From positions 6,115,001 through 6,179,000 of the forward strand of contig NC_092680.1 of assembly GCF_964355755.1 (NCBI RefSeq): DNA of 64,000 bases. Direction: 5' to 3'. Position 1 is the stretch's first letter; each line of letters begins with the position of its first letter. Both the position numbers and the translations under genes were made by a program. Below are positions 1 to 64,000 of this stretch, piece after piece. Below the pieces are notes generated by a model. That model searched no databases. It was given only the letters and a program-made list of their open reading frames with translations, and had not been told where the DNA came from. This DNA is from Antedon mediterranea (taxonomy: Eukaryota; Echinodermata; Crinoidea; Comatulida; Antedonidae).

Positions 1-1412
1 ATAAGAATACAAATATTTTTATAATGTACATGAGGTCTAGGAAATTCTAGGCTCCAACAGGAATATGTACTTGCCTTTGTATGATTCTATGTGTGTGAAC
101 TTTTTGATAATTCCATATCCGTTCATCGTATTGGCTAATGACTGGTGCTTCTTTATGTATAGATATTTTTTATATAAACATTTTCCCGCACTCTAAAGTT
201 CTGCTTCTTGAATTTAAAAAATAAATTGGCTTTACCTTCACCATATGTGAATACATTTACGTTTATTAATATTTTGAAGCGCACATATCAACATCCATAT
301 CAATGTTCAGTGCTCACTTTTACCTCTGTAAATAATTGATTTTTTATTTTAAAAGAAGATAGGGTCCTTGCAGTACTTTAGTACTAATAAAATAAGTCCA
401 ACCTACAGTGTAATTGTATTCCAGCCATTTTAGCTGATCCATTTGTTTTTATTTCACATTTTTTGATTTACACTTTCTGTTTGATTTTAGTTACTAACAT
501 TGTTGAGTGTATATTGTAGCATGAATAGCAACATTTGTAGCACTGTAAACTTTATGATGCATGGATACTGCCGAAAGTTAATAAAAAAAAAGGCAAAATG
601 TTTGAGTGACACCATTTGTTGACAATTTTTTAGTTTTGAATCGCATGATAATTCAACTATACTAGTACTAGCTTGCATCAATAAGTTACTTGTACTTGGT
701 ACATTAAAAACACTAGTGAAAGTCGTGCACTGGATATATAATATTGTATATCAGAATTGCCATTAAACTGATAAATGGAACCAACATAGGGTGTTTCATT
801 TACCAACATAGGGAGTTTCATTTACTAACATAGGGAGTTTAATTTTGTGACGAATCGAGTGATGAAGCGCATCCGTATGTGCTTAGTGAATTAATATCAT
901 ATAACTTCACAAATTGAAACTCTCTATTTTTTAAGACATTGATGTATAATTGCAATTCTACTTATTTTAATTTATTTGATATTCCAGTCTCCCTAATGTG
1001 CATATAGCACTGTGCAGACAAACCTGGAAAGTGCTAATATTCTTGTAATTTTGCACGTCACCAGCTCCATTAGTAGTTTTGCACAAAAATATTCGAATAC
1101 ACACAGTAGTTACGAAGTTACGCAAAGTCTTAACTTTGACCTTTTGGCTCATGTACTGACCAATCATCCTTATTTTTTTTTTTTCGGCCAACACCAAAAA
1201 ATTGATTTGTATTGATATAAGGAAGCAAAAAAACATTGTTGGCATAGTTTGATAGAGGGTGCAGGTGAACCCTTTCTGGCTCCCCAACTATCTTCTTTAA
1301 AAACCGTTATGTCAACAGGTTTCTGTCAGTCAGCTGAATCGTCAGTCCAATTGTTAGACCACAGTTCGAACCCCATTACATTATTACTTAGGGTTTAGTT
1401 GATATGTAGGAG
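1..1412. other. Gene-free AT-rich stretch
   Basis: No open frame here resembles a protein family. The longest open stretches (around 967-1287 minus and 1012-1215 plus) overlap each other on opposite strands and are low in complexity, so they look like chance. The only structure seen is a short minisatellite at 780-840. Confidence 0.6.
780..840. repeat. 22-bp minisatellite, three copies
   Basis: Three consecutive units built on ACCAACATAGGGTGTTTCAT or its GAG variant follow one another with a 22-bp period. The copies differ by one to three bases. No coding potential is seen. Confidence 0.8.
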
Positions 1413-1567
1413 TTAAGCTTGGTTCACACTAGAACGTTTTAACCAATGACAAGCGAAGTTATAGACAGTTAGCAATCACAAGCGAATAAGCCATCGCTTG
1501 TGATTGGTCAATTCACTTGCGTTGCGTTACGTCCTTGTGTTACGTCGCTAGTGGGAACCACGCTTTA
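1413..1567. mobile_element. Harbinger-like MITE (family 1)
   Basis: The element (1416-1564) has imperfect terminal inverted repeats: AGCTTGGTTCACACTAG on the left and the reverse complement of AGCGTGGTTCCCACTAG on the right. TTA trinucleotides flank it at 1413-1415 and 1565-1567. Its interior is itself a long imperfect palindrome around AAGCGAATAAGCCATCGCTT. A 3-bp TTA/TAA target duplication plus short length and no ORF fits non-autonomous PIF/Harbinger elements. Relatives lie at 61036-61402. Confidence 0.75.
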
Positions 1568-1569
1568 GT

Positions 1570-1685
1570 ATTGTCGCTAGGCGTGTTACGGTATTAAAAT
1601 CGACTACTTATTCACTACATGACGTAGGTAATTTTCATTTTATTCATATGAGTTTAAATTAGTGATTGGGCTGAAGACAATTGTT
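1570..1685. repeat. Dispersed repeat of the receptor cluster, copy 1
   Basis: The stretch beginning ATTGTCGCTAGGCGTG and ending GATTGGGCTGAAGACAATTG is repeated with small changes at 9903-10092. A more distant match lies at 13845-13990. It sits near receptor genes or remnants in each case and probably travelled with the segmental duplications. Confidence 0.55.
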
Positions 1686-1950
1686 TGTTTGTGGCTTACG
1701 CCACCTTTATTCAAATTCAATTAAAAACATCCTACATATTAACAGCAACAATAATTCATGTCGTAATAATTTGTTTTAATTTAGCTTAAATAAAATAAAG
1801 AATTAGGTCATACTTATCTCTTAATGTTGTCATAAAATGTAAAATGAAAAATAATAATTAAATTATTCAACTGACTCCAAATAAAAGCTTTCCCTTGTCT
1901 AGATTTTGCCTTATAAAGTATAACACTAAATTATTAACAGACGATAGATA
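1686..1950. other. Intergenic, nothing recognised
   Basis: AT-rich DNA lies between the dispersed repeat and the decayed receptor copy. It may be the diverged 3' flank of that copy, but no coding frame or repeat boundary can be supported. Confidence 0.4.
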
Positions 1951-2560
1951 TTAATTAAATGCGTATAGCATATATTGTAGTTGTGGCATTGTTAAATACA
2001 TTAGGATATATTGAAGATAATCTACAATGTAGATGTAGTTGTTCCAAGTAAACGAGATCATCAAGCCAGGGCAGAATTTAAACAAATATTTGTTCTCATC
2101 CACAGTCAATTTTTGCAAACCACGGAATGCATTAATATCAATGCTATCATAAAATAGGTTGTTGCTATTAATATTGTTGTATTCCAGATTGTAATATTTA
2201 ACATCAGTTGGCACCGTATCTTGCGATGGAATAGCTTTCAATCCTGTATTTGAACAAAACACCTCATGACTGTAGTATAATTCCGTTTCATTCTTACAAT
2301 ATTTACAGTAGCATTGCTTAGGACATCTGAAATCATCTATAGCGGCTGAGTTTTATTTACCGACGGATTGTAGTTGTGGCATGTTAACTTGCCGCTAATA
2401 GAACAGTATAATGTTACGAAAAGAACGATAGTAACTTGAAGAAGAGTAGGCGTACATATATTCATAGTGGTACTGTATGAACCTTTTACGTTGAACTATA
2501 ACGTAATAATGAGAGAAATCGGCTGTTAAATGTATTCTAATAAGGAGAAGTGACAATGAC
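1951..2560 (-). pseudogene. Decayed 5' fragment of a Toll-like receptor gene
   Basis: This is a broken relative of the TLR at 11543-13456. Reading leftward from about 2463 it encodes a signal-peptide-like stretch including VTIVLFVTLYCSISGKL, then CHNYNPSVN. After frame breaks it encodes LKAIPSQDTVPTDVKYYNLE and INAFRGLQKLTVDENKYL, all close to the N-terminal half of the intact paralogue. Several frameshifts and internal deletions remove the leucine-rich repeats after about the third, and no LRR C-cap, membrane segment or TIR domain follows. Similarity continues upstream of the start codon (about 2464-2560) into sequence matching 13457-13560, so the duplicated unit included promoter DNA. It cannot encode a receptor. 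Confidence 0.85.
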
Positions 2561-3339
2561 ATATCGTTATTCATCTCCTTTTAGCTGGAAAAATAATGAT
2601 TTATTAATATTTCACTTTCGTAACAAATGCCAGAATTTGGTACAATGAAACTGAAATAATTTTCAAACAGTCAATTTAAGTATTTCTGAAATTAATTGAC
2701 GTTATAATCTCATTTTCAAGTAAATTAAATTATTTTCACTTTCATCTTGAGAAAGAAAAAATTATGATTATTAATGGTTTATGAATATTTAAGAATTTAG
2801 TGTACTAAACCCGGGACTAAACCTCATATAATTCTTAAAACAACCGATTTAATTGTTTAGGAAATTTATCGACTTTCATCCAAAGTAAAACTTTATTTCT
2901 ATGACCAGGCCAAAAATTACCAATTATGTTAAACCCTACGATGTGCGTACAGTAGAAAGTTAATAACCAGTAAATTGCAACTTTATTCAATTGTACGATA
3001 AATGTCGAATCGTTCCATATAAGATACGCCGTGAAGAATTTGTATAGTTGATGTCTTGTGCCATCCGATGCACGAGGTATTATGTCTGGTAACAATACAC
3101 ACCACGCAGTATTGCGTCTTCTAACAGCAACATTCATTGGATACCGTGTATGATACTATACAGTTTATAGCCTCTTCTTCATCCATAAACCCGATTGTTG
3201 AATTGCATAAGTGACGCAAACTATTCGAAGTTCCAAAAACTTTGACACGATCATTACCAATCATAGCATCATGGATTAGAAAGTGTATGATGTCAACAGT
3301 TTTCGTCCATTCACCATCAATGTGACTTTCTACTTGAGT
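2561..3339. other. Intergenic, one unassigned open frame
   Basis: A 100-codon open stretch on the minus strand (2835-3137) has no recognisable domain and no clear similarity to the neighbouring receptors. I did not call it a gene. The rest is AT-rich DNA without structure I can name. Confidence 0.4.
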
Positions 3340-3500
3340 GATTGGTTGGCTTTCTCATCAATGGCTATCTGAGCTGAAGTTGCGCTAGAAGTTGTCCATA
3401 ATATCAAAGTACAAATTACTGAAACTACTGCATTTTCAAAAAATAATTCAGAATTTCCATGAATGAAATTTTCACAAGATGCATTATCGGAGATGTTCAT
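3340..3500 (-). pseudogene. GPCR relic, N-terminal fragment
   Basis: Reading leftward from the ATG at about 3500, the translation starts MNISDNASCENFIHG and continues with ELFFENAVVSVICTLIL. This parallels the start of the intact GPCR at 6461-7345 (MDISTNNSSC, then EMFYEYAL and VVSVICILIV). After TM1 the homology ends in unrelated sequence, and no TM2-TM7 follow. It is one of at least four broken copies of this receptor in the first 8.4 kb. Confidence 0.75.
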
Positions 3501-4374
3501 TGCAACACTTAAATGTATAATAACAAAGTTTTTTCCCTCAATATTCCTTTATAAATTTCCGCAGAATGTTTTGTCAGGGAGCTTCTTGCTTATTGGTCAA
3601 ATAATTAAAACGAGCTTTAAGTACGTGTGTATTTTAGCATAGTACAAACTATTGCCGAAACAGCGTTACCATTACTGTGCGTTCTGATTTTCAACGAATG
3701 TTTTGAATAATTTAAAAAACAGTTTCACAATGAATGCGCTTGGTAACTCACACAATTTAGACAATGAATGTTCTTCTTTGAGACAATCCAAGTCGGTACC
3801 GTACTGCTGCAGTGTAACGTTTTGTAAAAAAAGTTTAGAAAGTCGTTACAAAATGATAGGCCTATGTATTTCAATAAAGCTGAAGAGCGATCTGCCAATC
3901 ATCAGTCGTTTAATTACCTTTGTCATGTATTTTATATCCTTATGGTTTAATAAACTCTTCTAGCGAAGATTGATAAAAACAATATTTGCGGCCAATCAGT
4001 CGTACATCACTTTGGTTATCTGTACAATGTCAAATGAAGACTGATTTTTATGTGTACATACTTACAGTAGCGTAAGTTAGTAATACTGCAATATCTATAT
4101 AATTATAAAATTATGCAGCTGTAATAAATTTTTGAAAATTCTCCATCCAAACACTGTTAGGGGGCTCAGGGTTTCAGATTAAGACGTTGTCCATGAAAAA
4201 AATGTTTAATTTGCCCAGGCGATGCATTTTTCTTTTACAAACAGGAAAATTGTTTAGGTTAGTATCTTCGAAAATGTTCCCGTAATTTCTTCCTGTAAAT
4301 TCTGTATCTTGAACTTTTACTTCAACATTTCTTTTCCTTTCCGTATCTTGTTCTGTATCTTGTATTTTGTAACT
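3501..4374. other. Intergenic between GPCR relics
   Basis: An 86-codon open frame on the plus strand (3703-3963) has no family signature and is treated as chance. No repeats or RNA genes were recognised. Confidence 0.4.
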
Positions 4375-5230
4375 TTAACTTCTTTTTCTTCCAAAAATTT
4401 CATAAAATGCGTTTCGGAAATTAGGTAAATTATACCAATATATTAGAGGATTCATCAAAAAATTGATAAAAACCAGACTTCCAAAAAAGAAATTCATATA
4501 TGTAAGTAATATACCAATGGAACATGTTATCATTGGTATAAAAACAAGACAACTTGTTACAAGATATGGCAACCAGAGAATACAATACAGGATTGTTATT
4601 GTTAAGCAGGTTTTTAGTAATTTTCTGGAATTCTTTGCGTTTGAAATATTCATTGAAGCGAGATAATGATTTGATTTGGAAATACTGTGATAAATTTTAA
4701 AATAAAGAAAAATAGTTATTAATAAAATTATAAGAAAAAACACTGCAATTATCACATTAAAATAAGGTTTATTAATGTAATATCAGGCAAGGTCCAACCC
4801 TAATCGTAGCACAGACTATCATCTGACGTTTAAATGTTACGATAACGGAGTAACGTAAAGGAGCGTATACTAACGCAATGTAACGATCTGCAGCAACGCA
4901 ATTTACGTTAAGCATTGACGTAAAAAGTATTGAGGCCATCATCAAGTTTGAAACAGCACTGTACTTTAAATTTAATACCACCGTGTTTATAAAATACATC
5001 AGTCCATTTGCACAATCTGCAAATGCCAAAGATACGATGAACACATTGTGTTTGTTTCGCAGATTCTTTGATCTGAGATTTACAAATATTGCAACACCAT
5101 TTAAAAGCACAACCAAAATACAAATGATTGAAACCACTGGTATGATAAATATTCTTGCGTTTTTATAAAACATTTCGTAATAATAATTCCTTAAATTGGA
5201 AATGCAAGATGAATTATTGGAGATATTCAT
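4375..5230 (-). pseudogene. GPCR pseudogene with one frameshift in TM4
   Basis: Two adjacent open frames (5230-4772, then 4755-4375) together cover a whole seven-helix receptor very similar to the intact gene at 6461-7345. The first half has MNISNNSSC, the TM1 motif LLNGVAIFV, the TM2 motif SLAFADCANGL and the TM3 motif DRYIALVYAPLRY. The second half has TM5, TM6 (LWLPY) and the TM7 motif NPLIYWYNLP, ending at GRKRS. Aligned to the paralogue, about 14 nucleotides are missing around TM4 (after ATIRVGP), which shifts the frame and stops translation within a few codons. Everything else stays open, so inactivation looks recent. A polymorphic allele or an assembly error remain possible. Confidence 0.85.
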
Positions 5231-5394
5231 TTTAAAAGTTTCACTTTTGACGTATTTGCGTTATTCCTTCGAATAGGCCTATCTGTTGAAAGTTTTAACT
5301 TGGCGTTCGTTTACCAGGTTTGACACGGGTAGTAAACAGCGCGTTACATACATTTTTTATTTTTCGGTACAGTTAAAGTGATGTCTGAGACACT

Positions 5395-5817
5395 CGTACG
5401 TTACGTTTGTGGTGACGATTACGGCGTAATGCAATGGAGCTAAGACTAACGCGATATAACGGTCCACCGCAACACCAGTTACGTTTAAAAGTGATATCAA
5501 GAGTATTGTTGGCGTTATCACATTTCCAGGAGCTCCTAATATAATTAATAATTAATCCATTTTACACAATCCGCAAACGCCAAACACACGATGAAATCAG
5601 TGCGTTACTTTCGGAGAACTTTTGTTCGTAGAATGACAAAGATAACAACACCGTTCAGACCTAAAATCAAAGTGCAAATTATTGAAACGATAATTACTGC
5701 AGTTTTAGCTCTTTTAAAAAATACGTTAAAATTGTCAGAAATAGAATTGCAAGGGATAGAAACATTCATTGACACCAGCAAAGACAAGGGGAACACCGTA
5801 CAATACCGGGTACTCAA
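5395..5817 (-). pseudogene. GPCR pseudogene, TM1-TM3 remnant
   Basis: A third broken copy reads leftward from about 5817. It encodes a TM1 region with IICTLILGLNGVVIFVILRT and LRK followed by a stop, then a TM2 remnant VCLAFADCV. After further stops and a frameshift it encodes SLLNVTGVAVDRYIALVLAP and LHYAVIV, the TM3 end and second intracellular loop of the family. TM4-TM7 are absent. Several independent lesions make this older than the copy at 4375-5230. Confidence 0.85.
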
Positions 5818-5848
5818 ATTGTGTTGAGAATTCGGTCGGTTTAATCAA

Positions 5849-6132
5849 AGTATTCTGTCCATCATTCCCTGTTGTCTTAATTGACCAATGTTTGTCACGT
5901 TTAATGAAACTCTTGACGATTGATATATTTCATTAAAATTAAACTAAACTCACTGTCATTGATTAAGAGTTTATTAACTCCAAGCCTTGTAAAAGTATTC
6001 TGTCCATCATTCCCTGTTGTCTTAATTGACCAATGTTTGTCACGTTTAATGAAACTCTTGGCGAATTGATATATTTCATTAAAATTAAACTAAACTCACT
6101 GTCATTGATGAAGAGTTTATTAACTCCGAGCC
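5849..6132. repeat. Tandem duplication of about 145 bp
   Basis: Two near-identical copies (about 5849-5991 and 5994-6132) both start AGTATTCTGTCCATCATTCC and run through TTTATTAACTCC and AGCCT. They differ at only a few positions, so this is a young direct duplication. It lies just downstream of the intact GPCR's stop codon and contains no ORF. Confidence 0.85.
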
Positions 6133-6460
6133 TCACAATCATCGATTGTTCTTGTGGTTTTATAATTACTCTAGGGCTCCTACAGTATTATTATTATTAT
6201 TATTATAAAACCACTTCAACTTTGTTGCAACACGTTTTCAAATTAAAACAAATATTATTGACTTTTGTTCAAATTATTATTGTCGTCTACAGCGGCTCTG
6301 GCTTTTGTGCGAGAAATTCCTGTGTGTAATTTAAAATCATCTGAAAACATGGCCACCATTGACATGTGTCAGTTGACTTCACTGCTAGTGTACTCGAGAT
6401 TTCTAAACGTCGTTTATACCATGCTATACACTTTATTTTACCTTTTGTCGTATATTGTAA
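6133..6460. other. 3' flank of the intact GPCR
   Basis: AT-rich sequence with a short (ATT)n run near 6187-6207. Plus-strand open frames here overlap the receptor's end and show no family signature. Confidence 0.4.
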
Positions 6461-7345
6461 TTAGTATTTCTTTTTCCTTCTCCAGATATCATAAAATGAG
6501 TTTCGGAAATCAGGTAAATTATACCAATATATTAGAGGATTAGTCAAAGAATTGATAAAAACCAGACTTCCAGAAAAGAAATTCATGTAAACAAGTAATA
6601 TACCGAGGTAACATGCTAACCCTGGTATAAAAACAAGACAACTTATTACAAGATATGGCAACCAGAGGACACAATACAGTATTGTTATTGTTAAGCAGGT
6701 TTTTAGTAATTTTCTAGATTTCTTTGCGTTTGAAATATTCATTGAAGTCAGATAATGATCTGGTTTGGAAATATTTTGATAAATTTTAAAATAAAGAAAA
6801 ATAGTTATTAATAAAACTATCAGAAAAAATACGGCTATTATTAACGGATTAAATTGAGTTGTATTAATGTAAAACAAAATACATATAATGCAATTTGGAC
6901 CAATCCAAATCGCAGCGCAAACGGTCAACTGACGTTTAAATGTTACGACAACAGCGTAACGTAAAGGAGCGTACACTAACGCAATATAACGATCTACAGC
7001 AACGCAATTTACGTTAAGCATTGACGTAAAAAGAATTGACGTTAATAACCAGTTTATAAGAATAATTATACCAAAGCTCGGACGATAAAAGCGTATAGCT
7101 ACATATGAATAATACCCAAGTCCGTTTGCACAATCTGCGAATGCCAAAGACACGATGAAAACATTGTGTTTCTTTCGCAGTTTCTTCGATCTAAGAATTA
7201 CAAATATTGCAACACCATTTAAAAGCACAATCAAAATACAAATTACTGAAACCACTGGTATGATAGCTGTAAGTGCGTACTCATAGAACATTTCAGTATA
7301 TTCAATAACGGATCTACAAGATGAATTATTGGTGGAGATATCCAT
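6461..7345 (-). CDS. Rhodopsin-class GPCR, intronless, MECA-like features
   Basis: A seven-helix receptor of 294 residues in one exon. The start is placed at the ATG at 7345, not the upstream in-frame ATG at 7459, because the paralogous copies begin at the same point (MNIS/MDIS with an N-glycosylation site). Class A landmarks are visible: N43 in TM1, D71 in TM2 (SLAFADC), DRYIAL at 118-123, W147 in TM4, LWLPY at 227-231 in TM6 and NPLIY at 269-273 in TM7. The C-tail is very short and basic. The usual TM3 cysteine is missing (isoleucine 94), and extracellular loop 2 is short with no obvious partner cysteine. That pattern is known from the melanocortin/lysophospholipid/cannabinoid group. The ligand is unknown. 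At least four broken copies surround it, so it belongs to a local tandem expansion. Confidence 0.85.
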   Translation of the reverse strand: MDISTNNSSCRSVIEYTEMFYEYALTAIIPVVSVICILIVLLNGVAIFVILRSKKLRKKHNVFIVSLAFADCANGLGYYSYVAIRFYRPSFGIIILINWLLTSILFTSMLNVNCVAVDRYIALVYAPLRYAVVVTFKRQLTVCAAIWIGPNCIICILFYINTTQFNPLIIAVFFLIVLLITIFLYFKIYQNISKPDHYLTSMNISNAKKSRKLLKTCLTITILYCVLWLPYLVISCLVFIPGLACYLGILLVYMNFFSGSLVFINSLTNPLIYWYNLPDFRNSFYDIWRRKKKY

Positions 7346-8214
7346 TGTATGACTTGCAGTGGTGAATAGCGACAATCGCTTGTAAAATGAAGATACGATT
7401 TGAGTGTTTCGTAGAACCTTTAAACAAGTAGAACGTGAGACAATTTTCCACCGAATCACGTTACAGCACAGAATGAAAGTTTATTATATATTATTCATTT
7501 ATGAACTTCGTTTAGCATCAAATGTACCAGGGAGTTGTAATAACAACTCCCTGAATGTACTATGTGTATGATTAGAATAGTCAAGTTTTAAAAACGTGTT
7601 TCGCAGCAAAAATGTGTGCTTCCATAACAATCTGATGTAGGCTTCTCTGGAAAAAGACTCACCAAACACTCACAATAATTTGTCAAGTTTTAATTTTTGT
7701 TAAATAGACAGAATGACCATCAATATGGAAACAATCAGATGTATAGTTTACGTATGTACTTTCATTACATTGCTCCAACGACGACAGATGAGTGGAAAGT
7801 ACAGTTTTATACTTCACAAACCTCTTTAATCATTTGATTAAATAAAAAAATTGGTATTTAACAGTGTACGATCGACTATTCATAAATGTTGTTTTATTAA
7901 AACATTGGTTGTCACACTTGATTGACGTTATCACCTTCGCTGTTAGTTATTAATGTTCTCTGACATTGATGTTATTTTTATTAACATGCTTGATTTGACG
8001 AAATGCTAATTTTTTGACGAGGTCTTAATGCCTAAATAATCAATTTTGCAGAAATCGGCCTTTAGAAAAAATACTTCTTCGTAGGTATTAGTTTCAAACC
8101 GCGTCTTTTTTTATCTTTAGTTATCAAAATTTAAAATGTTTCATAATAGTCATTAAACATATAATTAAGGATGTACTTACATTTTATATAAGCCTATTTG
8201 AAAATACAGAAACT
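7346..8214. other. 5' flank of the GPCR, one perfect hairpin
   Basis: No gene is seen. A perfect 11-bp inverted repeat with a four-base loop lies at about 7529-7554 (CAGGGAGTTGT, AATA, ACAACTCCCTG). The rest is unremarkable AT-rich DNA. Confidence 0.5.
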
Positions 8215-8360
8215 CAAGTTTGTTTTTTAAGTTTTGAGCCTTAATCTGTATGTACGGTAAATTGATTATAGGCCTACTGTACCAGTATATTAGAGAGTTT
8301 GCCAATACTTTTAAAAAGATATACATCCAGAAAAGACAAATAAATGTACATAATAGTTCA
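8215..8360 (-). pseudogene. GPCR relic, TM7 fragment
   Basis: Reading leftward from about 8350, one frame gives LLCTFICLFWMYIFLKVLAN followed by SLIYWYSRP. This matches the TM7 region of the intact GPCR (GILLVYMNFF onward, then TNPLIYWYNLP). It retains the helix-7 NPxxY-like end as NSLIYWY, but nothing upstream is alignable. It is the fourth recognisable broken copy. Confidence 0.65.
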
Positions 8361-9531
8361 CCAATTGGACATAACTAAATGTGAAAGGTTTATTGTGAAC
8401 GTTACCAAAGTTGATTAAAATATCGAGTTATAGGTATCTTAAATTTGTCCAAATAGTGCACCCTCTATCGCTTTGTCCATTTTGCAAAATATCTTAGAAA
8501 CTTTTTACTCATAGATCTTTGTTGATTTTGAAAAGTATTTCAGTCAGTTTTTGAACGCTCGATTATAGTTTTTATCAGTTAGTCATATTCCTTTATTTTT
8601 TATTTTTCACATTTTTTGATAAATTGTTCAACAGCTATTGTGTTTGATATCTCTACTCAGTTTCATTTATTCATTAATCTATGAATGTTACGTTACATAA
8701 CTACAACACGATTTTCTCATTTTGTAGATAATTATACATTGTTATAGGCCTAATTTACATCAAACTTGCTTCAACAAATTTACAAAATGTGAAAATCGTG
8801 TTTAAAAATAGTGTTTTTTTTTAACATTGAAGGTAAAGCAAACACACTTATAAACCAAAATTACTTTCAAGCCGGTAATTAATCGTCTAGTATAATTAGA
8901 TAATACCTTGAATGTTGATAAATGTGCAAAGCGAACCGTTGATTAATCTCTTTTAAGAGATTATTAACATTAAAATGTTTAATAATTTTTTTATTAATAG
9001 CTTTCTATTTTAATATCAATACCTACAAAATGCAATCAATAATAAGTAATAAATATACTTGTATTTTATTGTTTTATATTTTTACAAAAATGTATGTATA
9101 ATATATATATATTTATGATTTGTATATCTTTAAATAAGATTAAGCTAATGATAAAACTTAACAACACCAATGTTTCTTATTGGGGTTTTATCATTTTTAT
9201 TTTGAAACTTACATTAGATTGGTTGCAAAATAACTCAAAAGTTTGTTAAAATTATAGTTATTTACTCGTATGTTTAATATGCCGGCTGTTGACTTATATG
9301 CGAATAGTATGTGTGTAATATATGGCGAGTTCACACTCGACATCTAACAGTTAGCTTAATATCTATATGCAATTTAAGAGGTCTAACATTTGACTATTTA
9401 TTATTTTACAAACAATATTGTATAATAGATCTTAAGAATAATTGAAGATATTAATTACATTCGTAAATTAAAAATAATCAGATTAATTGTAAATGATAAT
9501 AATAACAGTATTTTAAAATAATAATGATTTG
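8361..9531. other. AT-rich gene-free stretch
   Basis: No coding frame or repeat boundary can be supported. Short hairpins occur (for example AATCTCTTTTAAGAGATT near 8943-8960), and so do runs of A and T. Confidence 0.45.
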
Positions 9532-9792
9532 AGAACAATCGCGAGGTTTATGATATCTCCGCTCGCGCTCGCCGTTCACGGTAAATTGTTGTGACGTCAC
9601 AAGTTCATGGCAAAATCTACCTCATGAGTTTTCACTGTTGTTAACATACAAGAAATAGGTACCGTCACTTCAATTGCTAATTTGACCTATATTAGGCTTA
9701 AATTTGTACCTAGCTTGTGACGTCACAGCAATTTACGTCGACGACTGTAGAGCGAGCGCGCGCTACGATATCGTAAATTTCGCGATTGTTCT
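9532..9792. mobile_element. Foldback element with long terminal inverted repeats
   Basis: The ends read AGAACAATCGCGAGG and CGCGATTGTTCT, and the arms stay complementary for roughly 80-90 bp with mismatches. Both arms contain GATATC, a CG-rich GCTCGCGCTCGC/GAGCGAGCGCGCGC block, and the palindrome TGACGTCA flanked by TGTGACGTCACAAG. A TGA trinucleotide lies at both junctions. With no ORF and 261 bp length this is a MITE or foldback element. Its CG content stands out from the AT-rich surroundings. Confidence 0.7.
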
Positions 9793-9902
9793 GAAATTAT
9801 ATGTAGGCCTACACCTCTAATACGTTGTTAAATATGGTTCTCGGTGAAGTTGTCTATTAAGTGCTATGGTATGGGCGTGTTACATATTATACTGCATGAT
9901 AT

Positions 9903-10092
9903 TTATTGTCGCTAGGCGTTAATACGGTATTAAAATCGACTGCTTGTGCACTGAACAACCACACCCTATCCTGTTTTATCATGTCGTAGATAGCTTTCAC
10001 TTTATTTATGTAAACAAGTCAGCGATTGGGCTAGAGACAATTGCCACGTCACCACTCCTTACATCCTGAATGCACGCGCATGATGTAGTTTA
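9903..10092. repeat. Dispersed repeat of the receptor cluster, copy 2
   Basis: It matches 1570-1685 (ATTGTCGCTAGGCG, TACGGTATTAAAATCGACT, AGCGATTGGGCT, GACAATTG). It also shares ACCACACCCT, GTAGATA.CTTTCACTT and ACATCCTGAATGC with 13845-13990. Confidence 0.55.
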
Positions 10093-11542
10093 TCAAAATA
10101 ATAACAGGCAGAGAAGTATCATATTCTTATATCTTTAATGTCTTTACTTTATATTTCTAACTACCTAAGTATTGCTGATGTTTTTCTGCATTTTTATATT
10201 CTCAGTGAAGTCTACATTTGATTAATATTCATGATTCTCACAGTCAGGTTACAATAACGCTTATTCAAGACCACGGTGCGTCTATAGTCTCTGGGTGCGC
10301 CTTCTTCCTTACTTTGGCTTCCTATACATTGGCCGTGCTAATGTTTGTTTCACCTTTTTTTAATGTAACAGATATTTTACTTTTTTAAGTTATGAGGCCG
10401 GCCTACTATTATTTTCATTTTGTGGCTTGTTAAATTCACATTAGGCAGTTTAATTTAACAATAACAGTGATGCAATTCAAGTTTTAAATATTTTGTTTTA
10501 ATTTAGTTAATTCTATACATTATAATACACATTTATTTACAAGGTTAATTTACATATTAGAATGACAACAGTTTGTTAACTAAAGAAGGCGCCAACACGT
10601 TTTATTAATATGCAAATACCATGCAAAATGTCGTGTCTTTGGTTCTGAACGTGAAGGAATGAACTTGCACTTAAAAAAGGACAACAAATCTTCAATGGCA
10701 TTAGTTCAATATATAATCAATGCACCATGGTGAATAAGCAGTAGTGAGTATGTTTCTGTATTTAAACAGGGTTTCCATTATATTTTCGCTAAGTCTGTAT
10801 AAATTACTCTTTTTTATGTTCGTCCACCAGTCGGCGTTTAGATTGTCTAGATTGCGAGCGCAAGTATTATACGTATGAAACGCAATAATTGCCAAAATCT
10901 TTTCACTAATATTAAGTAGACACACATTCTATAGATTAGGTTTCCATTAGATTTCGGTCGTAGAAATTCACATAAGTTTAGAATATATAGGGAAATTAAG
11001 GTTGAATCATGAAGTATCTAATCAGATACTATATGTAGATGCGAATACGTGTGCAAAAATATGTTTACTAATTTAAAAAAAAGAAATGCATTAATAAAGC
11101 AGTTATACATTGCAAATTCGATACGAGATGAAGACAAAGTTATAAGTAGTTGACAAAGAGTTGAATTAAATGGTAGTTATATACAAATTGACTAATCATC
11201 CAAACCATCCTAATAAGATTTAGAGTAAATGTATACATAAGGCAATATCAGCAGGATATTTCTAAGGCCACTGTCTAATCATAATTCTATACATTATATC
11301 CTTTCTTTTGCCTATGAAATATTTGGAGTTTACACAAACCTGAACGCACACCCTATAAAACGCAGGTGTAGAGTTTGCTAGTCAATGTGAAAGGGGAATT
11401 AATCAGAAAGAATTGGGTTGTTTGCCATCCTGTAAGAGCCATATGCTTGCTGTTGTATATGGTTGAAAACAAAATCTATATTGTATTAAATCTCAAAAAT
11501 ACTAACAAATGTATTTCTTTACATTTGGTAAAGTAATGTGTC
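10093..11542. other. 3' flank of the TLR gene, no gene seen
   Basis: AT-rich DNA. A 74-codon minus-strand open frame at 10701-10925 has no family signature. The 3' untranslated region of the TLR gene presumably starts within its last few hundred bases. Confidence 0.4.
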
Positions 11543-13456
11543 TTATGCGTTATCAATTAGCCTATCTTTTGGACAGTTAGGTGACAAAAGAGCTGTTTCA
11601 AGCTTGGCCCAGAACAATGCTTGTCTCTCTGGATGTTCTTCCCATTCGATATAAGTTGTAGTGGTCAATATCTTGTGTAACAGTATCGGCATGTCTTTGG
11701 GTGACACCTTCTCAATTAGCACCACAACCAAGATATCTTCATGGTTTAACGTACGCACGTGTGCCATCTCTAACTCGAAGTTGCACCACTCACTTTTGGC
11801 AAAATGTTTGGAGACAACTAACAAAACTTTGCTACTGAATTTAACAGCATTTGCAATGTTTGTAGCGATTGCTTCTCCTGGAAGAAAGTCTCGATAGTCG
11901 ACGCACAGTTTGAAATTCCGCTGCTCTTCCAACGATGGATGTAAAACATTAAGAACCCATTGTATGTCTTTGCTGTTGTAACAGACAAACACGTCATACA
12001 GAATGTTTTCTCCGTTGATAGTAGGTGGTCCTTGGTTGCAAATTCGCTGGTATTGTTTACGAAGGCGTCGTCGTTGGTTCCAATACCTAACATTGAAATA
12101 AATAATTGAAAAAAAAGTATTTATATAATATAATATATTTTATTAAACGTTAACATTGAAATGGACGACTAGATGCTTATTGTGTTAATGATATATTAAC
12201 ATTACGGATATGACCTTTTAAGGATCCTAATGGAAATAAGCTAACGCTTTTTGTGCTATCCTGGAAAATATTTTATAAACGTATATTTTTGTAATGTCAG
12301 TAATTATAATGATTTTCAAAAAATTAAAATCAAAACATTTTTAAATACATTAATTTTTTTTGGCATAAGCAATTATATATTTAAAATACTAATAATAATG
12401 ATCTTACCTTAAATGAAATCTGTAACGGTAAAGATTGACAACAATTATTACAACAATAAGCCCAGCTGAAGCACAAGGAATTGTAATTCTTAAGATTCTA
12501 TCCAACTTTCTACAGTGTAGTTTATCGGGATCGAAATTTAACATTGTCGTGTATTCTTTACTATCTATATATTGTCTACATTCTGTGTTGTTGATGTCTT
12601 CAATTGTAACATTCGTTGTCCCAATCCATTTTCTAAACCACATCAAATCACAGTTACACAGATATTTGTTGTACGCCACATCTATAAACTGTAATTGAAT
12701 CAGATTTTGAAGTCCAACGTCTTCTTTGATAGTTGTCAGAAAGTTGTTACGTAGAGTCAATCCTTGTAATCTCGATGAACCTTTAAATGCGTATAGTGGC
12801 ATACTAGTAATCTGATTTTTTTAAAGATATAAATATTTAAGATTTGGTAAATTCTGAAAAGTTTCTGAGTGAATATAATTTATATCGTTTCTTGCAAGAT
12901 CAATTGTTATTAGTCTTTTGCAATAAATAAATACTTTAGGATATATTGTGGTTAATCCACAATGTTCCAGATATACCTCTTCTAAAGATACAAGATCATC
13001 AAACCATGGTAGTAATTTATCCAAATCAGGGTTTTCATCCAAAGTTAATTTTCTCAGTTTTTGCAAACCATGAAATGCATTAATCTCAATTTTCTTATAA
13101 TTCAGTTTGTTACCATTAAATTGCAAATTCTTCAGGTTAGTTAAATTGTGGAAAGAGTAGTTCTTCAGAAACGAAATATTGTTGTCTTCCAGATGGTAAT
13201 ATTTAACATCAGTTGGCACCGTATCTTGCGATGAAATAGCCTTCAATCTTTTATTTGAACAAGACACATCATGACTGTAGTATAATTCCGTTTCTTCTTT
13301 ACAATATTTACAGTTACATTTCTTAGGACATCTGAAATCATCTAGCGGCTGAGTTCCATTTACCGACGGATTGTAATTGTAGCATGTTAATTTACCACTA
13401 ATATGACAGTAGAATGTTACGAAAAGAACGATAGTAACTTGAAGAAAAGTCCACAT
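11543..13456 (-). pseudogene. Toll-like receptor with one in-frame stop codon
   Basis: Two exons, 13456-12408 and 12086-11543, are joined by a 321-bp GT-AG intron. They encode about 530 codons. Visible in order are a signal peptide (FLQVTIVLFVTFYCHISG), an LRR N-cap with CPKKCNCKYC, about eight leucine-rich repeats, an LRR C-cap (CNCDLMWFRKW to LHC, about 264-315), a membrane helix (about 321-342) and a TIR domain from residue 380. TIR box 1 is YDVFVCYNSKD, box 2 is DYRDFLPGE, and a late FW forms box 3. One C-cap cluster makes it the single-cysteine-cluster (vertebrate-like) type, unusually short in LRRs. TAA at 12821-12823 falls inside LRR6 (LKYLYL, stop, KNQITSMPL). The frame is otherwise undisturbed, so this is a nonsense allele, a very recent pseudogene, or a sequencing error. 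If the stop is translated or absent in other haplotypes, the protein would be a membrane receptor for innate immune signalling. Confidence 0.85.
12245..12345. repeat. Dispersed repeat in the TLR intron
   Basis: The stretch TGCTATCCTGGAAAATATTT onward to the AT-rich end is repeated at 29698-29810 (GGCTATCCTGGAAAATCTTT, then ATAAA.GTAT, TTTGTAAT.TCAGTAATT, TGATTTTC and TTCAAATCAAA). This layout, ending in an A-rich run, resembles the 3' end of a retroposon, but the family is not identified. Confidence 0.5.
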
Positions 13457-14315
13457 AGTGGTAATGTAGACCTATATGACCCTTTTAAGTTAAGCACAAC
13501 GTAATAATGAAAACAATTGACTGAAATGTATTCGAATAAGGAAGTGATATTGAAATATCAAGTAATTGGATCAAATTAAAATAGTCATCACTTTTTTCGG
13601 ACGAAACAATATCATATGTTAATTTATCTCTAATATGACAACAGCAGACGGCACAAATAATGTCGCATCTCTAATATGAACGATCAAAGCTGAATCTTCC
13701 CATGAAGACCTTGCACTGTTGGCTGTCGTGGGTCCATGGAGGACCTAATCCGAATTTCCTCAGTTTCCAGTTAAGCATTGAGGACAAAATATAAATACCT
13801 TTACCTTTATAATATAGGACTTCGTATAGTCGGTAGTTTGTGAATTTTAAACCCACACCCTCACCTGCTTTAATTAGGCCTAGCCTACTCGTAGATAACT
13901 TTCACTTTTATTGTACAGTATCTATATCAGTTTTAACCAATCAGCGATTATTTCCAATCGCCGCCTTATATCCTGAATGCGCTCGCATGTTTTGGTTTCG
14001 TTATATAAGCGATCTCCGGTCCAAATAAAGTATTTTAAACAAGTTTAATACATTTAATAGTTTTGGTCCTTAATTTGTCTATATCAAACTAGTTGATCGT
14101 TGATACCAATACTACAGTTAGTACGAAGCAAGAAAATATGATCTACATTATGAGTGTGATATTGATTTATTGCTGACTTTCAAGAGAAAATATAAAGTTA
14201 GCTAAATATAGAGTTATCCAAACATGTTCTATATTGTCAAAATCACAAATGTATTTGAATCTTCTAAAATGTTCCTTTTACTGTATTTCATCAGTTTTGT
14301 ATATTTTCTTGTTGC
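13457..14315. other. Promoter side of the TLR gene and 3' flank of metaxin
   Basis: The first 100 bp (13457-13560) match the upstream flank of the TLR pseudogene at 2464-2560, so they are probably the conserved promoter/5' UTR of this receptor family. At 13845-13990 a third copy of the dispersed repeat seen at 9903-10092 is present. No gene was found. Confidence 0.5.
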
Positions 14316-16739
14316 TTAATCAACATCTTTGTCCCTATCATTATAGTCCATCTCCATTTCAAAAGAGTTAGACCGATTTACATTTATCTTGACTAGACCA
14401 CTGAATATGGCGTATCCAACCATCATGGCAGAAGCAAACAGGACAGAAAAGACTTGATTTCGACGTTTATGTTCCTCATCGAATGTATCTGTATTTGAAC
14501 TTTTATTTGGCTTGTTTTGCTCAGGTTCATCTGTAAAAAAATATTGATATCCATTTTAACTAACTTACTAGTTAGGATATATAAGCGTTGTGGTAGAGTG
14601 GTTAGAACATGTTGAGACCAGCATGAAGAAAGGGTTCAATTTCTAATAAGAATAACTCCCAGGTCATTCAGCTGAATGAGTACTTGCTTGAAAATCTACG
14701 GAGGATAAGGTGGCGTGGAAAGGAACTGACCACCCTACCATATAATGTGAAGGCCTAGCTAGTACAATGAGCTTTTAACAGCTCATTACAATGTGAAGGC
14801 CTAGCTAGTACAATGAGCTTTTAACAGCTCATTACAATGTGAAGGCCTAGCTAGTACAATGAGCTCTTAACAGCTCATTACGTTCAGAAAAAAAACCTTT
14901 GAACATGACAATAAGGTACCTTGTCAGCATGGTCCTACTTACCAAATGGGACATCTGGGAAATACCGCTGTTGAATACGACTCACAAGCCTGCATAGGTT
15001 GTCGCATGCCTTTAGATGGGACTGTAGCTCAGCATTTGGTAATGGGGCTCGTAGCAATGGGGCTAAGTAACCAAATACAGCGGCATCTAATGATGTAGGC
15101 CTGTCAATCAAATTACATAGAGTACAGTTAACAAAAAAATACACATGGGTTGACAAATCTGCTATTAAAAAATTACAATTTTTCTAATGTGAAATACATG
15201 TGGCTTAAACCAACTTGCTAGCATGAATAAGTTATTATTATTATTATTTCTGGGGATAAATGCCTTATTTCTTCTCAGGAAACTTTTTTGAAGCATTCAT
15301 ACTTACATATCACCAAAAAAGAAAGATTTCTCCTCAAGTCGTTCTGATAATAAGTTGATACAACTTTTTGCTTTTTTAAAAATCTAAAAAAAAAGTTATA
15401 TTATTATAACATTTATTATCATATGAAAATGAATGGTCAAATGAGGATATTGAATTATCTACTATAGTTTCACGACACCTACAATTTGTTTCAATTCTCC
15501 GTCTGTCAGATGTGGCCCTCCATACATAGTTTCAACACGTTCTTGACTGTATCGTTGCCATCTACCAGGGGTTATAAAATTAAAAGGAAAGGAGAGGGCT
15601 TTTGCATAAACTGGACGGAAAACATCAACATAATTTTTTGCATCGATCCAATAGACTTGAAGCTGTAAAGTAAGAAAAAAAAAACCAGAATTTATTATTA
15701 CTTAATACAATATATTTGTATTTATAATGATGATATGTTAACTGAGTTGTTCTACCACCAGAACAAATAAAGGAGAGCCTTGTGCCAATTTTATTATGAA
15801 TCATATTTAAAATACAATTTTGGCTAGTTTCAGGTAGTCCAGCTTCAATCAGGATCATCAGCTATTCATTGAGTCACGGCTGTATCAATCTAATAATGAT
15901 GCTACCAGACCATTACTCTACTGTTGTGCTTTTTACATGATGTCTCTTGTTCTTTTTTTCACATTTTCTATAAAACCTCTTACCCATCCATGTTAGTTAT
16001 ACCCACACTCTACTAATCATCATTACAGTAGTTGTTCTTACCAGGGCAGGGAGAAGTCTCTCTTCTAGAAATGCCTGAAATGCTAGGATATCAGCTCGTT
16101 GGCAATCGGTCAACTCTTTGTCTGAATCAAACCCTTTACTTCGGAGATGATCAATAATGTCATTCTTTCCTTCAAATATTTGTTCATCTGATATCAATAT
16201 CGGATTATTTCCTAGAAAATAGTATCGGCATAATTAATAACAAATTCTAAAAAACTTTTTTTAAATTTTTTTTTACCATAAGATATTGAAATCAAACATA
16301 CACTAAATGTGCCTAAACTGACCTTTTAAATTACTCCGAATGTCAAAATCATTTTCCAGTTTTATTGGCGCTCCAGAAAACTTTGCATAAGCCTGAAAAG
16401 ATGAGAATATCAAGGTAAAGTATGCTTGTTTTTAATGTAATCTACTACTACTACTGTACCCTAGGCCTACTACTATACTATTAGTGCAGTATCACGGGCC
16501 ACCGCACGGCAGGCTTGCTATCTCTCGGTAGGGGTTGGGTACCGTTAGTATAGGCCTAGACTAGGAGACTTAAACGGCCATGCTAAACATTGCTACACTT
16601 TATATTGCAATACCACCGTCGTATATGCTACATACAAAGCAATTTAATATATAAATACCATTAAATATAGGCATCTAGTATCAATAGAAGGAAGGCCCCA
16701 ATTGCCCTTCCAAATTTTCATCCGCATGTTCGTTTCCAT
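14316..16739 (-). CDS. MTX1: Metaxin (MTX1/MTX3-like), mitochondrial outer membrane
   Basis: Seven exons: 16739-16659, 16392-16323, 16211-16042, 15662-15483, 15383-15307, 15100-14943 and 14530-14316. All have GT-AG introns and all frames close, giving 316 residues, the usual metaxin-1 length. Metaxins sit on the cytosolic face of the mitochondrial outer membrane and work with the SAM complex in inserting beta-barrel proteins. Family marks are [11 protein letters not shown] near the start, [12 protein letters not shown] (thioredoxin-like GST N-domain), [15 protein letters not shown] and [20 protein letters not shown]. Further on are [30 protein letters not shown] and a C-terminal anchor, [20 protein letters not shown]. 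The choice between MTX1 and MTX3 is not settled. The start codon lies about 300 bp from that of the divergent ADPGK gene. Confidence 0.92.
14588..14744 (+). mobile_element. tRNA-derived SINE
   Basis: A tRNA-like head carries GTGGTAGAGTGGTTAGAAC (box A type) followed by GGGTTCAATTTC (box B type). After it comes a non-tRNA body with CAGCTGAATGAGTACTTGC and GGAACTGACCACCCTACC. This is the expected layout of a Pol III-derived retroposon. It lies inside the metaxin gene, in the intron between the last two coding exons, and opposite to its strand. Confidence 0.65.
14745..14885. repeat. 46-bp tandem repeat, three copies
   Basis: Three copies of a unit containing AATGTGAAGGCCTAGCTAG and ACAATGAGCTTTTAACAGCT are almost identical. 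Each unit has its own inverted repeat (AATGAGCT...AGCTCATT). The array abuts the SINE's 3' end and may be its tail. Confidence 0.85.
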
Positions 16740-17036
16740 CTTGGATTTTACCATTACACAAGTAGGTAAAATTACTGAAACTTAAACATTAATATATATT
16801 AGCTTTCGTTTCTTGTTCTAAAATTTCCAAAAACCAGAGAAACTATGTTTTATGTAGCAACCGTATTACCAGTTGTACTTTTAGAGGTCTTTTTTTCTTA
16901 CGTTTTACTGATTTTTGCATTATTATCAACCCCAAAATCAAGATGGGCGTGCCCAGGTAGCCAGAGGTCCCTGGATTTTTTAGTTTGATGAGAGAGAAGT
17001 GTGGTGGTGTGGTGGTAGAGGCAAAACACCAACAAA
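16740..17036. promoter_or_regulatory. Shared divergent promoter, metaxin/ADPGK
   Basis: The 297 bp between the metaxin ATG (reading left) and the ADPGK ATG (reading right) must hold both 5' UTRs and promoters. No TATA box in a convincing position was recognised. Calling it a bidirectional promoter is an inference from the spacing alone. Confidence 0.5.
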
Positions 17037-20000
17037 ATGATTAGTAAATCGTTGTTTATCGGTTTAATATTGATAGCTTTAGCCTACTTTTATGATCGAC
17101 AGATATCTAATAGTAATACATCAACATATAGTACTACCTTCGAAGAAACTACCTTGAAAGCATGGGAGGACACGATAGTCAAGCCATCTCTGCAGATCAC
17201 CAAGGTTGCGATCGGGTCGGTAGCTAGGCTAGACTTACTTAGAACATAAAAGGCCTAGGCCTAGTCCTATAGGCCTAGGCTAGCAAAATACTACTACAAA
17301 ATATATCAAACTTATGATTATATGAATGATAAGTGATATGCACTAGGATCTTTATAAATAAACCCTGTTAACTGTTAGCTGTTATGTTTAGTGTTATAAT
17401 TAATATGTATGGTGTCTAATCATTTCGGCCGCCAGTCATTCCGGCCGCCAGAATCGTCAATATTGTTAATAACGTATGGCACGCCTTAATTGTCAAAAAG
17501 AGTGTATACATGTGCCTATCGCCTGAATAGACGTGTGTAAAATCACACAGCCAATTTATGACTTATGGAGGGATTAGTTTAGTAGTTTTAACTAAAGTAT
17601 TTCGGATTCCAGTATTTCTACACGACTTACTTTATTTCATAGTGGTTTTTTTTGGGGGGGGGGGGGGGGGGAGGGTTGTAGGGCCCAGGAAGAAGCCGGC
17701 GAATGATAGTAAAATAAAATATTGATAGCGCATCTCCATGTAAATCAAAATGTGTGAACTATGATCGTTTTTGTTGATTGCTTGCTGTTTGAATACGCAC
17801 GTCTATTCAGGCAATAGGCACATGTATACGTACACCCTTTTTGACAATTAAGGTGTTCCATACATTAACAATTGACGATTTTGGCGGCCGAAATAAACAA
17901 TACATATTTTGTCCTTTTTGGCGTTTCATGATTTTGGGCGTTCCATAACCGGCGGCCGAAATGACTGGCGGCCGATATGCACTGTGACCATTAATATACA
18001 GATTCATGAGGATACAACAGACAGGAGGGGTATGTGACTGTGATGGGTTGTGTATTTTTTTTTTGGGAGGAGGGGTGTTATTATGTTATGCAAACATTTG
18101 GCAATGCCTAGGACCAAAACCACCATGCATGTAATATTATTTGTTGGGTAATAAACACTGGGAAATTACACTTACAATTATTACTTATATGTAGTAGTAC
18201 ATTATTGGGTAGAAAGTACTTATTTGTTGGGTGACAACTGGTAATGAGTTTTTCCTAAAATTTCTTTTTGTAGACTTAATGTAAATGCAGATTTGATTGT
18301 TTCTGGTACAGCACTACTCATAGCACTGGGTATTGAACCTAAAGAGAAACAAGACCACGCTACTCTACACTCCTTAAATCACTTAGGAGAGACATTTGGA
18401 TTCTTCTTTCGCCAAGGGTCTGGTGGAGAGAGATACTTTAGCAATGGAGAAGTTTATCAACAGATAATAGATGTTGCAAACAAACTACCAAAAAAACAGG
18501 TTGGTTGAAATTATATTTTAGACTTAAACCCTTGTACCAGTTCTATTTGGCGTTGGCACCTAGAGTACTATCTGAAATAGAAGAAGAAGAGAAAGAAAGC
18601 TGGATTGAGATGGGAATAATGGACAATACTGAAAGATAGAGGAACTTATAAATACCATACTATTATTATTATTATTTATCCAGTGCGAAATGGTGTTTTA
18701 AAGTGTTGCTATCTTATTGTTAATTGGTTACTTGGTGTTAGGGATTGGTGATTTTATTTCTTGAATATAAATGCATGATGCATTAGCCTTTCTCATTTTT
18801 TATAACTAGTCAGCGAATATATCTAACATTATGAAATGATTATGTTATGTTTATTTGATGCAGTATTCTCTTGGTGGAAATGCTGGTCTTATGGCTCAGA
18901 AGATAGCAAACACAATGCCAGATGTCCAGGTATGTCTTTTGTATTACTATAGTCACTTTAAGTTCTGTCTACACTATCAAACTGGTTTGACAAAAAAGTG
19001 TGCCCATTATATGGACATGATGATGTCATATCACTACCATATTTGGGCATATCACACTTTTTTTTGTTAGTTTGATGGTGTAGACAGAGCTTTAGACATT
19101 ACATATTAAACATGGCACAGTTATGTAAAACAGCAATATTTATGTGTTGGGTTGATACCAAACATAACCGAAATATAATTTTTTTTTAGATTCAGTTTGT
19201 GGGACCTGTCGGACCAATTGCAGAGAAAATGTTTGCTGACAGTATACAAGTTCCAAATGGGGTCAAGGTTCAAAATGATGAGGTTCACCTAATTATGGAA
19301 TATGCAAGAGGCGAGAAATGGGGCGAGGATGTTGCACCTCTTGCTACCCGCTTTATCACTTCAAATGATATTGCTAATGCGAATCTTATTGGAATTAATA
19401 TGTTTGTGAAAAGTGTTACAGGTAAAAAGATGATCTCAGTTAAAAATTAGTTCTATTTTATATCTTTTTTCTATCTTTATAATTCATTGCTTGCTATATA
19501 ATTTAGCAAGTGTGAATCCTAGATCTTTCAAATCGTGCGTAGCCGCGTGAAAACGAAACATTGACGTTCGATTTTATTTACTGGAGCTGTTGTGAAAGAT
19601 GCTTTAAGCTTGAAACCCTAAATATATGCCGCATATAATATAAATAACATTTGTGAATATTTTGCTTTTCATATTTTTATTTTCAGAGTTTCAACCACAG
19701 TTGATTGTATTGTCTGGACTGCATCTTCTTGATGGTCATTCACAGAAAAAAAGAGTAAAACTGTTAACCAGCATGAGAAATGAAATAACAAAGATGCCAA
19801 AAGACATTCCTATCCATTTAGAACTCGCAAGCATGGCAAACGCAGACTGTTTAGCAGAGATTGTGAAACAGGTGAATAAATACAGAATTGTATATGATAC
19901 AATTTCACAATTATAGTTACAGTACAGTATTTCAATGCAGGAAACTGCATCACTTGTTAAGTAAAGCTCTGTCTACACTAACAAACTTTGCGACAAAAAA

Positions 20001-21389
20001 TGTGACGTGCCCATATATGGACATGATGATGTCATATCACTACCATATTTGAGCATATCACCACCAAATTTGGGCACATTTTGTTAGTAAAATAGTTTGA
20101 TAGTGCAGACGGAGTCTTACTAAAATTACAACCTTATACTTCAAGGTTTTTGTCGCAAATCACAATATATACTACTGTATATAAAACATATCCACTGTCC
20201 CTGTTCAAGGAAATGTACACAATGTATGCAATGCTGTAACCAATTGATTGACTCAAAATTGGACATCTATAATACAGGAAATAATAACATAATGAACATA
20301 TGCAAAAGTATAATTGCAACATTTATTACATATAATGATGATATTGATATGATATCTACATAATGAGCAGAAAATTCCAGGTTTCAATATCGAAGGGGAC
20401 AACCTTTTTTAATTATCACAGATTTCCTCATCAGAACTGTTTCTAAATTGTATATACAGCAGCAGTACTGAATAACCCAGTTTTTTAGTTTCTTTATGCC
20501 TACACATCTATATGCTGTGTTAGGCTCTGTCTACACTATCAAATTAGTTTGACAAAAAAATGCCCAAATATGGTAGTGATATGTCCATCATCATGTCCAT
20601 ATATAGGCACATCACATTTTTTTGTCGCATAAAGTTTGATAGTGTAGACAGAGCTTTAGTTTATTATTGTACAGATAAAAACGTTAAATAATAAGTTTCA
20701 TTATTTAGTGATGAAAACTATAAAATAAAAGGGAGACATTTGTTTTTGACCAAATACTAATACATAGCTTTATTCTGCAAAGGATCATGTCACCAAGTAC
20801 TGTACCAAGATAACAATTTTTCTTTTTTTCTATTTGATAGATTTTTCCAGTAATACACTCTATTGGCTTGAATGAGCAAGAGCTTGTCTTCTTCTCTAAT
20901 GCAAATGGTGGACCACATCAAGATCTGCAACCAGTAAAAGGCTACCCAGAGATTGCAGCGGTCTCTGACATCATCAGCTGGCTTTTCAACAAGTATGCTA
21001 CAGGATCTAGTACTCTGTCTCGTGTTCACTTTCATAGCCTAACGTATCACTTAATAGCAACAAAAAAGAGTGCATGGGAGAACAGCCAATCAGCTGTAGC
21101 TGCAGGAGCACGCGTTGCCGGGGAACAGGCTTGCATGAAAAAACCAATAGACCCATCTCAAGTGGATTTACATATACCTAAAGCATTTAGTCTTTCAGTA
21201 GATAACATTCCATTAAGAAAAACTATAGTTATATATGACCCTGCTAAGCCAGTATCTATATGGGATAGGGATGGGGTAGATTTTGCTTTTAGCCCAGTAC
21301 TTGTATGTAGAAAACCAGGGAATACTGTGGGCCTAGGCGATGCAATATCAGCAACTGGATTGCTTTATTCAATGTATAAGAAAGAATAG
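17037..21389 (+). CDS. ADPGK: ADP-dependent glucokinase
   Basis: Six exons, 17037-17215, 18274-18499, 18864-18929, 19190-19421, 19687-19871 and 20841-21389, give 478 residues with every frame closing. Animal ADPGK phosphorylates glucose using ADP instead of ATP. It is an ER-associated ribokinase-fold enzyme of about 490 residues. An N-terminal hydrophobic anchor is visible (LFIGLILIALAYFYD). Then come KVAIGLNVNADLIVSGTALL, YSLGGNAGLMAQKIA, FVGPVGPIAEK, LIVLSGLHLLDGHS, IHLELASMAN, GLNEQELVFFSNANGG and ARVAGEQAC. The GxGD catalytic motif VGLGDAIS has its aspartate at about residue 463. The first donor, GTCGGT after ATCGG, is weak, but it is the only one that keeps the frame. Introns carry one foldback element and three family-2 MITEs. 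Confidence 0.95.
17411..17983. mobile_element. Foldback element with CGGCCGCC repeats, ADPGK intron 1
   Basis: Left arm 17411-17535 and right arm about 17790-17983 are inverted copies. Both carry GGCCGCCAGTCATT, AATCGTCAAT, TTAATTGTCAAAAAG, TACATGTGCCTAT and GCCTGAATAGACGTG. The right arm has about 60 extra bases. CGGCCGCC or its complement occurs repeatedly near the ends. The centre holds a G homopolymer at 17646-17671. No ORF is evident, so it is a non-autonomous element. Confidence 0.7.
18958..19094. mobile_element. Palindromic MITE family 2, ADPGK intron 3
   Basis: A near-perfect palindrome (18961-19091) starts AGTTCTGTCTACACTATC and ends with the complement GTGTAGACAGAGCT. TTA flanks both sides. 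The core reads ATATCACTACCATATTTGGG. The TTA target duplication suggests a Harbinger-type source. Six relatives lie at 19965, 20523, 27394, 31064, 31337 and 33357. Confidence 0.8.
19965..20117. mobile_element. Palindromic MITE family 2, ADPGK intron 5
   Basis: Starts AGCTCTGTCTACACTAACAA and ends GATAGTGCAGACGGAGTCT. The core carries ACATGATGATGTCATATCAC and a duplicated TATTTGGGCA-type segment. It is slightly more diverged than the copy at 18961. Confidence 0.75.
20523..20655. mobile_element. Palindromic MITE family 2, ADPGK intron 5
   Basis: Begins GGCTCTGTCTACACTATC, ends GTGTAGACAGAGCT, with TTA on both sides (20520-20522 and 20656-20658). Two copies of the family therefore share this one intron. 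Confidence 0.8.
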
Positions 21390-23498
21390 GACAATTTGGC
21401 CTCTGAATTTCAATGAATAATTCATTTAAAAAATGCAATATTCCACTTAATATGTCAATGAGTCCTAAGTATTTGTAGTCATTACAAATTAAACAATTCA
21501 ACTAGAGACAGGTTTTTAAGTGAAAGTTCAACTCCATCCAGGGTGGTGGGTTTTTAATTTTCTATGCATGTTTTAAGCATAGTATAGTGACCTAAATAAC
21601 TATATATTTTTATAGACCGTTTTTAAGAAAGTATTCCATTGGCATATAGAAAAATATGTTCTTTACCAGGTAGCTGATTAAAATATTTGATAACTTTTGT
21701 TATTGTGTTAGTGGTGTGATATAAAATGTAGGTACAGTATTAATACACGATTTGTTTACTTTTTCAATTTTTTTAGGTGAAAATTGATACAGAATATTTT
21801 ATTTTGTAATTATAGCTTTGTTCTTTAATGATGAACACGTCATCTATGAATGTGTGCCTATGATTTACAGATGCAAGTTTTAAAATTATGTATTAGGTCA
21901 TTACATTGGTTTCAATGTATTGCTTAGTCCATGGAGAAATAAGTTAACTTATTTCTCCATGCTTAGTCTTAGTTTATTGACTAATGCTTAATATTTTTCA
22001 TAATAAATCTTTTATATTGTTTGAAGGTTTGCATGGTGAAATCAAATGTTGACATAAGTTTGCGGTAGAGGACGATCAAAGCATATTGATCGAAACGTCG
22101 AGAAACTCAACCGTTCTTTTCAGAACTAATATACGTGGTGTACTGCAAACTTATAGATCAACAATAAACCTTTTGTCACACATGGCGTGTCATACCTATA
22201 AATTCCTGTTGGTGGCACTTTATAATACTGTATTTGTCTGTTTTGTCTATTGCTATTGCATCATGCCAATATTGTTTCAATTTTCCCTGTGAACTTTAAT
22301 TTTGATCATTGAAATAGTGAGAAAAAAAAACAACTGTACGCCTGATGTTTTTCTGCTACTAATATGAAATTTAATTACCAATAGTAATGAGATGTGTGAT
22401 AAATAACATATTCTGTTAACAGCTTTTATTAATTCCAATATAAAACGTTACATTCCTAAGTTAATGAAACATGCAATTAGTATTACTTATTTTTCACACA
22501 ACATAAGACCATAAATATAGGTGTGTGTATAAATCTATTGAGTTGAATAGAGGAAGACTTTTTAAAGTTTTATAATTACCTTTAAGTCACCTCAATAGCC
22601 ACCTTTAAACAAACCGTTGAAAGCAATAAATATTGTAAGTATACTAGAAAGTATCTAAATTATAACTTAAGCAAAATTATAAATTGAAACTAAGTGTATA
22701 AAGAAATAATACAGGACTAGAAAGTATCTAAATTATAACTTAAGCAAAATTATAATTGAAACTAAGTGTATAAAGAAATAATACAGGACTAGAGAGTATC
22801 TAAATTATAACTTAAGCAAAATTATAAATTGAAACCAAGTGTATACAGAAATAATGCAGGAACGGTTTCATACACATCCTATAAAGTTATAAAGTGACGT
22901 ATTCAATTTCATCATTGTCTTGACATTGATTTGTTGATCTTTCAGTTTTAAGTACTATAATAAATACAAAAGTATAAAAACATTTGTGATAAAACTTACA
23001 TTTTACAATCATGTCATTGTTAACAATTTAATATATAATTTTAATAGAGTGCTTGGAGGGATAATATATTTTTCGGATTTATTCATACAGTAACAATAAC
23101 AGCCCTTGAGTAAAGAATGTAACTATACTATAGTATACAGTATTATAATCATAAAATTGGGATTATTGATTTGAGATTACAAATACAGTATTGATTAAAA
23201 TTAATATCTACAATATGTTATTAGTTCTGAGATTGATTTTGATATTAATACAAACTTAATACATAACCATACGATTAAAAATTAATATTCTAGTACTACT
23301 ACAGTGGTAGTAGTAGTCTAGTTAAGGCTAGCTATGTAATAGCACCTGCTGTTTAATTAATACTGTTCAATTTATTTATTTACTTATATATTGATCCAAA
23401 TACATTAAATGTAATAAAATTACTTTTTTTGATAAAATTATAACTTTTTCTGGTAATTTTTTGAAATAATTGGGCAAACTTGATTTATAAATTTACAG
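21390..23498. other. Convergent 3' flanks of ADPGK and ZIP
   Basis: No gene. It contains the 73-bp tandem repeat at 22643-22865 and a short inverted repeat around 21934-21961 (CATGGAGAAATAAGTTAACTTATTTCTCCATG, a near-perfect palindrome). It also has a segment at 22060-22110 with GATCAAAGCATATTGATC followed by GAAACGTCG. Confidence 0.5.
22643..22865. repeat. About 73-bp tandem repeat, three copies
   Basis: Each unit runs ACTAGAAAGTATCTAAATTA, TAACTTAAGCAAAATTATAA, TTGAAACTAAGTGTATA, AAGAAATAATACAGG. The third copy has a few substitutions and the second lacks one A. It lies downstream of the ZIP gene's stop codon. Confidence 0.9.
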
Positions 23499-24584
23499 TT
23501 AGGTGTCGTCGACAGGTTCGGCAGAACGATAGCACGTAGGACGGATAACGGTTGCATGTATGAACAATAGCCCACATATAGTTGCATAACCAAGTATGAT
23601 AAATAAAACCTTTAAAACACGGTCTACTGGTTTCGTTATATCCTGGAATTCGTGAGGTAGAACTTCGATAAATGTAATGTACAAGAATGTGCCAGTTGCT
23701 ATACCCTGTAGGATTCCATTTATCAAGCTGTGAATAAAATCGTTTACATCATCAACAGCAATTCCGATCGCAATTCCAATAGGGGCCATGATCGCAAAAC
23801 AAAGACATGATCGAAAGATCGCAGAACGAGATAGATTGCTTTGTACAAGATTTAACCCCAGACTAAAAGCCAACACATTTTTATGGATGATGAGAGCGAT
23901 GAAAATTTGTGTGATCAATGCAGTCGAGTTTTGCAATCCAAGAGCCAAGCCTTCAAAGAGTGAATGTAGGGATAATGCAAAGAGTAACATTAAAGAGTGA
24001 AAGCCTGAACCATCGCCATCTTCATGTCCGTGAGAATGACCATGTGAATGACCATGTGACGAGGCAACCTGCACGCCATTCATGCTCGTCAAAGTGTCTC
24101 TATAAACATGCTCATCATTCGGATGATAGTTATTTGATGCGTACAGACTTCGCTGGTACGCTTCGGTGTCCGCAATTAATGGTGCATTAACGCTTTCAGG
24201 CATAGTACTCTCAGACCGTGTTCGAAGTTCATTTGGCGAAGTTTCTTTTACCATCACAGCAGTTTGTTCAATAATTAAAACAAGAAAAAATCCCATAACC
24301 ATAACAAATTCTGCAAAAGGAAATGCAGTATATTCCTCAAGTTGATCAAACACTAAACTCAGTCTATCTCGTACAGTTGGTAACAAATCTAACAGGCAAG
24401 TTGCGAGAAATACACCACCTCCATAACAACTTAGAAAACTGACAATCCGCAGAGTCTTTTTTCGCTGTTCTTCGTTTTGGTCTTTGCCTAATCTCTTTCT
24501 CAAAGTTATTGGAAGTAATGCAAAAAACAAGCACAAGAAGAAAAGAAGAACTAATATCATAATTTTAAAACCCAGCACATCCAT
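23499..24584 (-). CDS. SLC39A1: ZIP-family zinc transporter (SLC39A1/2/3 type)
   Basis: A 361-residue protein in a single uninterrupted exon, which is shorter in gene structure than vertebrate SLC39A1. Eight membrane helices can be drawn. The cytoplasmic loop after the third is histidine-rich (HGHSHGHSHGHEDGDG, about 178-193). Helix 4 has the family signature HSLFEGLALGLQ, helix 5 has HKNVLAFSLGLNLVQS, and helix 7 has the conserved YITFIEVLPHE. These residues line the metal path in ZIP proteins, which bring Zn2+ (or similar ions) into the cytosol. The match is best to ZIP1-3 (subfamily II). Which of the three cannot be decided here. The start is the first ATG of the frame, just before helix 1. 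Confidence 0.9.
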   Translation of the reverse strand: MDVLGFKIMILVLLFFLCLFFALLPITLRKRLGKDQNEEQRKKTLRIVSFLSCYGGGVFLATCLLDLLPTVRDRLSLVFDQLEEYTAFPFAEFVMVMGFFLVLIIEQTAVMVKETSPNELRTRSESTMPESVNAPLIADTEAYQRSLYASNNYHPNDEHVYRDTLTSMNGVQVASSHGHSHGHSHGHEDGDGSGFHSLMLLFALSLHSLFEGLALGLQNSTALITQIFIALIIHKNVLAFSLGLNLVQSNLSRSAIFRSCLCFAIMAPIGIAIGIAVDDVNDFIHSLINGILQGIATGTFLYITFIEVLPHEFQDITKPVDRVLKVLFIILGYATICGLLFIHATVIRPTCYRSAEPVDDT

Positions 24585-26565
24585 TTTACTTTTTGGTATA
24601 AGTATTCAAGCTAAAAGAATGATAATAGTAGGCAACAGATCAGGTAGGTAGCCTGGTTCCATAAAGTTTTCTCTAGATCAGACTCCTTACTCCTTCACAC
24701 ACAACAAACATAGGAGATGACCATGTCTCTGTTCTGATGACAGCAGCTGCTGGTGGGATCCTACCAATGTTGTCAGTTGGTGAAACTTCAGTTAATTATT
24801 TGCTAAAACCTCACAATCATCCACTAAAACAATCATCCAAACAGAATTCCGTTCTTCTCCATTTGGTTTAGGTAAAACTAATGTGATAATAAACAATAAA
24901 AAGGTATCTGCTTGTCCTTTTGTGTGTAAATCTCTGATTACTAAGCGATCTTGTGACTTCTTCAATTCCTTGTACTTTAAATAACCTTTGACCTCAGTGT
25001 ATATAATAGAACTCTCCATTAACATTATAGGTGTGCAATATGATAAATCTTATAGATAGAGCATAAACAAATTTACGATTTTGCTAATATATAATGAAAT
25101 ATATAAATAAAATGAAATAAAATTGGATTTCACCTATTCTATAATGATTATTAGCTGTTCCACAAACTAAACTAGGCCTAGGCTAGTAACAGTTATCCCC
25201 CTACTAGATCAAATGATGTTGACCTTACCAAATTGTATAAAATCATATCATGATGGCTTCCCCCGTTTTTGTGTTGTAAATAAATAATATGAGAAATTGC
25301 CTTTTGTGGTTTCGATTATTTTTTACATCGGAAAGAAGACGAACATTATTGGTATCATTTTTTAAAATTTATTTGTTTATATTTCTTTTATACTAGGCTT
25401 ATATAAGATCATAAAATAAACCTAGCTAGCGAGCTAGCTAGGTAGGCCTGGCTGGCCCTGGGCCTAGCCTAGGGTAGTGTAGGCCTACTAGGCCTAGCCT
25501 AGCTAGGCCTAGTAGGCTAGCTAGGCCGCCGTAGGCCTAGCCTAGGCTAGGCCTAGTGAAGCAACTAACTTTACTCTACTGACTGAGCGAAACCGACTTA
25601 GGCCTAGCTATAGTACAGTATTTAGGCCTAGCTAGCCTAGCTAGAGTTAGGGTAGTATAAGCCGGCCCTAGCTAGTAGGCTAGTAGGCCCAGTCAGTACG
25701 TCTTATTATTGACAAGTTTACTGAAAGCTTAACTAAAATCTTAGATTTTACATTTTTACATTTAAACACATCCATATGAAGTAGACCTTGACTAGACTGT
25801 ACATGAAAAAAAAAATTATTTCATAAGGGCAAGATTTGTTTTTATTTGATTAAATATAATATAAATGTGATGGTGCATGACCTTATGTGACTACAATCTT
25901 CCTGCTCATGTCTTTGTTCATAATAAAGTAGTGGTTACCTTCATTCCTTTCTAAATAACTCATATCCTGTCCTAATGTTTCCTATCATTCTATTTCCTTT
26001 ATGTCATTGTGGAAAGCTCCACCATGATTGTTAACGTTAATGTTATGTATATGTGTGTGGTTACAATGGAGGAGATAATATCAGTTTAAGGGGAGGTAGA
26101 GATGTGTCGTGCTAATCAATTCACTATTATTATTATATATACTACTACTATACTATAATGATTTTTTTAATGTTGTTGAATTTGCCATTTTATGATATAG
26201 TTCAACTAAAGTTGAAAGAAAAAAAATGTAAACTTTGCTCAATATTTATACACATTCCAGGTCAAACGAAATTGCTACTGCATGATTGATTGTGCAGTGC
26301 GATCATTAGCATATTCTTCATATGAGTTGTTGATTTAATGAAATAACTATTTTTTTCCGTTTTCTTTCATCAAAAACTTGATTAATGGTACAAAATTGCC
26401 TGTTCAAATTTAAATTTTATTTACAATTTTTCTTGTTTTTACAGACAATATTTAATAATTTCAATAATTATGCAAATTTTACACACCAGGTGTTACAATT
26501 TACCCACAATACATGTTTTAAATATGTTTTTTATTCCTTTTTGTAGTCTGATAAAGAGGAGGGAA
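24585..26565. other. Intergenic between ZIP and THEM4-like gene
   Basis: No gene can be supported. Minus-strand open stretches at 24792-25025 and 24660-24785 read plausibly for short distances, but they are in different frames and match nothing I recognise. They may be 5' UTR exons of ZIP or an old coding remnant. An AGGCCTAG-rich block follows at 25425-25700. The 5' end of the THEM4-like gene starts near 26540. Confidence 0.45.
25425..25700. repeat. AGGCCTAG/CTAGCTAG palindrome cluster
   Basis: The block is built almost entirely from overlapping AGGCCTAG, CCTAGGCT, CTAGCTAG and GCTAGC words, most of them self-complementary. Single copies of the word AGGCCTA occur all over the window (8269, 9806, 13877, 14756, 15096, 16462, 16550, 17251, 25171), so this cluster is a local concentration of a widespread motif. 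Confidence 0.8.
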
Positions 26566-29500
26566 ATGTTTCACCTTTGCAAAAGGCTACCTCAACTAAA
26601 CTACTTCCAAGGTTTCAGCTGTGTACAATTGGATAGATCTCTTGTAAGTATAATTATTTGCCCTGATCTTTCTTTAGTGAGAGAGTGGCTAAGAGATTAA
26701 GTCAATGGAACCGTAATTACGTAGCCATAACATCGCAAACGTATGAGGCTCACTCACTCCATGGTTCTGATGGTAGAACGAGTCTTCTCGGGTAAGGACT
26801 ATAAACCATAGGTCCAGTGTACACATCTAGCTCATGTGCACTTTAAAGAACCTAGTACATCTTTCGAGACGAGTAGGGGGTTACCCCAGTGTATTAGTAC
26901 ATCACAGCCACTGATCATACCTTTGCCCTCTGGGAGACCAATGTTTGACTGAAAAGGTTGCACATTATAAATGAAATAAAAAAAAAAAATAATAATGCAA
27001 CTCTTAAATTATACTAAATAATTATAAATAACATTATTCTGGTATTTTTATTTATTTCAGATAGTCTCAACTTCCATTTTATTTAGATATTCATCAGACA
27101 TGACATCAGAGAGACCAGGATGGAGCAAACCATCTCAGCAGTTGTATAATAAGTTGTTAGAGGATACAAAACATGGCAAATGGGTAGAAGTGTTGTCCAC
27201 TAAAAGTCCGCCACCAACACAGCCTGACTTTGCTCGTTTGACAATGTTTGACCCTGCTGTGTACGAGTATGGTATTTTCATAAATAAAGAAGAACAATGC
27301 TTACATGGAGTTTGTGAATTTGGGCCCTATGCACAAGGAGCCGAAGGGTACGATGTTAGGACTTTTATTTTTTATAATAATTCAAAATTTATGGGACAAC
27401 AAAATGTGATGTGCCCATTATATGGACATACCACTACCGTATTTGGGTATATATCACTACCATATTTGGGCACATCACACTTTTTTTTGTCAAACAAGTT
27501 TAATAGTGTAGACAGAGCTTTAGAGTCAATAAACCAGCCACATGTATACAATTTAAGTGGAATCCCTCCTTAGGGACACCTCTACTAAGTAGACACTTTC
27601 CTGTAAAATGAAAGAAGAAAATACATGTTTCAATACTATGACCAACCTCTAAATATAAATGGGGGAATAACCTGCGACTTGCATCCTACTGGGCTGAATT
27701 GCACACAGGTGTGAACGACACATGCCACAATTTTCTACTTACCTAAGGGTCCCTTTGTGTCAAGTGCTGCCACAAAAATGTGCCATTTGTCTGTCAACAA
27801 TGACAGGTGCTGAACGACCAAGTACACCGGGTAACCCCCTAAATATCTATGGAGGAGAAGGTACATACATAACTATTACTACCTTTTTCTATAGGCATGT
27901 TCATGGTGGTGCCATAGCAACCATAATTGATGGTGCGACGCAAGTATTGAAGTCCAACTTATTTCCAGAAATTTTGGCTGTAACTGGTAATTTAAAAGTT
28001 AACTATAAAAAGTAAGTCAATTATTTATGTAAAGAATTCACATTACTTTAAATAATGAGTGCGATGAGCAGATAGACTCCAACATTGATAAAATTGTACC
28101 AAATATATTATTTACTAATATGCCTCCCCTATCAGGTGCTCATTTGCATCACATTTAAAGAACATTATATTAGACCATAGCAATTCGGTTCAAAAGCATG
28201 CACACACACACATGTATTTCTGCCATTTGATTTCTTGATGTATCACATGTCATGCCTTATTTGGATCCATCCTCACAATTGGGGGTACAGTAAATACATT
28301 TTTTGAATAGCCTGATCAACTACCAACCTGTACTGTAGAGTGTGTTGTGTACCACAGCTCTACTCGGCGGCGAAAATCTGAACGCCTTATTTTAAATGGG
28401 ACTAGTCTTCGACATTCAATTAAGGATGAAAGCAGCGAATTTTCAATACAATTTTACTTTTACTGTAAATGTTTTATATTCCTGGAATGGGGGAATATGT
28501 TAGTAAGTATGTGCTTATTTGAGGAGACAAATATTGACTCCATTCATAAACACTCATTATTTCAGTTGTATAATAATGATAATAATATATATATATTTAT
28601 TGACAGACCACTGACAATAGGAACTACAGTCTTCGTTGAAAGCCACTTGGAGAAGAGAGACGGCAAGAAGTTCTTCCTCTCATGTTGTTTAAAAAGTGCC
28701 GATAATTCAATTTTGTATGACACTGGTACCGCATTATTCTTTGACGTGAACGACCGCACAGATGACCTACCTGAAAGGTCGTGTGAAGTCGATGGACTCA
28801 AAGTTGATCCAGTAACCGGTTGGAGTGAAGATTCAGAAGCAGTTCTCAAGGAGATTCAGGATGAACTGGATGCTGAGTCTTGGAAAATGTCAAAGACGAC
28901 AAAAGTGCCACTTTCAAGAAAAATATTTACACGTTTGCCTATAGGTCCAGGGGCAGTATTTGAATATGCTTGGCTATATAATAAAGATTCAATTGCAATG
29001 AAAGGGATTTGCCAGTTTGGACCATATACTCAGGGACCAGATGGGTAACAATGAACATTTTTAATAATTATTTTATTTTTATGAAGAAATTTGTATTGGC
29101 CTACGTGGGAAAATCGTTTGTTGACAAACTCAAAATATTATATACAGCAGACAACAATAACACACATATAAATAGCTAAAAAATCATATAAATAGAAATT
29201 ATATTGTTTTGATTTAGCTTTTCGCTTTTTTTTGTATCTCCATTGAGATCCAGCCACTGATATTCACAGCATTGTCATTTCTTCAATAATTTGCCTTTGA
29301 ATCAATTGAAATATATATATATAAACTAATTATTAATCTTTATATGTTTATAAAATTAATTTAATTATATTTATCATGAACTTATGGAAGTTCACAAACA
29401 ATCCAATGATTATTGTGTTAAGATATTATGGCTGATTTTGTTCCAAGTTGTAAGTTGACAAATTGTTTCTTTTCTAGACTTGTTCATGGAGGAGCTACTG

Positions 29501-30348
29501 CCACAATGATAGACTCAATTCTTGGTTGCATGGTAAATGAAGACCCTCAAATTAAGGCTGTCACAGCAAATCTAGACATCAAGTATAAATTGTAAGTTCA
29601 AATGAGGTCCAATAGCTACTACAGTATAACTTCTTTTTGGGACTCGATTCAGGGGTCATCCCTAGGGGAATCTTTCCTGTGAAATAAATGAACAGATGTT
29701 TTGGGCTATCCTGGAAAATCTTTTATAAATGTATTATTTGTAATTTCAGTAATTTATGTATGTATTTGTTGTGATGATTTTCCAAATAAATTCAAATCAA
29801 ATCATGTTTTACTCTACACTCAACCTATATTATAATAGTTAAGGAGTTGGGTCAATCTTTGCACATTTTTTAAAGATGTATTGTCCCCTAAAAACATAAA
29901 AAATGAAGATTAATAAAATCAGACTTTGAATAGGCCATTTTGCAGTTTTAATCAAGTTATTCAACAAAAATAAGAAACAAAAAAAACATTGTCTGAGTAT
30001 TGTATTTTTTTGCTTTAAATTATTTTTTTTTTTAGGTAAATATTTTTTTCGATCCAGTTTTGGTTAAAGTGAATAAGTAGTATGTGACATTAAAATAGCA
30101 TATTTGAAAACAAGTTTTTTTAGGGGAACAATATATCTTTGCGGTAAAATATGTTTAAATAAATCTGCTCTTTTGTTTTTCATAGGCCAGTTCCTATAGG
30201 CTCAACATTACGTGTTGACGCCAGTCTAGAGAAGAGAGATGGATGTAAGTATTTTTTACAATGCAAACTATCGACGGCAGATAACTCTAAGATTCTGGTA
30301 TCTGGAACAGCTCTCTTTGTTGATCTTGTTCAATTATACAATTTATAG
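26566..30348 (+). CDS. Double-hotdog THEM4-like acyl-CoA thioesterase
   Basis: Six exons, 26566-26643, 27061-27347, 27895-28011, 28607-29044, 29478-29591 and 30186-30348, make 398 residues, with all frames closing. The N-terminus is rich in R/K/S/L without acids (MFHLCKRLPQLNYF onward), like a mitochondrial targeting peptide. THEM4-type hotdog domains follow twice. Unit 1 has EYGIFINKEEQCLHGVCEFG, HVHGGAIATIID (123-134) and NLKVNYKKPLTIGTT. Unit 2 has EYAWLYNKDSIAMKGICQFG, LVHGGATATMID (308-319) and NLDIKYKLPVPIGST. Each ends in GTALFFDV or GTALFVDL. Human THEM4 has one such unit in about 240 residues. Introns interrupt both units at the same two places, both in phase 2, and one continuous exon (28607-29044) encodes the end of unit 1, the linker and the start of unit 2. 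Both units keep the HGGA motif and the catalytic aspartate. Confidence 0.9.
26682..26990 (+). mobile_element. SINE with Deu-like core, THEM4-like intron 1
   Basis: A possible tRNA-like head (AGTGGCTAAGAGATTAAG) is followed by a body with CACTTTAAAGAACC, CGAGACGAGTAGGGGGTTAC and CCCAGTGT. This resembles, from memory, the conserved core of DeuSINEs known from sea urchin, amphioxus and vertebrates. An A-rich tail (AAATAAAAAAAAAAAATAAT) closes it. The same region contains GGTTCTGATGGTAGAAC as a possible box B. Confidence 0.55.
27394..27519. mobile_element. Palindromic MITE family 2, THEM4-like intron 2
   Basis: It carries the family core (ATGTGATGTGCCCATTATAT, ATATCACTACCATATTTGGG) and the right end ATAGTGTAGACAGAGCT plus TTA. 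The left terminal repeat is truncated. It starts only 46 bp after the exon 2 donor, and part of it falls in a chance ORF extending exon 2. Confidence 0.75.
29698..29810. repeat. Dispersed repeat, second copy
   Basis: Matches 12245-12345 over about 100 bp (see that entry). It lies in the last intron of the THEM4-like gene. Confidence 0.5.
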
Positions 30349-31063
30349 GAGGTTTTACAAATTTAAAATATCAAATTCTTGACTGAATAAAATTAACTAT
30401 ACTTGATTCACACATACAACAAAAATGTAACAAACTCATATCTTCCCCGGATAGCCATAATGATTTACTGCTTTCACACATAATGTTTGTTTCGGTGTAA
30501 TGTCAACATCATGTAAAAACTCATTAGAAAGATATACACAGACACCAATATGTACATTGATGTTATATCATGTAAAAACTCATAACGAAGACATACACAT
30601 ATACCACTATGTATATTGATGTTATATCAAAGATATATTAATATCTCGATGGTTATATCAATGTCATCTTCTTTAAAGGCCTTGTTGAGGCCTGTAAAGA
30701 ATATTGACTTGTTCTGAGATTTTTCATCAATGTAACACAAAAACGATTTCAGGTTCATACAAAAGTAACAATTTGTTACAATATGTTTTTATATAATTTC
30801 AACTGGCTTATTTCTATAATAATAATAATAAGTAAAGAAAAGTTGTAAGTAAACACACAAAATGTATTGTAACTCTTTTTGATTTGATCGAATAAAATCT
30901 TCATCAACCAATAACTAGTAGAGGGTGACACACACTCTCAACGAGAACCAATATTGTCTGAGGAAGATTTGATGTGATCAAATGAGAACGTTACAGTAGT
31001 ATCATTTTTTTTGGTTTAGTTACAATTAATATCCCTCACTTGTTACAATGTTACATTCGATTA

Positions 31064-31202
31064 AGCTTTGTCTATGCTATCAAACTTGATTTGAAAAAAA
31101 AAATGTGATGTGCCTATATATGGAAACGATGATGTCATATCACTATCATATTTGGGCACATCGCACTTTTCTAGTTTGATTATTGATAGTGTAGACAGAG
31201 CT
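31064..31202. mobile_element. Palindromic MITE family 2
   Basis: Starts AGCTTTGTCTATGCTATC after TTA (31061-31063) and ends GTGTAGACAGAGCT. The core has GATGATGTCATATCACTATC. A second, truncated copy follows 135 bp later. Confidence 0.75.
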
Positions 31203-31336
31203 TAGGATTTGTGAATTGGGTGTTACTGGTATTGTAGGCTGGGTCCTAAATATTGGTTAAGAATTTTCTTGCTGATGTAATAATTCAAAGTCTTCAGTTA
31301 TAATTAAGTTGTGTTTCAGTATCTCAGGTATCGGCA

Positions 31337-31432
31337 CTAAAAGTGTGATGTGCCCAAATATGGTAGTGGTATGCCCAAATATGGGCACATCACATTTTGT
31401 TGTCACATAAAGTTTGATAGTGTAGACAGAGC
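31337..31432. mobile_element. Palindromic MITE family 2, left end missing
   Basis: Core GTGTGATGTGCCCAAATATG and right end GATAGTGTAGACAGAGCT are present. The left terminal repeat is lost. A TAA follows the right end. Confidence 0.7.
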
Positions 31433-33356
31433 TTAACACTTCACATTTTCTGACAGTGCAGGCAAAAAAAAAAAACTGTGGATAAATGTTGTGGCAATTT
31501 TACTGCATTCAAGAACAGAAGTATTTTCAGGGGAGAGTATAATTTCACTCTTCCCTAGTATTTTGGAATCTATATATAAAAAAACATAAAAAGAGCATTA
31601 ATAAGTTTTGTTAATTTTACAAATTTTTGAAATTACACATTCATTCATTCACATTTATTTAGTCATCGTTTACATATCCAATCACACAGGATATCAATGA
31701 TGATCAGAATTGTACTGGGAAAATTTTAAACTACATTTAAAAATTACTGCTCAGATGCTGTAATCTTTTCTAGTGAGGCATAAAGGCAAAACATGCTCTT
31801 CCGTGATAAATTGTTTCAATGTCGGGAAAGTGTTAAACCATAGTAATCAAATAGTATAATATAAATTAAGCCTTTAAAAAATGGAAGGATGATATTGATT
31901 TTTATTGCCAGAGTATTGGACCAAAGTAAAAAATAAAAAATTTAGAGGCCAAAGTTCAAATAAAAAATATTGTGGCAAAATATGTGATTACATTTGCTGA
32001 AACTGAAGGATAAATGAGAAATGTTAATGAGTATTTATTTATTGTGTAAGTAAATAAAATAATGTCTATTTATAGAATTTTACATATTATCTTTGTAATA
32101 TATGTATGTGCTATTTTAATATCAATATATATCAATAATGTTATCATCTTGAATAGGTTTGTTGGATATTATAAATATTCATAATAATAATAATATAATA
32201 TTTTGTATTACTAATTTGCTGTAATAAATATACAGTACAATAATCATTTACTTAGATAAACTTTCAAAACATTTTTAAAATTCATATTTCGAATTTCATT
32301 GGTTCAGAAATGAAATTAAACCTTGCTATCAAAATCCCACCAGATATTTATGATTGTAAAATAATTCTATCTGTATATGTTTATTTCGTTTTTATTAATT
32401 TTGAAGTTATGTTGATACATTTAATTTATTGCAAAGTCATAAATGTTTTTTTTTTATGGAGGAACATTTCTACACAACTCTGACACAGGGGTAATAGGGA
32501 TGTATCCTGATTAGGGACTGGCCTTCCTTTATATTTATAATACCTATCAAAGTGTTCTACTTAACGATGGTGCTTAAAATAATCGTATGCAATTGCCATT
32601 TTTATTCATCCAGGTGCTGTTTTATTATTATGTCCAACCAACACGGTTCATATTAATTTAGTTTTTCTGTCGTTTGTAGAACCCCTATTAAGGGGACACA
32701 TCCAGGGCATCATAGGTAATAGGAGGGCATCGCTTAGTAGGGATGGCATCTTGAATAGGGGTTGGTAGTCTAGAGACTCTAGGTTTTAGACAGTATTTCG
32801 AATTATTATTAGCAAAAAGATAAATATTTTGGCACATATGGCGATTCATACATATAATACTTTTACTTAAAATATTTTCCAGACAAAAATCGAAATGTCG
32901 ACGGGTGGACTAACATTAACAATTATTACAGACTTGGGGCAAGTATATGGGTTGGCTGTAGTGTTGAAGATATATTTCCCCTCGTGTATTTCATGGGAAA
33001 CTTCCCTCTTCAATTAATAATTGTTTTAATACATTATTAAATTATTCCCGATTTTAATAATTTTTAGTATTCTGTTAAATGGTCACAAATTGATGCGTCA
33101 TATAATTATTACGATTTTAATTTTGTACTTTTACACAATGGAACACTATTGTACATTATGTGTTTTGTACCGCTATGGTTATTCATGTACGCTTATACAT
33201 AATAAATATATAAACATTATTTTATCCATCTATTTTTTATATTATTCACGTATTCTCTACTGATAATTGTTTTATTTTATTTTTTTATAAATTGCATTGT
33301 ATAATCTTTAGTTTGTGATTATTCATTATAAAGTCCAATCCGAACACTGGCTACAA

Positions 33357-33397
33357 TTTTTTTTGTCAAACTACTTTGATAGTGTAGACACAGAGCT
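33357..33397. mobile_element. Right-end fragment of MITE family 2
   Basis: Only TTTTTTGTCAAACTACTTTG plus ATAGTGTAGACACAGAGCT remains, with two extra bases in the terminal repeat. This is a solo end. Confidence 0.6.
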
Positions 33398-34383
33398 TAA
33401 CTCCCGGAATTCTTTCAATCGTTTTATAAAAAGATGTTACCATGGTTATTACAAACAACCGGAATTCTTCTTTTGTTATGATTATTATTGATATCCTGGA
33501 TTTAAACCCATTGTAATATAAATTGACAATATCAGTATCAGTGTTATTGGAAGGGTTTAGTATGTGGCAACGTTAGAACATTGAAGGAATCATTCAGTGT
33601 GTACTGGTAGGGGACACACGTCACTTATTTATATAGTTCAAGTATATAGGCCAATTATGTGTTATTTATTTACGATCACTGACTCCTCTAAATTTTATTA
33701 GGTAAATTTTAGCACGTTATTTGCTTTCCTATTTCGTAGCATAGGTAGCATATTACATGTTAATTAATTAATAATTCTAATCTTTAAGCAGTCTAAACTA
33801 TAACATCCAACTAATTATACTACCACCTGCCAACTATTCAATAGAGATTGAGCACCACACGATGTGACTGAATTCGACTGAGTCAGTGCCGTTCAAGCAG
33901 ATATTTTGTTCATTAGCAACTCTCTGTAATGGTGTGTACTTCTATACACACCTCACTGGAACAATTATTTCTATTGCGGTGGTTGCATAGATAAAAAAGA
34001 TAAATAAATAAGACAAATTCGAGCTCCTCTTGTTTTACAACTCCCTGGTGATTGTTCGATCAGTTGCACGGAGATAATGATCTATTGTAATGACGATGGC
34101 TATCTTTTGTTCGTCAATTCAAATTCCTGATTAACATAACAATCATTTACCAAACTACAAGAAGTAAATAACATAATGGGCAAGTAACAAACATAGTATG
34201 ATGGTGAAGTAGTAACTTGACCCTTACGGAGTTTTACAGCCCTTGGATTATTGGCTAAACCATAAGAGGTAAGTATAATGTAATACTGTACTGTAGTTTA
34301 TCTAACGATCGTGATTGATCAATTATAAAGGTGGAAGTTGTATGTGCATAGTTTAGGAAATATATATATACAGTATATATAAT

Positions 34384-34500
34384 ATAATGGTTAGGGCGAC
34401 TGCATATCAAGCAGACGGTCCGAGTTCGAGTCTCGGTTGGGGCGACTTTTTCTCATTCTCACAGATTTCCTCATCTTTATCGTTTCAAATTAATTAATTC
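34384..34500 (+). mobile_element. tRNA-like retroposon (SINE) remnant
   Basis: TAATGGTTAGGGCGACTGC is followed by a near-perfect T-arm (CCGAG, TTCGAGT, CTCGG). The 5' acceptor strand needed for a true tRNA is not there, and the sequence continues into TCTCACAGATTTCCTCATC. That continuation recurs at 20417-20436, and the tRNA-like part recurs, degraded, at 56347-56400. It is therefore a repeat family, not a working tRNA gene. Confidence 0.6.
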
Positions 34501-35198
34501 AATTTCAGTAATCACCGGGCGGTTTAGAATTAATGTTCTTTGCCTACTATGTTTATATATATATATATATATAAATATATTTCCTCCATGGTTACATACA
34601 GTACTTGGGACAAACTGATCTATCTAACGTCTTATCAAAGTGTATTTACTCAACCATGTTTTATCAGTTTGTTTTGAAGTATCTTTATGACATTATATGG
34701 TCACACTGAGTGCTGTCTAACACACCCCTCTTTTCTTCAAGTCGTCAGTGTAGACCTATTTTTTGTTCAATAATACAGAATTTTAGCTTTGTAATAACTC
34801 GACGTTCGTTTCTGGCAGTGGCAGAAAGCTCTACGAATAGGTAACCAATTGTTTGTATTGAGATCAATAATTAGGCTTCTTATTAAGTAATACTTTAGTA
34901 ATAACTATAATTTGTAACCACAATTTGGTTAATTCAGGTATTCTTATTATTATTTTTATTATTGATAGTTGGCCTACATGGAAGAAAGATAAAACGGAAA
35001 AACCATTCTATTGAATATCGGCTTTGTAATAAACAAGTATTGATCAAAACGCATAAAAAAGTTCAGATAATGGAGGAATGACGAGGCAACATTTAATGGG
35101 TGAATTATTGGCGATTAAGCCCGTCCTTAGGTAGGACTACCTGACGCTCCATTGACAACTATTGTTAACCCAAATGTTCTTAGCATTAACTGAGCAAC

Positions 35199-38100
35199 AT
35201 GGAGGAAGGCGAGTTGGCAAAAGTTCCAACAGACGATACTTCCAATGATGGACCTATTGAGGAAACTGACATTTTCAACCAAAATGCAGAGTTCGAACGC
35301 GGTAATGTTACTTGGCCAGGACCAAAGACTCTTGCTGCTGTTGGTAAATTTCAGTTTCGGAAAAAGAAATCTTCACTTTACGATGGATTTCTTCAACTTC
35401 AGTTGGCGAATGGTGAACTTGTGTTTCCAAGAGGCAAAAACAACCAGCATACAGCTAAGGTAAGTTACAGTATATGACATGTTTAAAGACCTTACGTTTT
35501 AGTTATTTTGTATATTTGTCATCACAACATCCAATTAGTGAATGGATAATTAAGATGAGTGACGTGAGAGGGGCATATTTGAAGTAGTGTTTTATCATCC
35601 GATTACTTTATAGGACTATAATAACCGTCACACTTCCACGTTTTATCATGTCTTAAAAGTGTACAGTATTGAAGTTATCTTTGAATTATATTAATTATGT
35701 ATTTCCAACCACAGTACACATACGTTCCTGCTGGTACAAACTCCCTCTCAGTACTGAATTATCTCTTGGAGACCGCCAACCTAAAACTCCCAATGTTGGG
35801 GTTCTCCATTCCATACACGTCACAGATGGTCTCCGAAAAGTCAGTCGACATCAACAATATTTATCGAGGAATAGTCCAGACCGCCATCACAATGAATGCT
35901 TGGATTTTAACATGTGGAACTGAACACAGTAAGATGGAATATCTTCTACTTTTTAATCTATCCTTTACTAAACAGTAAATTAAAGGCATCATAACTTCAA
36001 ACTCTCGATTAATTTGAATTGTAATATTCCTTCTGGACCGTGATAACACACAGGTATACAAGTAGAAACCGTTATTATTAATTACGTATTTCTGGAACAC
36101 AACATCATGTCCCGTAATTCGTCAGACTGATGATTTATGATAACCAAATAGCATTGAAGTGTTCAACAAATTAACCTTTACCAATGTTTGTTTCTTACTT
36201 TGTTTTATTGATTGTAATGTAAAATACTACCACTAATACTTAGATGCGGTAATTTTTACGGAGGAGATTTTGAAAGAAATTAGAACATAAAACTGATTTA
36301 CAGTCCGGATTTACAATCTAGCTACTCAACTTTTTATTTGCTTTTCAAAAGTTTCGTTAGTAACTTATATTTTTTACGTAGGTGTTCCAAGCGCTGTTTC
36401 AATGATTTTGAAGGAGCATACAGCGAGGTTTGAAACCAAACCTGTTACTATTGGTGTAGTTTCGACGACACACCTCACCGGTGAAGTAGAGGATGTCATT
36501 GCTGGAAAGGTTTGTGTTTGTGATATTGTTCATCGAAATACATAGATGTGGCCATTTAAATGGACCCGAAAATTTTAAATTTAGTAGCAAAAATCGACTG
36601 GATTTGGTATAAATTAAAACAGAATTAAGTAATTTAGATTAAAGTTATTTTTTTTTTACTATGGTAGTAGCAATTCTTTCATTTCTTTAGTTAGCACAAC
36701 TGCAGTTTATACTTCATACGTTCTGACTATCTTTACATTAATTTACTGTAGTTCACCTCTCATCACCTAGGATAATTATGTTTCTACAGAAGTCACCGTA
36801 ATGTTGTTCATATTACTTAGAATATATATTGATGTGTCATGTATTTGATTAATGCTTGTTGTTTTTCTCAATATTTATTTAACAGTCTGTAACGTATAAT
36901 AAATCAACCGAAGACCAACTTGATGCAACTCATTCACATTTCATAATAGTTGAACATGATGCAAATACAAACAAATATGAAACACCAGTGAAAAAGAAAC
37001 TAGAGAAGATTCTTTCTAAAGGCGGGAAAAAACTAGAAAAAATCAGACAGTCATCAGTAAAAGCAGAGACTGTACCAAATAAAAAATTACAGCATCAAGT
37101 CACAAGAACACTTATCAACAGTGTTTCTGGTAACATTATAAAAGATAGAAATTCCAAGAATACAGAAGTGACAAATGGAAACGTTCCAATGACAACGGTT
37201 GACAGGATTAACCAACATAACCCTATACCAATAGTAATGAGTGTTGTAGGAGGAGACTTAGAATCATTAGTGAAATTTACTGAAGATTTGGAATATAAGA
37301 AAGAAACCTCTACTATCATGCTCTTGTTCGAAGGGAGTGGTGGTGCGGCTGACTTATTATCATTTGCCATAAGAACAGCTAATGAATTTGGGTAGGTGGA
37401 TTCTCACTGACATTTTATTATAGAGAACATAGAGACACATTTTATCGGCGTAAACGATTGACTCTCAATCTTATTTTTTTTCTGAACCGACTCCCCTTAT
37501 TCGTATAGTCGCATAAATGAACAACTTATAATTATAATCATAATCACCAAACGACAGAATCTGTATGTCAACAACAAAATATATAGTCCTATTAAAAATG
37601 TCTTCGCATTTAGACTTCACTTTTACCAAGATCTTCAACTATTCTCTATACCATAATCTGTCAAAACAATTAGTGCAACAGCAAAATTAACTTTACTTAC
37701 AATAAATCTCGTTTCCAGAAATGTTTTTTAGTAACATTTTAATTGGTTATTAACAATTATAATGTTGTATTCTCACCCTTAGAGAGACATCAGATGAGTT
37801 TAGAAAACAAACTCGAGTACGTATAAAATCGTTTTTATTCTACCAAGTTAAGCGTGGCAACACATTTACGATTGGTAAAGAAGATCTCTTCCATTACATT
37901 CAGCAGTTCGCATCTCTTCGCAAACAGGTATGTTAATAGTAGCAGAGGTTTCACAATCTTTCCACATTGTTCACAAATTCTGTTATTACATACATTTTTC
38001 ATAAGCCATGCAAACAGGTTAACACTTGATTTTCGATAATTTCCAGGTGCATGTATGCAAATGTAAGAACTTAAGAGGTGACAGACTGGAGAAGAAAATA

Positions 38101-41100
38101 CGACAAGAAATATTTGTTGCTCTTCTTGAGAAAGGTACATTTATGATAACCACACTCAATAAATACAATTAACTTAATTTGATTGATCTTCTTAATAACA
38201 GGTAGGGGAATCCCTAGATACCTATGCTTATATTCAGTACAGTATTTGCCACGGCCATTCAATGTATTCCCTATGAACTTCTACCGCTCATGTAAACACT
38301 TGTCGTGGAGATATTATTGCGGAACTTTTTTTTAATACTTCATACTTTCGAATACTTTTAGTTCATTCGCAGCCTAGAGAAAAGTTGATGTTAGCTCTGT
38401 TGTGGAACGAAGCAGACGCAGTTCGAGATGCCCTATTCAAAGGGAATACACGATATAAAGTATGGCTTATTACTATTTATTGTTAAAAGTAGACCTATAA
38501 TTTACATTAAGAAAATGTCCACATTTTCGTTTTTACAATTTAGGTGGTCTAGACATCAACATGAACAGCTTGATCAACGGACCTTCTTAACTTACCTATC
38601 AACATTAAATTTCATTTCTAAATCTCAACTTTGTATAAACAGAGGTTATTTGATGAATGTCACGATCTACCTAATGACAGCTGCAGAACCGGGTGGATAT
38701 GGAATGGATTTCAGTGTAATAGATGTTTTAGGCCCTATACATTTATATCTCTTGTTTAACAATACTATATTATATATTATATAAAGATCAGTGATCAAGA
38801 TCTCTACTATGCTATGCTGATTTCACTAGAGCGAGGAAATGTAGATTTTGTCAAACTGCTGGTAGAAAATGGCGTATCGGTGGAACAGTTTTTAACAACC
38901 GAGAATTTGGAATATCTGTACAATTCGGTAAGTGTTTAAAAAATGTGTTTAACAGTTAAAAACAATTACTGCATTTTCTTGATCAACTAATTTTTTGTTT
39001 CTGTTTTTAAGTGTTCAAATAAAAAGACACCAACATTAAAGGACCTATTGACGCTTTCAAATACACTTTCAGTTGAGGTGAGATGAAATTGTGTTTGTGT
39101 TTACCTGTTTTGATTTTTAATAACAGAATGCAATCAAATGATTTATTATAGAGTTTAACAATAAGATAGAGCGGCTAGAACTAGGAAATTGGCCAAAATC
39201 TTATATTGTTTAATTAGTAAGTATTTCTAAATATGACTTATATAAACCTAATACGGTAAGGTTTATTATAATTCTAATTACAGGGAAAGATAAAATCTAT
39301 TAGATTACGACATGTGGATAGTGTCATCAAGTTTCTCATGGGTGGAGAATTCGACAGTCGATACGGACGCTACGCGTCAGAGGTACGGGTTTGTTTGAGT
39401 TATTATACTACAGCAGCAATATCATTCAGAATACATCAAACTAGACAGTCTCTATAAGCACAACGTATTATCCGTAGAGTAATTCCAAGCGTTTAAATTA
39501 TATACAATTATAAGATTTTACATGTGATTTAATTTAGGAATTATCATTTATATTATTATACAACAAGTGTCCTTATATGCAAACTAATCGTCAAGCGTCA
39601 AGTAATTCAAGAATTGAAAAACTGCAAGTTTAAACATAAACTTTTAAGATGTCATTATTTTTCACTTTCATTTTTTTTTGCACAGAGTTCAACAGTTATA
39701 CCGCATGCTTTCTCAGAACTATTTCTGATGGCTGTACTTTGCCAACAGTTTAGCCTAGCAGAATATTTCTGGCAACATGGTACTCACCCTATTATGAAAG
39801 CGCTTGTAGGCATGAAAATATATTCTAAGCTTGCTGAAATAGCACAGGGCCGACTTGACATAGAAACTGCCTCTGTGTTAAAATCTGAATCAAAGTAAGC
39901 CTACATAATATTTTGTATTCATTAAGACATTTAACATATCAACCAAGAAGTCATATAAGGTCACAGTAATGATATTAAAGCCCAAACATAAACAACAACT
40001 TTACGGTTTAACAAGGGTGGTTCAATGGACTAATAGGTATTTGCATTACTTCTCGATTATCGTAACAAAGTAATCCTTATATATCATTATTTCTGCTTTC
40101 TACTCTCTATGATTATAATGATATATATTTGTTGATTATATAGAAAATACAGTGTGTATGCATATGATCTGCTTGACATTTGTTACGAGATGCACGAGAA
40201 ACAAGCTAAAAAAATTACAATCCGTCGAAATGACAATTGGGGAAAACACTCATGTCTCTCATTGGCGGTGCAAGCGTCACATATGAAATTCGTTGCACAC
40301 CAATGTTGCCAGGCCCACATGAACGACATTTGGGTCGGTCGGCTTTTAACCAGAAAATCATATGAAGTAAGAACTTTGTTTATTGTGATTGTGTAGCAAG
40401 TATGTAAATAGTTATTACTTCTCGCTAAATCCTCGACATAGGGAATTTAGTTATTGTCTCTTTTTATGTAGAGGGATATTTTTTTTAAAGAATATTTATG
40501 ATGCGACATGTGTGCCAACATGTTTTTTTAAACGATTGTTTTTTATTTTATATATTTATTTATTTTTTTTATTTTTATAAATAAGAATCACTGTTGATAA
40601 CCTATAATCAATAATCAGAATATGAGTACAATTAGCTTTCGACAAAAGTATATGCGTCAGGGCAAAAAATGACTAAAACACAACAAGAAAATGATTGTAT
40701 TGTTTATTTTGATTTCTTCGATAATTGAAGATAATAACTCTACTACTGTGTATCTTATTACAGGTCCTTTTATGTTGTATCTTGCCGGTATTTTTATTTA
40801 CACTTAAATATAAACCTAACAACAATGCAATGCCCGGTGAAAACCAAGATGGATTTTCAAAGGAGAGAAAGGAAAAGTCACTGAAGGCTTCCGTAAGATC
40901 TCAATTGAAGAAAGTCAATCATTTCTACACTGCTCCAATGGTTAAATTCTGGATGAACGTGGTACGTGCGCTTTAGAATATTCCTAATAGACTATTATTA
41001 CATCTACAATTCAAACAAAAAGTCTATAAATAATTTACCTCCTACTAAATAATATCTCTGCTTTTTTCATTATGGTTGTGAATTTTGTCTAACTAATGTG

Positions 41101-44100
41101 AACATGTACTGAATACATAGTCCACTGAACGTCTGACAACGTGATGTGAATAATAATTATTTCAAGTTGTTAGGTTCTGGATCCACTGGCGCCAAACTTT
41201 AGTAATGTTTAGTATCTGTTGGCCATGCAGGGTGCTATATTTTTTCGTACACGAATTGGGGACCCCTCATGAAACGTGATCACAATAATGAATGAATATT
41301 AATTAGTTGTATCCATAAAGTAAGAATATACCCGACTATAATTCGCTATGCAAACGCCTTTCTAAATCTAATGGCTTAGACTATGAAATCTGCATGTCGA
41401 TGTATGGAGTTCGAATCCCATGAGCAACTTCTTTTTACTTTATACCCAGAGAGATTATTTAGAGGGTTATAAATTATATTTATAGGAAGTAGGTCATCCA
41501 CATAAAGATTCCCCAACAAAGGCTAACATAAAATTACTAATTATAATTAAGATTAAGGTTATGGTAATGATTAACGATTAAGAGTGCATTTTTAGGGTTT
41601 CAAAATAATAAAAATTATGATTATATCAAAAGATTGATTTGCATATTTATTGGTAACTTGTTCAAGCTACCAATAAATAGTTATTCTCATTCAATAAATC
41701 AGACTTTTATATCACCGGTATCCATAAAGTAATGTTCAGAGGCGTTTCAAAAAGTTGAACAGAAAAATGTTTCTGTGTTCAAGTGAGTTTTCAGACGTTT
41801 TTTGATGATAATGGTTAGCATAAAAACTGCAGTTATGACATATACATTGTCAGAAGGAATGTTATGTGGGAATAACATACAATAACACTAAAAATATATT
41901 AATAATTCAGATAAATAAAAAGAAAGTTTTACTAACTTATTGACCAAAATTGCAGAAAAAAAAATGCAGGATCCATAGAAAGATTTACCAAGATACTTAG
42001 AAACAACTGTAAAAAGTATACGATCAATAGTATTTTTTTAAATGCTTTAAAAATGGAGATATAGTTTACGGAGCAATGCCAGTGTCGAAATGTATATTAC
42101 ATGGCCTGTATTAATGGTTTAAAGAAGTTTGAATTTTCTTAATTTTCTTTCAGGTTTCGTACATGATATTCTTGTTGTCGTTTAGTTATGTAGTCTTGAG
42201 GAAACTGGAGACAGTTCCAACATTTTATGAACTATTTGTTATGATTTACATTACAAGTTTAACAATTGAAGAATTTCGACAGGTAGGTTATTTATTTAAT
42301 CTTCTCCTTTTATTGCCAGTGCACTCATCGGTCTCTTAATATTATGTATGATATATCAATTATAACTTACTAATAACAAACTTTTCCAGAAAAATACATA
42401 TCTATCTATCTATCTATCTATCTATCTAGGCATTAGTTCATCCATTGTTGAATGAAGCCCTCCTCATAACATTTCCATTTCTGTCTAATTCTTGCTGTCC
42501 TAGTCCATGCAGCCGTTCCAATGTACTGTATGTTGTTAGATCATCTCTCCACCTTCTTTTTTGTCTTCATCTTTCCTCTTTCCTACCCTTGGTTGCCATT
42601 CTGTAAATACATATCACCACCAATAACAAAATAGTTTTCCCTTTGTTATTCAACGATCTAGTTTGTGGCTTTGATAAGCTTCTCTTCTTTCGTCTTCTTC
42701 CGTCTTCTTCCTATATTGTCTGTAAAAATCCTGACATTTAGAAGGAATGAGATGAGTTGGAAGATGCCATGTCATAGTTATATAAACTACGGTATAGATA
42801 TGGATTGTCTCACTTGTGGTTAGTGAACTCACTTAGGTTGCGCCTACGTCATTTGGGCTTATCACTACCATATGTGAGCACCTTTTTTGCTTTACTCTTT
42901 AAAAAAGAAACAATCATATTGTAGTAATTCATGTTATTATATAATTCGTGTTTAGATGTTTTCTGAAAAGTTTCGTCAATGGATATCAGACTACTGGAAT
43001 ATTTGTGACGTCCTTGCAATTCTTTGCTTTGTTGCTGGTAATGCGTTGCGTTGGGCAGAAAGCACTGTAGAAGTAGCAAAGGTTTTGTACGCAATCGATT
43101 TGTGTTTATGGTACATTCGACTATTGGATTTATTTAGTGTTAGCAGTTATCTCGGAACATACGTCACAATGATCGGTAAAATGGTAAGTTTATTTTTAGA
43201 TGAAATTGACAAATTATTTTACTACAAAAGGAGTCAAGGAAAATAGTAAGCACAACCCTGGCACCCTTTGAGACTATTTTATTTCGACATGAACGTGCAA
43301 ACCATTATGAAGTTGGCTCTATTTATAGTAATATATAACTGTAAAATAATATTACCTTTTCAGACGTTTGATACTGTACGTTTTCTGTGTATTATGCTTA
43401 TATTTGCCGCCGGTTACGGAGTTGCCAGAGAAGGAATCTTCAACCCAAATGCAACAGATATTGGATTCATAGATAAAGTGCAAACTGTCCTGCGAATACC
43501 TTACTGGCAAATATACGGAGAGCTGTTTCTTGACGAACGTAAGTATTACATTCATCGTGTAAAAATTGATTTACAAGTATTTAGGAAAATTTCGTTGCGT
43601 GTAATAGAAAGTCTTACACGTGACAATGTTGCTACTTGTGGAAATACAAAGATACTGATATTTGTAGATTATATTGTTGTATTATATTATATTCTTTATA
43701 TATATAAAAAAATATATATATAAATATAAATATTATATTAAATTACGCTATTAATAGTATAATGTGATTACAAATTAGAATTAAGTGATGTTTCTAATAT
43801 TTAAAATAATAATGTTCATTTTGTTTTAGTTCAATGTGGACCAGACTCCAGTACAGGAGAACCATGTGTGACGGGTCACGAGGTTGTGGTCATCATGACG
43901 GCCGCCTACCTGTTGATTGCAAACATTCTTTTACTCAACATGCTCATAGCCATATTCAAGTGAGTATACCACATATTTTTTCTATAAATATATATCAATA
44001 GAAGGTAAATGTAAAATAGGTAGGATGACGCAATATAATTATTGCGCAACGTAATTAAATGACTTAGGCAAATATATTTTGAATATAGTGTGACTTAGGC

Positions 44101-45723
44101 AGTTTTTACAGATGAAAATTGCCTAAGTCACACAGCTGACTTAGGCAGAATCACAAAAAAACCGATCTGATCATGTGCAAATGTATATAAAAGCACTCAG
44201 ATAATGTACAAAGGGCAGTATAATGATATAAGCATTGAGTTAGGCAGGAAAAAAAAATACAAATTTAGGCACTTTTGTTATGAGGCTGTCGATATGTTAT
44301 GTTTTATTCATAATATTATTTTTTCTTTTGATTTTTAGCAATATTTTTACGGAGTATCAAGAGAATGCCGAAGAGATATGGAAGTTTGAACGGCATCGCT
44401 TAGTAACTGAATACCAAAAAAGACCAGTTCTTGTGCCTCCATTTATGACATTTGCTCACCTTTGGCGACTATGTAAATGGACAAATCGAAAAAAGAGGAA
44501 AATTGTGCCCAAAATCTTTAAGAAAAATGAAAAAGAAGGTAAAGTTTCAAGTAATTTATTGTGTAAGACAAAATTGTATTAATTCTCAAAATTGTGGTAG
44601 TCACCAAGCGTGTCTAATTTTTCACCATGAGAGTCAATCACATTATAACACATCAAAAAAAGTAATTAGCGCTTTCTGGTTGTGGGATAATGACAAATAG
44701 CTATTATTATAATGCTTTACTTATACCAAAGTAATCTTCTGATAAATGTAATCTTGTTAGTATGTTTTAAATTGGAGTAGTCCTGAATTCATTTTGAATA
44801 AACTTTTACGTAACACATGCATGATTTGCTTGATTTAGAAGTGGCTGATGATGACGAAGAACTCCTTGACCGTTGGGAGGAAGATATGATCAAATCTTAC
44901 GTCAACAAAGAAACGGTGCAAAAGGAGCACTCAGTCGAAAATATGATAGGCGAACTTAGTGAGAGGTAAATTCAAAATGTCGATTTTAATTGTTTTGATT
45001 TGATTTAGCGAACATAACAAACTGTATTAACAAAACATGCACAAAATACAAATAAATAATAGCATAAAAATAGGAATGTAATCTTTCTATTGTAGGCCTA
45101 AAGCTAACTCATTGCCCATCATTCTCTCTCGACTTTCTCCACTGTTTGCTCCTTAGAACAAATCTCTAGCAGCAATCGTGTTTATAGCATGTCAGGCAGT
45201 TTAGTGTGTTCTTTAGACACACTCTTTGCTTATTTATTAGAAAGATTTATACCCTTGAAGAAATCTGTTTGATTATACTGAACCCTGCTAAATGTTATGT
45301 GTACGTATACAAAGAAATAGTATCTGGAGACTTGCGAGCAAGTTTAAGAATACTTCTATATTCGATTCATTTTGCAGAATGTTAACAATATCAGTTCGTT
45401 TGAATGAGGTGGATCGACGACTACAACAGCTTGATGAAATAGATTCTAAACTTGATAGTCAGATACGAGGCATAAACGATGACGACAACAGCATTGATGA
45501 CAAAATAAGAGCATTGGATATAAAGTTCAACACATTGCTTGATGCATCGTCAAAGCAAAGCAGTAAATTAGCCGATGTTCAATGGACAATGCTTAAATTG
45601 AAAAAGAGTTTGGGCAGCAGAACTGTTCGTGTTCGGAAGAAGTCTACTAGTGTGGCATCTACTAGCCCTGCTGTGGCCTCATTATCATCAACAACAAGTC
45701 AATCCCCGAAAGATAATGTGTAG
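35199..45723 (+). CDS. TRPM-family cation channel, no C-terminal enzyme domain
   Basis: Twenty exons: 35199-35459, 35715-35928, 36382-36509, 36886-37391, 37783-37927, 38047-38134, 38362-38459, 38787-38927, 39012-39077, 39284-39382, 39686-39894, 40144-40366, 40764-40961, 42154-42282, 42956-43183, 43364-43538, 43830-43959, 44339-44538, 44839-44965 and 45378-45723. They sum to 1236 residues and every frame closes. The N-terminal half holds TRPM homology regions ([55 protein letters not shown]). S1 begins near residue 727. S5, the pore [10 protein letters not shown] (957-966), S6 ([20 protein letters not shown]) and the TRP helix ([10 protein letters not shown]) follow, then a coiled coil ([15 protein letters not shown]) and a Ser/Thr-rich tail. 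The pore and the coiled coil resemble TRPM1/3/6/7. No alpha-kinase or Nudix domain follows. A tetrameric Ca2+/Mg2+-conducting channel is expected. The exon 8 acceptor has a poor pyrimidine tract and is the least certain junction. Confidence 0.92.
41372..41440 (+). mobile_element. tRNA-like SINE head, TRPM intron 13
   Basis: AATGGCTTAGACTATGAAATC is followed by GGAGTTCGAATCCCATGAGC, a good box B, and then CAACTTCTTTTTAC. The arrangement parallels 34384-34445. The stems do not pair well enough for a working tRNA. Confidence 0.5.
42396..42600 (-). mobile_element. LINE 3' end with (TAGA)n tail, TRPM intron 14
   Basis: On the minus strand, 42600 down to 42433 encodes the very C-terminus of a LINE reverse-transcriptase [13 protein letters not shown], then after a frameshift [19 protein letters not shown] and IQQWMN before a stop. 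The stop is followed within a few bases by (TAGA)n (TATC on the plus strand, 42396-42428). A microsatellite right after the ORF end is how several LINE groups terminate. Only this 3' tip is present, as expected for a 5'-truncated insertion. Confidence 0.75.
44088..44134. repeat. Hairpin of TGACTTAGGCA repeats, TRPM intron 17
   Basis: GTGTGACTTAGGCA and its complement TGCCTAAGTCACAC flank a short loop. Further copies of the word (GACTTAGGCA at 44071 and 44143, a variant GAGTTAGGCAGG near 44239) lie within 170 bp. No known element or RNA was recognised. Confidence 0.7.
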
Positions 45724-46219
45724 GCCTAATGCGCCTACTAAAATTGGTAATGTATTCATGTATATACTTCCTTACTTACTTATTTATAATCACTTATACT
45801 TATCGGTACTTGTTAAAATGATGCCTAATTTGTGTAATTTTTTCACGTTTATAGAAGCTGCGTGTTTTTCTCGCACAGTTATTTTAAAAATTGGTTCTAT
45901 GAAACTAGAATGCGATAACACTTTTTACTTAATTAGGTCCCTGATAATAATGAAACCACATATATGGGCAAATTTCGAACTCTTTATCTGTTGACAAAAT
46001 GCTTACTATTACTCTATAAAATAATGTATATATATAGCAATATCATTGTATAGTAATTGAATTGTGGAAGTGTTTTTCGCGTATTACCTCAATACATTAT
46101 TACATGATTATAACACAATGTATACACTTATAAAGATATTATCGCATAATTGATTTTTAAAAAGTTTAAGTTTTGACAATGTTTTCGCCTCAAAATAGAG
46201 CCAAATATAAATCCTTTAT
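45724..46219. other. 3' flank of TRPM
   Basis: AT-rich DNA, with open frames only in shadow of the last exon. It leads into the satellite array. Confidence 0.5.
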
Positions 46220-48745
46220 TTTCTAACATAACTGGTGACTCACATAATGTGGTCTGCGCATGTTACCTAAACAGTCAATATTTTGGTAAATAAAAAATGG
46301 TAAATTTTTGAAAATTTCCCTGTACTATTTTATAGTACAGTGATTTTTTTCCAAAAAATGGCCAAATTTCGACCTTTTTATTTTTCGATAAAACTGGTTA
46401 CTATAGCTCAATTGACATGCGCAGAACCCCTTATTCGCCTCTACGCATGTTTATTGTGCTATATTAAGCAGTTATATAAAAAAATGAAAGGGTAAAAAAT
46501 TGCCAATTTTCGAAAATTTCCCTGTAATAGTACAGGAATTTTAAAAAAAAATGGCATATTTTCGACATTTTTATTTTTCGATAAAACTGGTTACTATAGC
46601 ATAATTGACATGCGCAGAACACATTTTTCGACTCTGCGCATGTTTATTTTGCTATAGTAAGCAGTTATGTCAAACTGGTTACTATAGCTTAATTGACATG
46701 CGCAGAACACATTATTCGAATCTGCGCGTGTTTATTATGCTATAGTAAGCAGTTATATCAAAAAATAAAAGATCGAAAAATTGTAAATTTTTGAAAATTT
46801 CCCTGTACTATAATAGTACAGTGATTTTTTCCAAAAATAGCCAAATTTCGACCTTTTTATTTTTCGATAAAACTGGTTACTAAAGCACAATTGACATGCG
46901 CAGAACACCTTATTCGCTTCTACGCATGTTTATTATGCTATAGTAAGCAGTTGTATCAAAAAATAAAAGATCGAAAAATGGTAAATTTTTGAAAATTTCC
47001 CTGTACTATAGTACAGGAATTTTTCCAAAAAATGGCATATTTTCGACATTTTTATTTTTCGATAAAACTGGTTACTATAGCATAATTGACATGCGCAGAA
47101 CACATTTTTTGACTCTGCGCATGTTTATTTTGCAATAGTAAGCAGTTATGTCAAACTGGTTACTATAGCTTAATTGACATGCGCAGAACACATTATTTGA
47201 ATCTGCGCGTGTTTATTATGTTATAGTAAGCAGTTATATCAAAAAATAAAAAATCGAAAAATTGTAAATTTTTGAAAATTTCCCTATACTATAGTACAGT
47301 AATTTTTTCCAAAAATGGCCAAATTTCGACCTTTTTATTTTTCGATAAAACTGGTTACTATAGCACAATTGGCATGCGCAGAATCACTTATTCGACTCTA
47401 CGCATGTTTTTTGTGCTATAGTAAGCAGTTATATAAAAAATAAAAGGGTAAAAAAATGGCAAATTTTCGAAAATTTCCCTGTACTATAGTACAGGAATTT
47501 TCCCAAAAATGGCATATTTTCGACATTTTTATTTTTCGATAAAACTGGTTACTATAGCATAATTGACATGCGCAGAACACATTTTTTGACTCTGCGCATG
47601 TTTATTTTGCAATAGTAAGCAGTTATGTCAAATTGGTTACTATAGTTTAATTGACATGCGCAGAACACATTATTTGAATCTGCGCGTGTTTATTATGTTA
47701 TAGTAAGCAGTTATATAAAAAAATAAAAAATCGAAAAATGGTAAATTTTAAAAAATTTCAAAAAATAGCAAAATTTCGACCTTTTTATTTTTCGATAAAA
47801 CTGGTTACTATAGCATAATTGACATGCGCAGAACACCATATTCGCTTCTACGCATGTTTATTATGCTATAGTAAGCAGTTGTATCAACAAATAAAATATC
47901 GAAAAATGGTAAATTTTTGAAAATGTTCCTGTACCATAGTACAGGAATTTTTCAAAAAAATCGCATATTTTCGACATTTTTATTTTTCGATAAAACTGGT
48001 TACATAATTGACATGCGCAGAACACATTTTTCGACTCTGCGCATGTTTATTTTGCTATAGTAAGCAGTTATGTCTAACTGGTTACTATAGCTTAATTGAC
48101 ATGCGCAGAACACATTCGAATCTGGGCGTGTTTATTATGCCTTAGTAAGCAGTTATATAAAAAAATAAAAGGGTAAAAAAAAATTGCCAATTTTTGAGTT
48201 ATGTCAAACTGGTTACTATAGCAAAATTGACATGCGCAGAACCCATTATTCGAATCTGCGCATGTTTATAATGCTATAGTAATCAGTTATATCAACAAAA
48301 TAAAAGGGTAAACAAATGGTCAATTTTCGAAAATTTCTCTATACAGGGATTATTTTCAAAAATTGGCTAAATTATTTTTTGATAAAACTGGTTACTATAG
48401 CATAATTGACATGCGAAGAACACTTATTCTGCGCATGTTTATTATGCTATAGTAACCAGTTATGTAAAAAAAAAATAAAAGGTTAAAAAATGGTCAATTT
48501 TCGACTTTTATATTTTTCGGTAAAACTGGTTACTATAACATAACTGACATGCGCAGAACACATTATTTGACTCTGCTCATGTTTATTATGCTATACTAAC
48601 CAGTTATGTCAAACTGGTAACTATAGCATAATTGACATGGGCAGAAAACCTTATTCGACTCTACGCATGTTTATTATATAGTAAGAAGTTATATAAAAAA
48701 ATAAAGGGGTCAAAAAATGGCAAAGTTTCGAAAATTTCCCTGAAA
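46220..48745. repeat. Satellite array with ~478-bp higher-order unit
   Basis: A monomer containing AAACTGGTTACTATAGCATA, ATTGACATGCGCAGAACAC, TCTGCGCATGTTTATTATGC and TATAGTAAGCAGTTAT repeats about 16 times. The monomer core is itself an inverted repeat (TATAGCATAA..CATGCGCAGA facing TCTGCGCATG..TTATGCTATA). Starts of AAACTGG fall near 46391, 46584, 46672, 46870, 47065, 47153, 47348, 47542, 47630, 47798 and 47993. The spacing of about 195, 88, 195 repeats as a block of about 478. The array decays towards 48.2-48.7 kb. Linkers carry TTTTCGATAAAAC and ATAGTACAG palindromes. Confidence 0.9.
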
Positions 48746-50558
48746 TAACAATTTCGTAGGATATGTTCACATTTGGCAGGCATTGACAGCATTTTAATAT
48801 CGTTTCCGTTGAATATATGTATTTTAATAGGGGCGTAAAAAAAAGGGCTGAGAGAAGATATACTGGATCCAACAATATACACAAGTGATAATTTGCACAT
48901 TGTAAATTGATTTATTTCCACCATTTTGAATCTATTACTATGTTAATATTTGCACTATAAACGTGTTACTAGTATTTTGTAATTTCTATTAATTAGCTTT
49001 TATGTGGGTTACAATTACATAAGCCAACGACACAATACGACTTCTGATGACATCTATAATTGCCTAGGAATTTCAGAATTTAACTAATGCATTACGCATT
49101 TTTAATACTGTAGTTGTTATCATTTAAAATAAGGAACAGAAAACAACCCAATTGCCTAATTACCATAAGGCAATATAGTATTCACATTAGCCAGTCTAAA
49201 CTATTTAATACTATAACTTAAACAATCAATAATAGTATATTATATATATATATATTTCTTTTCTACAAAATATACATTTTTGTTGTTTAGCTTTCCTGAC
49301 GAATATTGATTTAACGAAAGTAGAAATAGTTCGTCCAACAGGTACTATAGATTTATTAATTATATAATCTTTGAATTATCATTGGCATACACAATATATA
49401 ATCAACAGATTAGCCACGATAACATTTTCTGATTTCTATATTATGTATTTTATGAAATGTCTTAAAATCCAATAAGTAGTTCATTCGATTCTGCAGAATG
49501 TCGCCCCTAACAACTGTGTCCAAATCTACCCAATTTGTGATGTAGACTAGCAGTTTATCAGTATTTTATTAATACTAACAAATACAGAGGAAACCAATGC
49601 TTCAACATAGAATGTATTTCAAATGTTTTTGTAGCTGAGAAGTCTTTTTCCAAAAGCTTGTGACGTTTTGGCAAAAGTATTGAGTATTCGGTACAATTTC
49701 GTTAGTAGAGTCGTGAAAAAACATCTTTACATTTTATTCCCAGGCGCAAAATGTTCATTTAGTAATAATCGTCACAAAATGTTTAATATATTCAGTTATA
49801 ACGAATCACGCTATCACATTACAGGCCTAATTTCTGATTCTTTCTTCATCTCACTGAAACATTATCTGTGAAGATATGAACTTTCCAAGTCATAATATCA
49901 TGTAAATGTTTAATTTCTTTCAACCAAGTTGTGTGCCAATTGGGGTTTCATAATGTTTCTGCAAAAATCAAGCTGTGTGCCAATCGCCGTTTCATAAAGT
50001 TTCTAAAATGTTTCAATCGACGTTTTTTAAAATTTCTGCATCAACCAAGTTGTTTCAATTCATGTAGTTCAATTAATTAAACAACATTGGCATACTAAAT
50101 ATACATTTGCAAAACTTGGTATCCAATAATATGTACCACTTTTCTTCTTCTGGTGCAAGGTTGAACATTTAAAAATATCGCGTCAGTTCAATAGAAACGT
50201 TAAGGCGTCCAACAGACACCAGACCATTTTACATATAACAAGGCGTTGACAAAATGATAAAGCGTTCACAAGAACCCGATTATGTACAATCATATCTGCG
50301 CATATTGAAGGTAATATTGTCCATCTGATCCACATCAATACACATCGTGCTTAGAGTTGTTATAATTTTTCATTATTTGTCATAATGTTTTATCTTGTTT
50401 ATTTACATCTGCTACAATCAGCCTACCAAGTTGTTTTAATTTGGATGTTTTCGGTTTTTAATTTAGCATATCTTCTATTATACACTATCAAGAATATTAC
50501 CACTGTAATATATTGTGTTACACGTTCATCATATATCATTACGATTTGTATTATACTG
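48746..50558. other. Intergenic, 3' flank of the GPCR
   Basis: No gene. A loosely repeated element (AACCAAGTTGTGTGCCAATT, GTTTCATAAAGTTTCT) occurs two to three times at 49920-50065. Other open frames lack signatures. Confidence 0.45.
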
Positions 50559-53500
50559 TCATACCTTTGTAACACAAGACATTGTCGTTATGTTATTTGT
50601 ATCGTCGCTTGGCACCTTCGTGTGATACTTCCTGCTCTCTCCATTATTTAGTAAACTTCGTCTGCAGCAGGGGCTTAGCGCTCCCTGGAAATACTTCTTG
50701 AAAGACGCGGTTGTAAATGCATAAATAAACGGATTAACACAACTATTTGAGTATGCTAAACACAGAGCGGACGTTCGAATAATCGCTTTTTTCATTGAAG
50801 GATCATCATCCGATGATCCAAGTTTTTCCCAAAGAAGTATACATTGAATTGGCCCCCAAGAAATGAGAAAAATTAAAACAACAATAAGGACCATCTTCGT
50901 TATTTTCTGCTTTTGTTTTATGGATCGTTTTCTGGCCTGTGCACTTTCCGTTCCTGCAGTTGTCTTCCGCCAGACTAAGACTAAAATGTTTGCGTAGCAG
51001 ACGACGATTACCGCCAGAGGAATAATATACAAGATAAATGTCATAAAAATGTAATAAAACTTCTTTTTTCTCTCATCATCTTCAAATGATGGATGGCATC
51101 CTTTATCTGTAAAATCTGTCAGAACTGCCAACGGTAGATGTATAAGAAAAGATACTATTTAAATAAAAAGAATATCAAATGGTTATTAAACATGCATTAT
51201 GTGTACTATATAGGAAGATGAATAGTTGTATTATTCCTCTTAAAGTGCCTTGTCGTGCATCATAAATTACGTAGCCTAAATTCCATACGTCAACAATTAA
51301 CAATTGATCTTTAGAAGTACTCTATTTAACCCTGACAAAGGATTAGTGTTTTTCATAATGTTTTCCAAAAACTTAGCACTTCTTTCTGTATGCTCTACTC
51401 GTTTTGATTTTAACTTTTCTAGTTTTATTTGTATCTCCATTAGGATACATTGAGCAATTTGTTTAAATCTAATTTAGATTAATCGGCCTTGTTTGCTTTT
51501 GTTGTTATTTCCACAAACATTACCAATATAATTTCACAAAATAAGATAAAATGTATCTTTGTTATTACAATAAAAAAAGTACAACCTGTGGAAATAAGCC
51601 AAAATAAATTTACGTAATGACAAACAGATTAATTAAACATAAACAATAATAAATAAACTTTTATTTCGCTTATTCTTTTGAGATAATTTGTGTCCATTGA
51701 TGAAATACCGTACTTACCGACCCATATAACAATACATACAAGGAACACTTTGAATGAGGTTCTCTTCTGACGAGAAGCTACCGCGTGTACAATCATATAG
51801 TAACGATCAACCGACATTGCCGCCAACGTGAAACATGTTGCCTGTACCGTTACCTAGTAACATAAAAACAAAATGTGACTTGTGTTATCATAGTAAATTA
51901 CAGTATAAATATTCTATATTTATATCTTTGATGGTCGGTGAAACGTTCCATTAACTAATTGAGTGTTATTATTATCGTAACCATAACATGACTGTATAAA
52001 ATGTACAAATTGCTAATTTGGTCGTCGTCGTCGTGAGTGAAATACTATTGATTTCTGACCATATTTTAACATACACAATAAATATCATGAAATGAAAAAA
52101 AAATAAAAAATGTTATTATCATTTTGCAGAAAATTAAAGCCTAACTTTGCTTCCTTGTTCAATGGTATACCACTTTTCCCTCGTGCTATTCCGATATTCC
52201 CTCAAACTCTCGTAGGGTTGTTTAAAAACAAAATTTCAGTAAATTTGTAGTAAAATAGAAAATATATAAGAGAAATGTGAACAAAATCTTTTGTCCTCTG
52301 ATATTTTGCGTATAGAAACTGCCAAAAATAAACCCGATATCGAGAAAGTTAATATACAAAACTGCTTCAATGAAATATTACCAAACAAATCAATTGAGCA
52401 GTCCTGGAAAATAATTGTCGCCATGGACTTTACATCGTCAGATGTCAATAAATCGTAAGACATTCTCTAAACAACATTTTAAAACCCGGATATTTGTTTG
52501 AATAAATCAGAGTTGCTTGTTTAAAGTTAGGTTTGAAAGATTGAATATTATTGTAAACGAAAATTAAAATAGCTATTATTCAGTGTTAGTTAAACTGCTC
52601 ACACTAAATATAAACTCGTCCATGACTGTGGCAATCAATGTTGTTCTTTTGTTAATATTAATACTAATTGCATTGTTAGTCTGTAAATTGGATTTGTCTG
52701 TTGAAAAAAAAACAAAACGTGCTTTTATTGCAGCAAATAATGATTTAATTTATATCAGAGACCGCGTATCAGCTCGTAATTATATCATAATTAGGTACTA
52801 TATAATTTGGATTTATATAATTATTATTCCATTTTCGGTTAGTTTATATTATCAAAATTCCCAAGAGAAAACTTGCCCATATTTCTATGTTAAAGTCTTT
52901 TAACCACCGAATAACTAATAATAATATAAATTTAATTTCTTCACTATAACCAGTTTAATAACAACACGATTCCAATGAGGGTCGTAAACACACACCACTA
53001 ACTTACAAGTCAGACTTCTAATTTGGAAAATAATTATAATTATACTAGAGATTACCTTTAAGAAATAAAAAACACAATAAGTTACTACTCTTATCTTCAA
53101 TAGTTTGATCCTCACATTTTGTATGTTAAAGAATTTTTCTAATATTGAATGTATTGTGAATATGCCTTCTGATGAACCCGATACGTACTGCAGTCTACTG
53201 ATGCTAGGGTTATTTTCTTGTCTCTGCTACTATAATTTGTACATGTAGTTGCCACTGCTGGCTCCTTTTGATGGCATCGTCTTTATTTTCACATATTAGA
53301 GTTGCAACTGTAGCTGCTACAGTCGTTGTCACTATTGCTGTTGCTCCCGATGACCTGTATTATTTTAATTTATTTCAGTTTTCACAGTCATTGTTGCTCC
53401 TGATAAAACAGTCTTATCTTCACACATTGCAGTTGCCACTGTAGCTACTGCAGTCTTGTTGCTGTCGTTGCTGCTCCGGATGAACCAGTCTTATTTTTAC

Positions 53501-56500
53501 ACATTGTAGTTGCCACTGTAGCTACAGTACTGCAGTCTTGCTGCTGTCGTTGCTGCTCCTGAAGGATCAGTCTTATTATCACACATTTTAGTTGCCACTG
53601 TAGCTACTGCCGTCTTCCTGTTGTTCACTGCAGCTTCTGATGAAACAGTTTTATCTTCACACATTGTAGTTGCCATTGTAGCTACTGCAGCCTCGCTGCT
53701 TTCGTTGCTGCCCCTGATGAAACAGTTTCAATACACATTGTAGTTGCCACTGTAGCTACTGTAGTATTGCTGCTATCGTTCTATTGCTCCTGATGAAACA
53801 TATTACAGTTGCAACTGCAGGAATATTTTATTGTTCTTGATAAAAATCCTTTTTGTTTTTACATATTGCAATTACAACTGTTTTTACTTCTGCCATTGCT
53901 GCTCCTTAAAACGCTACCTTATTTTCACGTTTCCACTTTTGCTGATTTTATTGATGCTCTTAATGATCACATCACATATCATCATATTTCTGTTTTATGC
54001 TTATGCTAAGGATATGAAAATCATAGACAGTAAGATGTTAACAATATATGGGGATTGGAATGGAATACTACACCACCACCCTAGCTATTATGAACTGAGT
54101 GTCAAATTGTCTACAACGAATCATTTGGGACTGGATGTCGTCTTTACACCAATGTCTGTATTCCATTAATCATTTCGTCTTGGGGTATTTTAATTGTGTA
54201 TTTACTTTGATTATAATATAAATTATTATGATGTAGTTTGTGGAAGTCGATATTGAAATAATTTAATGAAAGCAACTATTTATCAGAAAAGGTTTATGTG
54301 GAAATAAGCACCATTTATTTTAGGCGGGAAACTAAATCCCAAAGGCAGGTGACAGAAAAGCTAAGTCATCTTGTTGTTCCGGTTTAAAATAAAATAAAAA
54401 TAAGGATATTAAAAAAATCGATATCAAATCAATCAGAATCGCTTTATTCGGTTTGAGATTATTTTTGAAACATCTTGATGTCTTTGCCAGTTTAGCTTGA
54501 TAGAACCACGTAGAAAGAATTATGTTTCCATGATTGAACATAAACTTTGGAATTACTTGATTAAACTTTAATCACAAAAATACGGAAGCCGATTCCAGCG
54601 TTCTTGCCTGCGGTAAGCTTGCTTGTTTACTAATACGAGAACATGAGATCTGTCCCGAGTCTAAGCCAGAGGTAGTATTCTCCTGCTCGTTATTCTACCT
54701 GTCAACACCTTTGACATTAATTTATTTATCTTCTAAAGTATCGAGTGAAAAGCCTCAGGTAATATGCAGTATTCCACATACTGATATTTGACATTTTAAG
54801 TGAACTACAGTAATGTACTCTTTGACAACATTAAAATCATCCCATCTATACATCATCTATATTTACTTTTCCAATAATTTATGTATTAATCGTTTTTATC
54901 ATCTGTTCACTCTCTAGAGTTTGAAACCTCAGGTATTCCAAGACGATAAATTCAGTGATAAATTCATTTTCAGATTAATTTAAAAGTGCCGAGATGGAGA
55001 ACTGTTAATGATTAGAAGCGTTATCAACATACCTGAAGGGGAAAAGGTCATTTAATAGTGAATACATGTATTTCCATTGGCATAGCGAACGATGCCCCAA
55101 ACAGGCAAGGATGAGTAACCAAATATGATATGGATTGGATAAATTAAGTTTGCAGTTATACAATTTTCAAAGGCATACCCTTTCAGATCTTACTATGATA
55201 GTTGTCTTTTTCTACAATATCAGCGTGGCTTCTGTGAATATATATTTTTAACTTTCAAATTTGTTTTTATCAATACTTTATTATTAGTATTTTATTTTAG
55301 ATGTTTGTACTGTACAGTTCCTTGAGATGTTTATTCACATATATAAATTATATTAAGTCATATGCGGTGTCTGAAATAAACTTCAAAAACATTTGAAGCT
55401 GGAATCAATTATATATCAATATTTTAAATAAGAAATTTGTAATTCTTATTCGATTGAAATCATGGCAATACGTTTATCAAAGGAAATAACAAATAAAGGC
55501 GCTATATAAGTATGTTTATGCCATAATAATGGATGTTAACAATAGGTTTGTCTTTCTTAATTCAAGTCTTATGAGAGATGGTGAAGCCATTAGAATGGCA
55601 TTGAACTTTCCCTAAAAAGACACTCGGGAATGTGTCAACATAAAATTACCACTTAACTAACAATAATTAGATATTCCGACTTTTATAATACTATTGTAAT
55701 TACACTAAATGATTATGTTTAACTACATATCTTTCATTGTAGAAACAGGTGTATTGCTAACGACGAAATTTTAAACTTAATGAGTTCTTCAATAACGCTC
55801 TTGTTTTCTAGATTATCAAACTGTCTACTCTGAAGTAATTACCAAAACATTAGTAGTGCAGATAAAAAAACCAAAAGATGACCTGTTGTCGGATTATCCA
55901 GACAAGTGAGTCTGTAAGACGGCAAGAATTCTACAACAAGCACCGGAGAAGTTTTAAAGATTGGACATACCATGGTTAACTAATAATGAAATTTTTTAAA
56001 CTAGATAAACAATAGCCTATCCGTTAAAGTTATTTTACAAACGAAAGATAATATTATTGAATATCAAATGTTTGGTGACTTTTGCCATTTAGATCTATTT
56101 TTTCCAGCTTGCTCCTACTTCATATGGCTCAACGTCTACCTTACGTAGACTTGCTTCAACTGCAAAATTATTATTATTATTATTATTAAATGGGTTAACG
56201 TAAAAGAAAAACTGTTAGATTGTTTTAGTACGTTATGATAGTTATAAATATATATCTATGCTCATCCGTACCACGACGAGGATGAAAAAGATTCGCTATC
56301 CAATCGAATTTGAACAATACCATAACACCCCCCCCCCCCCCCCCCAAATATGCATATCAAGCAAACTGTTCCGGTTTCGAATTTCGATTTTTGCGACTTT
56401 TCCATCATTATCGTTTAGAATTTTGTTTTAAATGTAAAATAACGAAGGCAAATATGGTTTTAAAAACATCAAAATAAATCATTTTATGCATATACAGCAA

Positions 56501-59015
56501 ATGTTCTATTACAACTGCTTTAAACGTTGTAACATATAAACGAGAGGAAAAAATATGCTTACAAAATTTAATATTTATAATAATAGAGTATGATAATAAA
56601 AGTGGGACGAACCCACACAAGACAAAAAAAACCAAATTATTATTATTATTTAATAGACTTGCTTTTTAGCCATTGGCTGTTTTATGTTTTTACTATCTTT
56701 TGATATGTATCCGTTTGTAGTCGAATCGCCGTCTAAAATTAAGACTAGTCCACACGGAACTGAAAGCAACGAATATACTTACCCGCATGCGCCCAATTGA
56801 TTAAAATGACCTGACTTGTTCCCAGGTCGTCGCAATCGAAAGCTCCCTAGTATGTATTATACAGGGCAATTACATCACAGTTAATCAATACAATACAAGA
56901 AAATACCAATGCAATTAAGAGCGATATTGTGGTTATGAAAAGCATTCTTATGATAGAATTTCGAATAGGAATCATACTAATTATACAGAACACGAATGTA
57001 TCTGTGCGCCAAGTACCTGACTATTGATTAGATGGCAATTCAAGTAACTAGCAGCTCTAGGTCTGTATTATGTGAGTGTATTAATATCACACTATCATGA
57101 ATTGGAGTAGTATGAAAACCAAGCTAAAAGGAAAACATTGTCAACAGGCAGCTTAAAACACAAATGAAAAGAGTAGACATAGGCCTAATGTTCACAAACA
57201 GAAAGGCTAAATAATTGTATTGATTAGTCCAAGTGTAAACACACCGACTATACCCTAGTTTCTCATTGAAGTCTTTATCATTTGATTTTAAATACATATA
57301 TTAAGTGGCCTGTCTGTCTGCATAATGTTGACTTATTAGGCCTTTCTTTATCATTATTGACGTGGTACTGTCATATACGCTTCCTTAGTTTAGTGGGCTA
57401 AAAATATGTTAACAACCAAGCATAATATTATTAAAAGTAGCTCCAGGCTTAAAATTTTAAAATTAAAATTGCTTATAAAATATAGACCTCTGCAACAGCA
57501 TTGATAATAACCTCACTATTGTAGCAAGGTTTAATCGCAAAGATACATACCACACAGAGAAGGTAATACCACCTTACTCCACCGGGGCAGTTTTGAACTG
57601 TAGTTTTAAAAACCTTTCCGGTAAAATTCTGGTAATTTTGATACCCCATTAACGCCTAATTATGCCATTTGTTGATGAATATAGTCCAAGGAAACAATAC
57701 AAATTTATACTTTTTAATGTGTTTTTTCTCTCGGCGTCCTTATAACTGTGTGACGTGTAAATATGGCCGAGAACTTCCGAGCTCCTGTCAAGGCGTTCGG
57801 GTGTAAGTTAATAATGGAAAATCTGCATTCGTTTTTTTTTATAATTAACGTAGCGGTTGCTATTGATACTTGTACATACGTACGGTCAGTAGTTCAAAAC
57901 TCATGGCGGTTTAATTAATTTTCGTTTTCGTCAGGTAAACCATACTTAAATAATAACCTTATGAGTTAGTCAAACCAAACAAGATAGAATTTAATGAATA
58001 TATGTTGCCATTCAAGAATTCCCATCAATTTCTTATTATGGGAAACACGTGTACATTGTATCTCTCACATCTCTTCTAATAAGAACGTATCACCGAGCAA
58101 CAAATGGCAATAGTTCGCTTCCACATCTATGAATTATCTCACATATGACTGGATTTTTATAATGCAAGGTGTTGAAAACAACAATTTCATTTGATTACGT
58201 TCCGGGAGTGAATGGTCAATTTGGTCGTGATGCATTTATTTAATTATCTTTTAATCATATATTAATTACACCACCTTCTGCCAGTCATGGTTTTTTTTAG
58301 ACAATAGATAATTAATACAAATATATTATATTAATCCACATTGTATATAATAAATATGATAAATATTCAAATTAAATTGTTATGAGTTTTTTTATAATGT
58401 GATCGTATGCCAACAATCTGGAGTATATTTTTCTCACGAGAATTTTATTTATCGGTAATATTTACCCAGGGTGGCCAAATCCAAAAATATATATTTATTA
58501 CCATATCTATTGCTTTAAGTGTCTTTTTCAGTTTCTATGTAGAAACTGATCATTTAGGGCCCTCAATAAAATATAAAAATAATATTGAATATTCAGAGCT
58601 ATGAAAGAAGAACAAAACAAGAATATTCAAATATTTTCATACATCAGTCAACAAATAAATAGAAAATACTTACGAACTGCATATAAGTTACGATTTTACA
58701 AAGAAAAAGAGTTGCATCCCATCCGGCAATGTTAGCAGCGGTTGGAATTGCACAGATTATTAACAGAGCTATATCCGTTACGGAGAGGTTAGCAATGAAA
58801 TAATTTGTAACGTTGTGCATATCACGGTGTTTAGCGACGACGTAAATAACTAGTGAATTCCCGCAAATTCCAATAGCGGCGATTAGTAACATTATCGTCG
58901 GAAATACAATTGTAGCGACTTTTTCGGCTGTTCCTACAACCGAATCGTTGTATGCTACGGTAATCGTAACGGGAACTTGCGTAGTTCCTTCCATTATCGT
59001 TGGCGCCAATGACAA
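50559..59015 (-). CDS. Kisspeptin-receptor-like (GPR54-type) GPCR
   Basis: Three exons, 59015-58674, 51853-51718 and 51154-50559, give 357 residues with both frames closing. Class A marks are CGNSLVIYVV (TM1), NYFIANLSVTDIALL (TM2) and C106 at the start of TM3. Further marks are TLAAMSVDRYYMI with DRY from residue 130, a loop-2 cysteine (DKGCHPSF) that can pair with C106, SWGPIQCILL (TM6) and CVNPFIYAF (TM7, NP at 300-301). A CC pair after helix 8 suits palmitoylation. HNVTNYFIANL, VQATCFTLAAMSVDR and WGPIQ are characteristic of kisspeptin/galanin/allatostatin-A-type receptors, closest to GPR54. Echinoderms are known to have several such receptors, which respond to amidated peptides. The basic third intracellular loop (KRSIKQKQKITKM) would contact G protein. 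Intron 1 is about 6.8 kb. Confidence 0.9.
53225..53830. repeat. 77-bp degenerate minisatellite, GPCR intron 1
   Basis: About seven to eight copies of a unit containing CACACATTGTAGTTGCCACT, GTAGCTACTGCAGTCTTGC, TGCTGTCGTTGCTGCTCC and TGATGAAACAGTCTTAT. Spacings of GTTGCCACTG are 77, 82, 78 and 74 bp (53432, 53509, 53591, 53669, 53743). These are not all multiples of three, so a repeated peptide is unlikely. It lies inside the large receptor intron. Confidence 0.85.
56326..56402 (+). mobile_element. C homopolymer and degraded tRNA-like SINE
   Basis: A run of about 20 C (56326-56345) is followed by GCATATCAAGCAAACTG, CCGGTTTCGAATTTCG and GCGACTTTTCC. This aligns with 34403-34447 (GCATATCAAGCAGACGG, CCGAGTTCGAGTCTCGG, GCGACTTTTTC) and shares the following TTATCGTTT. 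It is a second, older copy of that retroposon. Confidence 0.5.
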
Positions 59016-61035
59016 TAGGAAATGATCTTAGTTCGTATAGTTTGTTAGCACACCGCCGCCGCCGATGGAACTGTACACACTTCTGAGACAAGTGTTTCCT
59101 CTATCTTGTATAGACGCAGATCCTATCGTTAGCTTTAAGTCACGTGCACTAAGAATAAAGAAAACAATAACAATCGATTATTACACGGTAAATGCCACAT
59201 GCTGAAATCAATCAGTGCCGCTTAGTAAAGGTCTGGTTTGAGCTAAAAGGCTACCAATCATAATACTAGTAATATACACAACAAACAAGCTAGTGTCACT
59301 ATAAACATAATTGGCCACCGTTTCTTAGCAACAGCAGAAATCGAACAGATAATCTTACTGATTATTTAAATTGCCAAGAAAAACAATTTATCTGAAAATA
59401 AGAAAATTACAATTTTATTTAAAGGTATTCATTACGTATATTAATCGTAATAATGCATATTCGTATTATCATAAACTGTATCATAATAGTCATAATTGTG
59501 AAATATACAGAAATTATGTTTATTCAGAAATTGAAGAAATCAGCAACTTGATACGTTGTTCTTTGTCAGGACAAATCATAGGAAAAACCTACTTTTCCCA
59601 CAATATCATAATGGAAATTTATTTTCCATTTTCTACTAGAAATTAGAATTTTTTGTTAAGTTTGTTAATTCTTTTATTAAATCTTTGTTAACAATTGAAC
59701 AAAAAAAGAATCAAGAAAACGACATAGTTTTCATTATTATACTCTAGATGTGCTTAAATCATCATGTACTGTCAAACACTCTCTCAATATTGGAGCCATG
59801 GGCAAATTAAAATGATTGTCGGCAGAAATGGAAATAGCAATAACAGAGAAAAGCAACAAGTACGAGCGGGAAGATTTTTGAATGATTGATCGTTTTTGAT
59901 TGACTGAATTCAAAAATGTTTCAACACCTGAAGTGTACCAGTAGAATAATTATGTATGTTATAAGTGCATTTATCTTCAAGCATTGAGAATAAAATAATT
60001 TATATTTTTAAATCTTTCTTTAAAGATTCTTCAAAATGGTAATTCAATATTCCAACAAATTATGTTCTATTTTTCAATGTTTTAAAAGGTAGAGCTGTTT
60101 ATTTTTATTATAGAATGAAAACAAATGTGTACACTTAATAGTAAACGGTTTTTGGTAAATGACGACGAAAACATGGAACAGGAAAAAGTGAAATTAAGAA
60201 AATTTGGAAATATCCGATGACTTTATTTCCTTTTTTAAATTCGACCTGTAAGTAATGCTATGTTGAGTAGTGATCAGAGGTGGGAGTCGAATCGTAATGA
60301 CTTTTTGTTGGAGTTAAGATATTGAGATGGTTAGGTTCACGTTTGAAATTGATTCTTTCCATTGATTTATGGAAATATAATATCGCGTGCTTGATTAATG
60401 ATGCTCGTTCGTCCTTACATACCAGAAAACAAGTGGAGTTATTATCAATTTAAAACAAATTAGAAACTGTTGACAAACGTAAGGCAATTATTATTAAAAT
60501 ACTTAATAAAATAATACTGTTTATACGAAATATGTACATTGCAGCTAAAATAATTATTATTTCACTTTTCACTATTAATCCTGTAGAAAAGATTGACGTT
60601 ATGAATTATCGATTGAAACTACAGTAGTATTCACAAACAAAAACAATGAATCAGTAGACCTTCAAAAAGTGTAATTAAGAACAGAATAACATAATTAGTC
60701 GGTTATAGACTTTATCTATTATTATCGTTCCAAAATTAATTGAATTGAAAAATATCGGCAATTAAGAAAGCATTATGAGCGTTCTTCCTCAAGTCAGAAA
60801 TGATTATGTATTTTACCGTAAAAATCGAGATATAATAAATCTAAACCCTTAATAATCTCAAGCTCTCAAAATTATAAAAAAAAACCACAGAAGTCAGTAT
60901 TTATGGAGCGCTAAATAATACAATAGAATAGAATAGGCTGTAATGTAGCATTAAAAAGACAAGGGAAAAAATAAGGAAAAGTTACCCACGTGCATATTCA
61001 TTAAAAATGTAATTATAGGATAGATAAGATTGTCT
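59016..61035. other. 5' flank of the GPCR, no gene
   Basis: AT-rich. The first 200 bp presumably carry the receptor's promoter and 5' UTR. It includes a CGCCGCCGCCG run near 59052-59062 and TCACGTGCAC near 59140. No open frame of interest was found. Confidence 0.45.
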
Positions 61036-61402
61036 TTAAGCTTGATTCCCACTAGAACGTAACGCAAGGACGTAAACGCAACGCAAGCGTTTTAAAGCAT
61101 GGTTCCCACTAGCGACGCAACGCAAGGCCGTAACGCAACGCAAGTGAATTGACCAATCACAAGCGATGGCTTATTCGCTTGTGATTGCTAACTGTCTATA
61201 ACTTCGCTTGTCATTGGTTAAAACGCTTGCGTTGCGTTTACGTCCTTGCGTTACGTTCTAGTGGGAACCAAGCTTAACCAATGAAAAGCGACGTTATAGA
61301 CAGTTAGCAATCAAAAGCGAATAAGCCATCGCTTGTGATTGGTTAATTCACTTGCGTTGCGTTACGTCCTTGTGTTGCGTCGCTAGTGGGAACCACGCTT
61401 TA
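61036..61402. mobile_element. Nested Harbinger-like MITEs (family 1)
   Basis: The outer element (61039-61399) has TTA on both sides (61036-61038 and 61400-61402) and the same ends as the copy at 1416-1564. A second complete element in the opposite orientation (61096-61274) is inserted in it. It starts AGCATGGTTCCCACTAG, ends CTAGTGGGAACCAAGCT and is flanked by TAA direct repeats. The outer sequence resumes exactly with ACCAATGAAAAGCG. This shows a transposition event and fixes the TAA/TTA target duplication. Confidence 0.85.
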
Positions 61403-62300
61403 GAAATAAGAAGCAATTATATTTCATAAGGTAATTATCTCGGTGTATTGGTAGTAGTCACTCTCATACTGTACATTTAAAAGTAACACATCCAAATGCC
61501 AACTTTAAGTCAATGGCTACCAGATGTCTCTGTGAGACGGTTATTTGAACCAGTACCAGTACCCAGTACCAGTATTATGATGTTTCTCAAATACTATCAC
61601 TGGGATATGTCGACAATTTGTGTCGAAAATGGTATAAAGTTTTGGCAAGTTAAAACCACAAGTTCAATCAGTCTGGTTTAGGATTTGAATGTTTCACATT
61701 TTGTTTTAATAAATTTATATAAAGGACTATTAAATGACAATATATTAAAGAAAACATAACGATTAATGATTGTAACAACTGTGCATCACGTGATCTTGTA
61801 TTACTGATGATTTCGGTCGGTCGGTTGCATATACCGAAATAATGACCTGTTAATCGGCGTTTTATAATATAAATAAATCTGACTGAATGATTGATTGAAT
61901 TAATGAACATGTACAGAGGTCCGTAATGGTTATAATTGTGTGGTGGTTATACATGTTGACCTTCGTATGCATAATTGGCAAAACGCACTTTTTTTACACA
62001 AAAAGGTTATATATTTGTATCTAAGAAGATTTCCCAGTGAGAGTTATCTCATTTAAAAAAAATTTATTATTATAACTCTAATTGAATGTTTCCTAGGGGA
62101 GTTTCATTAGCATTCATCAATAATAATGCAATGTGTCTAGAGAATAAATGATACTCTACATTTTACATTATAAATACATATTCAGTACAATAGTGTGAAA
62201 TAATCCATTACATATCAGATGAAAATGAGGCATTGGTTATAATAAGTTATTAAGCCTCGTAATTGGTCTGGTTGTCAGTCGCTAATGTAAAGTAAAAAAG
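61403..62300. other. Gene-free stretch
   Basis: A repeated ACCAGTACC motif lies near 61548-61573. A 61-codon open frame at 61496-61681 has no signature. Nothing else was recognised. Confidence 0.45.
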
Positions 62301-62880
62301 TAAGAAAGAGTAAGATCACAAGGGCAGAAAGAGTAAGTTCACAAGAGAAGAAAGAGTATGATCTAAAGGGAAGAAAGAGTAGGATCACAAGGGAAGAAAG
62401 AGTACGATCACTAAAACGTATGGCTTAAGCACCTTCACTTCTGCTGCCTCTCGCCTATGGAATGACCTACCCGCCTCTATTAGATCATGTTCGTCTACTC
62501 TCGCCTTTAAATCTGCCTTGAAAACCCATCTTTTTCTTTCAAATTGAGCTCTCTCATACACCGCGCCTTTAATTACTTACTGCTGGAATTGGCGCGTTAC
62601 AAATTCGTACTATTATTATTATTATTATTATTATTATTAAGGAAAGAAAGAGTATGATCACAAGGAAAGAAAGAGTAAAATCACAGGGGAAGAAAGAGTA
62701 CGATCACAGGGAAAGTAAGAGTAAGATCACAGTGGAAGAAAGAGTAAGATCACAAGGGAAGAAAGAATATGATCACAGGGGAAGAAAGAGTAAGATCACA
62801 AGGAAAGAAAGAGTATGATCACAAGGAAAGAAAGAGTATGATCACAAGGGAAGAAAAAGTAAGATCACAGGGCAAGAACA
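62301..62880. repeat. 23-bp minisatellite interrupted by a LINE fragment
   Basis: Units of AAGAAAGAGTAAGATCACAA plus GGG, with variants, occur about five times at 62301-62411 and about ten times at 62641-62880. The two blocks are separated by unrelated sequence at 62412-62640, described separately. Confidence 0.9.
62412..62640 (+). mobile_element. LINE 3' end with (ATT)n tail inside the minisatellite
   Basis: One frame reads TKTYGLSTFTSAASRLWNDL then PASIRSCSSTLAFKSALKTH and LFLSN before a stop. It is the classic C-terminal tail of CR1/L2-type LINE ORF2 proteins (SAA.RLWN.LP..IR...S...FK..LKTHLF). After about 60 bp of 3' UTR comes (ATT)n at 62610-62640, the kind of short tandem tail those LINEs end in. 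The minisatellite resumes directly after it, so a 5'-truncated copy was inserted into the array. Confidence 0.85.
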
Positions 62881-64000
62881 CGAAGATTATTTTAAAATGC
62901 GAAGAATGAGACGATTAAACTTTATACAAGGGCTACTAGAGTGAGAAGAAGTACAGTATACAGGGAAGATATATTTGATACTGCATTTCAACAAATTATG
63001 GATACAGTACCTAGAAAATAATATAATAAATAAGTTGTACAGACAAAAACTACAACCACGTAAAAGACTAGTCGATTGAGCTAAAGCTTTACAATAATCC
63101 ACATCCCAAGGTATCGATCAAACATAAGCTTTACATTTGTTACTTTACTTGTATAACAATGTGTGGACGCAATCGTATTTAACACTACAGACTATGCTTC
63201 ATTAAAGAAGTGCATGAATGAACTTGGCCATTAATGTGTTGCTACGAGCTCCTTAATCAATCTCGTGTTAAATCATAATGACAGAGTGAAACATTATACA
63301 GCTTATCAGGATCAAGAAGGACTCAATAATGAACGCACGGATAAGCTTCATTGCCCGGTCACCACGTTGCCATATTACTTACAAAAATGTTTGTACTTAA
63401 TTAACTAATACCAACAGACACACAGAATGATGATGATAATCGAAATGGTTAAAATACGAATAGGTAATTTCTATTTAAAAATTCAAAAAACAGCCGGCCT
63501 CAGATTACCCGCAAGAATTCAATTTCATAAATTTATTTAAATTATAAAACGTTACTACCTATTTGCTGACACACAACTGACTCGTTAAGGTTGATGTCCA
63601 ATATAGTATGCGAATATATAACGTTTACCGTTTCCCGTTGGGCGCATAACTATAGATCTTTGATTTAAATATTCCTCCTGGTTACAGCAACTATGACGTT
63701 TGTTTCTTTTCATTTATATACAAACTGTATTATATTTAAATATTTTATAGATTGCAGTAGTATATACATATTACCACGCATGGTAATACCCCGGTATTAA
63801 ACTGTTATAGTTGCGTTTATGAAGAGGTGGTACAATGTGCACCTAAAATGTACGTAGTGACGCTTTCAGTTGTGTCGAGCATGCGTACTTTCAAGAATTA
63901 CTTTAGCCCCATATTGCGGGTGTTACATCAGTTAGATATCATTGCAATTGGTTGCATACCAAAGCAGTTCTGGTTTAATTGTAGGAATGTCTGCATTAAT
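62881..64000. other. Gene-free window end
   Basis: AT-rich sequence without a supported gene or repeat boundary. Confidence 0.45.

Follow-up and report, generated by a model that had tools for sequence, protein, structure and literature searches.

A THEM4-related gene with two hotdog units in tandem in the crinoid Antedon mediterranea

The window analysed here is a stretch of 64,000 nucleotides of the Antedon mediterranea genome (contig NC_092680.1, positions 6,115,001 to 6,179,000). At 26566-30348 of the window we rebuilt a single gene on the plus strand, composed of six exons and five introns and spanning 398 codons, which encodes two THEM4-type units one after the other. All five introns have GT-AG borders; intron 1 is in phase 0, and introns 2 to 5 are in phase 2. 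The first in-frame stop of the six-exon gene is the TAG at 30346-30348, and a search for assembly gaps (N) in the region of the gene returned none. The gene is laid out as follows:

26566..26643, plus strand: exon 1, start Met and N-terminal leader (MFHLCKRLPQLNYFQGFSCVQLDRSL), ending at a GTAAGT donor
27061..27347, plus strand: exon 2, remaining leader, helical lead-in of unit 1 and opening strands of hotdog 1
27348..27894, plus strand: intron 2, phase 2, at the position homologous to that of intron 4
27895..28011, plus strand: exon 3, HGGA loop of unit 1 and central helix with Asp134, then Thr152
28012..28606, plus strand: intron 3, phase 2, at the position homologous to that of intron 5
28607..29044, plus strand: exon 4, end strands of hotdog 1, linker, lead-in of unit 2 (from 28818) and opening strands of hotdog 2
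28749..28817, plus strand: linker NDRTDDLPERSCEVDGLKVDPVT, 23 amino acids between units 1 and 2, open and in frame
29045..29477, plus strand: intron 4, phase 2
29478..29591, plus strand: exon 5, HGGA loop of unit 2, Asp319 and Thr336
29592..30185, plus strand: intron 5, phase 2
30186..30348, plus strand: exon 6, end strands of hotdog 2, then the TAG stop codon
30386..30391, plus strand: AATAAA polyadenylation-type hexamer, starting 38 bases past the stop codon

Exon 1 is the weakest exon, as it was placed from signals alone, without the backing of a homologue. An alternative start, Met40, lies at 27100 in exon 2, the exon in which the helical lead-in of unit 1 (GWSKPSQQLYNKLLEDTKHGKW) begins at 27118. 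In the signal-based model, residues 1 to 40 include four basic and two acidic residues (net charge +2) and have a modest helical moment of 0.36. It is possible that the leader encoded by exon 1 is part of a mitochondrial targeting region, and the tandem enzyme is perhaps located in mitochondria.

The remainder of the window holds the following neighbours and repeated elements:

about 15-16 kb, minus strand: metaxin/Tom37 gene
about 18.2-21.4 kb, plus strand: ADP-dependent glucokinase gene
23502-24605, minus strand: ZIP zinc transporter gene
18960-19092, 19964-20061, 20522-20656, 27395-27520, 31095-31203 and 31320-31434: copies of a MITE-like element

The MITE-like element measures about 125-145 bp and is bounded by the terminal inverted repeats AAGCTCTGTCTACACT...AGTGTAGACAGAGCTT. 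Intron 2 of the tandem gene contains one copy, and two lie just downstream of the gene. Genome-wide, exact 16-base ends at the matching spacing were counted 607 times, compared to 0 for a reversed-pattern control. The segment at 25380-25700, upstream of the tandem gene, is rich in short repeats of the CTAGGCCTAG type (taggcctagc, ctagctaggc). Pieces of Toll-like receptors, in which LRR repeats and a TIR domain occupy adjacent frames, occur on the minus strand at 1954-2352 and 11546-13471, and the frames at 12.8-13.5 kb and 1.9-2.4 kb have the N-terminal sequence DDFRCPK.C.CKYCK..TELYYSH in common; these pieces possibly form a tandem family. Two or more adjacent genes, or gene fragments, for rhodopsin-type receptors, alike at their N-termini, were also observed at 4378-7480 on the minus strand. 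The neighbouring genes agree with an animal, plausibly a deuterostome, as the source.

Each unit of the tandem protein consists of a THEM4-type helical lead-in followed by a 4HBT hotdog domain. The Pfam 4HBT model matched the whole protein with an E-value of 2.6e-19 and the two halves with E-values of 1.3e-9 and 4.5e-8, such that both halves singly pass the Pfam cut-off. Aligned to each other, the units share 44% identity over 163 residues (E 2e-45), or 42% across 174 aligned residues when the full repeat is counted and 51% in the hotdog core. The repeat exceeds the hotdog domain, as PGWSKPSQQLYNKLLEDTKHGKW and TGWSEDSEAVLKEIQDELDAESW align with the N-terminal helical segment of human THEM4, and the lead-in with its conserved W that precedes unit 1 is found again before unit 2.

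The HGGA loop, a catalytic-type Asp and a Thr are present in both units, at H125 (27902-27904), D134 (27929-27931) and T152 (27983-27985) in unit 1 and at H310 (29485-29487), D319 (29512-29514) and T336 (29563-29565) in unit 2. No variation is seen among units 1 and 2, THEM4, THEM5, 2ov9 and 3nwz in the HGG, the helix Asp or the Thr. In human THEM4 numbering, we take these residues to be His152-Gly154, Asp161 and Thr177, the latter two presumably having a role in catalysis.

Searched alone against the PDB, each half found THEM4 as its best match (4ae8 and 4gah, E 5e-23), well ahead of THEM5 (5e-8 and 3e-9), two bacterial PaaI-like proteins and THEM2 (1e-2 and 6e-5). In the hotdog core, the units are 37-39% identical to human THEM4. 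The vertebrate proteins THEM4 (CTMP) and THEM5 (ACOT15) have the same lead-in W and the same EY...GPY..GP.G..HGG...D...T pattern as the tandem units. However, their PDB chains of 209-220 residues carry one unit each, whereas the tandem protein carries two in one chain. The tandem gene is therefore a variant related to the THEM4/THEM5 family and not an ordinary member of it. These results bear out what a first-pass annotation had read from the letters of this DNA, namely a THEM4-like gene with two tandem hotdog domains in one open frame, an HGGA motif and catalytic Asp retained in both, and a departure from the single hotdog domain of THEM4 and THEM5. In vertebrates, THEM4 and THEM5 are linked with Akt signalling and with the remodelling of cardiolipin.

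Either half alone amounts to a complete THEM4 unit, and a second start at Met255 in exon 4 is conceivable, so that the model might have falsely merged two adjacent single-unit THEM4 genes. Exon 4 speaks strongly against such a merger. Its 438 bases form one uninterrupted frame running from unit 1 into unit 2 through the in-frame linker, as the first-pass annotation had also noted, and the earliest in-frame stop is at 30346. From V208 in the last strand of hotdog 1 to G232 in the GW lead-in of unit 2, the spacing is 23 codons in the middle of the exon. These 69 bases, in frame, open and coding-like, are too short to accommodate the 3' end of one gene together with the promoter and 5' untranslated region of the next. 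Furthermore, Met255 comes after the conserved lead-in helix of unit 2. The chance of 23 codons running without a stop is about 16%, hence openness alone is weak evidence. The codon usage of the linker outscored all 1235 stop-free frames of equal length in introns and flanks, frames that overlap and are not independent. Folded alone, exon 4 yielded strands, lead-in helix and strands in the expected order, at a confidence too low for a usable model (mean pLDDT 46). We consider a reading as two separate genes highly improbable.

The two units are also split by introns in the same manner. Introns 2 and 4 cut the same aligned column (GPYAQGAE/G/HVHGGA and GPYTQGPD/G/LVHGGA), as do introns 3 and 5 (NYK/K/PLTIG and KYK/L/PVPIG). 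If independent, two such coincidences would have a rough chance of 7e-6. The identical codons and the common phase 2 of both pairs indicate that a multi-exon genomic segment was duplicated, and the copying of both introns along with it points to a segment of three exons or more. Duplication of an intron-bearing genomic segment is thus the simplest cause of the tandem units. The internal duplication put forward in the first-pass annotation, together with the homologous phase 2 introns on which it drew, agrees with the 42% identity and the shared intron positions. Its description as an exon-level event holds insofar as several exons were copied, and a genomic segment of at least three exons with its introns is the better fit.

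No sequence likeness above chance was found between the paired introns, indicating that the duplication is not recent. Between the units, synonymous change has reached saturation (pS 0.82) and dN is 0.62; judged from these alignments, the units are under strong amino-acid constraint. Relative-rate counts against human THEM4 gave 12 and 13 sites changed in one unit only, and these even counts argue that neither unit is decaying faster. Tree and AU tests used 117 columns from six sequences. The AU test did not separate a sister relationship of units 1 and 2 (p 0.50) from a placement of unit 2 below unit 1 plus THEM4/THEM5 (p 0.56). An arrangement with one unit as the THEM4 orthologue and the other as the THEM5 orthologue was rejected (AU p about 3e-6).

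A search of the genome (354 Mb in 18 contigs) with the whole tandem protein and human THEM4 as queries found no second THEM4-type locus, though a divergent copy could escape such a search. The tandem enzyme probably replaces the single-unit THEM4 in A. mediterranea. THEM2 is present on contig C11 at 2.82 Mb, and an ordinary ACOT7 is encoded on contig C3 at 26.21 Mb (26213798-26219615), its domain 1 reading GNVHGG...E and its domain 2 GYATGG...D. The second HGG loop of this ACOT7 is altered, as its second hotdog domain reads GYATGG compared to GFVHGG in the PDB ACOT7 chain 6vfy. Among viral contigs and bacterial and archaeal genomes, collections that contain no animal genomes, no relative of the tandem protein was found. 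Our literature search on tandem THEM4, echinoderm THEM4 and double hotdogs, which left out most subscription papers, found no description of such a gene, and the protein may already be in public databases under a name such as THEM4-like. Seen in a single genome, the two-unit chain is a well-supported new architecture among THEM4-type proteins.

We consider it likely that the gene encodes an acyl-CoA thioesterase with a double hotdog in a single chain, in effect a THEM4 dimer fused into one, that arose from the duplicated genomic segment. The segment would have comprised the THEM4 catalytic unit, i.e. the helical lead-in and the hotdog with its two introns, and its duplication would have produced one gene for a 398-residue protein in which two THEM4 units follow each other. 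A survey of structures reported that the hotdog domain is never found singly and occurs as dimers or as double hotdogs (PMC2698920), which makes a single-chain pseudodimer a reasonable reading of the tandem protein. In hotdog dimers, a continuous antiparallel sheet is formed and both subunits contribute residues to the sites (PMC2698920). Hotdogs 1 and 2 would accordingly pair within one chain as separate chains do in a THEM4 dimer, with composite sites that bring together the HGG loop of one unit and the Asp and Thr of the other. Each chain would then have two competent acyl-CoA thioesterase sites. As both units carry the full residue set, we favour an intrachain pair with two composite sites. 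The substrate hydrolysed is probably a medium- or long-chain acyl-CoA.

The units could instead pair between chains, 1 with 1 and 2 with 2, like beads on a string and without forming a pseudodimer. Every tested active-site residue is kept in both units, as homodimer interfaces require, and the connection of about 60 residues with the lead-in helix may permit either arrangement. However, in the double hotdogs described so far one chain reproduces the structure of the dimer (PMC2698920), and local concentration favours intrachain pairing. We regard pairing between chains as unlikely. Similarly small is the probability we give to a pseudodimer in which only one of the two composite sites turns over, the other being non-catalytic and regulatory as in ACOT7. 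This reading draws on the trend of double hotdogs, whose domains share about 10% identity, toward one active site (PMC2698920), and on ACOT7 itself, in which one domain is inactive and half-of-sites behaviour is seen (PMC4356623). It is at odds with the HGG, Asp and Thr found in both units and with their even rates. As for the dependence of one domain on the other, the domains of a double-hotdog thioesterase were inactive when expressed apart and regained activity on combining, according to the account of Forwood et al. 2007 cited in PMC4388271.

The favoured single-chain pseudodimer can be extended to a double hotdog of near symmetry in which both sites are fully competent and which the lineage has fixed as its sole THEM4-type enzyme. 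In its boldest version, with which the tree is compatible, the tandem form predates the split from vertebrates, in which case the single-unit THEM4 and THEM5 of vertebrates would result from a later reduction. We hold this extension to be doubtful, somewhat more so than either alternative above.

Double-hotdog enzymes are thought to derive from fused dimers, one site being lost later, and those described are too diverged for the early steps of fusion to be seen. The tandem THEM4 gene looks like an earlier, symmetric stage of dimer fusion, given its similar units, shared introns and intact residue sets. It would provide a testable natural case of the transition from dimer to single chain in the THEM4/THEM5 enzyme family.

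A fused hotdog dimer is of a kind known from other thioesterases. ACOT7, as well as ACOT11 and ACOT12, resembles the tandem protein in having two 4HBT domains per chain and an expected pseudodimer. However, ACOT7 belongs to another branch of the hotdog superfamily and matches the tandem protein at chance level (E 0.74). Furthermore, ACOT7 has a degenerate site, whereas both residue sets of the tandem protein are intact by sequence. TesB and the eukaryotic MaoC-type hydratase 2 likewise replace a dimer with a double hotdog in one chain. In these proteins identity between the domains is about 10% and there is generally one site (PMC2698920), in contrast with the 42-51% identity and two intact residue sets of the tandem protein.
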